A stretch of 64,000 bases of DNA from Saprospiraceae bacterium (lineage in GTDB: Bacteria > Bacteroidota > Bacteroidia > Chitinophagales > Saprospiraceae): the NCBI GenBank assembly GCA_020627705.1, contig JAHDGJ010000016.1, positions 3,796-67,795 of the forward strand. The letters run 5' to 3'. Below the pieces are notes generated by a model that saw nothing but the letters and a program-made list of their open reading frames with translations, did not search any database and was not told the DNA's origin. Both the position numbers and the translations under genes were made by a program. Positions 1 to 64,000 of the stretch are shown here, in pieces (positions within the stretch are counted from its first letter, which is position 1; each line of letters opens with the position of its first letter).

Positions 1-2
1 AG

Positions 3-3000
3 AGTGATCCCTTGCCCGCAACGTCATTGGAAGGATTTACAGGAAGTTGGAGTCCAGCTTTTGACCCCAATACGACAACAACTTATACGTTTATACCTGA
101 TGCTGGACAATGTGCGAGTGATGGGATGCTTACAATAACGATTGATCCAGCCACCGCTGCAACTTTCAATGGTTTACCAAGTCAATGTGCTGGAGAGGGG
201 AATCCTTTACCTACGACTTCTCTTGAAGGGTTTCTGGGTATTTGGACTCCGGCCTTTGATCCCAATGCCACTATGACGTATACCTTTATCCCAAATGCTG
301 GCCAATGTGCTAGTGACGGGATACTAACAATAACTGTTGATCCATTAATAATTCCCAGCTTTACACAATTGGGAGATTATTGTGTAGGAGATACGCCAGA
401 TATGTTGCCAACAACCTCTACCAATGGCATTACAGGATCTTGGGACGGTCCAATTGATACCAGCTCGCCAAGTTCTACGAGTTATACTTTTATGCCTGAT
501 GCTGGCCAATGTGCAGATCAAGGCACTATGCTAATTACGGTGAATGATTGTGGATGCACCGATCCTGCTACCATAGCCATCAATTCGATTTTCCCAATTT
601 GTGAAAACGAAAATATAGATCTTGTGGCAATCTTAGGCGGAAGTGCTACTATGATCACTTGGACTTCTACCGGAGACGGGTCATTCAGTAATATTAACGA
701 TTTAACCCCGACCTATACTCCAGGTGCCAATGACATCTTGGGAGGTTCGGTTGTCTTGACTGCAACCACTGATGATCCGGATGGTGCATTACCTTCTTGC
801 AGTGCAGTGGAAGCCACAGTTCAATTGCTTATTGATTTGCAGCAAGCTTCCAATTTTGCCCAATTGGGCCCATATTGTGTAGGAGATACTCCAGATGTTT
901 TACCTATGGTATCTATCAACGGGATTAGTGGATCATGGGACGGACCTATAAGTACAAATACTGCAGGCGATATTACCTATACGTTTACTCCCGATAATGG
1001 ACAATGTGCACAGGACGCGACCATGATGATCTCAGTAATTGAGTGCGGATGTGCTGATCCAGCCTTATTATCAATAACTGGGATATTGCCTATTTGTGAG
1101 AATGAAACAATTCAGCTGACAGGAGGATTGGATGGAAGTTCGAGTTCTGCTATTTGGACAACAAATGGTGATGGAGTTTTTATGGACCCTGCTGATCCGC
1201 AAACGATTTATACACCTGGAGTTGGGGACATTGCAAATGGAACAATTTTACTTACCCTTACTTCTAATGATCCAGATGGTGCAGGACCTTGTGAACCAGC
1301 AGAGATAGGGGTAAATGTCAGCATTGAAGAAATAATGGTTTCAACTTTTGATGCATTAGCAAGTCAATGTTTGGGTGGGAATGATCCATTGCCAACTATG
1401 TCATTAGAAGGATTTACGGGAAGTTGGAGTCCTGCTTTTGACCCTAATGCCTCGGCAACATATACTTTTACCCCAGATGCAGGACAATGTGCCGATACTG
1501 GAATGTTGACGGTTACTATAGATGCTCCTATTGTTTCTTCATTTAATACCTTACCAAGTCAGTGCGCAGGAGAAAGTAATCCATTGCCATTGACATCATT
1601 AGAAGGATTTGTGGGAAGTTGGAGTCCTGCTTTTGACCCGAATATAACTGCGACCTATACCTTTGCACCAGACATGGGGCAGTGTGCGCTTGAAGGTATG
1701 CTGACAGTAGAGATTGACCCATTAATCACTGCTACATTTGATGGTATTCCCAATCAGTGTATTGGTGAGTCAAATCCGTTGCCAGCTACTTCTTTAGAGG
1801 GATTTACAGGCAGTTGGAATCCACCATTTGATACCAACAACACAACGACTTATACATTCACTCCGGACATCGGTCAATGTGCCGCTGAGGGCATGCTCAT
1901 GGTAACAGTTGATCAGTTGACTGTTCCTGATTTTGCACAACTTGGTCCTTACTGTGTGGGCGACACGCCAGATGTTTTAGCAGGCACTTCTTCCAACGGC
2001 ATTACTGGCGTGTGGGATGCCGCTATAACTACAGATACACCAGGAAGTATAACCTATTTATTTATGCCGGATGATGGCCAATGTGCGGACGATGCATCGA
2101 TGACGATTATTGTAAATGATTGTGGATGTGCAGACCCCGCATCAGTTAGTATTGATCCTGTGGATTGGATATGTCAAAACGAACTTATAGATCTCAATGC
2201 TGTTCTTTCTGGAAGTGCTTCAAGTGTGACCTGGACAACTTTAGGTCAGGGAAACTTTACGAATACTACGGCCTTAAGTACAACCTATTTAATAAGTGGT
2301 TTTGATATTCAAAATGGTCAAGTAACCTTGATGGCTACCACCAATGATCCCGATGGTTCTGGACCATGTGCCGCAGCCGTGGCAGAAATGACTGTGGAGA
2401 TTCGACAGTTGATAGAACCCGAGTTTACCCAACTGGGAACGTATTGCGTTGGAGAAACGCCAGATGTACTGCCAACAACTTCATTAAACGGAATCACTGG
2501 AAGCTGGAATGGACCAATTGATACGTCAATGCCAGGAGTTCCTTCCTATCTTTTTGTAGCCGATCCGGGACAATGTGCTGAATCTTACCAAATGAGTATA
2601 GCCATACTAGAATGTGATTGTATGGATCCACCTACGATAAGTATAAATGATATCAATCCTATTTGTGAGGGAGAGTCAATTGATTTAATGGCAGTAATTG
2701 GAGGAGGCGCAAGCATGGTTAGTTGGGTTAGTGCAGGTGATGGAAATTTCAGTAATATTTCTGCGCAAAACCCTACATACACACCAGGACCTAACGATAT
2801 AGTGAATGGCTCTGTCGTTTTAACTGCTACGACAGATGATCCAGATGGCGCATTAACCAACTGTATGGAGGAATCAGCAATGGTTCAAGTTGAAGTGACT
2901 CCACAAGAATTGCCTCAATTTGTACAACTTGGGCCCTATTGTATTGGAGATACGCCAGATGCATTGTCTATGACATCGACCAATGGGATTATTGGGACTT

Positions 3001-5897
3001 GGGATGGACCAATTGAAACAATTTCAGAGGGCTCCACTATCTATACTTTTGTACCAACTATGGGCCAATGCGCCACCGAAACCACCATGGCGATCATGGT
3101 TAACAACTGCAGTGCTGATTGTGAAATATTTATTGAAAATTGTCCTCCAAATTTAGGGAATCCCAACTGTGGGTCAGGCGAGATCTCTAATATTGGGGTT
3201 GTTGGTGGGGATGAAATTGCTGCTAATGGAGAGCAGGTATGTTTGGATATTACGCTTTCTAATGTGATGGATCTTCAATCCTTCACCCTAGAAATAAATT
3301 GGGATGAAACCTTATTAAGTTATTCTGGCACTCAAAATTTTTCAACTGAATTCTTCACCTTTGGGGCCAATTCTATTGGAGATGTAAATGCATCCACTGG
3401 GGTCCTTACAGCGATTTGGTTTGATCCGACAGGTGCACAACCCGTTACGCTGAACAATGATGAAGTTATTTTTGAATTGTGTTTTGATGTCATTGGTACA
3501 AATGGATCATTTGCTGATGTGAGTTTTGGATTTGTTGAATTTGGAGATGGCATGAGCATGCCTTTGGACTTTTTTACAGACTGTGGCTCTGTGGATATTT
3601 GTGCGGGTTCAACCATCCTTGAAGTGGTGTGTAGTGATAATGGTACGCCAGATATAAATGACGACGATTCATTTAGTTTCGAGCTTTTAGTTAATAACGG
3701 TGGTAATGCTGGAAGTTGGATTGCGAATGATCCTAATTCTACTTCTCAACAATATGGAGTTGTTCAAACCTTTGGACCATTCTTGATATCTGATGGCGGG
3801 TTCTTGTTGACAATTCAAGATCTTTTGGATCCTTCTTGTTTTGATCAGATTCAAATCGATCCTCCTATGACTTGTTCGGAAGATGCGTGCATGATAGATT
3901 CCCCTCAGTTGGCTGATGTCATTTGTAATGATAATGGAACGATTGGTGTACCGGAAGACGACTTTGTAACTTTCACTTTAAATCCAACGGGTGCAGGATT
4001 ATCCGGCAATTATATTTTAGACCCACCAGTAGCAACACCTGCAGGTGGTGCCTATGGTATGCCGACTACCTTTACTATGCCTCAAGGATCCGCAGATGGT
4101 TCTACGCCAACTTTGTTTGTCATACAAGACGCCATTGATACAGATTGTATTATAAACGTAAGTTTTGTGAATCCACCATCTTGTTCTACGGATTGCTCGG
4201 ATGCTCCGACAGCAGGGACAGGTATTGATACCATCTTTTGTGGTAGAGATGATGAGTTTAATTTGTTTGAGTTACTTAATTCGTATGACCCAGGTGGGTT
4301 ATGGACACTAGGTACAGCGACGTTAACTTCTAGCGTAATCAATTTGGGAGCATTGGGCGAAAACACCTTCACGTATACCTATACCGTTGCCAACGGTTCT
4401 AACTGTGAGAATTCGGTATCAGTACAGATAATAAATGAGAAAAATATAATTATTGATGATTTGACTTTGAGCGAATGTGACTTTGTAATACTTCCAGAAA
4501 TTACAGGGACCAATTTGACAGATGTGAATTATTATTCTTCTCAGTTTGGACAAGGTCAAATTTATTTGCCGGGAGATACCTTATTTGAAACTACCGCCTT
4601 GTTTATGTACGATGAATTTGATCAGTGTATAGGTACAAATACGGCTTTTATCAATATCGAAATCCCTGACATTGATAATCCAAGTCCAGTATTAGAGTGT
4701 GAGTATTATGTGTTGCCTGAGATCACAGGTGAATTTTTTACAACAAGTGTTGGTTATTTCTCGGAACCCAATGGAATGGGTCAAACGTATAGCCCGGGGG
4801 ACACTATTTTTTCTTTCACTGAAATCTACATGTACCACAATGATGGAGAATGTTTCGATGAAGAATTATTAAGCATCACTATTGTTAGTGGAAATGAGTT
4901 TGTTTTGGATTCGGCGATTTGTCCTGGAGATGAGATTATAGTCAATGGCAATGTTTATAACGAAACTAATTTGGTCGGAGAAGAAGTACTTAGTTCTTCT
5001 ATTGGTTGCGATAGTTTGGTAGTCATTGATTTGCAGTTGTTGCAAAATCCCGAAGGTCTGTTAAACACATCCATATGTGAGGGAGATAACTTTGCGTTTG
5101 GGGGTGTTGTTTTTGATGAAAACAATACATCACAACAAGTTACCTTGTCAAATATGGCAACCAATGGTTGTGATAGTTTGGTCAACGTAACTGTAGAGGT
5201 CTTAACGAATCAAATGAGCGTTTTCGACACGCTTCTTTGTCAAGGAGAATCCTTTACCCTTGGTGGAATTACATTTTCGGAATCCAATTTGAGTGGAGAA
5301 GTTATGCTTGAGGGCATGGCTTCCAATGGATGTGATAGCATTATTTCGGTTACGGCCAATTTTGAAGACCCTGATTTTTCATTTCTTCTTACACCATTGG
5401 AAGACATGATTGCCCAACAACTAGTCATCGACCTCAATATTACACCGATGGATTTATTATGGGAACCTGCTGTGGGTCTCAGCTGCGATGATTGCTTAAA
5501 TCCAATCGTTACAATAAATGCAGATCAAGACTATACCCTCACAGTGACGTATGGTAACGGCTGTGAATTTGTTATTCCGTTTTCCATCGAATCCATTCGT
5601 GAGCTTTTTTACTACATACCGAATGCCATCAGTCCAAATAAAGATGGGTTTAACGATGTCTTTTTTATCCAAGGCTTGAGTGATGTAGCTCGAGTAGATG
5701 AAATTGCTGTGTATGATCGTTGGGGAGAGTTGGTCTTTAGTAATTCGGATACTGCACTTAATGATCCGGATCAAGGATGGAATGGTAAGTTTAAAAAACA
5801 ATATGTAGTGCCAGGGGTCTATGCTTATTATGTCCGAATAATAGAAGGAGATAATACGGCACTCGAATTTACAGGAGACCTAACGGTGTTTAGGTAA
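3..5897 (+). CDS. Giant secreted repeat protein with T9SS type B C-terminal domain (5' end outside window)
   Basis: The frame is open to the left edge and the first codons already belong to a repeat unit, so this is the 3' part of a larger gene. About two thirds of the visible protein consists of Cys-containing units of roughly 60-70 residues in two alternating types: one built around LPxTSLEGFxGSWSPAFDPN and GQCA, the other around LGPYCVGDTPD and a CGC turn followed by a PICE...WT.GDG module. Around residues 1065-1200 a cohesin-like beta-sandwich (segment with ANGEQVCLDITLSNV) interrupts the repeats. Three shorter repeats with CDSL/CDSI turns follow. The last 90 residues (PNAISPNKDGFND, YDRWGELVF, WNGKF, PGVYAYYV) are a type B sorting domain (gliding-motility CTD family), which targets proteins through T9SS to the cell surface or medium. 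Probable adhesin or matrix protein; no catalytic domain is seen. Confidence 0.9.
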   Translation, partial: SDPLPATSLEGFTGSWSPAFDPNTTTTYTFIPDAGQCASDGMLTITIDPATAATFNGLPSQCAGEGNPLPTTSLEGFLGIWTPAFDPNATMTYTFIPNAGQCASDGILTITVDPLIIPSFTQLGDYCVGDTPDMLPTTSTNGITGSWDGPIDTSSPSSTSYTFMPDAGQCADQGTMLITVNDCGCTDPATIAINSIFPICENENIDLVAILGGSATMITWTSTGDGSFSNINDLTPTYTPGANDILGGSVVLTATTDDPDGALPSCSAVEATVQLLIDLQQASNFAQLGPYCVGDTPDVLPMVSINGISGSWDGPISTNTAGDITYTFTPDNGQCAQDATMMISVIECGCADPALLSITGILPICENETIQLTGGLDGSSSSAIWTTNGDGVFMDPADPQTIYTPGVGDIANGTILLTLTSNDPDGAGPCEPAEIGVNVSIEEIMVSTFDALASQCLGGNDPLPTMSLEGFTGSWSPAFDPNASATYTFTPDAGQCADTGMLTVTIDAPIVSSFNTLPSQCAGESNPLPLTSLEGFVGSWSPAFDPNITATYTFAPDMGQCALEGMLTVEIDPLITATFDGIPNQCIGESNPLPATSLEGFTGSWNPPFDTNNTTTYTFTPDIGQCAAEGMLMVTVDQLTVPDFAQLGPYCVGDTPDVLAGTSSNGITGVWDAAITTDTPGSITYLFMPDDGQCADDASMTIIVNDCGCADPASVSIDPVDWICQNELIDLNAVLSGSASSVTWTTLGQGNFTNTTALSTTYLISGFDIQNGQVTLMATTNDPDGSGPCAAAVAEMTVEIRQLIEPEFTQLGTYCVGETPDVLPTTSLNGITGSWNGPIDTSMPGVPSYLFVADPGQCAESYQMSIAILECDCMDPPTISINDINPICEGESIDLMAVIGGGASMVSWVSAGDGNFSNISAQNPTYTPGPNDIVNGSVVLTATTDDPDGALTNCMEESAMVQVEVTPQELPQFVQLGPYCIGDTPDALSMTSTNGIIGTWDGPIETISEGSTIYTFVPTMGQCATETTMAIMVNNCSADCEIFIENCPPNLGNPNCGSGEISNIGVVGGDEIAANGEQVCLDITLSNVMDLQSFTLEINWDETLLSYSGTQNFSTEFFTFGANSIGDVNASTGVLTAIWFDPTGAQPVTLNNDEVIFELCFDVIGTNGSFADVSFGFVEFGDGMSMPLDFFTDCGSVDICAGSTILEVVCSDNGTPDINDDDSFSFELLVNNGGNAGSWIANDPNSTSQQYGVVQTFGPFLISDGGFLLTIQDLLDPSCFDQIQIDPPMTCSEDACMIDSPQLADVICNDNGTIGVPEDDFVTFTLNPTGAGLSGNYILDPPVATPAGGAYGMPTTFTMPQGSADGSTPTLFVIQDAIDTDCIINVSFVNPPSCSTDCSDAPTAGTGIDTIFCGRDDEFNLFELLNSYDPGGLWTLGTATLTSSVINLGALGENTFTYTYTVANGSNCENSVSVQIINEKNIIIDDLTLSECDFVILPEITGTNLTDVNYYSSQFGQGQIYLPGDTLFETTALFMYDEFDQCIGTNTAFINIEIPDIDNPSPVLECEYYVLPEITGEFFTTSVGYFSEPNGMGQTYSPGDTIFSFTEIYMYHNDGECFDEELLSITIVSGNEFVLDSAICPGDEIIVNGNVYNETNLVGEEVLSSSIGCDSLVVIDLQLLQNPEGLLNTSICEGDNFAFGGVVFDENNTSQQVTLSNMATNGCDSLVNVTVEVLTNQMSVFDTLLCQGESFTLGGITFSESNLSGEVMLEGMASNGCDSIISVTANFEDPDFSFLLTPLEDMIAQQLVIDLNITPMDLLWEPAVGLSCDDCLNPIVTINADQDYTLTVTYGNGCEFVIPFSIESIRELFYYIPNAISPNKDGFNDVFFIQGLSDVARVDEIAVYDRWGELVFSNSDTALNDPDQGWNGKFKKQYVVPGVYAYYVRIIEGDNTALEFTGDLTVFR

Positions 5898-6021
5898 GCT
5901 TGATTATTTTTTTGTAAAACCTAAAAAGGTATAAACATTTTCGTTGATTCCTCATTTGGTTGTAGGGTCGAATACGCATTTGTTCAAGCTTGCATTGGCT
6001 AAATTTTGGGATGTTACTCTT

Positions 6022-6924
6022 ATGATGAAGATTGCTTTTTCTCCAGTTTATAAATATTCGTTGCCTGAGGGCCATCGGTTTCCAATGATCAAATACGAAT
6101 TGTTGCCTCAGCAATTGTTGCATGAAGGTACCGTTACTGAAGATCAATTTTTTCATCCTGACCAATTGACTCAGGAAGAGCTTTTGACGACACATACAGC
6201 GGCATTTTTATCAAAGTTGAACACTCAAACTTTGACCAAAAAGGAGAGTCGTCAAATAGGGTTTCCTATGACAATGGCATTGGTTGAAAGAGGAAAGCAT
6301 ATTGCTAAAGGAACGTACTTATGCGCCAAATTTGCAAAAGAACATGGGGTGGCCTTAAATATTGCAGGAGGGACACATCATTCTTTTGCAGATCGTGGGG
6401 AGGGTTTTTGCGTTTTTAATGATATCGCCATCGCTGCTAACTTAATGTTGCTTAGAAAAGAAGCTAAATCAATTTTGATTGTGGATCTTGATGTGCATCA
6501 GGGAAATGGAACAGCACATATTTTTTCGAACGAACCACGAGTATTTACTTTTTCGATGCATGGAGAAAAAAATTATCCCGTGCGAAAAGAAATGTCTGAT
6601 TTGGATATAGGCTTGCCGGACAATACTGAGGATCAATTGTATTTAGACACCTTGGAGGAGGTACTGCCCAGTCTAATCGATCAACAAAAGCCGGATATGA
6701 TTTTTTATTTAGCAGGGGTAGATCCACTTGCTTGTGACAAATTGGGGCGGCTCAGTCTTAGTCTAAATGGTTTGAAAGAAAGAGACCGAATGGTTTTTGA
6801 GGCATGTTGTTCTAGGCAGATTCCGGTAGCAGTTGCGATGGGCGGTGGGTACTCCAAAGAACTTAAAAACATAATCGAAGGACATGCCAATACTTTTAGA
6901 ATAGCCAACGATATCTTTTTTTAA
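6022..6924 (+). CDS. Histone deacetylase / acetoin utilization family hydrolase
   Basis: This 300-residue cytosolic zinc hydrolase belongs to the arginase/deacetylase fold family (bacterial HDAC-like, AcuC and acetylpolyamine amidohydrolase relatives). The His-His dyad lies in GGTHHSFADRGEGF, zinc ligands in DLDVHQGNGT, and the distal Asp/Gly-rich metal site in YLAGVDPLACDKLGRL. A glycine-rich C-terminal MGGGYS matches the family. An in-frame TTG start exists at 5944, but ATG-ATG at 6022/6025 places MKIAFSPVY at the N terminus as in relatives, so that start was chosen. The substrate cannot be read from the sequence; small acetylated amines or acetyl-lysine are the family choices. It stands alone on its strand between the giant repeat gene and a beta-barrel protein. 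Confidence 0.85.
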   Translation: MMKIAFSPVYKYSLPEGHRFPMIKYELLPQQLLHEGTVTEDQFFHPDQLTQEELLTTHTAAFLSKLNTQTLTKKESRQIGFPMTMALVERGKHIAKGTYLCAKFAKEHGVALNIAGGTHHSFADRGEGFCVFNDIAIAANLMLLRKEAKSILIVDLDVHQGNGTAHIFSNEPRVFTFSMHGEKNYPVRKEMSDLDIGLPDNTEDQLYLDTLEEVLPSLIDQQKPDMIFYLAGVDPLACDKLGRLSLSLNGLKERDRMVFEACCSRQIPVAVAMGGGYSKELKNIIEGHANTFRIANDIFF

Positions 6925-7014
6925 TCAAAAGATCTCCATGCCTTTGAGCTGACAAGTTGCTATAATTTTTCAAGTTTATTTTACTTATCTTATTGTAGTT
7001 TGTAACTAGTCATT

Positions 7015-7695
7015 ATGAGATTATATATTGCGAGGAGGGTTTTTGCTTTCTTGCTATCGCTCTTATTTGTTGTTATGGCTTTTGCCCAAGAGGAAAAGAT
7101 GACAACTGATTTCAGAAAAGCGATAGGCATGGATGCCGTGTTTATAAATAACTTTTTGCCTCTAGAGCAATCCATAGGATTTACAAATCCGTACGAATTC
7201 CATTTTTTAAAATATAAAAGTGACAAGAGATTTATTAGACACGCTGCTGATTTAAATCTGTTTGTTCGCAAGAGTGACAGCAGAGTAAATCCGGATATAG
7301 GTGATCAGATTATATCGATGGAGTACAAAATAAGCTTTGGTCGAACAAGGGAAGTCTTTAATAAAGGATATCTTCTCTGGGGCCCTGAGATAGCTCCTGA
7401 TATATCTTATGTAAGAAGGTCTGTAGAAGATCAAGATGCCTTAAGTGGGTCATTTGAAAACATCAATACTGAGACAACCTACGAGCTCGGCGGAGGAATT
7501 TTTGTGGGATTTGAATATCGGTTTACCAAAAGCTTCAGTGTTTATACGGAGGCAACGTATCATATTGTCCCTTCTTATTCTAAGTTTAATTTTAAATCTG
7601 AACTTTCGCCAGAATTAAATTTTACCGAAGAAGTCTATCAAGTCGTTTCCCGATATAGATTGCCCAGTTCGATAATATTATTGTATAGTTTTTAA
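7015..7695 (+). CDS. Exported outer-membrane beta-barrel-like protein
   Basis: 226 residues beginning with a clear signal peptide (LYIARRVFAFLLSLLFVVM, cleavage near AFAQ-EE). The remainder has alternating polar/hydrophobic strands rich in aromatic residues (YELGGGIFVGFEYRF, YTEATYHIVPSY) and ends in a hydrophobic strand closing with Phe, as outer-membrane barrels do. I do not recognise a named family. It ends 9 nt before the di-haem peroxidase gene, so the two are probably co-transcribed. Confidence 0.6.
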   Translation: MRLYIARRVFAFLLSLLFVVMAFAQEEKMTTDFRKAIGMDAVFINNFLPLEQSIGFTNPYEFHFLKYKSDKRFIRHAADLNLFVRKSDSRVNPDIGDQIISMEYKISFGRTREVFNKGYLLWGPEIAPDISYVRRSVEDQDALSGSFENINTETTYELGGGIFVGFEYRFTKSFSVYTEATYHIVPSYSKFNFKSELSPELNFTEEVYQVVSRYRLPSSIILLYSF

Positions 7696-7704
7696 ATCAT
7701 CACT

Positions 7705-8742
7705 ATGAAAAAAGGGTTCATCATACTTTCGTTTTTTGGCTTATGTTTCATGTTCAAAGCATGTACAGATGATTCTTCACAAGTAAATCAACCTGCCCTT
7801 ACTCCTGCGTTGGGAGATTTTGATTATTTCGAAGATGATATACCATACAGTACTTTGCAGATTGGAAATAGAAATAATCATGATAAGGAAGCAGCTTTGG
7901 GAAGGATTCTTTATTATGATACAAGATTGTCTTATAATGATGCCTTGTCTTGCGGGTCATGCCATCAACAGGCCAAAGCCTTTTGTGATAACGAACAATT
8001 TAGCCAAGGCTTGTACAGCAAGAGCACTGACCGTAACAGTATATCCTTAGCCAACGTGGCTTATCATCCCTCTTCTTTCTGGAACGGGATGTCGGGGTCT
8101 TTGTCAAATCATATTTTGCAGCCCGTTTCCAATCATATCGAAATGGGAATGCGCTCTTCGGAGGAGTTGGTTGAGAGGTTAAATAAAATTGATGCATATC
8201 AAGAATTGTTTGAGGAAGTTTACGGAAATGAAGCAACCGTTTCTAATGTTACCAATTCTTTAGCAAGCTTCGTTTCCTCTTTGATTTCTTATGATTCCAA
8301 ATATGACAAGGGCAAAGAGATAGAATTCGCCAATTTTAGCTTATCCGAAAAAAGGGGAATGGAACTGTTTTTTGGAAAGGCAAAGTGCCAAAGTTGTCAC
8401 AGAGATGGACACTTTACTGCGCAGTGGAGAAGAAGCACCAACATTGGACTTGATCTAGAGTATGCGGACCAAGGGGCTGGAAATGGAAGATTTAAGGTTC
8501 CTACTTTACGAAATGTCGAACTCTCTGCGCCGTATATGCACGATGGACGTTTTGCTAGTTTGGAAGAAGTCGTCGAACATTATTCTACTGGGATTAGGGA
8601 CCATGAATTTTTGGACTGGGAACTTAGAGGAGGCCCTCTTGACCTTGAAGAGGAAGAGAAAGAGGACTTGGTGAGTTTTTTAAAAACATTGACTGACTAC
8701 ACTATGCTTAATGATCCCAAATTTTCAAATCCATTTCATTGA
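7705..8742 (+). CDS. Di-haem cytochrome c peroxidase family lipoprotein
   Basis: 345 residues with a lipoprotein signal (FFGLCFMFKAC, lipobox Cys about residue 20) and two CxxCH haem c sites, CGSCH and CQSCH, in the MauG/CcpA arrangement. LGRILYYDTRLS, SLANVAYHPSSFWNG and PTLRNVELSAPYMHDGRF are the usual family blocks. Members reduce periplasmic H2O2 or carry out protein-directed oxidation. It lies downstream of a barrel protein and upstream of an NlpC/P60-like lipoprotein; no MbnP partner is adjacent, unlike the second family member at 28789-29904. Confidence 0.88.
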   Translation: MKKGFIILSFFGLCFMFKACTDDSSQVNQPALTPALGDFDYFEDDIPYSTLQIGNRNNHDKEAALGRILYYDTRLSYNDALSCGSCHQQAKAFCDNEQFSQGLYSKSTDRNSISLANVAYHPSSFWNGMSGSLSNHILQPVSNHIEMGMRSSEELVERLNKIDAYQELFEEVYGNEATVSNVTNSLASFVSSLISYDSKYDKGKEIEFANFSLSEKRGMELFFGKAKCQSCHRDGHFTAQWRRSTNIGLDLEYADQGAGNGRFKVPTLRNVELSAPYMHDGRFASLEEVVEHYSTGIRDHEFLDWELRGGPLDLEEEEKEDLVSFLKTLTDYTMLNDPKFSNPFH

Positions 8743-8817
8743 TAAGAAAACATCTTTGGTTTTCGTTTAAGGTCTACATTGCAAACGTCTTTCCTTAAAT
8801 ATTAAATCTTTAGGGAA

Positions 8818-9438
8818 ATGAAAGGTATTAAGAATGGTGCTATGCTTTTGCTCGTTTTGCTTTCTTGCAAAAGAGAAAATGTTGTAGAATCAAAATCCAG
8901 TGAAAAGATAATCATTAGTGCTAGCTGTAGGTTGGATTCGACAGCTTATCAAGCATCCATTCAGAATATCGTTTTCAATCTAACTGGGATACCATACAGC
9001 ATGCAAAATAAAACGGATTGTTCTGGTATTTTTTATAAATCGTTGGAGCAGTTTAAAAGTGCTAATTGCCCAAAATCAACGATTCCAAAAATAACGCAGT
9101 ATCGATCTTCTGATGATTTTGCCTTTTACTTATCCAAGCAGAATCGCTTGCATACAACCCTTAGTGTTGGCTATGACGATTGGTTGCGCATCGGAACTGT
9201 GCTGTTTTATGGGTATTCCAAAAAAAGAGTTAACCATGTTGCCCTTGTAACTGCCGTAAACAAAAACGCTCAAGGCATAATTGAATCTTATTCTATTTTT
9301 CATGGAAGAAAGCCCGGTATCGCGTCCTCTGTTTCCAAGGTAAAGCTTAGAGCTACTTCATCTTCTCCAGCAAAAGCTTTGGCCTTGTGGGATCAGCAAG
9401 TTTTGGCTTATGCCTATATCGAGGATTTTATAGATTAA
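8818..9438 (+). CDS. NlpC/P60-like or CHAP-like cysteine peptidase lipoprotein (tentative)
   Basis: 206 residues with a short lipoprotein signal (MLLLVLLSC). A Cys in KTDCSG, a His in VNHVALV and a further HGR about 25 residues later have the order and spacing of the Cys-His-polar catalytic set of NlpC/P60 or CHAP amidases, which cut peptidoglycan peptides. The assignment rests on these motifs only; overall similarity is weak. Followed by about 150 nt containing a GC-rich patch of short repeats before the TonB-dependent receptor. Confidence 0.5.
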   Translation: MKGIKNGAMLLLVLLSCKRENVVESKSSEKIIISASCRLDSTAYQASIQNIVFNLTGIPYSMQNKTDCSGIFYKSLEQFKSANCPKSTIPKITQYRSSDDFAFYLSKQNRLHTTLSVGYDDWLRIGTVLFYGYSKKRVNHVALVTAVNKNAQGIIESYSIFHGRKPGIASSVSKVKLRATSSSPAKALALWDQQVLAYAYIEDFID

Positions 9439-9588
9439 TCCGATCCCCGAATCCCGAATCCCGCTAACCGATCCCCGCATTTTGTGACAATGAAAAGACA
9501 CAATGACTAATCTCTAGGAATAATTTCGTGTTATTATTTTAAGAGCAGATTTTCTTCTATCTAAGGAAGTTATTTTTGCAGAAGGCGT

Positions 9589-11622
9589 ATGATGAGATAT
9601 TGTTTCTTACTTTTTTTGTTCTTTGTTGGATTTAGCCTTAAGGGTCAAGAAGAAGATACCTTTGCTTATTCTATAGATTTGGATGAATTCGTTATTAGTG
9701 CGCAGTACGAACCGACGCATTATAAAGAAGCCATCTACAAGGTAGAAGTAATATCAACCGAACAAATTTTATCAAGAGGTGCAGTTAGTTTAGAACAAGC
9801 ACTTCAAATAAGTCCAGCCATTCGAATTACTCAAGATCCTATTTTGGGAGCTGTAGTAACCATGCGTGGAGTGCAATCAAGCAATGTAGCCATTTTGGTC
9901 GATGGCGTGCCCGTAATCGGACGACTCAACGGAGCGATTGATCTCTCCCAAATATCAATGCAAAATGTTGAGCGCATAGAGTTGGTAGAAGGAGCCTTGT
10001 CCAATTTTTATGGCAGCAATGCAGCTGGGGGAGTGGTGAATATTATTACCAAAAAGTCGGTGAAAGGAAAGGGCGACGTCTCTATAAGAAGTCAATTGGA
10101 ATCCATAGGGCAACAGAATCACGAAATAAACTTCGGTGCATCGTTTGGCAAATGGATGGCAAGAGCGCATGCACGATATTTTGATTTTCAGCAATTCGAA
10201 GAAGATAGTTTTCGTGTAGTGGAGCAAATAGAATTGGAAGATGGCACCCAAATTACTCAGAGCAAATACCCATTAAATCCGAAGCAGCAAAAAAGTGTTG
10301 GTACTGTTTTACGATATAACATTGATGACCAATCGAGTATTGTTTTTAAGGCGGATTACAATGTAGAAGATGTACAAGACTTTGGTGCGAAGAGAAGGCT
10401 TCAATTTAATCCTTATGCTCAAGAGCAATTTTTTAATACTGTCCGTGGAGATTTTTCGCTGAATGCAAAAAAGAAATGGAACGAATGGTATGTGGAGCTA
10501 ACAAGTGCGTACAATAGATATGATCGCATTACAGAAGAGAAAAGATATTACTTTGATAGTATGAGTTTTGATCCAATATTGCAAAGTGCGGATACCTCTC
10601 ATTTTAATAATTTTTTCAATCGACTGGTAATATCCAAAGCCATAAATAACAAGTTGAGTGTAAATGGAGGATTAAACTATACGAAAGAATCCGCCTATGG
10701 AGATCGAATTATTGATCGCAATAATGTGCAAGATTCCACCCGAGCAAGTTTTTCTGAATGGGCCCCATTTGTTGATTTGCAGTACAAAGTGAGCGATGCG
10801 TTTAAAGCATCCCTCTCTACCAGGTATTCTATACACAGTGTCTATGATGCTCAGTGGACACCTGCAGTACAGTTTTTTTATACTCCAAGTGAGAAATGGA
10901 CGCTTAGAGGAGGATATGCTCAAGGCTATCGGAGTCCTAGCCTTAAGGAGTTGTATTTGGAGTTTGTTGATGTCAATCATAATATAATAGGCAATCTAAA
11001 TCTACAACCAGAAATATCTCACGACATACAGGCAACCTTAAGCTATGAGCCCAATAAAAGCTGGAATCTATCTTTAAATGTTTATCAAACAAACATCGAA
11101 AATCGAATTAGTTTGTTTGAATATGAATCCTTGAAATTTCAGTACGAAAATGTTGATGCTTATCAAGTTAGGGGCATTCAACCTTCCATAAAATGGTCCA
11201 TAGGTGTGCTGCAATTTAATTCTGCTGCCTCTGTTGGGTTTTGGTCTACTAATATCGAAAGCGACTCGGCACCTAAATATGGTCGAGTATTCGATTGGAA
11301 CAATGCGTTATTTTTTGCTCATGAGGCCTCTGGAATTGGAGTAAGCTTAAATCATAGAATGGTAGGAGATCAGCCTGGTTTTATTCTCAACAATAACGAT
11401 GTCGAAGTACAAACTTTAGAGGGGTATAATTTGGTGGATGTAAGTGTCCAAAGGTCTTTTTGGAAGAATAAACTTGCCTTAAATCTAGGTGTCAAGAATT
11501 TGATCGGAATAGATAATACCAATGTTTCTGGTTCTGGAGCAACAGGACCTCACAGTGCTTCAGGCCGTAACATAGTTAGTCCTGGCAGAAGTTATTTTTT
11601 ACAAATGAGTTTAGGGATTTGA
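9589..11622 (+). CDS. TonB-dependent outer-membrane receptor
   Basis: 677 residues with a signal peptide (FLLFLFFVGFSLKG). An N-terminal plug domain follows (VISTEQILSRGAVSLEQAL, MRGVQSSNVAILVDGVPV, RIELVEGALSNFYGSNAAGG, VNIITKK), then a 22-strand-type barrel ending with an aromatic-rich last strand. The layout is that of BtuB/CirA-sized receptors for cobalamin, iron chelates or metals rather than of SusC, since it lacks the carboxypeptidase-like N-terminal extension. The ligand is unknown. A TAnnTTTG-type -7 box at 9571-9578 precedes the ATG closely, without an obvious TTG at the expected distance. Confidence 0.88.
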   Translation: MMRYCFLLFLFFVGFSLKGQEEDTFAYSIDLDEFVISAQYEPTHYKEAIYKVEVISTEQILSRGAVSLEQALQISPAIRITQDPILGAVVTMRGVQSSNVAILVDGVPVIGRLNGAIDLSQISMQNVERIELVEGALSNFYGSNAAGGVVNIITKKSVKGKGDVSIRSQLESIGQQNHEINFGASFGKWMARAHARYFDFQQFEEDSFRVVEQIELEDGTQITQSKYPLNPKQQKSVGTVLRYNIDDQSSIVFKADYNVEDVQDFGAKRRLQFNPYAQEQFFNTVRGDFSLNAKKKWNEWYVELTSAYNRYDRITEEKRYYFDSMSFDPILQSADTSHFNNFFNRLVISKAINNKLSVNGGLNYTKESAYGDRIIDRNNVQDSTRASFSEWAPFVDLQYKVSDAFKASLSTRYSIHSVYDAQWTPAVQFFYTPSEKWTLRGGYAQGYRSPSLKELYLEFVDVNHNIIGNLNLQPEISHDIQATLSYEPNKSWNLSLNVYQTNIENRISLFEYESLKFQYENVDAYQVRGIQPSIKWSIGVLQFNSAASVGFWSTNIESDSAPKYGRVFDWNNALFFAHEASGIGVSLNHRMVGDQPGFILNNNDVEVQTLEGYNLVDVSVQRSFWKNKLALNLGVKNLIGIDNTNVSGSGATGPHSASGRNIVSPGRSYFLQMSLGI

Positions 11623-11687
11623 ATATGGACGATGGTCTTTAATTTGCATTAATAGAAGAGGGCAATTGTTCATTTGATGTAATCACT

Positions 11688-14204
11688 TTAGACATTTCTT
11701 AAAACTTCGAGTGGGCTCCTTTTTACCACGTCTCTACTATTCCATAGCCCAATAAAAACTGTTAACCCAACAATGAAAACGAATATTCCAAGTATGGGTA
11801 ACCAGTTAATGTTGAAGTCTAATTCGAACACAAAGGTTGCCAGTAAATAACTTCCTGATAACGCTAAAACAATTCCGGTCGACGCCGAAAGAATTCCTAA
11901 CGCTGCATATTCTACAGCATTGATGCGATAGATTTTATTTTGAACGGCGCCCAAAGTTCTCAAAAGAACGCTTTCGCGTATGCGTTGATATTTCGATAAA
12001 AACAAAGAACTTATCAACACGATAAGACCAATTAGAATACTAAAGCCCGCCATAAATTTAATTACATAACTCACCTTAGTTAGGATATCATTTAAGGTGA
12101 CGAGTATACTGCCCAAATCAATTACCGAAGCGCTGGGCATAGATTTTACTACAGTATTTCTAAAATCTGCCGTTACTTGTTTCGTTGGAGATTTTGTAAC
12201 CAAGATTCTAAATTGTGGCGCTTCCTCCAAAACCCCACTTGGAAATAGAATAAAAAATCTTGATTCCATCTTTCTGAAATTGATCTCACGAATACTCCCA
12301 ACATAGGTTTTGATCAGCGTACCCTGCACATTCCAAACTAATTCGTCATGTAAGCTTACATCTAAGTCTTCCGCATAACTCTCAGCCAACGAAATCATAA
12401 TTGAATCTTCTCCATTGTACACTCCAGTAAAATTACCAGAGAGTAATTTTTCATCTGGGGACATGGTGGACTGATAACTCACTCTCGCTTCTCTATTAAT
12501 AACCCTTCTTGATGCCGTTCTAGTCGAATCTTGAAGCCATTCTTTTTTTGATTTCCCTTGCCACGCTGCCAACTCCATGGTAACCACAGGTACATTTTGA
12601 ATGACTGGCATGTTAAAGGAATTTGTTATCGCTTCTATTTCATCTTTTTGATCTGCTTCGATTCCAAATACAATCATATTTGGTTGATTACCCGCTCCCA
12701 TTCCTTCTACATTGCCCAGTATCAAACCCTGCAGAATAAAAAGTAAAGTAAGTATGCCGGTGCCTAGTCCTATAGAAACAACCAGGGTCTGAGTTTGATT
12801 ATTTGGTCGATAAAGATTAGAGAGGCCTTGTCTTAATACAAAGCTTGCATTAGACGGAAAAAACCTTCGCACGCTCCAGACAACACATTTAGCTACGCCG
12901 TAAAGCACTAAAAATGCGACTAAGATTCCAAGTGAAAATATGCCAGCTTCTAAAATTGATCCAGTTAAAGAATAAAGAAATCCAGTGATTGATAATGCAA
13001 TCAAACCGTAGACCAACCATCTCAAGGGATCAGCTTCTAAGGGATCATCATTAATTCGTAAGGTTTTGAGTGGCGTAATCTTTCGAACACTAATTAAAGG
13101 CCCTAAAGCAAATAGAGTAGTGCTCAAAACGCCCATTACCAAGCCTTTAATAATAGCACTTGAAGACATGGTCATATTTACTTCATAGGGAAGAAATCCC
13201 TTTAGAACGACGGGTAAGATCAGCTGCATAATGCTGCCAATCGCCACTCCAAGCACTACGCTTAAGAAACCCAAGGCAAAAATTTGTAGAAAGTAAACCA
13301 TAAAAGCTTCTTCCCCTTTCATTCCAAGACATCTTAAAATTGCGATGCTCTGGACTTTGGTCTTCACATATATTAGCACGCTGCTGGCCACTCCAATACA
13401 GGCTAGAAGTAGGGAGATGAGGGCCACAATATTTAAAAAGCTATTTAAATTGGAAAAGGCCTCTTTTAAATTTTCTCGTTGATCCTCTATGGTCGTCAAA
13501 CGCATAGATTCTGTTCTGAATTGTTTTTTTCTCTCTTTCTTCCATTCATTCAGATCAACGTCCGAATCCACTTTGTAATAGTTTTTATAATTGACTAAGC
13601 TTCCAGGCTGGATCAATTCAGTTGAAGCCATTTCATCTCCAGAGATATATACGGATGGGGCAAAAGAAGCTCCAGCGTCGATACTTCCAAAAGCATTCAT
13701 TAATCGCCCATGTATGAGAAAAACAGTTTGTCCCAATTTTATAGAATCGCCAACTTCCAAACCATATTGCAACATCATTCCGTCATCTACCAAAGCATTT
13801 TTTCCTTTCTTATAAGAAGAGGCAGCAGAAATTGGCTGGGTAACCAAATTTCCATAATACGGGAAGTCTCCTGTTAGTGCTTTAATCCGAACAAACTGGC
13901 TCTCTGATTTTGACGGCAAATACGACATAGAAAATAATTCTACCTCGGTAGAATTATTAGAGCTAAGAGAATCTAGGGATGCAATAAGACTGTTTGGAAT
14001 CGGTTTATTACCTTCTACAGTGAGGTCTGCTCCAAGAAGAGATTTTGACTGCGTGTCAATGTCTCTCACAAGATTGTCATTGAAGGAGTTGATGGCCACT
14101 AAAGCAGCTATTCCTAAAATTATAGAAGACATAAAAAGTAAAAGCTTAGATCTATCTTTTCTGCTGTCTCGTATCGCAGTTTTTACAATGAGGCTCCACT
14201 TCAT
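11688..14204 (-). CDS. ABC transporter permease, FtsX/YbbP type
   Basis: 838-residue inner-membrane protein with one N-terminal membrane helix, a large periplasmic domain, a central membrane bundle (about residues 255-440) and a second periplasmic domain followed by a C-terminal FtsX bundle (FSILIGLIVLISSLFLSKYQ; RTLGAVQNKIYRINAVEY). This duplicated FtsX architecture is that of YbbP/MacB-class mechanotransmission ABC systems. Its start codon overlaps the stop of the ATPase gene by 4 nt, so the two are translationally coupled. The divergent tesA-like esterase matches the ybbAP-tesA neighbourhood of enterobacteria, where the exact substrate is still unclear. Confidence 0.9.
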   Translation of the reverse strand: MKWSLIVKTAIRDSRKDRSKLLLFMSSIILGIAALVAINSFNDNLVRDIDTQSKSLLGADLTVEGNKPIPNSLIASLDSLSSNNSTEVELFSMSYLPSKSESQFVRIKALTGDFPYYGNLVTQPISAASSYKKGKNALVDDGMMLQYGLEVGDSIKLGQTVFLIHGRLMNAFGSIDAGASFAPSVYISGDEMASTELIQPGSLVNYKNYYKVDSDVDLNEWKKERKKQFRTESMRLTTIEDQRENLKEAFSNLNSFLNIVALISLLLACIGVASSVLIYVKTKVQSIAILRCLGMKGEEAFMVYFLQIFALGFLSVVLGVAIGSIMQLILPVVLKGFLPYEVNMTMSSSAIIKGLVMGVLSTTLFALGPLISVRKITPLKTLRINDDPLEADPLRWLVYGLIALSITGFLYSLTGSILEAGIFSLGILVAFLVLYGVAKCVVWSVRRFFPSNASFVLRQGLSNLYRPNNQTQTLVVSIGLGTGILTLLFILQGLILGNVEGMGAGNQPNMIVFGIEADQKDEIEAITNSFNMPVIQNVPVVTMELAAWQGKSKKEWLQDSTRTASRRVINREARVSYQSTMSPDEKLLSGNFTGVYNGEDSIMISLAESYAEDLDVSLHDELVWNVQGTLIKTYVGSIREINFRKMESRFFILFPSGVLEEAPQFRILVTKSPTKQVTADFRNTVVKSMPSASVIDLGSILVTLNDILTKVSYVIKFMAGFSILIGLIVLISSLFLSKYQRIRESVLLRTLGAVQNKIYRINAVEYAALGILSASTGIVLALSGSYLLATFVFELDFNINWLPILGIFVFIVGLTVFIGLWNSRDVVKRSPLEVLRNV

Positions 14205-14896
14205 GATCTTGCCTCTGATTTGATAGATTGATCGCTAACTATTTTTCCACCTTTAAGTCTAATAATGCGATCTGTCTTGTTTGCCAACTCTAAGTCATGA
14301 GTGACGATTATCAGGGTAGTTTGTTTTTCTTTATTTAATTCGAAAAGTAAATGCTCTACAATTTCTCCTGTCTCCTCATCTAAATTTCCCGTGGGCTCGT
14401 CCGCAAACAAAATTTCTGGATCATTGCTAAAAGCTCTTGCCAAAGATACCCGCTGTTGTTCACCTCCAGATAATTGACTAGGGTAGTGATTAAGGCGGTC
14501 ACCTAAACCAACTCTTTCAAGCAGTGCTATAGCTTTAGCACGAGCTCCTTTTGATCTTCCTTGGAGTTCTAAAGGGATCATCACATTTTCTAATGCGCTA
14601 AGTGTAGGTAGTAGTTGGAAGTTTTGAAAAATGAATCCTACTTTTTTATTTCTAATTTCAGCTTTTTCATTTTCACTCATTGCACTTATGGACTCATTGT
14701 CCAATTTGAGTATCCCACTGGAAGGATTATCTAAGCCTGCACAAAGGCCAAGCAATGTTGTTTTACCTGAACCAGAAGGACCTACAATTGCCAAAATTTC
14801 GCCTCGCTCAACATGGAAATTTATATTGTCGAGAACGGTCAACTTTTTATTAACGCCTTGATATGTTTTAAAAACTTCACTTGCCTCAAGAATCAT
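14201..14896 (-). CDS. ABC transporter ATP-binding protein, YbbA/LolD type
   Basis: 231-residue ATPase with Walker [14 protein letters not shown]-loop [18 protein letters not shown], signature [15 protein letters not shown], Walker [17 protein letters not shown] and the H-loop IIVTHD. The [18 protein letters not shown] segment is typical of the LolD/MacB/YbbA branch, which powers FtsX-type permeases. It is first in a two-gene operon with the permease and divergent from the esterase gene, with about 70 nt between the starts. Confidence 0.92.
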
Positions 14897-14965
14897 ACAC
14901 TATTTATTTACAGTAGAACTATTAAAAAGTAATTTCGTTCTAAGAACCTGATTAATTTTATACCA

Positions 14966-15757
14966 ATGCTACAAAATCAAAGACGAATAGGAACAAAATT
15001 TCATAATTGTACTTCAAATGATCTTACCCAATTAAGTACTAAATATAAGGTCATCTATCAGTATGCAAAATCAAGTATTCTGAATGTATTTTGTTTGAGT
15101 GTACTTTGTTTATCTGTTATTGGATGTGAAAGTGAAAAACCCAACCCGAATCAAATACCAAGTAAAACGAAGGAAGTAAAACCTGAAATGAAAAAATCGA
15201 CTGAGGATAAGAAAGTGATTTTGTTCTACGGGAATAGTTTAACAGCTGGATTCGGTCTAGATCAAGATGAATCTTTTCCTTCTTTGATAGAGGATAAAAT
15301 AGATTCTTTAGGTCTCAACTATACCGTCGTTAATGCTGGTCTGAGTGGAGAGACTACTTCAGGAGGACTCAAACGAATTGATTGGGTGATGAAACAAAAA
15401 GTGGACATTTTTATATTGGAGTTAGGAGCCAACGATATGCTTCGAGGGTTACCCTTAGATGAAACTCGGAAAAATCTATCCGCAATACTTTCTGTTGTTC
15501 AAGCAAAAAATCCTGAGGCCAAAATAGGGCTGTGTGAAATGATTGCCGCACCGAATATGGGCGATGCTTATGTGAAGGAATTCTCTAAAATTTACAAAGA
15601 TCTATCTGCACCTACTGAGATCGAATTTATTCCGTTTTTTCTTAATGGCGTAGCCGGAAACGAAGATTTGCTTTTGAAAGACGGAAAACATCCTAATGCT
15701 ATGGGGCAGGTAATCGTTGCTCAGAATGTTTGGAAGACGCTAGAGAAGATGTTGTAA
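14966..15757 (+). CDS. tesA: SGNH/GDSL arylesterase / lysophospholipase, TesA-like lipoprotein
   Basis: 263 residues. The SGNH blocks are all visible: GNSLTAGFG (nucleophile Ser), the Gly of NAGLSGETTSGG, GANDMLRG (Asn) and DGKHPN (Asp-His). TesA enzymes are periplasmic multifunctional esterases. Here a lipobox-like stretch (LSVLCLSVIGC) suggests membrane anchoring, preceded by an unusually long N-terminal extension of about 35 residues. No in-frame ATG lies nearer the hydrophobic stretch, so a shorter non-ATG start is possible. It is divergent from the ybbAP-type ABC pair. Confidence 0.85.
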   Translation: MLQNQRRIGTKFHNCTSNDLTQLSTKYKVIYQYAKSSILNVFCLSVLCLSVIGCESEKPNPNQIPSKTKEVKPEMKKSTEDKKVILFYGNSLTAGFGLDQDESFPSLIEDKIDSLGLNYTVVNAGLSGETTSGGLKRIDWVMKQKVDIFILELGANDMLRGLPLDETRKNLSAILSVVQAKNPEAKIGLCEMIAAPNMGDAYVKEFSKIYKDLSAPTEIEFIPFFLNGVAGNEDLLLKDGKHPNAMGQVIVAQNVWKTLEKML

Positions 15758-15782
15758 ATGGCAAGAGTATGAAGCAAGAAAG

Positions 15783-16295
15783 TTAGGATTTAACCTCTCG
15801 TTCAAACAGACAAACCCCTCCTTTGGTATAATGGTCAGGTAATCCATTGACATCTTCTAAATTAAACATACCAAGAAAGTCGAATCCATTTTTTTGGTAA
15901 TGTTTTATCAGTCCTTCGTTTTTGCCAACCGTATCTAACCGCACATATTTCAATCCATGTTTGATGCAATATTGATCGGCCCAAGAAACTATTTTGCCAA
16001 CTAATCCTTGTCCGGCAAAATTGGGATGGGTAGCAATGCGATGAATATATACCGAAGGGTCTCTATTTTTTGCTCCCCATATTAATTCGTCACTTTGAGT
16101 CGTTGCCCAAATGCAGGCGACTTTACCATCGATAAACAGTTTCCATTGACGGTTTTCTTTGATTTCAGTCTTTATCAGTTCTTGAGAAAATGTAGGCCAG
16201 GATACTTGATTTTTTGATTTCATTAGGGCCGTAGCCTTGGCATAGAATTCAAATATTAACGGGATATCTTCAATGACACTGTTTCTAATCTCCAT
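15783..16295 (-). CDS. GNAT family N-acetyltransferase
   Basis: 170 residues. IHRIATHPNFAGQGLVGKI contains the acetyl-CoA pyrophosphate-binding loop of the GNAT fold (variant of R/QxxGxG/A), preceded by beta-strand 4 and followed by WADQYCIKHGLKYVRLDTVGKN and the usual HYQKNGF. Substrate unknown; no informative neighbour. It converges with the esterase gene and is divergent from priA. Confidence 0.8.
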   Translation of the reverse strand: MEIRNSVIEDIPLIFEFYAKATALMKSKNQVSWPTFSQELIKTEIKENRQWKLFIDGKVACIWATTQSDELIWGAKNRDPSVYIHRIATHPNFAGQGLVGKIVSWADQYCIKHGLKYVRLDTVGKNEGLIKHYQKNGFDFLGMFNLEDVNGLPDHYTKGGVCLFEREVKS

Positions 16296-16419
16296 AGATA
16301 CAAAGCTATCTACTTTTAGGTATAGATGTCGTTTTAGGATAATTAGAGCTTGTCTAAATCAAGCCAGTAAAAAATCAATGCAGAAAAGTTTGAAGGGCGG
16401 TATATTGCGTGCCTAAATC

Positions 16420-18882
16420 TTGAAAGACAATACATCCATATTATATGCACATGTGATTTTACCTTTGGCCATTCCAAAGGAATACAGCTACATTGTGCCG
16501 GCCGAATTGGAAGCTGATGTTGCATTTGGTTTTCGAGTAGAGGTCCCCTTGCGAAACAAATTGTATGCTGGTCTGGTGGTTGGGCTAGAAAAAAACATTT
16601 CTTTAGAATACAAAGCTCGACACATCATTTCAGTGATCGATGACAAGCCCATCATAAGCGTAAAGCAATATCAATTATGGAAATGGATCGCTTCGTACTA
16701 TTGCTGTCATATTGGGGAAGTGATGAATGTCGCACTTCCGTCTGGAATGAAGTTGACCTCAGAAACTAAAATTTATATCAATCCTAATTTCGATGAAAAC
16801 ATGCAAGGCTTGTCTGATGATGAGTTTTTGATTGCGGAAGCTTTGCAAGTAAGGGGAGAATTGACCATTGATGAGGTCCGCTCTATTTTGGACAGAAAGA
16901 CAGTATATCCAGTGATAAGGAAGCTTATGGATTTGGAAGTGCTATTGATCAAAGAGGAACTCAAAAATGTCTACAAACCCAAAACCATCTCTGTGGTCCG
17001 TTTGAAAGCTGAGTATAAGGCAAACCCAGATTTATTGTCTGATGTTTTGGAGCAAGTCAAGAGATCAAAACGGCAAACTCAGGCTGTATTGGCAATTTAT
17101 CAGTTGTCTCGAAAAATGGAGAGCATTCCACGGTCGGAGATCTATGAGATGTCGAGCAGTGATTCTACAGTGTTGAATGCCTTAAATAAAAAAGGAGTGA
17201 TTGAGTTTGATGAAGTAGAGGTGTCTAGATTAAAGGACTTTGAATCTCAGGAAAATGCTCCATTGCCTGAATTAACGGAAGATCAAAACGAAGCCTTACA
17301 ACAAATTGAAGATGCCTTTGACGAGAAGAATCAAGTGCTACTGTTTGGTGTTACGGGCAGTGGTAAAACTAGAGTGTATATAGAATTGATCAAGAAGCAA
17401 ATTGCTCAAGGGAAGCAAGTGTTATATCTTTTGCCGGAGATTGCTTTGACCACACAAATAGTCCATCGACTTTCGAAAATTTTTGGCGAGGAAATGGGGG
17501 TGTATCATTCTAAAATGGGCAATGCAGAAAGGGTCGAATTGTGGAAAGCCGTCTACGACGAAAAACCCTTAATCATTGGCGCCAGATCTAGTTTGTTTTT
17601 ACCTTTTCAAAATTTGGGTTTGATCGTTGTAGATGAAGAACATGATCCTTCCTATAAGCAGAATGATCCTGCCCCTCGATATCAAGGGAGAGATACTGCT
17701 GTCGTTATGGCCAACCTAAATAAAGCCAATGTCCTTTTTGGTACTGCGACCCCCTCCATGGAAAGCTATGCGAATGTTACCCAAGGAAAATATACCCTGG
17801 TCGAATTAAGAGAAAGAATTGGAAATATTTCTTTGCCCGAAATAGAGTTGGTCGATTTGAGGCAGCAATATAAGACTGGCCGAATGAAAGCTGGATTTAG
17901 TCAGCCTTTGTGCCAAGCCATTGAGGCCAGTCTGGAGCAAGGCGATCAAGTGATGCTTTTTCAAAACAGAAGAGGCTATGCTCCAACTTTGTCTTGCAAC
18001 GCATGTGGATGGCACTCCGAATGTGATAATTGCGACATTAGTATGACGGTACACAAACACTTTGACGAGTTGCGCTGTCATTATTGTGGCAGTCGAAAAC
18101 GAATGATAACAATTTGCCCGGCATGCGGAACTGAGCACCCTAGCCAAAAAGGCATGGGGACAGAAAAGATTGAATTGGAGATAAGCCAATTGTTTCCTAA
18201 GGCCCGAGTAGCTAGAATGGATTTTGATACAGTAAAAACCCGAACGGCATACGAAACAATCATTCATGAGTATACTAGTAGAAAAATTGATATCCTGGTT
18301 GGAACACAAATGATTACTAAAGGCTTGGATTTTGAGCACGTTGGTGTTGTCGGAATTCTTAATGCCGATTTGACTTTGCAATTTCCTGACTTTCGCTCTG
18401 GGGAGCGTGCTTTCCAATTGTTTACTCAGGTGAGTGGAAGAGCAGGTCGAAAACACAAGCAGGGCAAAGTGATCATACAAACATTTCAGCCGCAACATCC
18501 CGTTATTTTGGAAACCGTGGACAATAATTTTGCACGCTTTTTTGCAAGAGAATCTGTGGAGCGCAAGCGATTTTTGTATCCGCCATATTTTAGATTAATT
18601 GAGATTACACTCAAGCACAAAGATCCTAAAACGGTATTACATGGAGCTCGACATATGTATGAGCTGATTTACAAAGTACTGGGAAAAAGAGTGATCGGTC
18701 CATCGCAGCCTGGGGTTGCTCGGTTGCGAGGACAATATTTGCAGAAAATTCACATCAAGATGGAAAAAGATCCTGCAATACTCAATAAAGTAAAATCAAC
18801 TTTGCTCAGCGCAAAAGCGCAATGTCAAAATACCCCGGGCATAAAAACAGTACGTATAAATATAGATGTGGATCCAATGTAG
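16420..18882 (+). CDS. priA: Primosomal protein N' (PriA replication-restart helicase)
   Basis: 820 residues. An N-terminal 3'-DNA-binding domain (YAHVILPLAIPKEYSY) is followed by a winged helix and a superfamily-2 helicase core: Walker A FGVTGSGKT, DEEHD box, GTATPSME, and QVSGRAGRKHKQG in the last helicase motif. Eight zinc-binding cysteines lie in the paired CNACGW/CDNC and CHYCG/CPACG motifs. PriA reloads the replicative helicase at collapsed forks. TTG at 16420 is the only start that keeps the conserved N-terminal strand complete. Its stop codon is 8 nt from the terminal inverted repeat of the element that follows. Confidence 0.95.
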   Translation: MKDNTSILYAHVILPLAIPKEYSYIVPAELEADVAFGFRVEVPLRNKLYAGLVVGLEKNISLEYKARHIISVIDDKPIISVKQYQLWKWIASYYCCHIGEVMNVALPSGMKLTSETKIYINPNFDENMQGLSDDEFLIAEALQVRGELTIDEVRSILDRKTVYPVIRKLMDLEVLLIKEELKNVYKPKTISVVRLKAEYKANPDLLSDVLEQVKRSKRQTQAVLAIYQLSRKMESIPRSEIYEMSSSDSTVLNALNKKGVIEFDEVEVSRLKDFESQENAPLPELTEDQNEALQQIEDAFDEKNQVLLFGVTGSGKTRVYIELIKKQIAQGKQVLYLLPEIALTTQIVHRLSKIFGEEMGVYHSKMGNAERVELWKAVYDEKPLIIGARSSLFLPFQNLGLIVVDEEHDPSYKQNDPAPRYQGRDTAVVMANLNKANVLFGTATPSMESYANVTQGKYTLVELRERIGNISLPEIELVDLRQQYKTGRMKAGFSQPLCQAIEASLEQGDQVMLFQNRRGYAPTLSCNACGWHSECDNCDISMTVHKHFDELRCHYCGSRKRMITICPACGTEHPSQKGMGTEKIELEISQLFPKARVARMDFDTVKTRTAYETIIHEYTSRKIDILVGTQMITKGLDFEHVGVVGILNADLTLQFPDFRSGERAFQLFTQVSGRAGRKHKQGKVIIQTFQPQHPVILETVDNNFARFFARESVERKRFLYPPYFRLIEITLKHKDPKTVLHGARHMYELIYKVLGKRVIGPSQPGVARLRGQYLQKIHIKMEKDPAILNKVKSTLLSAKAQCQNTPGIKTVRINIDVDPM

Positions 18883-18890
18883 TTTCCCAT

Positions 18891-19213
18891 ACTTTCCCAT
18901 TGCGGCAAAGTATGCAAAGCGCTAGTAAAGACAAATGAAATTCTTTAGCGAGCTAAAGACCAAATGATTTTTCGTTACAGGCTTTTTCGCTTCGCGAAGC
19001 CCTTTCACTTAAATCATTTTATTTCTTAAGTCTTTACGATTTTGAAGAATGTAACAATTTGTCTCTCAACAAAAGATAATGAGTGACAAGCGTAATTGCT
19101 TCCGTCTTAGGAGGAATAAAGCATGAAGCGCAAATCTGAGTGTTCAGAAACTTGTTTCTGATTTGCCTTCTGTGAAGACTAGCGCTTTGTCCACTTTGCC
19201 GCAATGGGAAAGT
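18891..19213. repeat. MITE-like or structured intergenic element with 36-bp terminal inverted repeats
   Basis: Positions 18891-18911 and 19193-19213 are perfect reverse complements (21 bp). After three mismatched bases, 18915-18926 and 19178-19189 continue as a perfect 12-bp match, giving a 36-bp inverted repeat with 33 matches. Inside, the left half nests smaller inverted repeats: 18925-18932 with 19030-19037, 18962-18970 with 19011-19019, and a 12-bp palindrome GCTTCGCGAAGC at 18989-19000. The right half folds as 19130-19136 with 19160-19166 and 19145-19151 with 19154-19160. No ORF and no clear target-site duplication was seen. It may be a non-autonomous transposon, a BIME-like repeat or a large bidirectional terminator. 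Confidence 0.7.
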
Positions 19214-19308
19214 GGAATAATTAAAACTTTACCATCTTGTGCAAGATCTGAAAGTGACTCTTACTGCCTTTCAGGGTTCGTTTTGGGGCAATGCCAAAAT
19301 GAACATAA
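19214..19308 (-). pseudogene. Decayed duplicate of the 3' end of the M28/PDZ peptidase gene
   Basis: Positions 19217-19238 repeat 19305-19326, the last codons of the peptidase gene, with one mismatch in 22. Read on the minus strand, the stretch before it still resembles the PDZ tail of the peptidase at low level: AL...EP...RVT against EALGKIEP...KVT, with a stop and frame changes. It looks like the remnant of a duplicated or recombined peptidase end, lying between the inverted-repeat element and the intact gene. Confidence 0.45.
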
Positions 19309-20559
19309 TTAAAACTGTACCATCTTCTCCATCGTTTTCCCTTCTCGGATAATGGTTACTTTAATTTCGGATCCCGGTTCAATTTTACCCAAGGCTTCCA
19401 TGTAAGACATCATGTCTTTTACCTCGTGAGGTCCCATTTGGATCACAACATCACCTTTTTTGATGTCCGATTTAAAAGCAGGCCTTCCTTCTTTTACTCC
19501 ATCTATACGCATACCCAAGCCATCGAATAAGTAATCTGGCATAACGCCCAAAGTAACCTTGAAGTCAGGTGTCATTTGAGATTCATCTTTGGTTTTGGAA
19601 AAAGGTATTTTACCCTTACCGTCCAGGTAGTCCACCAAACGGAAGACGTAATTTGTGACGCTTTGTATTCCCTTATAATTTACTTTGTAGGCATCATCTG
19701 TGGGTTTGTGGTAATCTTCATGCTGTCCGGTGAAAAAGTGAATTACCGGAATGTCATTGATGTAAAACGACGTATGATCAGAAGGGCCAATGCCTGATTC
19801 GCTTTTTATCAGTTTGAAGTTTTCAAGATTTACTTTGTCCAAAGCTTCGTTCCAAAGTGGAGAGGTGCCAGTTCCATTAAGGGCAAGACTTTTATTTTCT
19901 TTCATTCTACCTACCATGTCAAGATTGAGCATGTAGTTTACAGTCTTCAGATCAATGTTTGGATTATTTACATAGTAATTTGAACCCCAAAGTCCCATCT
20001 CTTCACCAGCGAAAAGAATAAAAATATAGTTGTTGTTTTTAGGTGCGTTTAGCATAGCTTCAGCCAAAGCAAATACCGCTGAAGTGCCGCTGGAGTTGTC
20101 GTCAGCCCCATTGTGTATTTCTTTTTTACCGTCCCATAAAGAGCCAAAATGACCATAGCCTAAATGATCATAATGTGCGCCTATAATTATATTATTCTTG
20201 CTGTTGTTGTTGATCCAACCAATTACATTTTGTGTTTCAAAATTTCCGGTAGGAGTAAAAGAATGCGGGTTTGGTTTAATGTTTAAGGTGAAGTTTTGCA
20301 GGTATTCAGGAAATGTAGGCATCGGACTTAAGCCAATTTCTTTAAAGCGCTGAATGCAATATGCTGCGGCATCTTTCTCCCCTTTGGTTCCAACCATTCT
20401 GCCCTCTAATGAATCATCAGAAAGAAAAAGAATATCCTTTTTTATCTGTTCGGTGTTTTCGATAGAGTAAGATGGCGCTATGTATTTTTTGGATGACTTA
20501 CACGACATCGTCATCGATATCAAACACAGGCAGTAAAAAAAGGCAATAAATGGTCTCAT
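19309..20559 (-). CDS. M28 family zinc aminopeptidase lipoprotein with C-terminal PDZ domain
   Basis: 416 residues with a lipoprotein signal (FYCLCLISMTMSC). The M28 metal ligands are all present: GAHYDHLGYG, the bridging Asp of NGADDNSSGTSAVFAL, catalytic Glu-Glu of FAGEEMGLWGSNYY, Asp of MLNLDMVGR and the final His in FFTGQHEDYHKPTDD. The last 95 residues form a PDZ domain (VTLGVMPDYLFDGLGMRIDG, GRPAFKSDIKKGDVVIQMG). Role: periplasmic or surface peptide hydrolysis. It is divergent from the TolB-like lipoprotein gene. Confidence 0.9.
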   Translation of the reverse strand: MRPFIAFFYCLCLISMTMSCKSSKKYIAPSYSIENTEQIKKDILFLSDDSLEGRMVGTKGEKDAAAYCIQRFKEIGLSPMPTFPEYLQNFTLNIKPNPHSFTPTGNFETQNVIGWINNNSKNNIIIGAHYDHLGYGHFGSLWDGKKEIHNGADDNSSGTSAVFALAEAMLNAPKNNNYIFILFAGEEMGLWGSNYYVNNPNIDLKTVNYMLNLDMVGRMKENKSLALNGTGTSPLWNEALDKVNLENFKLIKSESGIGPSDHTSFYINDIPVIHFFTGQHEDYHKPTDDAYKVNYKGIQSVTNYVFRLVDYLDGKGKIPFSKTKDESQMTPDFKVTLGVMPDYLFDGLGMRIDGVKEGRPAFKSDIKKGDVVIQMGPHEVKDMMSYMEALGKIEPGSEIKVTIIREGKTMEKMVQF

Positions 20560-20615
20560 AAATCAGTATTGTGTCAAATTCTCCAACAAGATCACAATAT
20601 TAATGTTTATACTTC

Positions 20616-20623
20616 TAGATTTG
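20616..20623 (+). promoter_or_regulatory. Candidate -7 box (TAGATTTG) for the TolB-like gene
   Basis: TAGATTTG fits the Bacteroidota housekeeping -7 consensus TAnnTTTG and sits 27 nt before the ATG at 20651. No TTG is found at the expected -33 distance. It supports the inner start, because the upstream ATG at 20603 would precede the promoter. Confidence 0.35.
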
Positions 20624-20650
20624 CGGCCACAATTAAAGAAGCTCGAAAAA

Positions 20651-21814
20651 ATGACAAAACAAAGATTGATTCTTGGCTTATTGATGATTTTAAGTTTTTT
20701 GGCTTGTAAATCGGATCATGCCAAAGAGCATACACATGCTCACGCGCATGGAGAGAAGAAAGAACACAGCCATGATCATGGGCATCATCATCACATGGCG
20801 AAGGAAGCAAAAAGTACTTTGCAACAAGACCTAACTTATCCTCAAGAAAAGCATTTTAAGAATTTAAGGCAACTTACTTTTGGCGGAGACAATGCGGAGG
20901 CGTATTGGAGTTTTGATGATTCCAAATTAGTTTTTCAAGCGAAGAATGAAAAGTGGAACGCACCATGTGATCAAATTTATTTGGAAGATTTTAAGCGAGA
21001 TCGTAAGAAGCCAGCCAAGTTATTAAGTACAGGAAAAGGAAGGACTACGTGCTCCTATTTTTTACCCGATAACAAACATGTACTTTACGCTTCTACACAC
21101 TTAGCGGATGACGAGTGTCCACCAGAGCCACCAAGAGGAGATAAATATGTTTGGCCGATCTATCCAAGTTTTGACATTTTCGTTGCTGATTTGGATGGAA
21201 ACATTACTCAACAGCTTACGAATAGAGAAGGGTATGATGCCGAAGCAACGGTTTCTCCTAAAGGGGACCTAATAGTTTACACTTCGGATCAAAGTGGAGA
21301 TTTAGAGCTTTGGACAATGAACCTCGATGGTTCGGATAAAAAGCAAGTGACTTCAGGTTTGGGTTATGATGGGGGAGCATTCTTTTCACCAGATGGTACT
21401 AAATTAATTTTTAGAGCTAGTCGTCCGGAAACAGAAGAAGAAAAGGCAGAATATAAAGCGTTATTGAACAAAGGATTGGTTCAGCCGACAGAAATGGAGC
21501 TCTACGTTTGTAACGTTGATGGCTCTGATCTTAAAAAGATTACGGAATTAGGAAAAGCCAATTGGGCACCCTTTTTTCACCCTTCCGGGGAAAAAGTTAT
21601 TTTCTCATCAAACCATAAATCTAAAAGAGGTTTTCCATTCAACTTATTTATGATAAATCTTGATGGATCGGGATTAGAACAGATTACCTTTGATGATTCA
21701 TTTGATTCTTTTCCGATGTTTTCTTTTGATGGTAAAAAAATTGCTTTTTCATCCAATCGAAACAATGGGGGAGATCGATCAACAAATATGTTTGTGGCAG
21801 ATTGGATTGATTAA
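20651..21814 (+). CDS. TolB-like beta-propeller lipoprotein with His-rich N terminus
   Basis: 387 residues from the inner ATG, which gives a clean lipoprotein signal (ILGLLMILSFLAC). Immediately after the lipid-modified Cys comes a run of about 30 residues with more than a dozen His (HTHAHAHGEKKEHSHDHGHH), a likely metal-binding or metal-buffering segment. The rest is a WD40-like/PD40 propeller with repeated blades such as GYDAEATVSPKGDLIVYTSD, LWTMNLDGSDKKQVT and GGAFFSPDGTKLIFRAS, as in TolB and dipeptidyl-peptidase propellers. No hydrolase domain follows. Probably a periplasmic or surface binding protein; the ligand is unknown. Confidence 0.8.
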   Translation: MTKQRLILGLLMILSFLACKSDHAKEHTHAHAHGEKKEHSHDHGHHHHMAKEAKSTLQQDLTYPQEKHFKNLRQLTFGGDNAEAYWSFDDSKLVFQAKNEKWNAPCDQIYLEDFKRDRKKPAKLLSTGKGRTTCSYFLPDNKHVLYASTHLADDECPPEPPRGDKYVWPIYPSFDIFVADLDGNITQQLTNREGYDAEATVSPKGDLIVYTSDQSGDLELWTMNLDGSDKKQVTSGLGYDGGAFFSPDGTKLIFRASRPETEEEKAEYKALLNKGLVQPTEMELYVCNVDGSDLKKITELGKANWAPFFHPSGEKVIFSSNHKSKRGFPFNLFMINLDGSGLEQITFDDSFDSFPMFSFDGKKIAFSSNRNNGGDRSTNMFVADWID

Positions 21815-21817
21815 AAT

Positions 21818-22135
21818 ATGAATGAAACTCCAAAAAAATCGTGGTCCCAAAGACTCCAAGAAAAATGGGGAGTCACCTATAAGCAGCTGCTGGTAATACT
21901 CTTAGTGTTTGCATTGACGGGAACAACCATCTTGTTTTTGAAAAAGCCAGTGGTTGCTTTCTTTGTTGGAGAGGGAGAGAAGTCGGTTTGGTTTACAATT
22001 ATTTATTTGATTCTGATATTACCGATCTACAATCTTTTCCTACTTCTATATGGTTTTCTTTTAGGACAAGGGAAATTCTTTTGGGAATACGAAAAGAAAT
22101 TCTTCAGACGAATTTTCGGTCGGAACAAAGCTTAG
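21818..22135 (+). CDS. Small two-helix membrane protein
   Basis: 105 residues starting 3 nt after the propeller gene, so very likely the same operon. It has a basic amphipathic N terminus (WSQRLQEKWGVTYKQ), a membrane helix (LLVILLVFALTGTTILFL), a second one (FTIIYLILILPIYNLFLLLY) and a basic C terminus (KKFFRRIFGRNK). This layout resembles a widespread uncharacterised Bacteroidota family (DUF6787-like, from memory). Function unknown. Confidence 0.7.
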   Translation: MNETPKKSWSQRLQEKWGVTYKQLLVILLVFALTGTTILFLKKPVVAFFVGEGEKSVWFTIIYLILILPIYNLFLLLYGFLLGQGKFFWEYEKKFFRRIFGRNKA

Positions 22136-22137
22136 AT

Positions 22138-23475
22138 TTAAATTTTTTGAATCAATTGAGTTTGCCACTTTCCTTTCGTGTGTAATCTAATGATGTACAG
22201 GCCGGAGTGGAAATTCCCTAAGTCCAAGGTTAAAGATTTCGTTTCTAAACCAGTTCGATCCAAGATCTTAATTCCATGGATATTTAGTACTTGCACTTGA
22301 CTGATACTTTCGTTTGATGATATTGTAAACGAACCGGCAAAGGGATTAGGATACATTGTAAAGCTGGATGTGATATTTATTTGATTTATAGAACTGGGTT
22401 CATCCACGATAGTTGTTGCTGTGTTGGTTCGGATGGCTTCGTTGAAATCGAAATAAATGTCCGCACTATTTTTTAATTCAGTTCCAACGGCAAGATCATG
22501 TTCACTTTTGATTCGGTAAAAAACGAAACCATCGTTGCTTTCATCTTCGAACGACAAATCAATATCTTCAAAAACAAACTGAAGCCAATTGCTCTCATCA
22601 AATCTCATCACAACGGGATGGCTCGAATTTATCAATTCGATCGTATTAGTTTGAAATTCATCCGCATGAATCGAATCTCGAAGAATTACATTTCGAGCAT
22701 TAGCGGTACCCAAGTTTTCGAATTCGATGAGGTAGTATAATTAATTACCCAATTGATCTTGTCTAATTATATCCCCTTGTAAACATGCTTTTTGATTTGG
22801 ATCAAAGGAATTGACAACTGTTTGATTCAGAGAAATAACATTATCGCTTCGATTGATTTCGGCTTCAGTGCTTAGAACTTCAGCTTTAAAGTTTAGAACT
22901 TCCCCACCAATAAGTGGGAATGGGTCCATCGGACCATTCAGTTGAAAATTGAGCTGAATTGATGTTTTATCAAATGGATTAAGTGGTTCTAGTTGCCATA
23001 TCAAATGGCCATCTTGTACTGATGTTGTCGCTGGTTCGGAAGAGATAAAATCCATCAAATCTTCAGGAAAATCAAGCCTTACTTCAGGTTGTAATGGGAC
23101 TGTGCCAAGATTGCTAACTGCGATTTCGTATGAAACTTCAAATCCAGCTTGAGCGTTTTCGATAGGCACTATTGTTATGACTAAATCTTCAATATTTTCT
23201 AAGGACGAAATGCAAAATTCAACCGATTGAGTACTATCACCCGCTGGAAAGTTTATTGTTGCACTATTAGGCTGGAATAGAAATTCAGATTCGCTATTTA
23301 CAGATCCTTCTAGGGTATATGTACCTGCCGGAACTTGATAGGATAAATTGGCCCAATCTGACGAACTCAAATAGCCATTTTGAATTCCGCTATCCAAATA
23401 GTAGGTCACTGGTATTTCAAATTCGATTCCAGATTGGCAATTATCCTGATTAATGTCAAAATATGCATTGGCCAA
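22138..23475 (-). pseudogene. Broken secreted protein with DUF11-like domains and T9SS type A sorting signal
   Basis: Two open segments in the same frame (23475-22744 and 22740-22138) are separated by one TAA at 22741-22743. Reading through it restores a normal protein: ...QDQLGN-stop-LYYLIEFENLGTANARN..., the usual conserved-repeat segment of T9SS surface proteins. The C-terminal 75 residues (MYPNPFAGSFTIS, VLNIHGIKIL, LDLGNFHSGLYIIRLHT) are a type A sorting domain. The 5' end is also missing: upstream of 23475 the frame meets a stop within about 40 nt, and no signal peptide is present. It is therefore a remnant, unless the stop is suppressed and the first part supplied elsewhere. Confidence 0.8.
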
Positions 23476-23495
23476 AATAGTATTGGTGCCAGAAG

Positions 23496-23645
23496 ATGGG
23501 AGATAACATTAGAGAGTTGTTAGCAAAGGATTTGTTTAAGCCCATGATTGATCGGGAGTATCCTTTAGAAAAATTTATGGAAGGTTTCAAATTTGTCGAA
23601 AGTGGACAAAAAAACGGAAACGTAATTCTAAAAATTGGCCTCTAA
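23496..23645 (+). pseudogene. 3' remnant of a zinc-type (MDR) alcohol dehydrogenase/quinone oxidoreductase
   Basis: A 49-codon open frame (ATG 23496, TAA 23643) reads PMIDREYPLEKFMEGFKFVESG followed by the ending KNGNVILKIG. This is the characteristic C-terminal end of medium-chain dehydrogenases of the quinone-oxidoreductase/zinc-binding group. Everything upstream, meaning more than 85 per cent of such a gene, is absent. The remnant abuts the 5'-truncated T9SS gene on the opposite strand, so one deletion or rearrangement near 23480-23500 can explain both truncations. Confidence 0.65.
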
Positions 23646-23697
23646 TGGATTGAGAATCAAATGTTAAGGAAATATTATATATATAATTAAATCCAAT

Positions 23698-23889
23698 ATG
23701 AGCAAACATTTTTCTAGCTACAAACGTTTAGTAAGTGCAATCAACCTACAGAAAATGGAAACGACTAGACCTAATACCATTGGATTTAGCCCAACAGTTC
23801 AAACTTTGGACGGTCAGTTAATTCAAGAAATCTTACAAATGAATTTGCTTGAATTAAGTGCTTACTTGGATCAAGAAATGCAAAACTAA
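23698..23889 (+). CDS. Small hypothetical protein
   Basis: 63 residues, ATG start, with no signal peptide or membrane segment. The C-terminal half (DGQLIQEILQMNLLELSAYLDQEM) looks like two short amphipathic helices. I do not recognise a family. It stands between the pseudogene scar and a convergent membrane-protein gene, so it could be a short genuine gene or chance coding. Confidence 0.4.
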   Translation: MSKHFSSYKRLVSAINLQKMETTRPNTIGFSPTVQTLDGQLIQEILQMNLLELSAYLDQEMQN

Positions 23890-23909
23890 AATAAGAGCTA
23901 TGAGCTTGT

Positions 23910-25022
23910 TTAGTTTTCCTCAGGCATAAAGTCACGAAACCTTTCGTAACGTTTATCTCTGGACAACTTTATTTTAAGCGGGGTATTGTTATTCTTCCCA
24001 GTAAACTCTATGGTGTTTTCATCAAGCAAAGTGAATTTGCCCTTTATGTCAATTCGTCGGAATTCATGAAAATCATACATGTCAAACTGATCAGCTTCAG
24101 CATCAATATGGTATTTGAAACGCGTAAGTGTGTCTTGGTGTTCAATAAATCCATATACTCCTTGATCAAAATATAGCGCTTTGGCATTCAGAAATTTGGA
24201 AGTTTCTGCATCGTCTTGGATTACATCCGAAGGTTCGATTTTCCAAACTCCGACAATTGGATTTTCTACTGTTCTGTTATTTCGATACCAGTTTTCTTCA
24301 ATGTTGAAGTGAAAGAAAATAATGGTCCCTACAAAGCAGGTTATTTTAAACAGGTTGATGCTGTCATAAAGTTTGCGTTGTGTGGCAAAAGGATATTTTC
24401 TTTTTTTGAAACGTTTGTTAAGAAAAAGAGTGTTTAAAAAGAACTTCCATTGACTCAGCAATAAAAACAAGGACATATTAAAGAGGAGCCATCCTTTGAG
24501 CTGATAGTTGTATTTAAAACCACTAGAAATCGCTATAATATTGGCACAAATTGCAAAAGCTCCAATACTGCCTAATGCTCGAGTTCTTCGAAAGATAAGC
24601 ATCAAGGCAAAGAAGACCATCGAACAAGCCAAAAATTGTTTATAAACTGTAGCATGACTCATGGCTATGTTAAACAATTCGGATGCTTCGAGGTCATTAA
24701 CTTTTTGACCAAGCCTACCAAAACTAAACCTATAATTGAGGCCTTTAAAAAAATTGAGACTGCTTTTGACCAGGAAAAAGGACAGCAAGTAAGAAACTGA
24801 AATTTGACTTATGTACTTCCAATGTTTATCAATGTTCAAAAACTCGGAAAGCAAGAGCAAAATCGCAGATACAATAATTCCGCCGCCCAAAGAAACTGTC
24901 GTAATTACTTCAAATGAATACCTTGTTCGATATGAAAGGGATTCGTTATAGGCAAAGAAAAGTCCCATAATAATCAGCCCGGTGGCCAACATATTAAGAC
25001 TTCGATTGATTCCCGTTTTCAT
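23910..25022 (-). CDS. Polytopic membrane protein with C-terminal soluble domain
   Basis: 370 residues from the ATG at 25022; a TTG three codons earlier is less likely. About six to seven membrane helices occupy residues 10-240 (MLATGLIIMGLFFAY, TVSLGGGIIVSAILLLLSEF, LACSMVFFALMLIF, FKITCFVGTIIFFHF). A soluble C-terminal domain of about 125 residues begins at NPIVGVWKIEPSD and resembles the lipocalin-like 'VGVWK' openings of Bacteroidota stress or lipid-associated proteins. Family unknown to me. Confidence 0.6.
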   Translation of the reverse strand: MKTGINRSLNMLATGLIIMGLFFAYNESLSYRTRYSFEVITTVSLGGGIIVSAILLLLSEFLNIDKHWKYISQISVSYLLSFFLVKSSLNFFKGLNYRFSFGRLGQKVNDLEASELFNIAMSHATVYKQFLACSMVFFALMLIFRRTRALGSIGAFAICANIIAISSGFKYNYQLKGWLLFNMSLFLLLSQWKFFLNTLFLNKRFKKRKYPFATQRKLYDSINLFKITCFVGTIIFFHFNIEENWYRNNRTVENPIVGVWKIEPSDVIQDDAETSKFLNAKALYFDQGVYGFIEHQDTLTRFKYHIDAEADQFDMYDFHEFRRIDIKGKFTLLDENTIEFTGKNNNTPLKIKLSRDKRYERFRDFMPEEN

Positions 25023-25218
25023 TGTATACAAAGTTGTATCAGGCTAAGGAAAGAGACGAATAAATTGGAGCAATTAACAGATCATTAATTTGCCTCATGC
25101 GATGAGTATAAAATCGTAACTGTTCGCCTAGGGTAAAGATTATCATCCCTTTTGACCAATTTTAACGCTGTTTGATCAAGTAATTCCGTAAAATTGTGGA
25201 GAATTTTTTGATAGAACT

Positions 25219-26064
25219 ATGGATTTATTTTTCCTTTTTGATATGCCTGATTTTGCCTCTTCGGCAGTTTGGTTGAGTTTACTCACACTAACTTTTTTAG
25301 AAATTGTTCTGGGAGTAGATAATATAATATTCATAAGTATTGCGGCAAGCAAGTTGCCCCAAGAAGAACAGAAGAAAGCTACAAACATTGGATTGATTCT
25401 GGCCATGGTTATGCGAATCGCATTATTGTTTGGCATCAGTTGGTTAATTGCGATGAAAGATCCATGGATTTCCATCGATTGGTCGTGGTTAAAAGCTGGC
25501 TTTTCTGGTCAAAGTTTAATACTTATCGTGGGAGGAATTTTTCTGCTTTATAAAAGCGTATCTGAGATTCACCACAAATTAGAAGGAGATGATCATTCGC
25601 AAAGTGGAGATGGTGCTAAAAAGAAAAGCAGTTTATCCAATGCGATCATTCAGATAACCTTGATAAATATCGTGTTTTCTTTTGATTCTATATTGACTGC
25701 CGTAGGGATGACAAATGGTATTGATGGAGCCCTTGTTATAATGGTCATTGCAGTTGTTTTATCTGTTTTGATAATGATGATTTTTGCCGTTCCGGTTGGA
25801 AGATTTGTTAATCGTCACCCAACCATTCAAATGCTAGGTCTGTCCTTTTTAATTCTCATAGGTTTTATGTTAATACTTGAAGGAGGGCATTTGGCACATT
25901 TATCTATTTTTGATTCCGAAATTGGTGTTGTTCCAAAGGGGTATTTGTACTTCTCCATTGCCTTTGCTCTACTGGTAGAATTCTTAAACATGAGATTAAG
26001 AAAAAATAAGCCTGTTCAACTAAATACTTACTCGGAAGAAGCCGAAAGAAAAGGAGTAATTTGA
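25219..26064 (+). CDS. TerC family integral membrane protein
   Basis: 281 residues, seven predicted membrane helices. The family signature LEIVLGVDNIIFISI (Glu and Asp-Asn in the first helix) and its second-half counterpart IVFSFDSILTAVGM with conserved Asp are both present. TerC/Alx/YkoY proteins have been linked to metal (notably manganese) efflux and to metalation of exported enzymes. The stop overlaps the following apbE start, which suggests co-translation. Confidence 0.9.
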   Translation: MDLFFLFDMPDFASSAVWLSLLTLTFLEIVLGVDNIIFISIAASKLPQEEQKKATNIGLILAMVMRIALLFGISWLIAMKDPWISIDWSWLKAGFSGQSLILIVGGIFLLYKSVSEIHHKLEGDDHSQSGDGAKKKSSLSNAIIQITLINIVFSFDSILTAVGMTNGIDGALVIMVIAVVLSVLIMMIFAVPVGRFVNRHPTIQMLGLSFLILIGFMLILEGGHLAHLSIFDSEIGVVPKGYLYFSIAFALLVEFLNMRLRKNKPVQLNTYSEEAERKGVI

Positions 26065-27101
26065 GAATACCCACGGTCATATATAGTCTAGTAGTTTGTT
26101 TTCTCTTTGGATGCAAAAACGAAGTAGAACAACTTAGTTATGATTCCATCAAGGGGTTGACTATGGGCACGTATTATAAAGTAACTTTTTCGAAAGGAGA
26201 GGAGGAGTTAAAAAAAGAAGAAATTGAAGCTTTGCTACTTGACTTAAACAGCGCGTTGAGTACGTATCAAGAAAACTCTATCATTTCCCAATTTAATCTA
26301 AACCAACTCACGAGCTTGGATCTAAATGTGCCTACCCATAAATATTTTTATGAGGTCTTAGAGCGCTCCAAGTACTTTTACAATATTTCTGAAAATTATT
26401 TTGATCCTACGGTAATGCCATTGGTCAACTTTTATGGTTTTGGATATATGGGGCGAGAGGAGGACAACGAGTTGGACATGACTAAGATTCAAAATATTTT
26501 GGACTATGTTTCTTTGGATAAATTAAATTGGCAAAAACAAGAATCACAAATTGTTTTAGAAAAGGATAATCCTAAATTAGAGTTGGACTTTTCAGCCATT
26601 GCTAAAGGCTATGGCGTAGACATCATCTCTACAATGCTGGAAAAGAAAAAGATCAAAAACTTTCTGGTTGATATCGGAGGAGAAATCAATGTCAAAGGGA
26701 AAAACCCAAAGGGGAAAAATTGGAATTTGGGTATTTCTCGACCCTTGGATCATGCAGATTATAATGATGCTCAAATAATTGTAACACTGTCAGATAAGGC
26801 TTTAGCCACGAGTGGTAATTACCGTAATTTTTACGAACTCAATGGAGTAAAATATGGACATACCATAAATCCAATTACTGGCCGGAGCCAAAGATCCAAT
26901 TTGCTAGGCACTTCTATCATAGCTTCAAATTGTATGGATGCTGATGCCTTAGCCACGGTCTGTATGGTAATTGGTCTTGAAAAATCCAAAGCTCTTTTGG
27001 ACCAGCTCGATGATTTTGAAGGCTGCCTAATCTATAATGAAAGCGATAGTCTTCAATTGCATTACAGCAAAGGTTTTGAAGCGTATGTCAAAAATCAATA
27101 G
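26061..27101 (+). CDS. apbE: FAD:protein FMN transferase (ApbE) lipoprotein
   Basis: 346 residues. The TTG at 26061 overlaps the terC stop and gives a lipoprotein signal (YSLVVCFLFGC). ApbE blocks: GLTMGTYYKVTF, SLDLNVPTHKYFYEV, LDFSAIAKGYGVD, FLVDIGGEINVKG, HTINPITGR and the Mg-binding ALATVCMVIG. The enzyme attaches FMN through a phosphoester bond to Thr or Ser of exported flavoproteins such as NqrB/NqrC or RnfG. No such target lies in this window. Confidence 0.92.
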   Translation: MRIPTVIYSLVVCFLFGCKNEVEQLSYDSIKGLTMGTYYKVTFSKGEEELKKEEIEALLLDLNSALSTYQENSIISQFNLNQLTSLDLNVPTHKYFYEVLERSKYFYNISENYFDPTVMPLVNFYGFGYMGREEDNELDMTKIQNILDYVSLDKLNWQKQESQIVLEKDNPKLELDFSAIAKGYGVDIISTMLEKKKIKNFLVDIGGEINVKGKNPKGKNWNLGISRPLDHADYNDAQIIVTLSDKALATSGNYRNFYELNGVKYGHTINPITGRSQRSNLLGTSIIASNCMDADALATVCMVIGLEKSKALLDQLDDFEGCLIYNESDSLQLHYSKGFEAYVKNQ

Positions 27102-27162
27102 ATTTTTTTTGTTCGCTTATCAAGCAAATTAATTCGATTATTTTGTGGTCTAAATCATAACT

Positions 27163-27987
27163 ATGGAATTGCAATTTAACTTGGATCGTGATCTTGTTTT
27201 TTTTGATATTGAAGCGACAGGACTAAATGTTTTAAAAGATCGCATTATTCAGATTGCGCTTATCAAATATCCCAAGGATGGGGGACCAGCCCTTGAGAAA
27301 GAATTAATGATAAATCCAGGCGTTCCTATTTCTAAAGAAAGCTATGCGGTACATGGGATCTCTGCTGGTGATGTAGCCAACAAACCTACTTTTCAACAGG
27401 TAAGTCAGGAAATTTTCGATTTTATTGGTGATGCGGATCTGTCTGGATACAACCTGAACAGATTTGATGTGCCGATGTTAATGGAAGAATTTGAAAGAGT
27501 TGGAACCAGCTTTGAGATTGATCATCGTAGGATTATTGATGTTCAAACTATTTTTTACAAAATGGAGCCACGAACCTTAGTGGCTGCATATCGATTTTAT
27601 TGTGACAAAGAACTGGAAGGAGCCCATGATGCCCTTGCCGATGTGCGGGCAACTGCAGATGTTTTGAAGGGTCAAATAGCAAAATATAACCAAAGAGATT
27701 TTACACTTCCTACTGGTGAAGTCTTACAAAATCCAGTGCGTAATGATATGTCATCTTTGTATGACTTTACCCATAACAAGCAATCTGTTGATGTAACCAA
27801 TCGTTTGAAGTATAACTCAGAAGGCGTAGTCGTATTTAACTTCGGCAAATATATAGGCCAGCCGGTTGGACAGGTGCTTTCACGAGACAAACAGTATTAC
27901 CACTGGATTTTAGAAAAAGATTTTTCTGTTCAGGTAAAAAAAGGAGTTCAAAAAATCTTAAGGGATTATGAAAAAGCAAATTCGTAA
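27163..27987 (+). CDS. DnaQ-type 3'-5' exonuclease
   Basis: 274 residues. DEDDh exonuclease motifs: VFFDIEATGLN (I), SGYNLNRFDVPMLMEEF (II) and GAHDALADVRAT (III). The C-terminal 75 residues (VFNFGKYIGQPVGQVL, YYHWILEKDF) form a small domain of the DUF3820/ExoX C-terminal type, which is frequent in Bacteroidota exonucleases of this kind. Likely role: DNA repair or proofreading-like trimming. Its last 20 nt overlap the start of the MbnP-like gene, an unusual coupling of unrelated functions. Confidence 0.88.
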   Translation: MELQFNLDRDLVFFDIEATGLNVLKDRIIQIALIKYPKDGGPALEKELMINPGVPISKESYAVHGISAGDVANKPTFQQVSQEIFDFIGDADLSGYNLNRFDVPMLMEEFERVGTSFEIDHRRIIDVQTIFYKMEPRTLVAAYRFYCDKELEGAHDALADVRATADVLKGQIAKYNQRDFTLPTGEVLQNPVRNDMSSLYDFTHNKQSVDVTNRLKYNSEGVVVFNFGKYIGQPVGQVLSRDKQYYHWILEKDFSVQVKKGVQKILRDYEKANS

Positions 27988-28762
27988 TTTTTGTGTTTTT
28001 CTTTCGAGCGTTTTACTTCTGGTAAGCTGTTATGAACCTATAAAAGATTGTTTAAATCCTCAAGCTGAAAATTATAATGTTTTAGCAGATGAAGCATGCG
28101 ATGATTGTTGTGACTTTCCAGAGATTACGCTAAGATTCAATACGCTCGTAGGCGATTCTACCTATACACGTCAAGATACATTTGTTGATGACTTTGGAAA
28201 TTTATTTAAATTGGATCAGTTTGAATTTTTTCTAGATAATATACGATTGCTCTCAGGGGAAGAGGAGACTGCTATTCTTGATAGCTTACGTTTTTCGGAT
28301 GGGACTGGTGAAGTGGAACGCTTAAATGATATTGTACTTTATGTTTTTGGAAAAACGAGTTATCAAATTGGCAATTTTAATTCGGTAGCAACATTTGATA
28401 AAATAAAATTCGATTTCGGTTTGGATATCGAAAATCTAGATTTTGAATCTCTACCTGTTGGAAACGTGTTGATTCCTATTGAAGATAGTTTGTACAATAA
28501 CAACCGATTTTATAGCAATCAAATTGATGTTTTAAGTGGTGATGAATTTTTAAATAAGCAAATCACTAGTTGTACATGGCCTATTACGAGCGTAGAATTG
28601 GAGTTTGTTGAGCCGGTCACTTCGGAATTGGGAAAGGACTTTTTTGTTACTATTCCTTTTGATTTTAGCGTTTGGATGGCTGGAATAAATGTCCTTTTGG
28701 ATACGCAAGAAGAAATTTGTAATAAACTACAAGTAAATATGCCTGCCGCATTTGGATTATGA
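27968..28762 (+). CDS. MbnP-like copper-binding lipoprotein
   Basis: 264 residues with a lipoprotein signal (FLSSVLLLVSC). The body matches the MbnP-like layout: ITLRFNTLVGD at the start, FKLDQFEFFLDNIRLL, KIKFDFGLDI and a C-terminal beta region ending NKLQVNMPAAFG. MbnP family proteins bind copper after one Trp is oxidised to kynurenine by the di-haem partner MbnH; Trp residues are present in SCTWPITSVEL and FSVWMAGINV. The next gene, 26 nt downstream, encodes exactly such a di-haem protein. Which Trp, if any, is modified cannot be told here. Confidence 0.78.
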   Translation: MKKQIRNFCVFLSSVLLLVSCYEPIKDCLNPQAENYNVLADEACDDCCDFPEITLRFNTLVGDSTYTRQDTFVDDFGNLFKLDQFEFFLDNIRLLSGEEETAILDSLRFSDGTGEVERLNDIVLYVFGKTSYQIGNFNSVATFDKIKFDFGLDIENLDFESLPVGNVLIPIEDSLYNNNRFYSNQIDVLSGDEFLNKQITSCTWPITSVELEFVEPVTSELGKDFFVTIPFDFSVWMAGINVLLDTQEEICNKLQVNMPAAFGL

Positions 28763-28788
28763 CAACATCTCACTTAATTTGATGTTTA

Positions 28789-29904
28789 TTGAATATTATG
28801 AGAGTTTTGTGTGTTCTACTTTTGTTTTGTCTTTTTTTGACGCCCTCATGTAAGGATCCTTCTCCTATGGAGGATTTGGATTTAACTCATATTCCTTATG
28901 ATCCTGTGACTTTTAACCCTGAGATAGACAATCCTACGTTTCCACAATTAGAACAACCTCAGGACAATCAGATGACTGTCGATGGAATTGATTTAGGTCG
29001 ACATCTTTTTTATGATCCAATATTGTCTGGAGACTTGAGCATGTCGTGTTCGAGTTGTCATTTGCCCTCTGGAAGCTTCACTGATAACCTTGCCTTAAGT
29101 AAAGGCATTGATGGCATTGAAGGGACACGGAGTTCCATGAGCTTACTTAATGTTGGTTTTAATTACAGGGGGCTGTTTTGGGATGGAAGAATTTTTAGTT
29201 TGGAAGAACAAGCCTTACTACCAGTCGAAGACCCCATTGAGTTACATGCTTCTTGGCCGAATGTTGTACAAAGACTGCAAGAAAGTGAATTATATCCTGA
29301 AAAATTCAGAAAAGCCTTTGGCATTGATTCCAAAGATCAGATAACTAAAGACCTTGCCGCTAAAGCTTTGGCGCAATTTGAACGCTCTTTGATAAGTTCG
29401 AAAAATTCAAAATTTGATAAAGTTCTTCTCGGTGAAGATGTATTTAATGGACAAGAATTATTGGGTTATGAGATGTTTTTTGATATCTATCAAGGATCAA
29501 ACCCTGACATACCTGATGCACAATGTTTTCATTGCCATGATCAACCTTTGTTTACTAATAATGCCTATGAGAATAATGGTTTAGATGAGTCTCAAACTTA
29601 CGAGGGCTTTACGGATTTAGGGCATGGTAAAGTCACAGGGATTATTGGTGACAACGGGAAATTTAGAGTACCTACTCTAAGAAATATAGAACATTCGGCT
29701 CCATACATGCACGATGGGCGCTTTGAAACCTTAGATGAGGTGATGGATCACTATATAAGTGGTGGTCATTTTTCGCCAACACGAAGCACCTTCATGGATT
29801 CAATTGAGCTAAATACAGTCCAAAAAGAAGCAATGATTGCATTCTTGAAGACATTAAGTGACCCAAATTTTAATGAAAATCCAGATTTCTCCAATCCTTT
29901 TTAA
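28789..29904 (+). CDS. Di-haem cytochrome c peroxidase family lipoprotein (MbnH-like)
   Basis: 371 residues with a lipoprotein signal (LLLFCLFLTPSC). Two haem c sites: MSCSSCH and CFHCHD. The family blocks are GRHLFYDPILSGD, SLLNVGFNYRGLFWDG, VEDPIELH, and PTLRNIEHSAPYMHDGRF. The nearest neighbour encodes an MbnP-like protein, which points to the MbnH role (Trp to kynurenine oxidation of the partner) rather than H2O2 detoxification. Distinguishing the two needs structural comparison. Probably transcribed with the MbnP-like gene. Confidence 0.88.
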   Translation: MNIMRVLCVLLLFCLFLTPSCKDPSPMEDLDLTHIPYDPVTFNPEIDNPTFPQLEQPQDNQMTVDGIDLGRHLFYDPILSGDLSMSCSSCHLPSGSFTDNLALSKGIDGIEGTRSSMSLLNVGFNYRGLFWDGRIFSLEEQALLPVEDPIELHASWPNVVQRLQESELYPEKFRKAFGIDSKDQITKDLAAKALAQFERSLISSKNSKFDKVLLGEDVFNGQELLGYEMFFDIYQGSNPDIPDAQCFHCHDQPLFTNNAYENNGLDESQTYEGFTDLGHGKVTGIIGDNGKFRVPTLRNIEHSAPYMHDGRFETLDEVMDHYISGGHFSPTRSTFMDSIELNTVQKEAMIAFLKTLSDPNFNENPDFSNPF

Positions 29905-29933
29905 TTAGATTTCACGAACACTTTAATTTTGCA

Positions 29934-29941
29934 AATATCTA
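29934..29941 (+). promoter_or_regulatory. Candidate -7 box upstream of the mini-ORF units
   Basis: TAATTTTG fits TAnnTTTG and is the best -7 match I found before the tandem RNA units. No TTG lies at the expected -33 position, so this is weak evidence for a start near 29948. Confidence 0.25.
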
Positions 29942-30060
29942 TAAATCAAGTATTTATGGTGATAATTGTTAAATTTAATTCCATATTTTTAGAACAATAG
30001 ATTTATTTTGTCTTTGTAATCAAGGGAGTTTGTAGCGACTATTGTATTATGAATTTTATT

Positions 30061-30165
30061 CTTAGTTATCTGGTAAAAGAACCAGTGATTAAAATTCAAA
30101 TATGTTCATGGGATTATAACGTAAGAGGAGAGAATAATTGGAACGCTTTTCTCCTCTTACAATTT
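30061..30165 (+). ncRNA. Candidate structured RNA unit 1: hairpin, mini-ORF, terminator-like hairpin
   Basis: A small hairpin (30070-30074 pairing with 30081-30085) is followed by the 20-nt core ATATGTTCATGGGATTATAA at 30100-30119 and then by a 10-bp perfect hairpin (30121-30130 with 30151-30160, extendable inward). The core contains ATG TTC ATG GGA TTA TAA, a five-codon ORF. The identical core in the same structural setting recurs at 30267-30286. No protein gene covers this stretch. It could be a small RNA, a leader peptide or an attenuator-like unit. Confidence 0.5.
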
Positions 30166-30224
30166 TACTCTCAGACAATAAAAAAGAAAGATTGAGTTTT
30201 AAATATATTTTGGTTTAAATGAGT

Positions 30225-30325
30225 TTATTCGCCTTTATCTCTTAAAAAAGGCAAAACCGATTTTGGATATGTTCATGGGATTATAATTTGCAAGTGGTTA
30301 CTCCAGTAACCACTTTTTTTTGTCC
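30225..30325 (+). ncRNA. Candidate structured RNA unit 2: hairpin, mini-ORF, intrinsic terminator
   Basis: GCCTTT at 30231-30236 pairs with AAAGGC at 30247-30252. The 20-nt core identical to unit 1 follows at 30267-30286 (mini-ORF 30269-30286), then a textbook intrinsic terminator: 10-bp stem 30292-30301 with 30306-30315, a TCCA loop and at least six T. Outside the core, the two units do not share obvious sequence, only the order of parts. This argues for selection on the core rather than a recent duplication. Confidence 0.55.
30292..30321 (+). terminator. Intrinsic terminator of RNA unit 2
   Basis: AAGTGGTTAC, loop TCCA, GTAACCACTT and a T run. Perfect 10-bp stem. Confidence 0.85.
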
Positions 30326-30635
30326 TAACATATATGTTAAAATTGTAATATATTTTTCAATTTTAGCCTGTATGGCATGCTTTGTGCAATTCTTCGTATA
30401 ACCAGTTTACACGACTAATAACAGTATTCAGAAAGACCACACGCTTCTTTTGCGCAAACTCTTTCGTTGTGCGAGCCCTTAATGATCTAACATCCCTTAA
30501 TTGTGACTCTCACTTAATTTACTGTGTTTTAGAATTTTGATGTGATCATTCATTTGGTCAAGGTCAAATATGTTTCGTTTGAGTTATCAGCTCAGATGTG
30601 ATTATTTAAATTTTAAACACTAAACCGCATTAAAA
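30326..30635. other. AT-rich leader region before the T9SS protein gene
   Basis: No ORF, strong hairpin or consensus promoter was found. A palindrome TTTGCGCAAA lies near 30449-30458. The region presumably holds the promoter and 5' leader of the gene at 30636. Confidence 0.3.
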
Positions 30636-32756
30636 ATGAGACCGATTTTATTACTCTTAATGTTATGCGCGAACTTTACAAACAATAACCTAAATGCGCA
30701 ATGCGCTTTAACTGAATTTACTATCGACATGTCGGATGATTTTGGAGATGGTTGGACAGGAAATCAAGTGAGCATTAAAAAATTGAATGCTACTTGTGGC
30801 CAAGAAACTATTTATGGACCTTTTAGCTTGGATAGAGGGCCTGATCAACAACAATCCGTTTGTTTACCTGATGGTTGCTATTACATTAGTACTGTGGATG
30901 GTGACTTTAAGGAAGAGATTTCTTGGTCTATTCGTCAAAACAGTAATCAGCAAATTTGGGCAGAACATACCACTTCACACCCTTCCAACTTGTTAGTTGT
31001 GGGGAATGCAGATTGTTCTTTTATCGGATGTACGGATCAGACAGCTAACAATTATGACCCGAACGCTACGTGCAGTATCGGATCATGTCAGTATTTGGCT
31101 GTTTACAATGACATTTGTGACGGTGCAATGCCTTTAGAATGTGGAGCAACCAATGTGAATGGTTCTACGGAAAATGCTACAGCTGCCTTTTTTAATAACT
31201 GTAAAGCAAACAATATTGATGATGTTTGGTATTCGGTCTATGGGACGGGTGAAGAAATTAGGATTGAGATGTCTACTCAACAAGCAAACAGCGAAATTCA
31301 ACTTACGGTATTTACAACAAGTACCAATGATTGCAGCTCACCACTTGTTTGTAATAGTAATACGAGTTTTATTAATACAGGCGCCAATAAGAAAATGGCA
31401 ATTTGGGATTCCGAGGTTGGGACCATTTATTTTGTCAATGTAGGCTTCAAGCAGGATTTTGCAGATGAAACGTTTACATTAAATTCTACTTGTCCTGATT
31501 GTGGAGATCCAGTAGCACTAACCGCTGATTATGTCACAGAAAATAGGGCAATGATTGACTGGAAGTCTGCGAGTAGTATGGTTGACAATTGTGAGGTTTG
31601 GGTTTGCCCTTCAGGTGTTCCTTATACGGACCCTGCGTGCCGTTATCTTGACAACCAACATAGTCCGATGTACTTAAATAACTTGTTCTCTTGTTATGAT
31701 TATGATGTTTATTTGAGAGAACGATGTAATTCTACGCTAACCAATGTTGTTGGCCCGTTAAGTTTTACTACAGATAACGAAACAGAAAAGAATGTTCTTT
31801 ATTGTGGAGACCAGATGTGTTACCCTATGTGTGCTGCCAATGGTCAGCAGATTTATAGCTCGAGCGAAGATGAAAGTTGGACATTCTGTGCCGACGCTGG
31901 TATGTATCCTTCGGTTACATTTAATTATGTAGATATGGAATTGAGCACAAATTGTATTGCTGATTTTATTGAGATTTCTTCAGGAATTGGATACTCTGGA
32001 CCTCATTGCGGAAGTGATTTTCAGGCTGGAGGAAGTGAACTAGGAGCCGGAGACTGCTATTATAATCCTCAAATGGGCGGTTGTTTACAAGTTAGCTTTA
32101 AGTCTAACGCTTCAGTAGAGGCCAAAGGGTTTTGCATGGAGTTTGTGTGTAAAGCACCAGCCAGTGTAACAAACTGTAATGAGCTTCTACAAGCTTCAGT
32201 GCCTTTAAAAATGCTTTCGTTTGATGCCGAGGCAAAAGATGGAATGAATGTCATACAATGGGAAACGAGCAATGAATACAACGTGGATCTTCACCGACTA
32301 GAAAGAAGTACAGACGGGCATTCTTGGAAACTGTTAGTAGAGCATAAAGCTTTAAACGCACAAGAAGGCGTAAATCAATATTTGTCAAGGGACTTAACGC
32401 CTTTTTCAAAAACGTATTACAGACTCAAAACAATAGATTTTGATGGTTCGACTTACCATTCGGAGGTTCGGATCGTACAAAGAGATAAGCAGAGCCAAGA
32501 TCAGATTTTGGAAGCTGTTTATCCAAACCCTTCTTCAGGAGTGGTGTTTGTACAATTGAATGAATCATCAGAGGATGATTTAGAAATCGTTTTGATTGAT
32601 ATGGCAGGGAAGGAAACAATGAGAAGAACTTGGTCCAAAGGACAATATGATGTGCAGTTAAAATTGGATTTGACAGAAATTCAAACAGGTATATACTTTA
32701 TTCGAGCGATAAAAGGTACCTATCAAAGTACTCAAAAGCTAATTATTTCAAATTAG
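30636..32756 (+). CDS. Secreted protein with CUB-like domain and T9SS type A sorting domain
   Basis: 706 residues. Signal peptide (ILLLLMLCANFTNNNLNAQ), then a Cys-containing beta region (DDFGDGWTGNQVSIKKL), a calcium-type DPNAT loop, a fibronectin-III-like section and a CUB-like segment (WTFCADAGMYPSVTFNYVDM, DFIEISSGIGYSGPHCG). The C-terminal 80 residues (YPNPSSGVVFVQLN, DMAGKETMRRTW, QTGIYFIRAIKG) are a type A sorting domain, preceded by the usual WETSNEYNVDLHRLERS linker module. Surface or extracellular protein; no catalytic site recognised. Confidence 0.85.
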   Translation: MRPILLLLMLCANFTNNNLNAQCALTEFTIDMSDDFGDGWTGNQVSIKKLNATCGQETIYGPFSLDRGPDQQQSVCLPDGCYYISTVDGDFKEEISWSIRQNSNQQIWAEHTTSHPSNLLVVGNADCSFIGCTDQTANNYDPNATCSIGSCQYLAVYNDICDGAMPLECGATNVNGSTENATAAFFNNCKANNIDDVWYSVYGTGEEIRIEMSTQQANSEIQLTVFTTSTNDCSSPLVCNSNTSFINTGANKKMAIWDSEVGTIYFVNVGFKQDFADETFTLNSTCPDCGDPVALTADYVTENRAMIDWKSASSMVDNCEVWVCPSGVPYTDPACRYLDNQHSPMYLNNLFSCYDYDVYLRERCNSTLTNVVGPLSFTTDNETEKNVLYCGDQMCYPMCAANGQQIYSSSEDESWTFCADAGMYPSVTFNYVDMELSTNCIADFIEISSGIGYSGPHCGSDFQAGGSELGAGDCYYNPQMGGCLQVSFKSNASVEAKGFCMEFVCKAPASVTNCNELLQASVPLKMLSFDAEAKDGMNVIQWETSNEYNVDLHRLERSTDGHSWKLLVEHKALNAQEGVNQYLSRDLTPFSKTYYRLKTIDFDGSTYHSEVRIVQRDKQSQDQILEAVYPNPSSGVVFVQLNESSEDDLEIVLIDMAGKETMRRTWSKGQYDVQLKLDLTEIQTGIYFIRAIKGTYQSTQKLIISN

Positions 32757-32775
32757 GTGTTGAATGAATAATTTG

Positions 32776-32811
32776 AGGTCAGGGTAAATTTTTACTCTGA
32801 CCTTTTTTTTT
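32776..32811 (+). terminator. Intrinsic terminator of the T9SS protein gene
   Basis: A 13-bp stem (32776-32788 with 32791-32803, one G-T pair) is followed by nine T, 19 nt after the stop codon. Confidence 0.85.
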
Positions 32812-32838
32812 GCAAGAAAGTAAACCTTATTTTTCGGT

Positions 32839-33867
32839 ATGAACTGGAAGGATTACAAATACCTATTGGCCTATATTATCCCATTGTCCGGAATCTTTTC
32901 TCTACTAAAAGGAGGACAATTTAGTTTTACTACCGTGGTGATTGCCTTTGTTTTGTTGCCCGTTTTAGATAGCATTGTACCATCTTCTAAGCTTAACCTC
33001 AGTTTGGAAGAAAAGAAGCAAAAAGAATTGAATAAATATTTCGATGCCCTGCTCCTTATCAATTTGCCTTTGGTCTACATTACGGCATTTTACTTTTTTC
33101 AAAATTTGATAGTAAAAGAATTAAGTCTGTTAGAACATATTGGGATGACTTTGTCTACGGCCATAGTATTTACAACTGCAGGAATTAACGTTGCACATGA
33201 ATTGGGACACAAGCCAGAGAAGTATAATCAAGTCATTTCTAAATTGTTGTTGCTTCCAAGTTTGTACATGCATTTTTTTATAGAACATAATCGAGGACAT
33301 CACCTCAAAGTAGGTACAGATGCTGATCCAGCTTCAGCAAAGAAAAATGAAAATGTATACTTCTTCATTCTGCGGTCTGTGAGTGGCCAGTGGATGGACG
33401 CATGGCGTATTGAAAAGAAAAGAGTCGGAACCTTTTTTGGGATGAACAATCAAATGTTTCAGATTACCTTGGCTACCATCGCAGTACTTCTTACGATGGG
33501 CTTATGCTTTGGCTTATCGATTGTGTTGAATTTTATATTGGTTGCGGTAATATCTTTCCTTCATTTGGAGATCATAAATTATGTTGAGCATTACGGCTTG
33601 AGACGAAAGAAATTAGGGAACGGTAGATATGAAAAAGTAAAAGCACATCATTCATGGAATTCTAACCACGAGTTGGGTCGAATTATGTTGTATGAATTGA
33701 CACGTCATTCGGATCACCATTATAAGGCAGCTAAGAAATATCAAACATTGGACCACCACGATGAAAGTCCCCAATTGCCCTATGGGTATCCGGCTTCATT
33801 GTTGTTAAGTCTATTGCCTCCGCTTTGGTTTAAGGTTATGAATAAGCGAATACCTACACAGGCATAA
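32839..33867 (+). CDS. alkB: AlkB-type integral-membrane alkane 1-monooxygenase
   Basis: 342 residues with six membrane helices and the di-iron histidine boxes: HELGHK, EHNRGHH with the following GTDADPASA, and LTRHSDHHYKAAKKYQ. The alkane-hydroxylase hallmark NYVEHYGLRR is also present. It hydroxylates terminal CH3 groups of alkanes or fatty chains at the inner membrane, using electrons from rubredoxin. No rubredoxin or reductase gene is adjacent, and no fused rubredoxin domain is seen. It converges with the RhlE gene with only 2 nt between stops. Confidence 0.9.
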   Translation: MNWKDYKYLLAYIIPLSGIFSLLKGGQFSFTTVVIAFVLLPVLDSIVPSSKLNLSLEEKKQKELNKYFDALLLINLPLVYITAFYFFQNLIVKELSLLEHIGMTLSTAIVFTTAGINVAHELGHKPEKYNQVISKLLLLPSLYMHFFIEHNRGHHLKVGTDADPASAKKNENVYFFILRSVSGQWMDAWRIEKKRVGTFFGMNNQMFQITLATIAVLLTMGLCFGLSIVLNFILVAVISFLHLEIINYVEHYGLRRKKLGNGRYEKVKAHHSWNSNHELGRIMLYELTRHSDHHYKAAKKYQTLDHHDESPQLPYGYPASLLLSLLPPLWFKVMNKRIPTQA

Positions 33868-33869
33868 TA

Positions 33870-35234
33870 CTACTTTGATTTTCTTCTACGCGATTTTTTA
33901 AAGTTCCAGGGTTTTTTGCCTTTTGGAGTGGGACCAGATTTATCTTTTCTTCTTGAGCTTGATTTGGATTCAGATTTATTGCTGGATCTTCGTTCTTCTT
34001 TTTCCTTCTTGCGTGCTCGATGCTGCGCTATACGTTCTCTTTTTTTGCGCTCTTTTTCCTTGTTAAATTCCTTTTTTTGCCTTTCGGTCATTGGCTGTTG
34101 CGTTTGCGGATATGGATGATCCTCTACAGCAGGAATTCTTCGACCAATTAATTTTTCGACGTTTCTTATGAAGACATTTTCCTCAGATTCGCAAATAGAA
34201 ATGGCAAGCCCAGATTCACCGGCTCTTCCGGTACGGCCTATACGATGCACATAATCTTCGGCAATATTTGGGATATTATAATTAATCACATACTGCAGTT
34301 TGTCGATATCGATACCCCTTGAGGCAATGTCGGTAGCAACCATTATTTGAATCTGAGACTTTTTAAAATCTTTGAGTGCTGCTTGACGTTGGTTTTGTGA
34401 TTTATTACCGTGTATTGCAGCTGCATTAAAATTATTGGATTTAAGAAATCGAACGATTTTATCTGCGCCATGCTTGGTTCTTGAAAAAACCAAAACTTGA
34501 TCATCAATGCGTTGTTCTATGATGTGTAGCAACATTTCTCGTTTAGAATTCGCATTGGTGTAATATACTTCTTGGGCAACAGTATCTGCGGTAGAGGAAG
34601 TTTGGGCAACCTCGATTTTTACAGGATTTTCTAAAATTTCCTGTGAAAGCTTGATGATGTTTTTGGGTAGGGTAGCGGAGAAAAACAGAGACTGTCTCTT
34701 ACGTGGAAGTAATTTAATTAGTCTTTTTATGTCATGGATAAATCCCATGTCCAGCATACGATCTGCTTCATCCAATACAAATATTTTTAAGTCATTGAGG
34801 TCTACAAATCCTTGGTTGTGTAGATCTAATAACCTTCCAGGGGTGGCGGTCAGGATATGTACCCCTGATTGAAGTTTTTTAACTTGTTTGCCTTGTTTGA
34901 CCCCACCAAATATTACCAAATGCTTGAGCCCAAGATATTTAGAATATTCTCTAATATTTTCGTCAATCTGGATCGCCAATTCTCGAGTAGGGGTCATAAT
35001 TAATGCCCGCAATTTGATTTTTTTGGAATCACGATCTGCTTGGCTAATCCGCTGTATTATAGGGATAGCAAAAGCGGCTGTTTTACCTGTTCCTGTTTGG
35101 GCGCTTCCTAGTATATCAGAGCCATCTAATACTACAGGAATAGCTTTCTCTTGGATTGGCGTGGCTTTCTTATAATTTTTATCAGAAAGTGCACGTAAAA
35201 TGGGCTCGGTGAGCTTTAAATCTTTAAACTTCAT
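33870..35234 (-). CDS. rhlE: DEAD-box RNA helicase, RhlE type
   Basis: 454 residues with all helicase motifs: Q-motif KATPIQEKAIP, SAQTGTGKT, PTRELA, TATPGRL, LDEADRMLDMGF, FSATLP, ATDIASRGIDID and HRIGRTGRAG. The last 75 residues are a highly basic, Ser/Lys/Arg-rich tail as in RhlE/CsdA helicases, expected to bind RNA. Role: ribosome assembly and mRNA turnover in the cytosol. Confidence 0.93.
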   Translation of the reverse strand: MKFKDLKLTEPILRALSDKNYKKATPIQEKAIPVVLDGSDILGSAQTGTGKTAAFAIPIIQRISQADRDSKKIKLRALIMTPTRELAIQIDENIREYSKYLGLKHLVIFGGVKQGKQVKKLQSGVHILTATPGRLLDLHNQGFVDLNDLKIFVLDEADRMLDMGFIHDIKRLIKLLPRKRQSLFFSATLPKNIIKLSQEILENPVKIEVAQTSSTADTVAQEVYYTNANSKREMLLHIIEQRIDDQVLVFSRTKHGADKIVRFLKSNNFNAAAIHGNKSQNQRQAALKDFKKSQIQIMVATDIASRGIDIDKLQYVINYNIPNIAEDYVHRIGRTGRAGESGLAISICESEENVFIRNVEKLIGRRIPAVEDHPYPQTQQPMTERQKKEFNKEKERKKRERIAQHRARKKEKEERRSSNKSESKSSSRRKDKSGPTPKGKKPWNFKKSRRRKSK

Positions 35235-35296
35235 TCAATTCTTTTTCCCTTAAATCACTAAAGACTTAAAGCAGATTAGGCACAAAGATAGAACTT

Positions 35297-35812
35297 CTAG
35301 TCTTGAATTGATTTGAGAAGGGTCGCGAAGTCTGTAATCTGCTTTTTTGATTCAGATTTTAATTCATCCGTTTGCATCGAGAGGTACAAATCGCCGGAAT
35401 ATTTCATGCCTAAATATTTTGCAGTAAGAGCAAAGGGTTTAAAATAAGTGTCGAACACTTTTTCATCATAACCGCAGGCTATAGCGGCCATTTTTTTTCC
35501 TCTGATTTTTCTTCCCGTTTCTTTATCAACTCGGAGACAATCAGAAAATCGATCAATAAAATTTTTCATTATTCCACTCATAGAATACCAATAGACAGGT
35601 GTCGCGAAAACCCAATGGTCATAATGCGTAACCAAATGATCAATAAAATTTTTATAGTCGTCTTGTGTGTTGAGATATTCATAATCGTATGGACCAATAT
35701 TTTTTTCTTTTAAATCAATCAAATCACAACCAAGTTGATTTTGGAGTTCTTGAGCTATTTTAAAGGTATTTCCATTGCTTCTAGAGCTGCCCAAAATAAT
35801 TACTGTCTTCAT
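35297..35812 (-). CDS. Flavodoxin-like NAD(P)H-dependent FMN oxidoreductase
   Basis: 171 residues from the ATG at 35812, whose TCAT overlap with the upstream gene's stop is the usual 4-nt coupling; the longer frame would begin inside that gene. FMN-phosphate loop IILGSSRSNGNTFKIA, substrate and flavin loop FATPVYWYSMSGIMKNFIDR and a Gly-rich later loop fit the NADPH-dependent FMN reductase/iron-sulfur flavoprotein group. Substrate unknown. Confidence 0.85.
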   Translation of the reverse strand: MKTVIILGSSRSNGNTFKIAQELQNQLGCDLIDLKEKNIGPYDYEYLNTQDDYKNFIDHLVTHYDHWVFATPVYWYSMSGIMKNFIDRFSDCLRVDKETGRKIRGKKMAAIACGYDEKVFDTYFKPFALTAKYLGMKYSGDLYLSMQTDELKSESKKQITDFATLLKSIQD

Positions 35813-37032
35813 GATACAGATTTTAGTTTGCCCGCGATAAATGCAGTTGACCACGCGGCTTGGAAATTAAAGCCTCCAGTGATGCCATCAATATTTAGAA
35901 CCTCACCGCAAAAATATAATTTGGGTATCGTTTTGCTTTCCATCGAATGGGTATCTACAGTAGCTAGATCTATTCCTCCCGCAGTCACAAACTCTTCTTT
36001 AAAGGTCGTTTTACCTTGGATTCTATACGTATCATTACAGAGCATGTGGATCAACTTGTTTATACTCTTAGACCCCAATTCTGCAAATGTAGCTTCAGCC
36101 GACATGGAAGATTTATTTATTAGATAAGTCCAAAGCCTTGCTGGGACTCCAAATAGTTTGACTTGGCTTATTTTTCTTCTTCCCTGTTTTTGTTGTTCGA
36201 AAAGAATATTTTCTTTCAATACGTTTTGATCGATAGTACCTGTCCAATTTATGGAAATCGTAAAATCATAGCCTGATTGGTGTAGATCTCTAGCTGCAAA
36301 GGCTGACAGCTTCAAGATGGCAGGACCGCTAAAGCCCCAATGAGTGATCAATACAGGTCCTTGAGAAATTAGTTTGGTGCCCAAAATTTTTACTATAGCA
36401 TGAGGTACAGCAATACCCATTAATTTCCGAACATTGGATTTGGGCACATTAAAGGTAAATAGGGAAGGGACAGGAGGTATAATTTGCAGACCGATTTTCT
36501 CTAACCACGTGTATCCTTCAATTTTTGGTGCTCCACCGGTGGCAATAATCAAATAAGTATAGGTACGAGAATGCTCGTGTCTTTTCGAGCTTACTTCAAA
36601 ATCTCCTTTGGACAGTTTGATATGGTCTATCGGATATTGATAGCTAATTGGGATGTTTTTCTGTTTTAATTCCTGCAACAAACAATCAATTATTGTTTGC
36701 GAGTCGTCACTAATTGGGAATACCCGTAAATCAGATTCCGTTTTAAGTTTTACACCTCTTGACTGAAACCATTCTTTGGTTTCGACAGAGCCAAATTGAT
36801 GCAGAATCTTTTTCATTTGGTTTTTGCCTCTTGGATAGGAGGCACAAATCTTGGCAATTTCTTCAATGCCAGTAGTTACATTACATCTTCCCCCTCCAGA
36901 GATTTTGACTTTGGCTAGGCATTTTTTAGATTTTTCAAGAATCTCAACGCGAGCGTTTGGATAGTTGTTTTTAACCTGAATCGCAGCAAAAACCCCAGCA
37001 GCTCCAGCACCAATAATGCCGACTCTCATCAC
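35809..37032 (-). CDS. FAD-dependent oxidoreductase of the HI0933/BaiN family
   Basis: 407 residues. Dinucleotide-binding GIIGAGAAGVFAAIQ, then KISGGGRCNVT, the family's second glycine motif, and the C-terminal GEVLNIDGITGGFNFQAAW. HI0933/YhiN-type flavoproteins are widespread but mostly uncharacterised; BaiN reduces bile-acid intermediates. It overlaps by 4 nt both the upstream HAD gene and the downstream flavodoxin-like gene, forming a three-gene redox/phosphatase operon. Confidence 0.87.
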   Translation of the reverse strand: MMRVGIIGAGAAGVFAAIQVKNNYPNARVEILEKSKKCLAKVKISGGGRCNVTTGIEEIAKICASYPRGKNQMKKILHQFGSVETKEWFQSRGVKLKTESDLRVFPISDDSQTIIDCLLQELKQKNIPISYQYPIDHIKLSKGDFEVSSKRHEHSRTYTYLIIATGGAPKIEGYTWLEKIGLQIIPPVPSLFTFNVPKSNVRKLMGIAVPHAIVKILGTKLISQGPVLITHWGFSGPAILKLSAFAARDLHQSGYDFTISINWTGTIDQNVLKENILFEQQKQGRRKISQVKLFGVPARLWTYLINKSSMSAEATFAELGSKSINKLIHMLCNDTYRIQGKTTFKEEFVTAGGIDLATVDTHSMESKTIPKLYFCGEVLNIDGITGGFNFQAAWSTAFIAGKLKSVS

Positions 37033-37640
37033 ACTTCAATGTTAAAGCGTGTGCTTAATTCATCTCGAAGTTGTGAAGGAGAAGAGAAGTGAATAACCTG
37101 CCATCCGAATTTTTCAGCGGCTTGAATATTTCTGAGGTTGTCATCAATAAAGAGACAATCTTCAGATTGTAAATCAAATTTATCCAACATGCGCTGATAA
37201 ATAGCTGGGTCTGGTTTTTTTAAATGTTCTTCGCCAGAGACCAATATACCTTCAAAACCATTTAAAAAATGATAATGCTTCTTGGCATATGGGAAGAGCT
37301 CTGCAGACCAGTTGGTAAGTCCAAAAAGTCGGTGTGCAGCTTTTCGCTCCAATTCTTGAAGGATGAGTACCGTGCCATAGATAGGACCTGTGAGCATTTC
37401 ATGCCACCGGGAATAATAAGTCTTAATTTCTTTTTCCCAAGTAGGGTGTTGATCAATCAATACTTCTTCTGCTTCCTTGATGGTTCTTCCTCCATCTTGC
37501 GCCTCATTCCATTCCATGGTGCAGACATTTTCCAAAAACCAATTCATTTTGGATTGATCCTCAAAAACATGTCGAAAAACGTTTTTGGGACTCCAGCCAA
37601 TCAAAACACCACCAAAATCAAATATTATGTTTTTAATCAT
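37029..37640 (-). CDS. HAD superfamily phosphatase (YihX-like)
   Basis: 203 residues. Motif I IIFDFGGVLIGW (nucleophile Asp), motif II LFGLTNWS, motif III Lys in HLKKPDPAIY and motif IV LFIDDNLRNIQAA, with a helical cap between I and II. The D-x-G-x-V form is shared with sugar-phosphate phosphatases of the YihX group. First gene of the three-gene operon. Confidence 0.85.
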   Translation of the reverse strand: MIKNIIFDFGGVLIGWSPKNVFRHVFEDQSKMNWFLENVCTMEWNEAQDGGRTIKEAEEVLIDQHPTWEKEIKTYYSRWHEMLTGPIYGTVLILQELERKAAHRLFGLTNWSAELFPYAKKHYHFLNGFEGILVSGEEHLKKPDPAIYQRMLDKFDLQSEDCLFIDDNLRNIQAAEKFGWQVIHFSSPSQLRDELSTRFNIEV

Positions 37641-37690
37641 TGTACGAATATATTTATTTGCATGCTAGCAAGTGTGATGACTACAAACAA

Positions 37691-37719
37691 AAAAAGCTTG
37701 ACCTGAGGTCAAGCTTTTT
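37691..37719 (-). terminator. Bidirectional-looking intrinsic terminator downstream of fecR
   Basis: 13-bp perfect stem (37691-37703 with 37707-37719), 3-nt loop, with runs of T on both strands. It lies about 20 nt after the anti-sigma gene stop. Confidence 0.85.
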
Positions 37720-37740
37720 ATAACTAAAAACACAATATTT

Positions 37741-38835
37741 TTATTTTTTCTCAATCTTCTTAAGATCGATACAGTTCTCGCATTTCTCATCATCATAGGT
37801 TAAAATATATTTGGTTTCTAACCTTTTAATGATCTTTTCCAGACTTTCACTTAAACTTAGATCTATAGTCTCGTCGTCGCTAATCTTAGCTTTTCTAGAT
37901 TTGCTAAACTTATCTTTTTCTGGGTGATTATTAAGCAGATAATCAAAAACACTGTTCACAGAATATGTAGATAATACCACCTCAGGTTTCTTTTCTACTG
38001 GTTTCGGTGCAGGTTTTGGCTTTTCTACTGGTTTTTGAACAGGTGCTTGGACTTTTTTCTTAACAACTTTCTTTGGTTTCGGCGCCGGTTTTGGTTTTTC
38101 AACAACTGGCTCAGGTTCTACATATCTGCTTTGCACATCTTCGAGCGTACCATCTTTGAAAAGAACAAAATTCCCTTTGTTCAACAATCTTGTATTTGAT
38201 TTGTCTTTAACGTCCGCAACTGCAACCTTTCCTTCGAAAACTTCTACACTTTGCAAATCAGTAGTGTAGGCATCTACCATAAACTCAGTCCCCAACACCT
38301 TAGTACTCATCAAATCAGATAAAACCACAAAATGTTGATGGGTGCTTTTTCTAACATTAAATTTCGCCTTACCCTGTAAAACGACAAGCCTGTCACCCTC
38401 ATCCCACTCTTTATCAAATTCTAAACTGGAATTGGGAAATAGCTCAACACTCGAATTATCTGGCAATTGCAAAGTAATCATTTGATCTCCACTAGAAATC
38501 AAACTCTTAGATGGGGAGCTAAAAAGAAAATAGAAAGCACAAATAAGAAGTAAGCTAGCCGCAGCAGCATACTTCACAAAAGTCATTGTGAAAAAACGAT
38601 TTTCAATTGGTTTAGGATTAAGATCATTTTTCTTCAAAAGCGCTTCCCATTCTTGATCAACATCAAATGATGTAAAAGACTTTAAATGTCTTGATTCGTA
38701 ATGGACAGTTAAAAGCTCTTGAAAATGCTTTCTATTTTCTGAAGATGCTTGAATCCATGCATCTACCATTTCGACCTCTTCTGTAGAGGCGATTTGGTCT
38801 ATATAACGTATTAATATGTAATCTTCAAGCTTCAT
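37741..38835 (-). CDS. FecR-type anti-sigma factor with Pro/Lys-rich linker
   Basis: 364 residues: an N-terminal cytosolic anti-sigma segment, one membrane helix (AAAASLLLICAFYFLF, about residues 90-106), a FecR periplasmic domain (ITLQLPDNSSVELFPNSSLE, VLQGKAKFNV, VLGTEFMVDAY, VEVFEGKVAV), then about 45 residues rich in Pro, Lys and Val (VEKPKPAPKPKK twice), and a C-terminal DUF4974-like domain ending with a CENC pair. FecR proteins hold an ECF sigma factor and relay a signal from a TonB-dependent receptor. The sigma gene lies directly upstream, but no receptor is adjacent. The linker is unusual for the family. Confidence 0.85.
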   Translation of the reverse strand: MKLEDYILIRYIDQIASTEEVEMVDAWIQASSENRKHFQELLTVHYESRHLKSFTSFDVDQEWEALLKKNDLNPKPIENRFFTMTFVKYAAAASLLLICAFYFLFSSPSKSLISSGDQMITLQLPDNSSVELFPNSSLEFDKEWDEGDRLVVLQGKAKFNVRKSTHQHFVVLSDLMSTKVLGTEFMVDAYTTDLQSVEVFEGKVAVADVKDKSNTRLLNKGNFVLFKDGTLEDVQSRYVEPEPVVEKPKPAPKPKKVVKKKVQAPVQKPVEKPKPAPKPVEKKPEVVLSTYSVNSVFDYLLNNHPEKDKFSKSRKAKISDDETIDLSLSESLEKIIKRLETKYILTYDDEKCENCIDLKKIEKK

Positions 38836-38877
38836 TTATGTCTTTTAGACGCGCAGTTATCATAAATCCCCATTTTT

Positions 38878-39420
38878 TTATTTAAAAATTTCAGGATTAT
38901 CTTTTAAAATGTCTTTCAATCTAGCCATTGCTCTTGCTACATTGTCTTCTACCGATCTTTTTGATATACCCAAATGATTGGCAATCTCTTCGTAAGTAAG
39001 TCCCTCAAACTTGCTCAGGACGAATATTTCTTTGTTTTTTGGCTTCAGTTGCTCCATTGCATGTAGAATTTCATTGCGAATAATAAATGGCGATAAGGGA
39101 CTTGAATCTTCTTCAGGAAGATTTTTCAAGAGCTTATCGTCTTCATCATTAATTATTTGGAGTTTTTGATGCTTGCGTATATAGTCGATCATGTTGTTTT
39201 TAGCTGATCGATAGAGATAATTCTTTAGCGAGGTATCAATATTAAGCGTTTCACGTTTGTCCCAAAGTTTGAGAAAAGTGTTTTGGACAACCTCTTTACT
39301 CAATTCAATATCCTTAACATACTGATTGACGAAATTAACCAGTGGACTGAAGTATTGTTTGAATATTAATTCAAACTCATCTTTGGTCTTGATATTTTGA
39401 GGGCTGTTGTTAGAAAACAC
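38878..39420 (-). CDS. ECF sigma-70 family sigma factor
   Basis: 180 residues. Region 2: FEYYFSPLVNFVNQY-like opening followed by VVQNTFLKLWDKRETL and YLYRSAKNNMIDYIRKH. Region 4: FVLSKFEGLTYEEIANHLGIS and KRSVEDNVARAMARLK, an HTH for the -35 element. It pairs with the FecR-type anti-sigma gene 42 nt downstream on the same strand. Target genes cannot be read from the window. Confidence 0.9.
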   Translation of the reverse strand: MFSNNSPQNIKTKDEFELIFKQYFSPLVNFVNQYVKDIELSKEVVQNTFLKLWDKRETLNIDTSLKNYLYRSAKNNMIDYIRKHQKLQIINDEDDKLLKNLPEEDSSPLSPFIIRNEILHAMEQLKPKNKEIFVLSKFEGLTYEEIANHLGISKRSVEDNVARAMARLKDILKDNPEIFK

Positions 39421-39499
39421 AATTTATAAAAGTATCTCAAATTAATGATTCTTCTTCTTTTGTGAAAAAAAAATCGGCAAAGGGTACACTTTATCTACA

Positions 39500-39538
39500 A
39501 ACGAAAAGAGGTCATTTGTTTAACCAAATGACCTCCTA
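39500..39538 (-). terminator. Intrinsic terminator of groEL
   Basis: 11-bp perfect stem (39508-39518 with 39525-39535), 6-nt loop, followed on the minus strand by TTTTCGTTT; 25 nt after the groEL stop. Confidence 0.8.
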
Positions 39539-39559
39539 AATTCTTATAATATGATTGGT

Positions 39560-41200
<1,641 letters not shown>

Positions 41201-41235
41201 TCACTTTTATTAATGTTAAAAAAATAGTTGTTCAA

Positions 41236-41499
41236 TTAAAGGATAACAAGGATGTCGTCCTCTCTCATAATTAGATAGTCGTCGCCTTTCCAGCTTAACT
41301 CCTGACCAGAGTATTTTCCGTAAAGAACTTTATTGCCGACTTTAACTGTCATTTTATTTCCGTCTTTACCTGGTCCAACAGCCACAACTTTTCCCATTTG
41401 TGGTTTTTCTTTGGCAGTGTCCGGAATAATGATACCACCTGAGGTTTTCTTGTCCGCTGGTGCTGGTTTTACGACCACTCTATCATTTATTGGTTTCAT
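41236..41499 (-). CDS. groES: Co-chaperonin GroES
   Basis: 87 residues. [20 protein letters not shown] starts the barrel and mobile loop, [12 protein letters not shown] follows, and [15 protein letters not shown] and [10 protein letters not shown] complete it. First gene of groESL. No CIRCE operator was found upstream; instead a sigma-70-like promoter is present at 41552-41579. Confidence 0.97.
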
Positions 41500-41551
41500 A
41501 GCAGATTAACTGTTTTTAGTTTATAAAAGAATACATCTATCTATAACATTA

Positions 41552-41579
41552 ATTATACCATCATCGATAGTACTGTCAA
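41552..41579 (-). promoter_or_regulatory. Perfect TTGACA-N16-TATAAT promoter of groES
   Basis: On the minus strand TTGACA (41579-41574), 16 nt, TATAAT (41557-41552), about 50 nt before the groES start. This is the classical proteobacterial sigma-70 consensus, not the TTG/TAnnTTTG form usual in this phylum. Confidence 0.6.
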
Positions 41580-41631
41580 ATTTTCATAAATAGATGAAAA
41601 CGAATTTTTTTCCTGAAATTTTGGCTAAAAG

Positions 41632-41650
41632 GTTTGTCAATTTGACAAAC
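41632..41650. promoter_or_regulatory. Perfect 19-bp palindrome between secG and groES (possible operator)
   Basis: GTTTGTCAA, one T, TTGACAAAC. It overlaps the last base of the secG stop codon and lies 53 bp upstream of the groES -35 box. The loop would be too tight for a terminator, so a dimeric protein site is more plausible. Confidence 0.4.
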
Positions 41651-41901
41651 TATAGGCTAGAACCACCACTGTTCATGTTTACCACAATAGCAGTAATAAT
41701 GCACAAGGCGAAAAGGACAATAGCTAGTCCCCAAGTTACTTTTTCTATAAAGTCGGCTGATCTTGCGGCACCAAACATTTGGTTTGCTCCTTGACCACCA
41801 AAAGTAGAATCAACTCCACCTCCCTTCGGGTTTTGAATAAGGACAACCAAGGTTAACAAAACGCAAGTAATCGCAATAATAATGGTTAATAACGTTACCA
41901 T
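41650..41901 (-). CDS. secG: Preprotein translocase subunit SecG
   Basis: 83 residues. A membrane helix (VTLLTIIIAITCVLLTLVVL), then the SecG hallmark IQNPKGGGVDSTFGGQGANQ and a second helix (LAIVLFALCIITAIVVNM). Part of the SecYEG channel. Last gene of the miaB-to-secG cluster. Confidence 0.95.
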   Translation of the reverse strand: MVTLLTIIIAITCVLLTLVVLIQNPKGGGVDSTFGGQGANQMFGAARSADFIEKVTWGLAIVLFALCIITAIVVNMNSGGSSL

Positions 41902-41913
41902 AAGGTTCTGGAT

Positions 41914-43032
41914 CTATTTTAGTTTTCGAATCTGAGCTGCAAAGAAACTACTTTTTTGAGGATTTAACAACTTCAGTTTTTGATAGACTTTGATGGCTTT
42001 TTTAGGATGTCCTTGTTTGATATACAATTTGGCCAAGGATTCGGAAACCACTTCATCTTTTTTTACCAAACTCTTATCAAGTCTGGTTTGAAGTTTTTTT
42101 AAATCTTTTGGATAGGCCTTTTTTTTAGAACCTTTGACTGCGTCGGTTTGGGTCTTACTTTGGAGCCATTCCGAAAATTTCATTCGTCCCGCAATCCCTT
42201 GTATTAAATTCTTTTTAGGCTTTGTTGTTGATTTTTTCTTTGCTGCTTTTGATCCTTGGACACGAGGTGAAGTTTTGACCTTGGTAACTCTGGCTTTTTG
42301 CCCACCTTGGCTTTTTTTAGCTACTGCTTTAGTAGTTGTTTTTGCCCTCTTTTTTTCAACATCCAAAGAATGCGCAGTCGTGCTGTTAGCAAGTATATCC
42401 AAATCGTATACTTTCTTACTGGATTCTTTATGTGGTTTTCTAGAAAATTTGACCTTCCTTGAAATGTTTAATTTTCTTGATTTAAGTTCTTTACGTGAAA
42501 CTTTGCCTCTTTTGATAGAAAACGAATCTTGCGTTTCAACCTTTGCTCTTGTCGAAACTGATTTACGTTTTGTAGTCGCACTTGGGCCTGTTGTTTTCTT
42601 TGCTGAGGTTTCTACCTTTTTTGCTTGAGCACGAGTTGATAGTGCTGCACTTTTAGTAACCGCAGTTGCCGGGGACTTTGTTTTTGCATTTGTCCTGGTA
42701 GTCCTTTTAGCAGTAGTACTTTTTGATGTAGTCTTTGTTGCTGCCTTAGTTCCTGATTTTGTGGTCTTTTTTGATTTAACCACAGAAATTAAGAGGGAGG
42801 AAGGTGTTTTTTCATTGCTGATTAGTTCTTGAAAACGTGTGCTAAGTTTGAAGTTTGGACTAGACAGCAAAAAGTTTTGAAGTGTACTGTTATCATTGTT
42901 TTGGATCAAACGTAAAAGATCCAATTCCCGCATATATGGGAATTTCTCTTTTAATTTGTCCAAATCACTTTTATTTAAACCTTTGGCGTTTAAAGCAAAG
43001 TTTTTTTTCGATAAGTAGTCCTTTACAGCCAT
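41914..43032 (-). CDS. Basic Lys/Ser/Thr-rich protein with C-terminal TPR
   Basis: 372 residues from the ATG at 43032; a TTG nine codons earlier overlaps lptE and is less likely. An acidic/basic helical N-terminal 100 residues (NKSDLDKLKEKFPYMRELDL) is followed by about 200 residues of low-complexity KTTAK/SKKT sequence resembling histone H1 tails, then a TPR-like pair (LAKLYIKQGHPKKAIKVYQKL, LNPQKSSFFAAQIRKLK). A tetratricopeptide gene between lptE and secG is a regular feature of Bacteroidota; the long basic insert is not, as far as I recall. Function unknown. Confidence 0.75.
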   Translation of the reverse strand: MAVKDYLSKKNFALNAKGLNKSDLDKLKEKFPYMRELDLLRLIQNNDNSTLQNFLLSSPNFKLSTRFQELISNEKTPSSLLISVVKSKKTTKSGTKAATKTTSKSTTAKRTTRTNAKTKSPATAVTKSAALSTRAQAKKVETSAKKTTGPSATTKRKSVSTRAKVETQDSFSIKRGKVSRKELKSRKLNISRKVKFSRKPHKESSKKVYDLDILANSTTAHSLDVEKKRAKTTTKAVAKKSQGGQKARVTKVKTSPRVQGSKAAKKKSTTKPKKNLIQGIAGRMKFSEWLQSKTQTDAVKGSKKKAYPKDLKKLQTRLDKSLVKKDEVVSESLAKLYIKQGHPKKAIKVYQKLKLLNPQKSSFFAAQIRKLK

Positions 43033-43052
43033 ATATGCGAAAGTAGGATTAT

Positions 43053-43544
43053 TTACCAATTAGTAAATGCTTTATTAAAGACATCCTCCACTAATTGTCT
43101 AAAAATTATTTCGACAAGTCCTTCTTCCAAGCTTTGAAGATCTGCATTGCTGTCGTAATCTTGAAAAAAGGAAAAAGTATTGCTCCAGTCTTCATCTGGA
43201 TTATCGGTATTTGTAAAATCGACCTTCACTCTTATTTCTAATCTATTGAGCGCGGTGGTGTTGCCTTCTTCTGGGGCAATAGAATTCACTTGGTAGCCCG
43301 TAATATTTCCTGAGAAAATGAGGTCAGCATTGTCTTCAGAATATTTTAGTCTCGATTCATTAATTATCTTTCTTCTTAAAGCTTCAGCAAATCGTTGATT
43401 GATGTCTGAAGGGGCATTTCTTACAGCTATTCCGAAGTCTTCAACAAAAAAATAATCGGCTGTTGGCGGTATTGAAATGCCTTTGAAACTATAACAAGAA
43501 AATAAGCTAAGAAGGAGCGATACCGTTATTATTCGAATAATCAT
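43053..43544 (-). CDS. lptE: LptE-like LPS-assembly lipoprotein
   Basis: 163 residues with lipobox SLLLSLFSC. SFKGISIPP, FGIAVRNAPSDINQRFAEAL and the C-terminal LVEIIFRQLVEDVFNKAF match the Bacteroidota LptE family, the outer-membrane plug partner of LptD. It overlaps the upstream sigma-54 activator gene by 4 nt, in the conserved miaB - activator - lptE - secG order. Confidence 0.85.
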   Translation of the reverse strand: MIIRIITVSLLLSLFSCYSFKGISIPPTADYFFVEDFGIAVRNAPSDINQRFAEALRRKIINESRLKYSEDNADLIFSGNITGYQVNSIAPEEGNTTALNRLEIRVKVDFTNTDNPDEDWSNTFSFFQDYDSNADLQSLEEGLVEIIFRQLVEDVFNKAFTNW

Positions 43545-44809
43545 TCTTCAATTTGATACTGATTAATTTTTCTATATAACGTACGTTCGGATATTCCAAG
43601 TTCTTCGGCTGCCTCTTTTCTTCTGCCACGATATTTTTTCAAGGCCTTTTTGATGTATTCTTTTTCCATCTCCTCGAGCGATAATGATTCGATAACTTCC
43701 TCTGCTTCTATCTGAAAATTAGGCGCGTTCGAAATAATTATCGGGGCATCTTCTTTTCTAAATTCCTGATTAGAGACAATGTTGCTGTGAGGCTCAGGCC
43801 TGAGTTGCTCAAAATCACGAGCTACTGAGGGAGCGTTGGCCTTTTGGCGAATCCCACTCATGTCAGGCATGGCAAGATCATTAGATCTTATAAGTTCGTA
43901 CACCAAGGATTTCATGTCGTTTAAATCGTTTTTCATTTCGAAGAGAAACTTGTAAAGAATCTCTCTTTCTTCAAACGACTCACTGCCTTTGGAGTTAATC
44001 TTTGCTGGTAAATTGTTGTCAAAGATGTTTGGGACGATTTCGACCAAATCTCTAACATCAATTTGTTTTTCTTCTGAAAGTACGGAAAGTTGTTCGACAA
44101 CATTTCGCAATTCTCGAACATTTCCAGGCCAATTGTATTTTTCGAAGACGATCCTTGCCTCTTCCGTCAATTTTATAGAATCTGTTCGATACTTTTCAGA
44201 AAAATCAACAGCAAATTTGCGCATCAACATATAAATGTCTTCACGTCGCTCTTTTAATGACGGAACTTTGATTGGTACCGTGTTTAATCTGTAGTACAGA
44301 TCTTCTCGAAATTTGCCCTGTTTTATTTTATCAAGAAGATTGACATTGGTCGCAGCGATTACTCTAATATCAGTCTTAAGTGTTTTGGATGCCCCAACTT
44401 TAATAAATTCTCCCGACTCTAGGACTCTGAGTAAGTAGGCTTGTGTATCCAAAGGCATTTCGCCAATTTCATCTAAGAATATAGTCCCTCCATTAACGGT
44501 TTCGAAATATCCTTTTCTATCACTTGTGGCACCCGTGAAAGACCCTTTTTCATGGCCAAAGAGTTCGGAATTGATTGTTCCTTCTGGGATGGCACCGGTA
44601 TTAATGGCTATAAACTTATTGTGCTTTCTGTTGCTTAGATCATGAATGATCCTACTAAACACCTCTTTACCAACACCACTTTCACCTTGAATCAAAACGG
44701 ATAGATCAGTTTGAGAAACACGTTGAGCTGTTGATAAGGCCCTGTCCAATAGGGGAGACCTACCAATAATCCCAAATCTTTGTTTTATACCCTGAAGTGT
44801 TGCTGCCAT
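43541..44809 (-). CDS. Sigma-54-interaction AAA+ transcriptional activator
   Basis: 422 residues. The AAA+ domain begins almost at the N terminus: Walker A GESGVGKEVFSR, sigma-54 contact loop GSFTGA (GAFTGA variant), Walker B GGTIFLDEIGEMP and the second region of homology YRLNTVPI. A C-terminal Fis-type HTH follows (RGRRKEAAEELGISERTLYR). No receiver or sensor domain, so the activity must be set by level or by partners. The position between miaB and lptE is conserved in the phylum. Confidence 0.93.
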   Translation of the reverse strand: MAATLQGIKQRFGIIGRSPLLDRALSTAQRVSQTDLSVLIQGESGVGKEVFSRIIHDLSNRKHNKFIAINTGAIPEGTINSELFGHEKGSFTGATSDRKGYFETVNGGTIFLDEIGEMPLDTQAYLLRVLESGEFIKVGASKTLKTDIRVIAATNVNLLDKIKQGKFREDLYYRLNTVPIKVPSLKERREDIYMLMRKFAVDFSEKYRTDSIKLTEEARIVFEKYNWPGNVRELRNVVEQLSVLSEEKQIDVRDLVEIVPNIFDNNLPAKINSKGSESFEEREILYKFLFEMKNDLNDMKSLVYELIRSNDLAMPDMSGIRQKANAPSVARDFEQLRPEPHSNIVSNQEFRKEDAPIIISNAPNFQIEAEEVIESLSLEEMEKEYIKKALKKYRGRRKEAAEELGISERTLYRKINQYQIEE

Positions 44810-44817
44810 ACTTTAGA

Positions 44818-46233
44818 TTAAACGATCTCACCCAGAAGTGTCGCACGCGTAACGCTATTGATTTGAACATTGGTATAATCTCCAACTTTGAGTCCTTCTA
44901 TCTTCGGGAAAATAACAACCTTATTTTGTGAATTTCTTCCTTTGAAATCTTTGTCCGAGCGTTTTGAATCTCCTTCGATGAGGACTTCAAAAGTTTTGCC
45001 GATATCTTGTTTGTTGTGTTCGTGAGCTATCTCCATTTGGAGATCTACGATTTCTTGAAGTCTTCTTTTTTTGATTTCTTCTGGGATGTCATCCTCATAT
45101 TTCCTTGCGGCTAAAGTTCCGGGTCTTTCAGAATAGAAAAACATATAAGACATGCTGTACTTCGCATGCTTCATAATGCTGAGGGTATCTTTATGTTCTT
45201 CTTCCGTTTCACTACAAAAACCAGAGATCATGTCGCTCGAAATCGCACAATCTGGTACAATCTCATATATACGATCCACTTTGGCGATGTACCATTCTCT
45301 ATCGTAAGTTCGGTTCATCAGTTTGAGAATTCTGGAGTTGCCAGATTGTACTGGAAGATGTATATACTTACAAATGTTTTTGTAATCACGTATCATATAA
45401 AGCACATCATCAGTTATGTCCTTAGGGTGAGAGGTGGAAAATCTAACCCTTAAATTTGGATCCACTAGAGCAACCATTTCAAGAAGCTGAGCGAAATTTA
45501 CCCATTCTTCGGTCTCCGGATTTTGCCACTTATAAGAGTCAACGTTTTGACCTAATAGGGTCACTTCTTTAAAACCCTTGTCAAACAAATCTCTAGCCTC
45601 AGAAACGATCGTAAATGGATCCCTGCTTCTTTCCCTTCCTCTTGTAAAAGGCACTACACAAAATGAGCACATATTGTCGCAACCTCTCATGATAGATATG
45701 AAAGCACTCACTCCATTACTTTGTAATCTTAGTGGTGCTATATCCGCATAGGTTTCTTCTCTAGAAAGTAACACATTGATGCCTTTTACGCCTTCATCCG
45801 CTTGAGCAATAAGATTGGGGATGTCTCTATAAGCGTCTGGCCCAACGACCAAGTCAACCAGTTTTTCTTCTTCTAAAAATTTCGCTTTGAGGCGTTCTGC
45901 CATGCATCCCAAAACTCCTATGAGCGTTTCTGGTTTTTGTTGTTTAATCTTATTGAACTCAGTTAATCTTTTCCGAACTGTTTGTTCTGCCTTTTCTCTA
46001 ATCGAACAGGTATTGATCAAAATCAAGTCAGATTCTTGCACATTGCGCGTAGGGCCATATCCTTCTTTGGCTAGTATGGAAGCAACAATTTCGGAATCAC
46101 TAAAATTCATCTGGCAACCGTAGCTTTCTATATAAAAGGACTTGGTACTGCCTTTAAGAGTATCCATCATCAATACTTCTCCTTGTTTGGATTCGTCGAT
46201 GACTTTAGGAATTGTTGGATTATTATCGTACAT
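44818..46233 (-). CDS. miaB: tRNA-2-methylthio-N6-dimethylallyladenosine synthase MiaB
   Basis: 471 residues. An N-terminal UPF0004 domain with three cluster cysteines ([33 protein letters not shown]), a radical-SAM domain ([22 protein letters not shown]) and a C-terminal TRAM domain ([20 protein letters not shown]). It methylthiolates adenosine 37 of tRNAs reading UNN codons. First gene of the miaB-to-secG operon, with a TTG-N21-TATTTTTG promoter at 46258-46289. Confidence 0.95.
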
Positions 46234-46257
46234 CTCAATGCCATTTTAAATGGAATG

Positions 46258-46289
46258 CAAAAATAAGCTAAACCTTAAATAAATGACAA
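46258..46289 (-). promoter_or_regulatory. Bacteroidota-type promoter of the miaB operon
   Basis: Minus strand: TTG at 46289-46287, 21-nt spacer, TATTTTTG at 46265-46258. The predicted transcript start is about 20 nt before the miaB ATG. Confidence 0.6.
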
Positions 46290-46309
46290 AATGGCAGAAC
46301 AATAAGCTG

Positions 46310-46337
46310 AAAGAGCGGTCCTAGGACCGCTCTTTTT
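46310..46337 (-). terminator. Terminator hairpin downstream of the matrixin-like gene
   Basis: 12-bp near-perfect palindromic stem (46310-46321 with 46324-46335). The T run is better on the plus strand, so it may work in both directions. Confidence 0.7.
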
Positions 46338-46357
46338 ATTCTTTATTTTATAAAAGC

Positions 46358-48181
46358 TTAGCTTTTAATAAAGCTTTTTATTGTTTTTGATCCTTGAGCA
46401 TCAATTTCTAAAAAGTATACCCCTTTTTCGAAGCTACTTAGATCAATCTTTGCATTTAAATCTGAAATTTTGGATAATTCCAATGGTTGCTCCTTTCCGA
46501 TGGCATTGAATATACGCACATTGGCATCCTTAAGATTGGCAATTAAATATATTTCATCGAAAGAAGGATTTGGATAAATGACTACGTCATCGCTAGACAA
46601 CCTTCTTTTTATTGATATTACTTCACTATAACTGAAGGTTCCATCAAAGTCTACTTGTTTGATGCGATAAAAAGATTCCGATCCAAGGTTTTGAAAATCT
46701 TCAAAAGAATAGCTAGATAAATCCGAAGTATTTCCTGCGCCTTTTACTTGACCTATTTCTTTGAACTCACGGCCGTTGGTAGAATATTCGATAGAATAAA
46801 AATCATTGTTAACCTCAGAAGCGGTTTGCCAATGGATGTTATTTGTTGCTTTTTCTGATTCGCCAGAGACGTTTAACCAAGTCACAGGCGCTGCTACAGG
46901 GTATAGGTGGTCCATACAAGCAACATCTAATGCTTGAATTGAATTGCAGCATGAAGGATTCATATTGGCGCTTCCATCTGCAGGATCAACATGTCCCAAT
47001 CCTAAAGCATGAGTAATTTCGTGGATCGTTACAATTTCGAAATCAGCATCAGATTGGCAGGCTGCGCCTCCGGCAGTGGTCATGTCATCATTAAATATGA
47101 CAAAGCCGTAGACTGCGCGGTAATAAGTATCTCCGTCATGACCGTTTTGCAAAGAACAGTCAAAGAATTGGCCCCCAATAGCCAAGGTACCCTCGCAGGC
47201 AGTAAGATCCGTAATTTCTTCGCAAGGGTCGTTGTACAAAATGTAGATCTCATCAAAACCATTTAAAGTTTGCATAAAACCTTGAAACGTACTCGAATTT
47301 AGCACAGAGGAAGTTCCTCCATCGCAAGGGGGATCATAATCGGTCGTACCCACGGGTGCCGTCAAATTAATGCCCGCATATGCGGTATTTAGTGCGGCGG
47401 TTGCCGTAGCAGCTATAGTATGCGAGTTGGGATATTCAACTTGGGTTTCTTCGTCTAAATGAATAGGTAAGGCACCCATTGGGAACATAGGCCATCGTAT
47501 CCCAACCACTGAAGTCCCACTACAATCATGCGGCAATGGATTTGATGGATGGTCAGCAGAGCTTGTGCAGTGTACAGGAGCAGCTCTGAGCTCGGGATAA
47601 AAATCTAGCACTTCAAACTGTGTTTTAAGTGCATTGTCATCCCAGTGACTTGTTTGTCCGGAGCTGATAAAGGTTTCAAGTTTCTCTTCGATTTCTCTCA
47701 CCTTCATTACGAACAATGGATCACTCGCACCATGGGTGCATAATTCTAAAGAAGATGCCGTGGGCACAAAATAGAGTTCTTGATTTTTTTCAAAAATCTC
47801 ATAACTATAAAAAGAAAGGGCAACCGGTTTCCAGATGCCATGTTCGTTTTGATCCATAAAAAGGAGGTACGTTTGGCCAACCTCTAGGAACAAATCTCCT
47901 GTGATGGACTGCTGAAATTGGTGCGATTTTGAACCTAAGGTATTATACACAAAGGATTCGCCAGTTTGGAATTGGTTTTTGAATGATTTTACTACTTCGA
48001 GATTCCAACTAAAATTGGTCATGTACTCACTTTGGTAAAACAAATCTTCCGTTGCGGTGACAATGACTACATCGTCAGACGATTTTACAAGTTCTCCTAA
48101 GTTTTCGAAAGGTTTTACTATTGTCGCTGAAGCAAAAGAGCAAAATAATAAGCAAAAACAGAGTGTATACAGTCTAATCAT
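46358..48181 (-). CDS. Secreted matrixin-like zinc metalloprotease with T9SS type A sorting domain
   Basis: 607 residues. Signal peptide (LCFCLLFCSFASA), then about 200 residues without recognised domain, a metzincin zinc site IHEITHALGLGHVDP (HExxHxxGxxHxD) with a downstream Met in NMNPSCCNSIQ as Met-turn candidate, the WQTASEVNNDFYSIEYS linker module and a type A sorting domain (VIYPNPSFDEIYLIANL, SFEKGVYFLEIDAQG). Likely a secreted protease for protein degradation outside the cell. Confidence 0.85.
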   Translation of the reverse strand: MIRLYTLCFCLLFCSFASATIVKPFENLGELVKSSDDVVIVTATEDLFYQSEYMTNFSWNLEVVKSFKNQFQTGESFVYNTLGSKSHQFQQSITGDLFLEVGQTYLLFMDQNEHGIWKPVALSFYSYEIFEKNQELYFVPTASSLELCTHGASDPLFVMKVREIEEKLETFISSGQTSHWDDNALKTQFEVLDFYPELRAAPVHCTSSADHPSNPLPHDCSGTSVVGIRWPMFPMGALPIHLDEETQVEYPNSHTIAATATAALNTAYAGINLTAPVGTTDYDPPCDGGTSSVLNSSTFQGFMQTLNGFDEIYILYNDPCEEITDLTACEGTLAIGGQFFDCSLQNGHDGDTYYRAVYGFVIFNDDMTTAGGAACQSDADFEIVTIHEITHALGLGHVDPADGSANMNPSCCNSIQALDVACMDHLYPVAAPVTWLNVSGESEKATNNIHWQTASEVNNDFYSIEYSTNGREFKEIGQVKGAGNTSDLSSYSFEDFQNLGSESFYRIKQVDFDGTFSYSEVISIKRRLSSDDVVIYPNPSFDEIYLIANLKDANVRIFNAIGKEQPLELSKISDLNAKIDLSSFEKGVYFLEIDAQGSKTIKSFIKS

Positions 48182-48257
48182 ATTGCTATAAAAAATTAAA
48201 TTAATAATATGTCCGTAATAGACTTACTCTTCGGGAATACTCAAAAATACCCAAACT

Positions 48258-49445
48258 TCAATGTTTATCCAATCTTTTTAAAACAATTGCAGAAGCGCCA
48301 CCTCCTCCATTACATAAAGTAGCGCAGCCGATCTTCCCATCTTTGTTTTGAAGGGTATGAATTAGTGTGGTTACTATTCGCGCTCCAGAAGCCCCAAGTG
48401 GATGGCCTAAAGCGACGGCTCCTCCATTGACATTTACTTTATCTTCAGATACGTTGAGTTCTTTATTAAAAGCCAACGTTACCACTGCGAAGGCCTCGTT
48501 TACTTCATAGAAGTCTACATCTGACAGATCAAGCCCAGCTTTTTTTAAAGCGAGGGGCGCCGCTTTTGTTGGTGCAGTGGTGAACCATTCGGGTTCATGA
48601 GCTGCATCAGCAAAAGAAAGAATTTCGGCTAAAGGTTCTAATCCGAGCTCTTTTGTCTTGGCCTCACTCATTAAAACCAGTGCAGCTGCGCCGTCATTTA
48701 TAGTGCTTGCATTTGCTGCAGTAACCGTTCCTTCTTTGGTAAAAGCCGCACGAAGGGAAGGAATTTTTTCAAATTTCACTTTTTTATATTCCTCGTCTTC
48801 AGAAATGAGCAGGGGATCTCCTTTGCGTTGAGGAACTTGTACAGCTACGATTTCTGATTTAAACGCACCAGTTTCTGTAGCTTCTTTTGCTCTTGTATAA
48901 GATTGTATGGCATATCTATCTTGTTCTTCTCTCGAAATATCAAATTTCGTAGCCGTGGCATCAGCACATACACCCATGGCCATTTGACCATAAGCGTCAC
49001 GTAATCCATCCTTTTCTAATCCGTCAATGATTTCTCCTCCTCCAAATTTGTGTCCCCATCTTGCCTTAGGAATATAATAGGGGATATTACTCATGCTTTC
49101 CATTCCTCCAGTCATTACTACGTCATTGTCTCCCAACATAATCGATTGCGCCCCTAGCATTATTGATTTCATTCCACTAGAACAAACTTTATTGATGGTG
49201 GTACAAGGAACATTATTCGAAATACCTGCTTCAATGGCTGCCTGTCTGGCTGGGGCTTGACCCAAATTGGCTTGACAAACATTGCCAAAGTAAACTTCTT
49301 GAATTTCTTTTGCATCAATATTTTTTGCCTCTAGTGCACCTTTCATGGCAATAGCTCCCAATTTAGTTGCTGAGAGTGAAGACAAACTTCCGCCAAAACT
49401 TCCCATAGGTGTTCGGACTGCGGAGACTACATAAACTTTATTCAT
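48258..49445 (-). CDS. Acetyl-CoA C-acetyltransferase (thiolase)
   Basis: 395 residues from the second ATG (49445), giving MNKVYVVSAVRTPMGSFGG as in other thiolases. Catalytic Cys in INKVCSSGMKSI, His in GHPLGASGARI and the second Cys in CATLCNGGGGASA. It condenses two acetyl-CoA or cleaves acetoacetyl-CoA, in ketone-body, isoprenoid or fatty-acid routes. A monocistronic position prevents a finer assignment. Confidence 0.93.
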   Translation of the reverse strand: MNKVYVVSAVRTPMGSFGGSLSSLSATKLGAIAMKGALEAKNIDAKEIQEVYFGNVCQANLGQAPARQAAIEAGISNNVPCTTINKVCSSGMKSIMLGAQSIMLGDNDVVMTGGMESMSNIPYYIPKARWGHKFGGGEIIDGLEKDGLRDAYGQMAMGVCADATATKFDISREEQDRYAIQSYTRAKEATETGAFKSEIVAVQVPQRKGDPLLISEDEEYKKVKFEKIPSLRAAFTKEGTVTAANASTINDGAAALVLMSEAKTKELGLEPLAEILSFADAAHEPEWFTTAPTKAAPLALKKAGLDLSDVDFYEVNEAFAVVTLAFNKELNVSEDKVNVNGGAVALGHPLGASGARIVTTLIHTLQNKDGKIGCATLCNGGGGASAIVLKRLDKH

Positions 49446-49553
49446 GTTCTTAAATTGAACCACGAAAATATTAGGAATTTTAATACCCTGCGGTTACAGA
49501 ATTTATTTTCCTTCCATTCTTGGAATTATTAAAGTAAATGTTGTGTTTTATTA

Positions 49554-49561
49554 TATATTTG
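49554..49561 (+). promoter_or_regulatory. Candidate -7 box of the original tRNA-fMet promoter
   Basis: TATATTTG matches TAnnTTTG and lies 22 nt before the truncated tRNA 5' copy; the -33 TTG is not evident. It implies that the promoter now drives tRNA fragment, endonuclease gene and intact tRNA together. Confidence 0.4.
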
Positions 49562-49571
49562 CAGTCCCGAA

Positions 49572-49603
49572 AAAAGAAACATCGCGGGGTGGAGCAGTTG
49601 GTA
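49572..49603 (+). repeat. Truncated duplicate of the tRNA-fMet 5' end (left repeat)
   Basis: 32 bp identical to 49868-49899: 11 nt of leader plus the first 21 nt of tRNA-fMet (acceptor 5' strand, D-stem 5' strand and most of the D-loop). After it the sequence departs into a small hairpin (ATTCGCC AAA GGCGAAT) and the endonuclease gene. It cannot form a tRNA. Confidence 0.9.
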
Positions 49604-49639
49604 TTCGCCAAAGGCGAATCATAACCTAACCAAAGGCAA

Positions 49640-49951
<312 letters not shown>

Positions 49952-50030
49952 CTAAGACCCTTGTTAATCAATTGATTTTCAAGGGTTTGTTTTTTAAAGC
50001 GGTCGTTTTAGCGGTCAAAATCACATATTC

Positions 50031-51059
50031 TCAGAGGAGTTCCTTAAAATGCACAGCGTTTTTAGAATCAACACTTATTCGGCTTGTATCGCTGTTTTTT
50101 GAAAACACCACTACGCCATATTTATTTGAAAAAGGTCTGACATTACCAATTGGTAATTTATATTTCCTTTTGAGGTTATTGGGAATATCAATTGTTGAGG
50201 TGCGTGGGTTAGTTGTACAATATGAGTTTTCTGATAATGATAAAATTTCTCCGACTGTATTTGGTTCTGGTAGCGATTCGCCAGCTCCTCTCCAAGCTGT
50301 GGTCTTTAAGTATTTTGGTTCTTCTATAAAGGCTGACCATTTTTCTTTATCAAATCCAGTATTACTTCCATGGTGAGGTAGTTTAAAAAAATGGCACTTT
50401 AAATTATTCTGGATTAAATAGTCAAAAACATAAGCTGCGCCCATTCCATTCTCATCATGAAAAACCAAATCAGAACAATGCAGATAATTAAGATCATTAA
50501 AAGAAATTATCAGAGCAACGCTGTGGTGGTTAAAATCACTTGAGATATTATATTTTTTTGTTTGCTTCTTATTCTTGGAATTATTGGACTTTAATTCTTC
50601 ATCTATTTCTTCATAAATAATTTCATACTTCGAGAGAAAGTAATTAATAGATTTTTCGTTTGGATAAATTGCGGTTATTTTACAATTGTCAAAATCATAA
50701 ATCACTTTTCCTTCTTGAATGGATTCAATTTCGATTCCATTTCGTTTAATAAACCTATAAATTTTTCGCGATTGTTGGAAACCGGGTATTTCAATATTAG
50801 CGTGTTTTGAAAGAGCGACTATACCATTGAAAGGTGGGCTTGTTATTATTGAGGAAAAATAGAATTTCGCGTTTGAACATGACTCAAAAAGACTAATCAA
50901 GCCTCCAATATGATCTCTATGAAGATGTGAGACAATAACGAATACCACTTTAGAGTAACTTATGTCCTGTCTATCAAGATATTCTAATGCTTCTGACCGA
51001 GTATTTAGTGGATTGTTAAAAGTATCTATAATACCTATATCACCATTAACTAGATGCAA
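50031..51059 (-). CDS. Metallo-beta-lactamase-fold hydrolase
   Basis: 342 residues from the TTG at 51059, with metal ligands HLHRDHIGG and a C-terminal-half LPHHGSNTG, the layout of ComEC/Rec2-like and other secreted-substrate MBL proteins. Upstream, the same frame stays open and codes IKTVLLGGGNGQGECNVLHL, clearly the first beta-strands of the fold, back to the stop of the preceding gene. No ATG, GTG or TTG lies in this stretch. The true start is therefore probably upstream of 51059 with an unusual codon (ATT or ATA near 51110-51119), or a small sequence error is present. Last gene of a three-gene operon. Confidence 0.8.
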   Translation of the reverse strand: MHLVNGDIGIIDTFNNPLNTRSEALEYLDRQDISYSKVVFVIVSHLHRDHIGGLISLFESCSNAKFYFSSIITSPPFNGIVALSKHANIEIPGFQQSRKIYRFIKRNGIEIESIQEGKVIYDFDNCKITAIYPNEKSINYFLSKYEIIYEEIDEELKSNNSKNKKQTKKYNISSDFNHHSVALIISFNDLNYLHCSDLVFHDENGMGAAYVFDYLIQNNLKCHFFKLPHHGSNTGFDKEKWSAFIEEPKYLKTTAWRGAGESLPEPNTVGEILSLSENSYCTTNPRTSTIDIPNNLKRKYKLPIGNVRPFSNKYGVVVFSKNSDTSRISVDSKNAVHFKELL

Positions 51060-51115
51060 AACATTACATTCTCCTTGACCGTTTCCACCTCCAAGTAATA
51101 CAGTTTTAATAAATA

Positions 51116-51514
51116 TTATTTTAGATTCTCTTGAATTGAGTACTCTTTAAAAAGAGTTTTGAAAGTTGTTTTGATGTCTGTGATTCTATTTCCAATCCTC
51201 CTTTTTGGCAAAAATTTTACTTCTTCTTTCCCGTTTCTAAGATTTAAGACCTTTAGAAAATAAAATTCACTTTCAGGTTCCAACATTTTGACAATATCTG
51301 AATCAATCATATTAATTGGAAATGTTAATTCAGAATGTAAGTTTTCCAATCGGTCAAATATCTTAGCGTATAAGGTTTCTTGAGTAATTTTTTCAACAAC
51401 ACCTGTCCATGAATAAATTGGCTTATGGCGCTGGTTTTTAAACAAATCTTCATTCGGATGAGGGTCTGAAACTATATCTTTTTCATGCTCAACCAAACAC
51501 TCTTCCAAGGTCAT
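51116..51514 (-). CDS. Hypothetical protein, middle gene of the MBL operon
   Basis: 132 residues, soluble, acidic N terminus (LEECLVEHEKDIVSDPHPNE), then a beta-rich domain (YSWTGVVEKITQETLYAKIF) and a basic C terminus (FLPKRRIGNRITDIK). It starts within the stop of the 222-residue gene (4-nt overlap) and leads directly into the MBL gene. Family unknown to me. Confidence 0.6.
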   Translation of the reverse strand: MTLEECLVEHEKDIVSDPHPNEDLFKNQRHKPIYSWTGVVEKITQETLYAKIFDRLENLHSELTFPINMIDSDIVKMLEPESEFYFLKVLNLRNGKEEVKFLPKRRIGNRITDIKTTFKTLFKEYSIQENLK

Positions 51515-52179
51515 AATTGAATGTGTTTTTCTATGAAAAAATTAAAAACTTTGGTTGCTTTTTCAACGATTCTGAGAAAGTCTTCATCAAAATAATTTAA
51601 ATCTTTAATAGTATCCTTAAATGCTATGTTGTTTTTCAAAAAAATATGTATATCCTTTTCTCCGTTTTTTAAGCCGCAAGGGGTAATTAATACTCTTTCT
51701 TCAAAGTTAAAATCCTTTTGTTCAGTTTTACCCTCAATTTGAAATGCTGTTGATTGAATATTGTTCAATATACCTTTGTAATTATCTATTTCAATAAGAC
51801 TTTTCATAGTTTGCTTTACCTTTCCAGCGTTCTTTAAACGGAAGTGTAAATTAAGCCTTAAATCAAAATCATTACGTATTCTGGAGCTGATGGAAGAAGC
51901 AATTGACCTAGTAATATCAAAGTGATAGGCAAGTATTTCTGAAGATCTTGTTTGTATGGTAAAACTTTTTGGAGTTATTTCGAAGTTCAAAAATTCACTT
52001 GAATATGACATGTAGTCCTGACTGCTCGAAATTTTACTTAGATTTTTGGATTCTGCTTTAGTGATAATTTCCTCTCTATACAGCCAAGCCGTATTAAATT
52101 CCTGAGGATCGAAACTATACTTTGGGAAAAGTGTGAATTTCACTTGTTCTTCAAATGGAGTCATTTTTAAATCAAGCAT
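51511..52179 (-). CDS. Hypothetical protein, first gene of the MBL operon
   Basis: 222 residues, no signal or membrane segment. The N-terminal half resembles beta-rich 'TIGR04255-like' phage or plasmid proteins only in general layout (FEITPKSFTIQTRSSEILAY), with a helical C terminus. Not recognised. The overlap with the next gene indicates that the three proteins are made together. Confidence 0.6.
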   Translation of the reverse strand: MLDLKMTPFEEQVKFTLFPKYSFDPQEFNTAWLYREEIITKAESKNLSKISSSQDYMSYSSEFLNFEITPKSFTIQTRSSEILAYHFDITRSIASSISSRIRNDFDLRLNLHFRLKNAGKVKQTMKSLIEIDNYKGILNNIQSTAFQIEGKTEQKDFNFEERVLITPCGLKNGEKDIHIFLKNNIAFKDTIKDLNYFDEDFLRIVEKATKVFNFFIEKHIQL

Positions 52180-52222
52180 ATTTCTATAGTGTCAAATACC
52201 ATTCCATGAAATCGAAATAATC

Positions 52223-52250
52223 AAAAAGCCCCCACCAAAGACAAAGGCTA
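52223..52250 (-). terminator. Possible terminator after the small lipoprotein gene
   Basis: On the minus strand AGCC pairs with GGCT across a G-T-rich stem followed by TTTTTG. The stem is weak. Confidence 0.35.
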
Positions 52251-52325
52251 AATAATTTAAAGTCGATTGATTACACTTTCATAATTCTAGTTCTTCTTTA
52301 GTACTAGCTTGACAATGAATCACTT

Positions 52326-52718
52326 TTATTTTTTCGTATTATAAAAAACGACTTCTAGCTTTAAAGAGTTTTCTTTCGAGCTTTTTTCATTACCATTAAT
52401 TATCTCAAATCCAAATTCGCCTCCATACCAATCCCCATTGTAAAGTACTTCGCCTTTCGTTAGTTGAGAAATTACAAATTTATGCTTAGGCATTTTTTCT
52501 CCACCCGCGTACATTTGTAGCATGCCATCAAAACAATCAATATCTATTACTTTGATTTTTCCTTTGTATGTATACTTGCTACTCGATCTTATTTTTTGAA
52601 AATCATTATTACATTTTAAGCTTAAAACGTTCTTTTCGTTATTGAAAAAACAACTTGAAAATGAAATTAGTACGATAGAAAGTAAAATAGTTTTCAGTGT
52701 GTTAGTTAGGACATTCAC
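52326..52718 (-). CDS. Small lipoprotein, partner of the large lipoprotein
   Basis: 130 residues with lipoprotein signal (ILLSIVLISFSSC). A beta-rich body (YKGKIKVIDIDCFDGMLQMY, GEVLYNGDWYGGEFGFEI). Its first 17 nt overlap the end of the 571-residue lipoprotein gene. If the large protein is a toxin, this would be the natural immunity candidate; that is inference only. Confidence 0.6.
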   Translation of the reverse strand: MNVLTNTLKTILLSIVLISFSSCFFNNEKNVLSLKCNNDFQKIRSSSKYTYKGKIKVIDIDCFDGMLQMYAGGEKMPKHKFVISQLTKGEVLYNGDWYGGEFGFEIINGNEKSSKENSLKLEVVFYNTKK

Positions 52719-54417
52719 AATCTCCAGAGCTTATTATTAAAGAAAAAGGGTTATTAGGACTACTTAATACTGACATCTCTCCGTTTTCTAGTTTTTGACA
52801 CACTTCAGCAGCAATTTGCTCAGGCGTACATGGTTCTGAACAATTTGAACCTATCCCTATCCCCACAGCGTTATTTCTCAAATCCATTCGAGAGGCTTCC
52901 GTATCTTCACCACATTCATGTGCATCCGCAAACATTAAAGTAACTACGGCGCCATATTCTTTAGCGTTTATAGCTTGATAATAACCATGTCTAAAGGCAT
53001 CTTTACAGTCATTTACGCCCGTACCTACCGATCCCCATACTTGATCGGTCATTTCAAAAGCATCATAGGAATTTGCATAAATACCAAATCCTGAAGGACC
53101 AAAGTTAGGATTCATCATTAAAGCTAATTCGCAAGGATTCGCAGCTATGTTTAGACACTCTAATTTTTCAACAACTTGTTCTTCCGTGCCAAATAGCTCA
53201 AGAAAAACATCTTCAACGGTTACTGGTTCCGATGAGTTTGAATTTTTCATGCATGCCGCACCTATGGCATCACCGAGTAAATCTAAATCATTTTCACTTT
53301 CATCACAAGGGTCAATTTCGAACTCTTCAGCATTGTAAGTTAAATTAGCAACATATTCCATTAAGTCAGGGTTTTCCCCTACACATTCCAAAATAATATC
53401 AGTATCAATGCCAAGTTCAAATGCCAGTGCCTCAGCAGCAGCATTGCCAGAATTGCCTCCAGGTTTACCCCCACCTTGTCCAGAGCCTTCCGAACCTCCA
53501 CCTTGGTTTCCATTGAAAAACTGATTCCACATATCCCAGAACCATTGCCCGGGACCACCAGTATCTCCATCTACAAATGGGTCGTCTCCATCATTAGATC
53601 CATCATTGCTTCCGTCATTTTCACAAGGGAAATAAACGTAAAATATTTCATCATTTCTAACTTGAGCAATTGATTGATTAAACTCAGAAAGCATTTTGCC
53701 ATCGTCGTCGCCGTCCTCTATTGGTGGCAACGTTGAACCGCCTCCGCCATCTCCAGAGCATGATCTTAAAACATTGTAACTTGGAGTTCTAGTATTAGCT
53801 AGTGTTAATTCATGCCAATTTCGATATAAATGTTTACCTGAAAAGAACATTATATTATCGAAAATGTAATGTTCCATACCAACCTGAGTGCTGAAGTAGA
53901 ACAAACTATTAAAGGATGGGTCAGTAATTCCTTGGGCTACCTCCCAAAGAGAAGCCTTTTCGGTAATAATAATTCTATAATCGCTTTCCTCAAATAAAAC
54001 ATACATCAAGGAAGTTAAAGATGGCAGATTAGGTTTTGTGAATGGAATAATTAAAATCTTTTCAAACTCATTATTTTCCTCATCGGTTGATTCAACAGTA
54101 TAGCAAGCATCCCAAATTGGGTAACCATAACGATCAATAAAACCTCCTAAAGATTCCGAGGATAAATTTTTGAAAAACTTACTATTCACAAAGTTAATAT
54201 GTGCCTGATCTTCACGACCTCTGATATTTTCTAATTTGATAAATGAATTGTTTTCAATAATAAATGTTGAACTATAGAATGGATGAGAATCTTGAAAACT
54301 CATATCTATATCTACATCGAAATAATTTTCTTGAGGTATCTCTTCAAATTCGTCACTACACGAATATGTAAAAAGAGTCAATATTAAAAAGAGTGAAAAT
54401 CCGATTTTGAAATTCAT
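52702..54417 (-). CDS. Large lipoprotein with low-complexity linker and C-terminal DUF6973-like domain
   Basis: 571 residues with lipobox LFTYSC. An N-terminal domain of about 220 residues is followed by an Asp/Asn/Gly-rich linker (DGSNDGSNDGDD, then GGGSEGSGQGGGKPGG) and a C-terminal domain containing DAFRHGYYQAINAKEYG, FADAHECGEDTEASRMDLRNN and AVGIGIG. The DAFRH...DAHE...MDLxNN pattern is one I associate with DUF6973, found at the C termini of polymorphic-toxin-like proteins. The chemistry is unknown. The conserved His, Asp and Glu could form an active site. Confidence 0.65.
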   Translation of the reverse strand: MNFKIGFSLFLILTLFTYSCSDEFEEIPQENYFDVDIDMSFQDSHPFYSSTFIIENNSFIKLENIRGREDQAHINFVNSKFFKNLSSESLGGFIDRYGYPIWDACYTVESTDEENNEFEKILIIPFTKPNLPSLTSLMYVLFEESDYRIIITEKASLWEVAQGITDPSFNSLFYFSTQVGMEHYIFDNIMFFSGKHLYRNWHELTLANTRTPSYNVLRSCSGDGGGGSTLPPIEDGDDDGKMLSEFNQSIAQVRNDEIFYVYFPCENDGSNDGSNDGDDPFVDGDTGGPGQWFWDMWNQFFNGNQGGGSEGSGQGGGKPGGNSGNAAAEALAFELGIDTDIILECVGENPDLMEYVANLTYNAEEFEIDPCDESENDLDLLGDAIGAACMKNSNSSEPVTVEDVFLELFGTEEQVVEKLECLNIAANPCELALMMNPNFGPSGFGIYANSYDAFEMTDQVWGSVGTGVNDCKDAFRHGYYQAINAKEYGAVVTLMFADAHECGEDTEASRMDLRNNAVGIGIGSNCSEPCTPEQIAAEVCQKLENGEMSVLSSPNNPFSLIISSGDCECPN

Positions 54418-54797
54418 TTAATCAGTTTTTAGAATTAGAAAATAAGGTGTTTGATGAGCTAAGGAATCTCATCATTTCGGGGTGTTAGTGTACCAATTAT
54501 AATGAATGATATTTCACATTACCAAGCTCAAAAACAAAGAGTTTTTCTTAGATATTTAAAGCTTTAAGCAATCAATGAATTACAAATAATTGGTTTCGAT
54601 AATGCAACGAAAGGAAGAGACAAGATCATCAATATCACAAGTGAATACTTTTACAATTGCAGATGTAATCATTAAATGAAAAAAAAGATGCACAACGGTA
54701 AACAATCATAAAAAAAGTATCTCCCTATTTATTAGGATTTAGACCATTCCATAATTCTAGGTTGAGTCGAAATAGTATTTTAGTAGAAAACAATATC
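54418..54797. other. Intergenic region between divergent lipoprotein genes
   Basis: AT-rich, no ORF. A 7-bp inverted repeat TGATGAG/CTCATCA (54452-54458, 54468-54474) lies in the leader of the large lipoprotein gene. No consensus promoter could be fixed for either side. Confidence 0.4.
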
Positions 54798-55430
54798 ATG
54801 AAACAATTACTATTATTAAGCGTTTGTTTCGCTCTTTTTGGTTGCGAACAAAAGGCAGAAAATACTCATGCTAAAAAACACGCTAAATCAATTGCTGCGT
54901 ACCCTGTATTTTATTCAGACTGCGGAGGTAATTCAAATTGTGAAGGTTATGATAATGGCACCTTTGAACCGATAAGGTTCAATATAGTTTGCAATAATTC
55001 GCATTCTTTTACTGTAAGTGCGGTTGGAACATTGCCAAATTGTTCTTATGTATCGGATTATCCAAATATCTTATTTCTCAAAGACTTGTTGAAAGCTATG
55101 CCTGATACTGGATTAGATTTTGTTGATGGTACTTCTAAAATAACATACACGAACCCAGGTCAAGGTTCGATAGAGCTTTCGGAAACAACACGATCAGGTG
55201 AAGGAAACCCTCTAATTGACTTAACGTTTCAAGCTCCTAATATGAAATTTAACGGTTTAGGTAATCTGTCTGGATCAGTTACATTGGAAATAGTTAAAAC
55301 TGAATATTCATTATGCGACATTTTAGAGCCTGGACAAACTGGACAAGTATATTATGGTTTGCCTAATTCTTTAAATACTTGTGTAGGGAGTTATTACGTA
55401 AACGATCCTTGCCCCTGCAATTGTGATTAA
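54798..55430 (+). CDS. Exported lipoprotein, Cys-containing
   Basis: 210 residues from the inner ATG, which gives the lipoprotein signal LLLLSVCFALFGC. A beta-rich body with several Cys and an acidic, Cys-rich end (NDPCPCNCD). Not recognised. The only plus-strand gene among minus-strand neighbours in this part of the island. Confidence 0.6.
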   Translation: MKQLLLLSVCFALFGCEQKAENTHAKKHAKSIAAYPVFYSDCGGNSNCEGYDNGTFEPIRFNIVCNNSHSFTVSAVGTLPNCSYVSDYPNILFLKDLLKAMPDTGLDFVDGTSKITYTNPGQGSIELSETTRSGEGNPLIDLTFQAPNMKFNGLGNLSGSVTLEIVKTEYSLCDILEPGQTGQVYYGLPNSLNTCVGSYYVNDPCPCNCD

Positions 55431-55503
55431 ATCATAGAATGGTTACAATTTTAATACGAAAGGTATTAAAGTATAGATTCACTTTTTAAAGTGATGTTTT
55501 TTG

Positions 55504-55540
55504 AAAGAGAGACCCCGTTAAAAGGGTCTCTTCTTTTTTA
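55504..55540 (+). terminator. Intrinsic terminator of the lipoprotein gene
   Basis: 8-bp stem AGAGACCC (55508-55515) with GGGTCTCT (55524-55531), followed by TCTTTTTT. Confidence 0.75.
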
Positions 55541-55724
55541 GGTTGATTGGTTTAGTTATGAGACCTTTTTCAATCCCTTCCTTTTTCAATGCAGCTGCTT
55601 TTTCGTATTCCTGATTTGCTAAAAATTGGGACATGAGCTTATCGTACTGCTTTTGAGCAGAGTAAAACTCTAGGTTTTCGCTTTCATCAAAGGATATTTT
55701 GCGTTCGTTCTTGAGGAATCCCAT
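55518..55724 (-). CDS. Small protein with UVR-like helical hairpin
   Basis: 68 residues, charged, helical. KQYDKLMSQFLANQEYEKAAALKKE has the spacing of a UVR-type helical hairpin. The start codon overlaps the stop of the exported 125-residue protein by one base. The C terminus lies in the shared terminator. Confidence 0.55.
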   Translation of the reverse strand: MGFLKNERKISFDESENLEFYSAQKQYDKLMSQFLANQEYEKAAALKKEGIEKGLITKPINLKKKRPF

Positions 55725-56101
55725 TAGTTGAAAAATCCAATTTTCTCAAAAGTATAATGATAAACATGCTTTTTACCGCCAAAAGCATCTGTTGTTAAAG
55801 GGTAGGCATCTATGAGTTTCCAGCCATTATTGGCCATGAAGTTGATCGCATCAAAAACACTATTAAATTTTATTGCCTTACCATCCTTATTCTTTACTGA
55901 GCTATTTGTTTTCCCAAACTTCTTTTCGTGTTGACCGTAATCAATGTTTATTTTAACCTTGTTCGAAAACATGTTTCCAGATGCCACCACTTGGCAATAT
56001 GCAAGGTTTTCTATTTCGTTAATGTTTACGTCTTCAACAATGACCTGCGAATATGTCATGTTTCCAATAAAAAATAAAATTAAAGCTAATGTGGTTCTCA
56101 T
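55724..56101 (-). CDS. Small exported protein
   Basis: 125 residues with signal peptide (LALILFFIGNMTYSQ). The C-terminal half (FDAINFMANNGWKLIDAYPL, HVYHYTFEK) follows the DUF4177-like pattern of short 'GW.L' domains seen in phage and plasmid cargo. The iteron-like array lies directly upstream, so expression could be controlled from there. Confidence 0.6.
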   Translation of the reverse strand: MRTTLALILFFIGNMTYSQVIVEDVNINEIENLAYCQVVASGNMFSNKVKINIDYGQHEKKFGKTNSSVKNKDGKAIKFNSVFDAINFMANNGWKLIDAYPLTTDAFGGKKHVYHYTFEKIGFFN

Positions 56102-56169
56102 TCTAAGTAGTATTTAAGGTTTAGTGAATAACTGAAATTACGTAATTGATCTTTATTCGTGGCTCTTTT

Positions 56170-56355
56170 TTATAGGGTGGGAAAACACTTCAATCTATCA
56201 CTTTTTCTATTTCGCTTATGACCCCCAAAAAACCTTGCTTTATGATTATAGAAAAACCTTCCTTTGTGATTAGGGAAAAATCTTCATCTACTATTTCTCG
56301 TACATGCGTAGTGATGTAGGAAAAACCTTTTTTATAGTGTAAGAAAACACTTCAA
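56170..56355. repeat. Iteron-like array of six degenerate 23-24 bp repeats
   Basis: Units at about 56170-56193, 56215-56237, 56240-56262, 56264-56286, 56309-56331 and 56332-56355. The inner ones share TTATGATTAGGGAAAAACCTTC-like sequence (core GAAAAACCTT). The two outer ones share GAAAACACTTCAA and bracket the array. Steps are 23-25 bp, or 45 bp where one position is replaced by a TCTA-starting pyrimidine-rich stretch (56194-56214, 56287-56308). Consistent with a replication origin or a multi-site operator. Confidence 0.6.
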
Positions 56356-56404
56356 ACAAATAATATTTAAAGCCTTTTTATGTGATAGCCGCATATTATT
56401 CAAA

Positions 56405-56689
56405 TTAGGAAAGTCTACCTTTTAGATAGTCCATTATGTTCTTACCTGAATACTCGATCTTCCTTTCTCCGATTCTCGAAAACTCAATTAACCCTTGACC
56501 CCTAAGCTTTCTTAAGGTCACAACAGAAATACCCAGTTTTTGGGCCGCTTGTTCACTGTTATACTTTTCAGTACCTAGCATTTGTCGTATTTCTAGCAAA
56601 TTATCATTGATCTTTTCAAGCTTCGTGTTTTGTTCTTGAATGCTAAAATTTAGATCCGCAAGGGTTTTGTTTAGTAGTGCTGAATTCAT
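56405..56689 (-). CDS. Small DNA-binding protein, MerR/excisionase-type helix-turn-helix
   Basis: 94 residues: an N-terminal coiled-coil (LNFSIQEQNTKLEKINDNLL) and a winged-helix of the excisionase/DNA-binding class (NSEQAAQKLGISVVTLRKLR, GLIEFSRIGERKIEYSG). Such proteins control excision or replication in Bacteroidota mobile elements. It ends 50 nt from the iteron-like array, a natural target candidate. Confidence 0.75.
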   Translation of the reverse strand: MNSALLNKTLADLNFSIQEQNTKLEKINDNLLEIRQMLGTEKYNSEQAAQKLGISVVTLRKLRGQGLIEFSRIGERKIEYSGKNIMDYLKGRLS

Positions 56690-56762
56690 TTATAATAGTT
56701 GTGATTTGGTAGAAATTATTTCTAGTCGGTTCGATCCGCATTTTCGGGTACAACCTTAGATT

Positions 56763-56793
56763 AAAGCCCCCACCACAAAAGGGCAGAGGCTTT
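56763..56793 (-). terminator. Terminator downstream of the 56842-57414 gene
   Basis: Minus strand stem AAAGCC with GGCTTT, extended inward by six pairs including three G-T. Confidence 0.6.
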
Positions 56794-56841
56794 GGAAAAC
56801 TACTGTTATTCAATAGAATACTTTTTAAATACTTGAGGTAA

Positions 56842-57414
56842 TCAAGCTACTTTCTTTAATTGTTCGATAAATGGTTTCCATGCTTCATCTTCGATGCCTT
56901 TATCTTTACGAGCCACTAGGCATTTCGCCATCCTTTCGGGAAAATGCCAATGGTCATTGTACAGATCGAAAAGGTGGTCTTCACAAACGTCCTGCATAGA
57001 ATATATTTTATTCCATACTGAAATGAGGTTATGAAGTTGTTCCCTTGTTTTAGTTAGAACATGATCAAAGGCTCCGGTCATTGCCAACATTCCCAAAGGG
57101 TTTGATTTGTGGCTTTTATCTTCTTCAATAAATAGCGGCCTAATAATCTCTTCAATCGAATAACAACATTCAAAACTTACTCCGTCCATACAACTATGCT
57201 TAATCATTGCTTCGACTAAGTAAATGGACTGCTTGTGCTCTTCTTTTGTCATTGCTTTCTCGTAGCTCTTAGGGTCTTTAATAATGGCAATGATTTCGTT
57301 ATAAATCTGCATTCCCAATTCTGCACCCTTATTTTCAAAAGTGTCGAGTATTTCGGAAAATGCTTTGTATGCCTTTTGGCTTTTGGTCAATGAGTTTTTT
57401 AGTTTTTGATTCAT
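56842..57414 (-). CDS. Hypothetical island protein
   Basis: 190 residues, mostly alpha-helical, soluble, with several Cys (HSCMDGVSFECCYSIEEI). The C-terminal part (WKPFIEQLKKVA) is amphipathic. Not recognised. It lies 24 nt after the DUF2693-like gene and is probably in the same transcript. Confidence 0.55.
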   Translation of the reverse strand: MNQKLKNSLTKSQKAYKAFSEILDTFENKGAELGMQIYNEIIAIIKDPKSYEKAMTKEEHKQSIYLVEAMIKHSCMDGVSFECCYSIEEIIRPLFIEEDKSHKSNPLGMLAMTGAFDHVLTKTREQLHNLISVWNKIYSMQDVCEDHLFDLYNDHWHFPERMAKCLVARKDKGIEDEAWKPFIEQLKKVA

Positions 57415-57438
57415 GCGTGTAAGTTTTGTGTGATTTGG

Positions 57439-58011
57439 TTAAGCTGCTATTGAAATAATTCGATCAATACGAACGCTTCTAAACGCTTTTTTCTGAACGT
57501 CCCAATATTTCACGATTGAAAAGTTAGTTTCGGCTTTGTTGGTCTTTGGTGCGTACTGAAAGTTATTATTTGCAAGTGTACCGATTGCCTCCCTTAGATC
57601 GTTGTTAGCCTTTCTAAATGAGAAATATGCTAATCCTTGACGAAGCTTAGAAACTAGCTTGTAGCGCTTCCATGCAGCCGTCAAAGCTTGTGAGATAGTT
57701 TGAAATAGTCCTTTCTTAAGCATATCCCATGCAGCCGACATAATTTGGCTCTTATAGCTTACTTCTTTTGATGGTGTAGGCTCTGGAGGGTTTTCAAAGT
57801 ATGTTTTGAAGTGAACGTTTACAAACTCCATCGATACGGTCAAGCCCTCTTTTACTTCACTTATTTGCTCAGGTGTTAAAGAATCAAGCAAGTCTATAAT
57901 TTCTCTTTTGCCCCTACTCCCTTGATCGTACTTTCTGGAATCATCCGAAAACATAAAGTAAGGGTCAAAGCTGTTTAGTTTCTCGATTGTGGCTTTAATT
58001 GTAGTATTCAT
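57439..58011 (-). CDS. DUF2693/WYL_2-like SH3-barrel protein
   Basis: 190 residues. The C-terminal half contains RQGLAYFSFRKANNDLREAIGTL followed by IVKYWDVQKKAFRSVRIDRI, the two-part signature of the SH3-fold DUF2693 proteins common in Bacteroidota phages and mobile elements. An additional helical N-terminal domain of about 90 residues precedes it. It is divergent from the Xre repressor and has a good TTG-N20-TATATTTG promoter. Confidence 0.7.
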   Translation of the reverse strand: MNTTIKATIEKLNSFDPYFMFSDDSRKYDQGSRGKREIIDLLDSLTPEQISEVKEGLTVSMEFVNVHFKTYFENPPEPTPSKEVSYKSQIMSAAWDMLKKGLFQTISQALTAAWKRYKLVSKLRQGLAYFSFRKANNDLREAIGTLANNNFQYAPKTNKAETNFSIVKYWDVQKKAFRSVRIDRIISIAA

Positions 58012-58040
58012 TTGTAGTGTTATAACGTTAATTTATAACC

Positions 58041-58071
58041 CAAATATAGCTTCATAAAACTACATTTGCAA
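58041..58071 (-). promoter_or_regulatory. Bacteroidota-type promoter of the DUF2693-like gene, inside an operator-like region
   Basis: Minus strand TTG (58071-58069), 20-nt spacer, TATATTTG (58048-58041). The -33 box lies between the arms of an inverted repeat AACTACA/TGTAGTT (58058-58064, 58077-58083). Confidence 0.6.
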
Positions 58072-58147
58072 ATAATTGTAGTTATTTAATGCTACATTAT
58101 TGTTAATTTGTAACATTTACTTATTAATTATGCATTACCTTTGCATT

Positions 58148-58399
58148 ATGACACTAAGAATTAAAGAGATAGCAAAATCAAAGGATATAAGCCTTGAAGC
58201 TTTGGCAAATCATTTAGAAATGAATAGGGTAAGCCTTTCAAGGATCATTAACGGAAACCCCACTATTGAATCATTGCAAAAGATAGCTACTGCATTAGAG
58301 GTTCCACTAAAAGACCTTTTCAAATCGGACCAAGAAAAACCAATCTATATTAAACGAAAAGACGGTACTTTCGAGCAAATAGGGGTATTACATAAGTAA
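58148..58399 (+). CDS. Xre-family transcriptional repressor
   Basis: 83 residues from the inner ATG (TLRIKEIAKSKDISLEALAN), an HTH_3 fold with recognition helix RVSLSRIINGNPTIESLQKI. A beta-hairpin tail (IYIKRKDGTFEQIG) follows. A TACCTTTG -7-like box at 58136-58143 lies just before the start, so the mRNA may be nearly leaderless. It faces the island's minus-strand genes and is the best candidate for the element's repressor. Confidence 0.8.
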   Translation: MTLRIKEIAKSKDISLEALANHLEMNRVSLSRIINGNPTIESLQKIATALEVPLKDLFKSDQEKPIYIKRKDGTFEQIGVLHK

Positions 58400-58410
58400 T
58401 GCTTTACATG

Positions 58411-60261
58411 CTAAAATATAAGCTCAAACACCGCCTTACCACTAGGGGCATCATATTCCACAGATTCTATACAAGTCTCAGCAAATTGCGTTCTAACTTG
58501 ATCAATCTGTTCGTCTAGCTGTCTAAAGAACTTGCATTTAAACTGATCTACGGTAATCGTGTCTTGTTTTCGTGTCTTGATTTGGCTTAAAGACTGTACG
58601 TTTTCTTCACCATTGACCGTGATAAAACATTGATGCTTATTTCGAAGATGGTATTTACGAATGATGTTAGCCATTGCGAACGGGCCATTAATAATGCTTT
58701 GGCCTGTGATCACTCCATTGGAATAATTAACTATTCCGTTCGAAGTACTTACCAATGTGATGTTATCTAAATCGTTACGATCTTCCTGTAAGTCTTGATT
58801 ATTGTAGATATGGGCTATATCGTTGGAAAAACAATCGATTGAATCTTTGGCTTTCTTATTTTCACCGTCACCAGAACAATCGGGCTTGTATCTAATTACA
58901 CCGCTTTGAAATTCTTTGTTTGGAGATTCTTGAGAATATTCCAAGGTTTCCGATAGTGGCCTTCTTTCTTTTAAGTGTTGAAACTTACCCTTTCCAGATA
59001 AGCACTTTTTGTAGAAATCGTATAGGCTTAATATTCGCCCCCTTTCTTGTGGGTAAGATTCATGCTCAATTCGCAAACAGTTGATTTTCTTATCGAACCA
59101 CATATTTAGGCGCAAAAGCTTACTGAAAGCCGTCCAGAAGCTTTCAAAATCCTTTAGACCAGCTATTTGATTTATGTTGCCAGAGCTTGCATTTACACCA
59201 TTTGGATTGATTATGTCGGAAGACTGAAATAAAATAACCTCGTGAAGCTCTTTTTTAGCGCACTCATATTCGTAATTCGTGAACGTTGTGTTATCGGGGT
59301 TTATATTTAAAAAGTTCGATACAACGCAATCAAAACAGTCCTCAAGGTAGAAGTTAATGAAGTCTTGGAGTGTTATGCCGTTGTCAATGGTTGCTGGTTC
59401 TGCAGTTAGTCCTATTGGTGTTCCTTGTGTGGATAGCTGGATAACTACGTTTGAAACCGCTATGAGTTGATATGTTTCTTCATAAGCGTTTGACGAACTA
59501 CCGACATTTGGACCTGTGGTAGCAATGTTTCCTGAGTTACCCAAATTTGAAGTCGTAGGCGCGGGAGCTACCCAATGCCCGGGACTTGCTTCTATCCATT
59601 CAAGGCAGCCGCAATCTGGTTGATCTACTTGATCGATGTATTGACGAACCCAAAGGGCTTGAACATTATACACGGTGCCGCCTGGTGTAGTGTTTGACGT
59701 CCAACGGAAATAGTATAAACTCCATGTGTTGGGATTGTCAAGGCATCCCGTCGGAGGATCTGGAAGAGTAAAGTCTAAAAGGTCTTTTGATACAATTGCA
59801 GTGCAGTATTCGCTTTCTATTGGACCACAAAGCGTTTTTATGTCTTGCCTTGCCACTATGTCTAGAAAGTTCTTTTCTTCGTCCCATGAATCTAGCATAC
59901 ACTTGTACACATCGTTTGTCCTTGGTTTGAACGACACTTTGCATTCATCTGGGCACCAATTGCCATCAACGAAGGAAAATACACCGTAGTAAACAGTTTC
60001 AAAGGGATCGTTTAAAGAACAACGCTCCTCGATCCTTATTTCTAAGCTTTCGCAATCACACTTTGACTTCTCAAGCTGCCAAATCCTTTCGAATAGGTCT
60101 TTGTCGCAAATATTAAGCGTGGTTTCCAGCGTTTCACGAAAGAAGAATTGGTCCTTGTACCGTCCTCTTCTCCATTTTAAAGAGTTGTTTGCAGGGTAAA
60201 ATTGTTCTTCTCCTGTAATTGGGAAGGTTATGAAGAAATTGTACTGTTGATTTATGGTCAT
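58411..60261 (-). CDS. Large Cys-rich phage-type protein of unknown function
   Basis: 616 residues without signal or membrane segment. More than 20 Cys, many in close pairs (CDCE, WCPDEC, DCGC, DCFDC). Beta-rich N terminus (NFFITFPITGEEQFYP), a Gly/Ser/Asn linker near residues 240-265 and a C-terminal part with FDKKINCLRIEHESYPQERG. Not recognised; size and neighbours suggest a virion, tail or baseplate-type component. Cys pairs are unusual for a cytosolic protein and would suit metal binding or disulfide bonds after release. Confidence 0.6.
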   Translation of the reverse strand: MTINQQYNFFITFPITGEEQFYPANNSLKWRRGRYKDQFFFRETLETTLNICDKDLFERIWQLEKSKCDCESLEIRIEERCSLNDPFETVYYGVFSFVDGNWCPDECKVSFKPRTNDVYKCMLDSWDEEKNFLDIVARQDIKTLCGPIESEYCTAIVSKDLLDFTLPDPPTGCLDNPNTWSLYYFRWTSNTTPGGTVYNVQALWVRQYIDQVDQPDCGCLEWIEASPGHWVAPAPTTSNLGNSGNIATTGPNVGSSSNAYEETYQLIAVSNVVIQLSTQGTPIGLTAEPATIDNGITLQDFINFYLEDCFDCVVSNFLNINPDNTTFTNYEYECAKKELHEVILFQSSDIINPNGVNASSGNINQIAGLKDFESFWTAFSKLLRLNMWFDKKINCLRIEHESYPQERGRILSLYDFYKKCLSGKGKFQHLKERRPLSETLEYSQESPNKEFQSGVIRYKPDCSGDGENKKAKDSIDCFSNDIAHIYNNQDLQEDRNDLDNITLVSTSNGIVNYSNGVITGQSIINGPFAMANIIRKYHLRNKHQCFITVNGEENVQSLSQIKTRKQDTITVDQFKCKFFRQLDEQIDQVRTQFAETCIESVEYDAPSGKAVFELIF

Positions 60262-60275
60262 GGTGCTTTATATTT

Positions 60276-60656
60276 TTATTCAACCCATTTGTGAATAGGA
60301 ATTGATCCCTTTGGCTTTTGTTCTAATTCTGCAGTAATCTTTGCTTTACCATCCATTTGCTCCCAAATAAATTTTATTGCATCTAAGGCAACTCGATCGT
60401 TTTTACCAGTAGCTAATTTGTTCAATCGATACAAAAGGTGTTTAACCGGGTCTAATGGGATACCGAACTCTTCTTTTCCTTCAATGGTCCTTGTTTTAAT
60501 TTCTTCTTTTGGCACCCAAACGAGAATACCATCTGTTTCATTCAAAATTTCTTTGTACGCTGTTTTTAAGGAAGGTTTACGTCCTCCCTTAGTTGGGTCA
60601 TTGTGTGGGAATTGGGTATCTTTTCCGATATCTGGGTTTTGATTGTCTCCAAACAT
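60276..60656 (-). CDS. Terminase-small-subunit-like protein (DUF5681 type)
   Basis: 126 residues. The N-terminal FPHNDPTKGGRKPSLKTAYK is the Gly/Lys/Arg-rich opening of DUF5681-type proteins, followed by RVALDAIKFIWEQMDGKAKI, their conserved helix and 'DGK' ending. Such proteins are often found next to terminases. No large subunit is within the window. 14 nt upstream of the 616-residue gene in the same direction. Confidence 0.55.
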   Translation of the reverse strand: MFGDNQNPDIGKDTQFPHNDPTKGGRKPSLKTAYKEILNETDGILVWVPKEEIKTRTIEGKEEFGIPLDPVKHLLYRLNKLATGKNDRVALDAIKFIWEQMDGKAKITAELEQKPKGSIPIHKWVE

Positions 60657-60751
60657 AATTATCTGTTTTATCGCCGTTTTACCGCCGTTTGTTATACTTC
60701 ATATAGTTTTTCAAGCTCTGCAAGTTGTCGCTCTATTGAGTGTTTATTGCG

Positions 60752-62017
60752 TTAATAATGTCTTTGCGTACTTTCTATGAACTTCCTATTCTTAAAGTCT
60801 CTTATTAGCGTTGCAACACGCCCATGTCTATTCTTTAGTATAAGCAATTCGGTTTGTGATTCTTGACCAGTATAATATCCTTCACGATAAAGCATTTTGA
60901 TCATGTCCGCATCTTGTTCAATTGCTCCGGATTCTCTTAAATCGGAAATCATAGGTCGTTTATCTCCTCTGGATTCTACGGATCTATTTAGCTGACTTAG
61001 CACAAGATTGCACCAATTGCAATCACCTGGACCAGCTAATAGTTTCAAGCGCCTTGATACCTCTGAAATCATTTCATGTCGAGGTTGATTTTTCTTTGTG
61101 CTGCTTACCAATTGTAAATAGTCAAGTACCATCAATTGGATACCGTGTTTTCGTTTCTCTAGCCTTGATTTTAAAATGATTTGATCCAACGAAATCACAT
61201 TATCATAAATGAATATTGGAAGTTCGTTTATGTCCTCCATTGCCTTAGTTATTCTTTGTACTTCGCAATCATTTAATTCACCGCTCCGCATTTTATCTGT
61301 ACTTATTCCAGTCTCAATTGCACATAGCAAATGGAAAATTTGAGTCTTGGACATTTCCAATGAAAAGAACAGGACGGGGTGATTCTTTTTAGCAGCATTT
61401 AGGATATAGTTTGCAGCTAAGGAAGTTTTACCCATGCCCGGACGTGCAGCTAATATGATTTGATCTGTTGCCTGAAAACCTCCGTTCAGTTTATTGAAAT
61501 CAGCGAACCCACTATCTACACCCGATAAGCCTTTATTTTCTTTGGCATTATGGATTCTATCCATCGCCTCTACATAAGATGCTGAGATATGTGAGTTTTG
61601 AGAATCTTCTGACTTTTCAAGTTCTTTATATTGAGACTCTAAGCTTGTGAAGGTTTCTAGTGGTGTTTTTTCTTCAAGATCAATAAGAGCATTTTCTAAA
61701 TAACTCTGTGCTAATCCTTTTTCGAATTGATTCTTTATTGCCGTTGCATACTCTATTGCATTTTGACTCTTAGAATAGCTTCTAAATTCCATCAAGTCGG
61801 ATAAGGTGTAGTTCTCTTTGGTATAGGAGTTTAAATCCTTTACGAATAATGGAAAATCTATTTCCTTTCCTTGTGAGTACCATTCTGCCAAACGGCTATA
61901 AATCGTTTCTAAGCGACTTTCTAACATTTTAGCACTAACTACGCCTTCAGTCTCATAAAATGCGTTCGGATTTATGAGAATAGCTCCAATGAATGATTTT
62001 TGAATTTCTAAACTCAT
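60752..62017 (-). CDS. DnaB-like replicative helicase
   Basis: 421 residues. DnaB N-terminal domain (EIQKSFIGAILINPNAFYE) and RecA-like core: Walker A AARPGMGKTSLAANYI, FFSLEMSKTQI, Walker B LMVLDYLQLVS, LSQLNRSVESRGDKRP and SDLRESGAIEQDAD. Shorter than chromosomal DnaB, as typical for phage and plasmid helicases. It overlaps the upstream Lin1244/Lin1753-type replication gene by 4 nt. Confidence 0.9.
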   Translation of the reverse strand: MSLEIQKSFIGAILINPNAFYETEGVVSAKMLESRLETIYSRLAEWYSQGKEIDFPLFVKDLNSYTKENYTLSDLMEFRSYSKSQNAIEYATAIKNQFEKGLAQSYLENALIDLEEKTPLETFTSLESQYKELEKSEDSQNSHISASYVEAMDRIHNAKENKGLSGVDSGFADFNKLNGGFQATDQIILAARPGMGKTSLAANYILNAAKKNHPVLFFSLEMSKTQIFHLLCAIETGISTDKMRSGELNDCEVQRITKAMEDINELPIFIYDNVISLDQIILKSRLEKRKHGIQLMVLDYLQLVSSTKKNQPRHEMISEVSRRLKLLAGPGDCNWCNLVLSQLNRSVESRGDKRPMISDLRESGAIEQDADMIKMLYREGYYTGQESQTELLILKNRHGRVATLIRDFKNRKFIESTQRHY

Positions 62018-62790
62018 AGTCGGGAATTTGAAGTGAACACCTCTGGTCGACTAGAGTTTGGTATTAGATTCAAATCCAAATTATTTTCTAATCCTCCCTC
62101 CCAAAGTTTAGCGGATATGAAGTTTTCAAAATGCTTCATAAATTTTAATCCATTTTGTTCTATTTGGAATTTTTTAATGTAAAGTGGTAAGTATCTTTTT
62201 AAATCGTTGACATCCTTATTCGAAAGTTTTAAAAATCGTTCCTTAGATTTTTTCTTACTTGATCCTTCCTTTTTAGGATACATAATCCAACACTCGTTAA
62301 ACTGTTCTTCTCTCTTCTTATCTCTTTTATTCTTCTCTTCTCTTTTATCTTTTGTTTTGTTTGCATAGCTCACGCTTTGCTCTGGTAATGCATTTGCATC
62401 TGCATTTGCATTTTCTTCGGGTGAAGGGAGTCCCTTTTTTGATTTATTCCATCGCTTTAGAGCTGCATTTCTTGCTCTTTCTGAGCGTTCGAAATAGGGT
62501 TGTAAATAAAATATGAGCTTAGGAGAAAAGAACCTTTCAGAGCCATCAACACTAAACAAATCATAACTACTTATTAGTGCTTTTAATTTTGCCTCTGATG
62601 TGCCAAATTCATCAGCCAAAAGGTCAATATCTGACATAGGGAATTTAAAGTCAGTTTGTTCCCTAAGCGTCTCCAAAACCATGAAAAAAAGACCATAACC
62701 TTCAACGCCTAAATCTTTGATTACTCGCTTTAATTTTCTGTCATGTCGAGCGTTGCAATAGTGGGGGAAATAGTATGCGTTTTTAAGCAT
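62014..62790 (-). CDS. Replication-initiation-type protein with Lin1244/Lin1753 N-terminal domain
   Basis: 258 residues. YFPHYCNARHDRKLKRVIKD and GVEGYGLFFMVLETLREQ are the family's winged-helix opening. A charged linker (KDKREEKNKRDKKREE) follows, then a C-terminal helical domain (CWIMYPKKEGSSKKKSKERF, KHFENFISAKLWEG) of the helicase-loader kind. The pairing with a DnaB-like helicase suggests initiator or loader function. 8-nt overlap with the gene before it. Confidence 0.85.
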   Translation of the reverse strand: MLKNAYYFPHYCNARHDRKLKRVIKDLGVEGYGLFFMVLETLREQTDFKFPMSDIDLLADEFGTSEAKLKALISSYDLFSVDGSERFFSPKLIFYLQPYFERSERARNAALKRWNKSKKGLPSPEENANADANALPEQSVSYANKTKDKREEKNKRDKKREEQFNECWIMYPKKEGSSKKKSKERFLKLSNKDVNDLKRYLPLYIKKFQIEQNGLKFMKHFENFISAKLWEGGLENNLDLNLIPNSSRPEVFTSNSRL

Positions 62791-63004
62791 TAATCTTGTT
62801 TTTCATTTTGTTTAAAAAAAATTCGTCTTCAATTATTGAGGCGTCCAATTCTAACTTAATAGATCTCAAAAATGCTTTATGATTCCTTTCTCCATTTGCA
62901 CTATTTCTAATAATATCTTCATGTAGTTGCTGCTCTCGTATGTGTTTTGGTGGAATTACTACCCATTTTTCATTTTGAAAAAATCGCTGTCCTGTATCAC
63001 TCAT
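62783..63004 (-). CDS. Small island protein
   Basis: 73 residues, charged and helical. Overlaps both neighbours by 8 nt in a tightly packed replication cluster. Family not recognised. Confidence 0.6.
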   Translation of the reverse strand: MSDTGQRFFQNEKWVVIPPKHIREQQLHEDIIRNSANGERNHKAFLRSIKLELDASIIEDEFFLNKMKNKINA

Positions 63005-63269
63005 CGTCGAATATGTTTAACTGGTTATTCGATGGGTTGAATTCTGGATTTGTGGTTATGTATTGGACCAACCTTCCAGTTATTTTACATTTTGCCTCAA
63101 ATGCTACCCATAATCGATTGGCGCTTTCTAGTTGCCTTTTATATCGAGTGAGGCATTTTTGATGTATACCTGTCTCGGCCTCAGCCATTGAACAGGAAAC
63201 CGGCTTTTCTTTTAGAAACTCAAAGAAGCGTTCTCTTTGAGCCCTGTGCGAATTGTCTATATTTGCCAC
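62997..63269 (-). CDS. Small helix-turn-helix-like protein
   Basis: 90 residues, GTG start. FEFLKEKPVSCSMAEAETGI and HQKCLTRYKRQLE have the layout of a winged HTH frequently seen in Bacteroidota phage early regions. It leads the packed cluster with the 73-residue and replication genes. Confidence 0.6.
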   Translation of the reverse strand: MANIDNSHRAQRERFFEFLKEKPVSCSMAEAETGIHQKCLTRYKRQLESANRLWVAFEAKCKITGRLVQYITTNPEFNPSNNQLNIFDDE

Positions 63270-63287
63270 TGCTATATTTTAAGAATT

Positions 63288-63332
63288 AAGCCCTTTGTAC
63301 TATGGTACCGTAATACCGCAAAGGGCTTTTTT
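63288..63332. terminator. Terminator-like hairpin inside the island
   Basis: 10-bp stem (63288-63297 with 63319-63328) with a long loop that is itself partly palindromic around GGTACC. The T run is on the plus strand, opposite to the flanking genes; on the minus strand only TTAATTCTT follows. Confidence 0.55.
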
Positions 63333-63338
63333 AATGGA

Positions 63339-63605
63339 TTAGCACGCTTGGTTAGATTTTATTTTGAGGAGTGTTTTCCTTCCAAGTTTTCGGACGTCAT
63401 ATCGACCTTGTCTCCTTAACTTGTCAACCATGGAAACTGAGACATTTTCCTTTTGGGCCATTTGAAAACGAGTGAGCCATTCAGGAGACGTAGAGCTCAT
63501 TAAATCATTAGTGATCTTATCTGTTAGGCTACCAACTACATCCTTAACAGATTCTTGAATTAGTGTTTTTAATTCTTGTGGACTGGTTAAAATTATTGCA
63601 CTCAT
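63339..63605 (-). CDS. Small DNA-binding-type protein
   Basis: 88 residues. MAQKENVSVSMVDKLRRQG followed by YDVRKLGRKTLLKI is the recognition part and wing of an excisionase-like HTH, similar in layout to the protein at 56405-56689. An N-terminal coiled segment (ELKTLIQESVKDVVGSLTD) may dimerise. Confidence 0.65.
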   Translation of the reverse strand: MSAIILTSPQELKTLIQESVKDVVGSLTDKITNDLMSSTSPEWLTRFQMAQKENVSVSMVDKLRRQGRYDVRKLGRKTLLKIKSNQAC

Positions 63606-63671
63606 AAGAGGATTGCTTTTGTTACAAGTGCAAGGTATATTGAGATACCAATGGGATTAGGTCGCCCGACT

Positions 63672-63971
63672 TTACGACCTAGAATTTAACATTTTAACAT
63701 ACTTGGACATTAAAGAACTTTTTTCAATTAGACAAAATACAGGTCCTTTCTCTAATCTATCTGCTTTTTTTCCAAAGTTTATTGATAACTCATTTCCAAT
63801 AACACTGTAAATTGTTTTGTATGTTACAGCGTATCCGTCTGCATCATCTCTTCTGATTAAATTTTTTGAAACTAGGGCAGATATTACCTCTCGATGTTTT
63901 TTCATATTAGCATGTCTCCACGACTCGGTAAGAGCGTCTTGAAAAAATAGTTCTATATCTCTAGTGGTCAA
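63672..63971 (-). CDS. Hypothetical island protein
   Basis: 99 residues, soluble, basic. VISALVSKNLIRRDDADGYAV and YKTIYSVIGNELSINFG may be a degenerate winged helix. Not recognised. The gene is complete, starting 29 nt from the right edge. Confidence 0.5.
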   Translation of the reverse strand: MTTRDIELFFQDALTESWRHANMKKHREVISALVSKNLIRRDDADGYAVTYKTIYSVIGNELSINFGKKADRLEKGPVFCLIEKSSLMSKYVKMLNSRS

Positions 63972-64000
63972 ATCAGTGAAGTCTGAAAGAGAATAATTGG

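Follow-up and report, generated by a model that had tools for sequence, protein, structure and literature searches.

Tandem cores in an intergenic region of the Saprospiraceae: a candidate FopS-like regulatory RNA with several identical seeds

Sponge RNAs of the CsrB and RsmX type repeat a short GGA motif between and on the hairpins of one RNA, and sibling small RNAs of the Qrr and LhrC type supply redundant identical seeds from separate genes. In the Bacteroidota, post-transcriptional control is known mainly from gut Bacteroides (PMC11697453). According to the same paper, FopS (RF04319) is a paralogous family of small RNAs described together with the RRM-1 protein RbpB in Bacteroides thetaiotaomicron, and the most significant binding motif of RbpB is one common to the seed-bearing small RNAs. 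The seed of FopS is conserved, single-stranded and complementary to a start-codon region, mRNAs being repressed by pairing close to the start codon, and is followed by an intrinsic terminator; the members are separate one-seed RNAs (the model has 71 positions), present in multiple copies within one Bacteroidota family, and a phage copy is reported (PMC11697453).

Here we describe an element of the Saprospiraceae that can be likened to FopS in several respects: a conserved core is followed by an intrinsic terminator, copies are multiple, confined essentially to one family and also found in phages, and the core may face start-codon regions. Its predicted transcripts carry two to five cores each and, unlike FopS, begin with a 5' hairpin behind a promoter of their own. 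With CsrB and RsmX it shares the repetition of a motif within one RNA, the motif here being a near-invariant core of 17-20 nt; the seeds of the Qrr and LhrC siblings lie in separate genes, whereas those of the core RNA would share one molecule. An earlier note on this DNA had known of no Bacteroidota family with such a layout. This no longer quite holds, as FopS has the single module (PMC11697453), though not in tandem. We consider a FopS-like, stand-alone, trans-acting regulatory RNA with several identical seeds to be the best explanation, with roughly even chances of being right.

The window, that is, the whole 64,000-nt stretch analysed (Saprospiraceae bacterium, contig JAHDGJ010000016.1), contains the element in an intergenic gap at 29905-30635, whose length of 731 bp agrees with the earlier reading. 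Upstream, the gap is bordered by a di-haem peroxidase gene (28789-29904; PF03150), for which the nearest NCBIfam model is the MbnH-like TIGR04039, with a score below its cut-off, and on the other side by a gene for a T9SS-sorted secreted protein (30636-32756). The parts of the locus are as follows.

30009..30016, + strand: -33-like promoter element TGTCTTTG, at the place of the TGTnnTTG pattern of aligned loci
30041..30052, + strand: -7 / start-site block ATTGTATTATGA, 9/12 to the consensus TTTGTATCGTGA
30049..30321, + strand: predicted transcript, its start placed by the -7 block and its end by the terminator
30062..30092, + strand: 5' hairpin, whose inner stem CTGGT/ACCAG encloses the loop AAAAGA (30070-30085)
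30100..30119, + strand: core copy 1
30121..30160, + strand: 14-bp hairpin 3' of core 1, without a T-run
30231..30252, + strand: small hairpin GCCTTT/AAAGGC 5' of core 2, from sequence reading and folding
30267..30286, + strand: core copy 2
30292..30321, + strand: intrinsic terminator, stem 30292-30315 and T-run 30314-30321 (eight T)

The 20-nt core, ATATGTTCATGGGATTATAA, is present in two exact copies, as had been noted, and this is well above chance: shuffling the dinucleotides of the window 100 times never produced two core matches, even with three mismatches allowed. Folding reproduces the small hairpin before and the strong hairpin after each core, and the sequences flanking the two units are unlike each other in the window although the order of parts is kept, again as first read. 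The folding z-score relative to shuffles is -4.7 for unit 1 and only -1.5 for the piece comprising the small hairpin, core and terminator of unit 2; the second strong hairpin, with its stem and eight T, has the form of the terminator that it had been taken for. A linker word between the units, ATTGAGTTTT (30191-30200), is shared with nine other loci, and these 10 among 112 are far more than chance would give. The order of the genes upstream of the RNA (25219-29904), among them ApbE, a 264-aa protein and the di-haem peroxidase, is kept in several genera. We take the first gene of this cluster to be TerC-like and the third, after ApbE, to be exonuclease-like; the 264-aa protein may be MbnP, although neither Pfam nor NCBIfam backs this name.

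The core is a feature of the family. With up to two mismatches it is found in 31 of 37 Saprospiraceae genomes and in none of the 23 genomes that represent the order's other families, and the reversed core pattern has no match in the same 60 genomes. In the source genome there is no third copy at up to two mismatches, and the two additional sites at three mismatches are about what chance predicts. A class-wide scan (395 genomes, 17-mer, one mismatch) matched five of the six family members; outside the family, 15 of 389 genomes had one match each, compared to eight genomes for the reversed control, which is near background. A scan of named genomes yielded at least 117 stretches with the core. 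Holders among the 80 titles listed include Saprospiraceae, Saprospirales, Lewinella/Lewinellaceae, Phaeodactylibacter, Flavilitoribacter and Chitinophagales, the other listed titles being metagenome-assembled genomes labelled only Bacteroidetes, Bacteroidota, Bacteroidia or bacterium. Among the holders are the culturable Phaeodactylibacter luteus (NZ_VOOR01000007.1) and Flavilitoribacter nigricans (NZ_PDUD01000010.1).

Distinct loci with two or more cores (up to two mismatches) number 112 in the retrieved stretches; they were deduplicated by identical sequence only and drawn from two overlapping sources. The number of cores is two in 83 of them, three in 21, four in six and five in two, with a median spacing of 163 nt. 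Across loci the core nucleotides are near-invariant while the flanks diverge, and selection on the core, as suggested from the window, is strongly supported by this divergence and by the 31 family genomes. The position is conserved as well: in 19 of 59 clusters, from several genera, the core locus lies behind an MbnH-like gene. In the core-less family genomes, no core was found near the best MbnH homologue, nor did the strict promoter pattern match, a pattern that also misses the promoter of the window.

We now consider how the units would be transcribed. The 12-nt block TTTGTATCGTGA is present at 9/12 or better before 74 of 111 first units, before none of 111 last units and in 3 of 111 shuffled sequences. 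When 73 loci are aligned on this -7 block alone, the pattern TGTnnTTG, which played no part in the alignment, emerges about 32-33 nt upstream (-32 to -25); five of its positions (T, G, T, T, T) are conserved at 97-100%, its final G at 75%. Since the promoter stands before the first unit only, the units probably form one RNA, of about 270 nt in the window, and promoter and terminator together point to a transcript at 30049-30321. The claim of two tandem RNA units is therefore right as to the tandem layout and wrong as to separate RNAs, the promoter being 5' of unit 1 only and hairpin 1 not being a terminator. The promoter pattern (TGTCNTTG, 18-22 nt, ATNTTTGTA) gives 32 matches in 12 genomes; by a hand count among the matches listed, 22 stand before core RNAs, nine before genes of large secreted proteins and one before neither.

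The architecture of the units was compared across loci by counting stems directly. A 5' hairpin with an A-rich loop precedes the core in 53 of 111 first units and 12 of 111 last units (about four in shuffles), with stem sequences that vary from locus to locus; among last units, the small hairpin seen before core 2 thus does not form a conserved class. Behind the core, perfect stems of 8 bp or longer are present in 99 of 113 first units (19 when shuffled), 25 of 38 middle units (6), 103 of 108 last units (20) and 42 of 44 single units (6). This hairpin has about 90 different arm sequences in the first and in the last class each, nearly one per locus, and as the stems are retained, the pairing is kept while the sequence is not. 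At least eight T in the 12 nt after the hairpin are found in 32 of 104 last units and 10 of 103 first units, and a TTGG-like word stands 5' of the core in 60 of 111 last and 23 of 111 first units. The two-unit form is probably old and not a fresh duplication. An alignment of 34 first units (MAFFT and RNAalifold) gave no pairs because the hairpin arms were misaligned; these units came from 50 preselected for the hairpin and hence are no test of it, the test being the A-rich-loop count over 111 units. Our RNA model R1 of the element is one of sequence only. In a variant that we call type B, the promoter and 5' hairpin are the same, the first core is worn and the later ones are strict, and GGGGATT or a similar word is repeated in the hairpin loops. 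In locus L162, from position 4713, the first core is interrupted by an inserted small hairpin.

Both cores of the window contain the reading frame Met-Phe-Met-Gly-Leu-stop, for which the earlier note had offered a leader peptide, a ribosome-stalling signal or an artefact of a small-RNA seed. The exact peptide and stop are encoded by 238 of 331 distinct units, which would fit a leader peptide. However, among the changes in the 15 coding nucleotides of these units, 10 are synonymous and 88 nonsynonymous, where a synonymous share of 13% is expected without coding constraint; there is no synonymous excess, and this pattern speaks against an attenuator. The first ATG is missing in 28 of the 331 units and the in-frame stop at codon 6 in 65. 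Moreover, no gene family is common downstream, and among the matches listed the neighbours vary in strand and family. The core is, judging from these substitutions, read as nucleotides and not as codons. We regard a leader or stalling peptide as highly improbable, and the seed is the best supported of the three original readings. As the neighbouring genes vary among the matches listed, action in trans is also likelier than in cis.

The comparison with FopS can be made at the level of the seed, FopS having been picked as the nearest analogue before its sequence was compared. The FopS seed UUCAUGGUAUUAGAUUU (Rfam consensus R1 seed) and the core UUCAUGGGAUUAUAAUU are identical at 14 of 17 positions. 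When the core is shuffled, a likeness at least as good arises in 230 of 20000 cases by mononucleotides and in 85 of 4000 by dinucleotides (p 0.01-0.02). RF04319 scores 16.4 bits in the window and 22.2 bits in locus L052, compared to a gathering cut-off of 56 bits. At gathering score, Rfam 15 found only tRNAs in the window and 14 loci (130,837 bases), and no Rfam family, by these searches, claims the core RNA. In a loose search, the gap matched one snoRNA family, two microRNA families and nothing else. Where FopS was scored, the loose matches that ranked above it (trpB, 27.0; Thr leader, 22.8) owe most of their score to the terminator and were discarded. The core RNA would work like FopS and is, by the Rfam cut-off, not a member of it. 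Seed-then-terminator is the layout of the last units, with stems of at least 8 bp in 103 of 108 and a T-rich tail, but the predicted openness does not support a single-stranded core: by ViennaRNA, it is 0.38 for the core and 0.39 for the rest of the RNA, i.e. no gain (272 cores). The source genome has two RRM_1 proteins of 95-96 aa. Proteins with RRM domains are common in the phylum, and their presence is therefore weak evidence.

In the preferred scenario, one dedicated promoter would give rise to one RNA, about 270 nt long in the window and longer elsewhere, displaying two to five cores, identical and 17-20 nt long, each set between hairpins, with the terminator last. Recognition would reside in the core: on the model of FopS, it would pair as a seed with the start-codon regions of mRNAs (complement AAUCCC-AUG-AAC) and might in addition offer a small RRM-type RNA-binding protein a place to dock, and the repetition would provide several seeds per molecule. 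In the retrieved stretches, duplexes of -14 kcal mol−1 or stronger are predicted at 22 of 651 starts, compared to 11.3 ± 5.8 in CAU-keeping shuffles, 4 of 60 of which reach this number; the excess at starts over internal ATGs was reached by none of the 60. Exact anti-core words near starts are not enriched, with one 10-mer in 835 regions (1.5 in shuffles) and eight 9-mers (5.9), so that the duplex excess and the word counts disagree. No full-length anti-core partner is conserved in 25 genomes among the matches listed, and a long antisense partner was thus rejected as a candidate. An apparent anti-core excess in 3' flanks was likewise set aside, being mostly cores themselves read from convergent genes. 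The seed reading, which draws on the likeness to FopS and the duplex excess at start codons, could in our estimate equally prove right or wrong; the length of the invariant core, which exceeds the usual need of a seed, counts against it.

The core is also found outside the tandem loci. Single core-hairpin modules are present at other host sites, and a related core with a terminator stands in the 3' ends of a group of secreted-protein genes (about 1010 aa; the two proteins tested have DUF7619 and a T9SS tail), preceded, after the stop codon, by an anti-core (ATAATCCCA in most copies) and a hairpin. The 18 copies found, from 14 of 199 family genomes, share a 38-nt string in these 3' ends without a single difference; in the same search, the genus of the window lacked such a locus. 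Of the 18 rows, 17 have an anti-core that fits at 10 or more of 13 places; two rows are duplicates, which leaves 15 of 16 distinct copies. At one place the anti-core matches GGGATTAT of the tandem RNA where its own cis core (GAGATTAT) mismatches, and at another place it matches the cis core. Loci L360-L364 and L378-L395 combine anti-core, hairpin, 38-nt string and terminator, and several of them share the promoter of the core RNA.

The exact 17-mer is present in 12 viral contigs and the reversed control in six. In five of the 12, but in none of the six controls, the core is followed within 50 nt by a perfect stem of 10 bp or longer; three further contigs, two of them near-identical, appear by eye to have weaker terminators, and another two, both with strong hairpins, came from a second viral scan (contigs with core and hairpin: L218-L224, L228, L269, L270). 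At 8 of 11 phage sites examined, the core lies no more than 25 nt after a same-strand stop codon. The gene 5' of the core in three viral contigs, two of them near-identical, is presumably tail-tube-like.

These additional sites bear on the other explanations. The cores could be binding sites through which the RNA titrates, in the manner of CsrB, a sequence-specific RNA-binding protein, whose other ligands would be mRNA 3' ends and phage mRNAs with a single core each. Identical cores in variable number, two to five per RNA, would fit such a sponge, as would the single modules in hosts and phages, the words repeated in the hairpin loops of type B loci, and an invariant stretch that exceeds any complementary partner among the matches listed. 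On the other hand, CsrA (PF02599) is absent from all 60 genomes, in a search that detected it in 3 of 14 control genomes, which rules out the CsrA system itself, and no protein was found to track the core. The sole family tested, which we call FAM6, is found in 26 of 30 genomes, including five of six core-less family members and 8 of 10 from outside, among the matches listed, and was rejected as the partner. We consider the sponge a real but lesser possibility. It is compatible with the seed reading, and both could hold.

If the core and its hairpin merely stabilised or terminated transcripts, with the tandem RNA as a by-product or strong version, the hairpin behind nearly all first, last and single units and the positions just past phage stop codons would be accounted for. 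The dedicated promoter and 5' hairpin of the tandem loci would not, nor would the first-unit hairpins, which mostly lack a T-run, and with a handful of modules per genome among the matches listed the element is not at most terminators; a 3'-end element is thus rather unlikely. Even less probable, and in our view quite doubtful, is that the element is a mobile or REP-like repeat which transposition or phages have distributed. Copies do occur in phage contigs, and at least one genome has an array (L066, reverse strand, about 4621-4820 as oriented: a row of near-identical 99-bp core units, part of it masked). The synteny behind the MbnH-like gene, the conserved order of promoter and units, and the few copies per genome among the matches listed argue against it.

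In the open-licence literature, we found no description of the core sequence or of a Saprospiraceae small RNA or terminator of this kind. Should the FopS-like reading be true, control of the FopS type would have a longer history or more inventive forms than has been assumed, and would extend to a large environmental family, there with phage copies and a promoter class of its own. A bolder and more speculative idea, which we hold to be improbable as a whole, is that the core is a private code of the family: the multivalent RNA would capture one sequence-specific protein, or pair many start codons, a small regulon of large secreted surface proteins would share the dedicated promoter of that RNA and have core and anti-core in its 3' ends, and phage modules would tap or titrate the same partner. 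The 112 multi-core loci, together with the loci that have core and anti-core in one predicted transcript, are comparative material for a search for that partner.

The FAM6 proteins, of about 470 aa and without a Pfam or NCBIfam match, flank several core and surface-protein loci. The type represented by L360:5320-6732 and its relatives can number some 30 in a single genome, and its members often lie beside secreted-protein genes.
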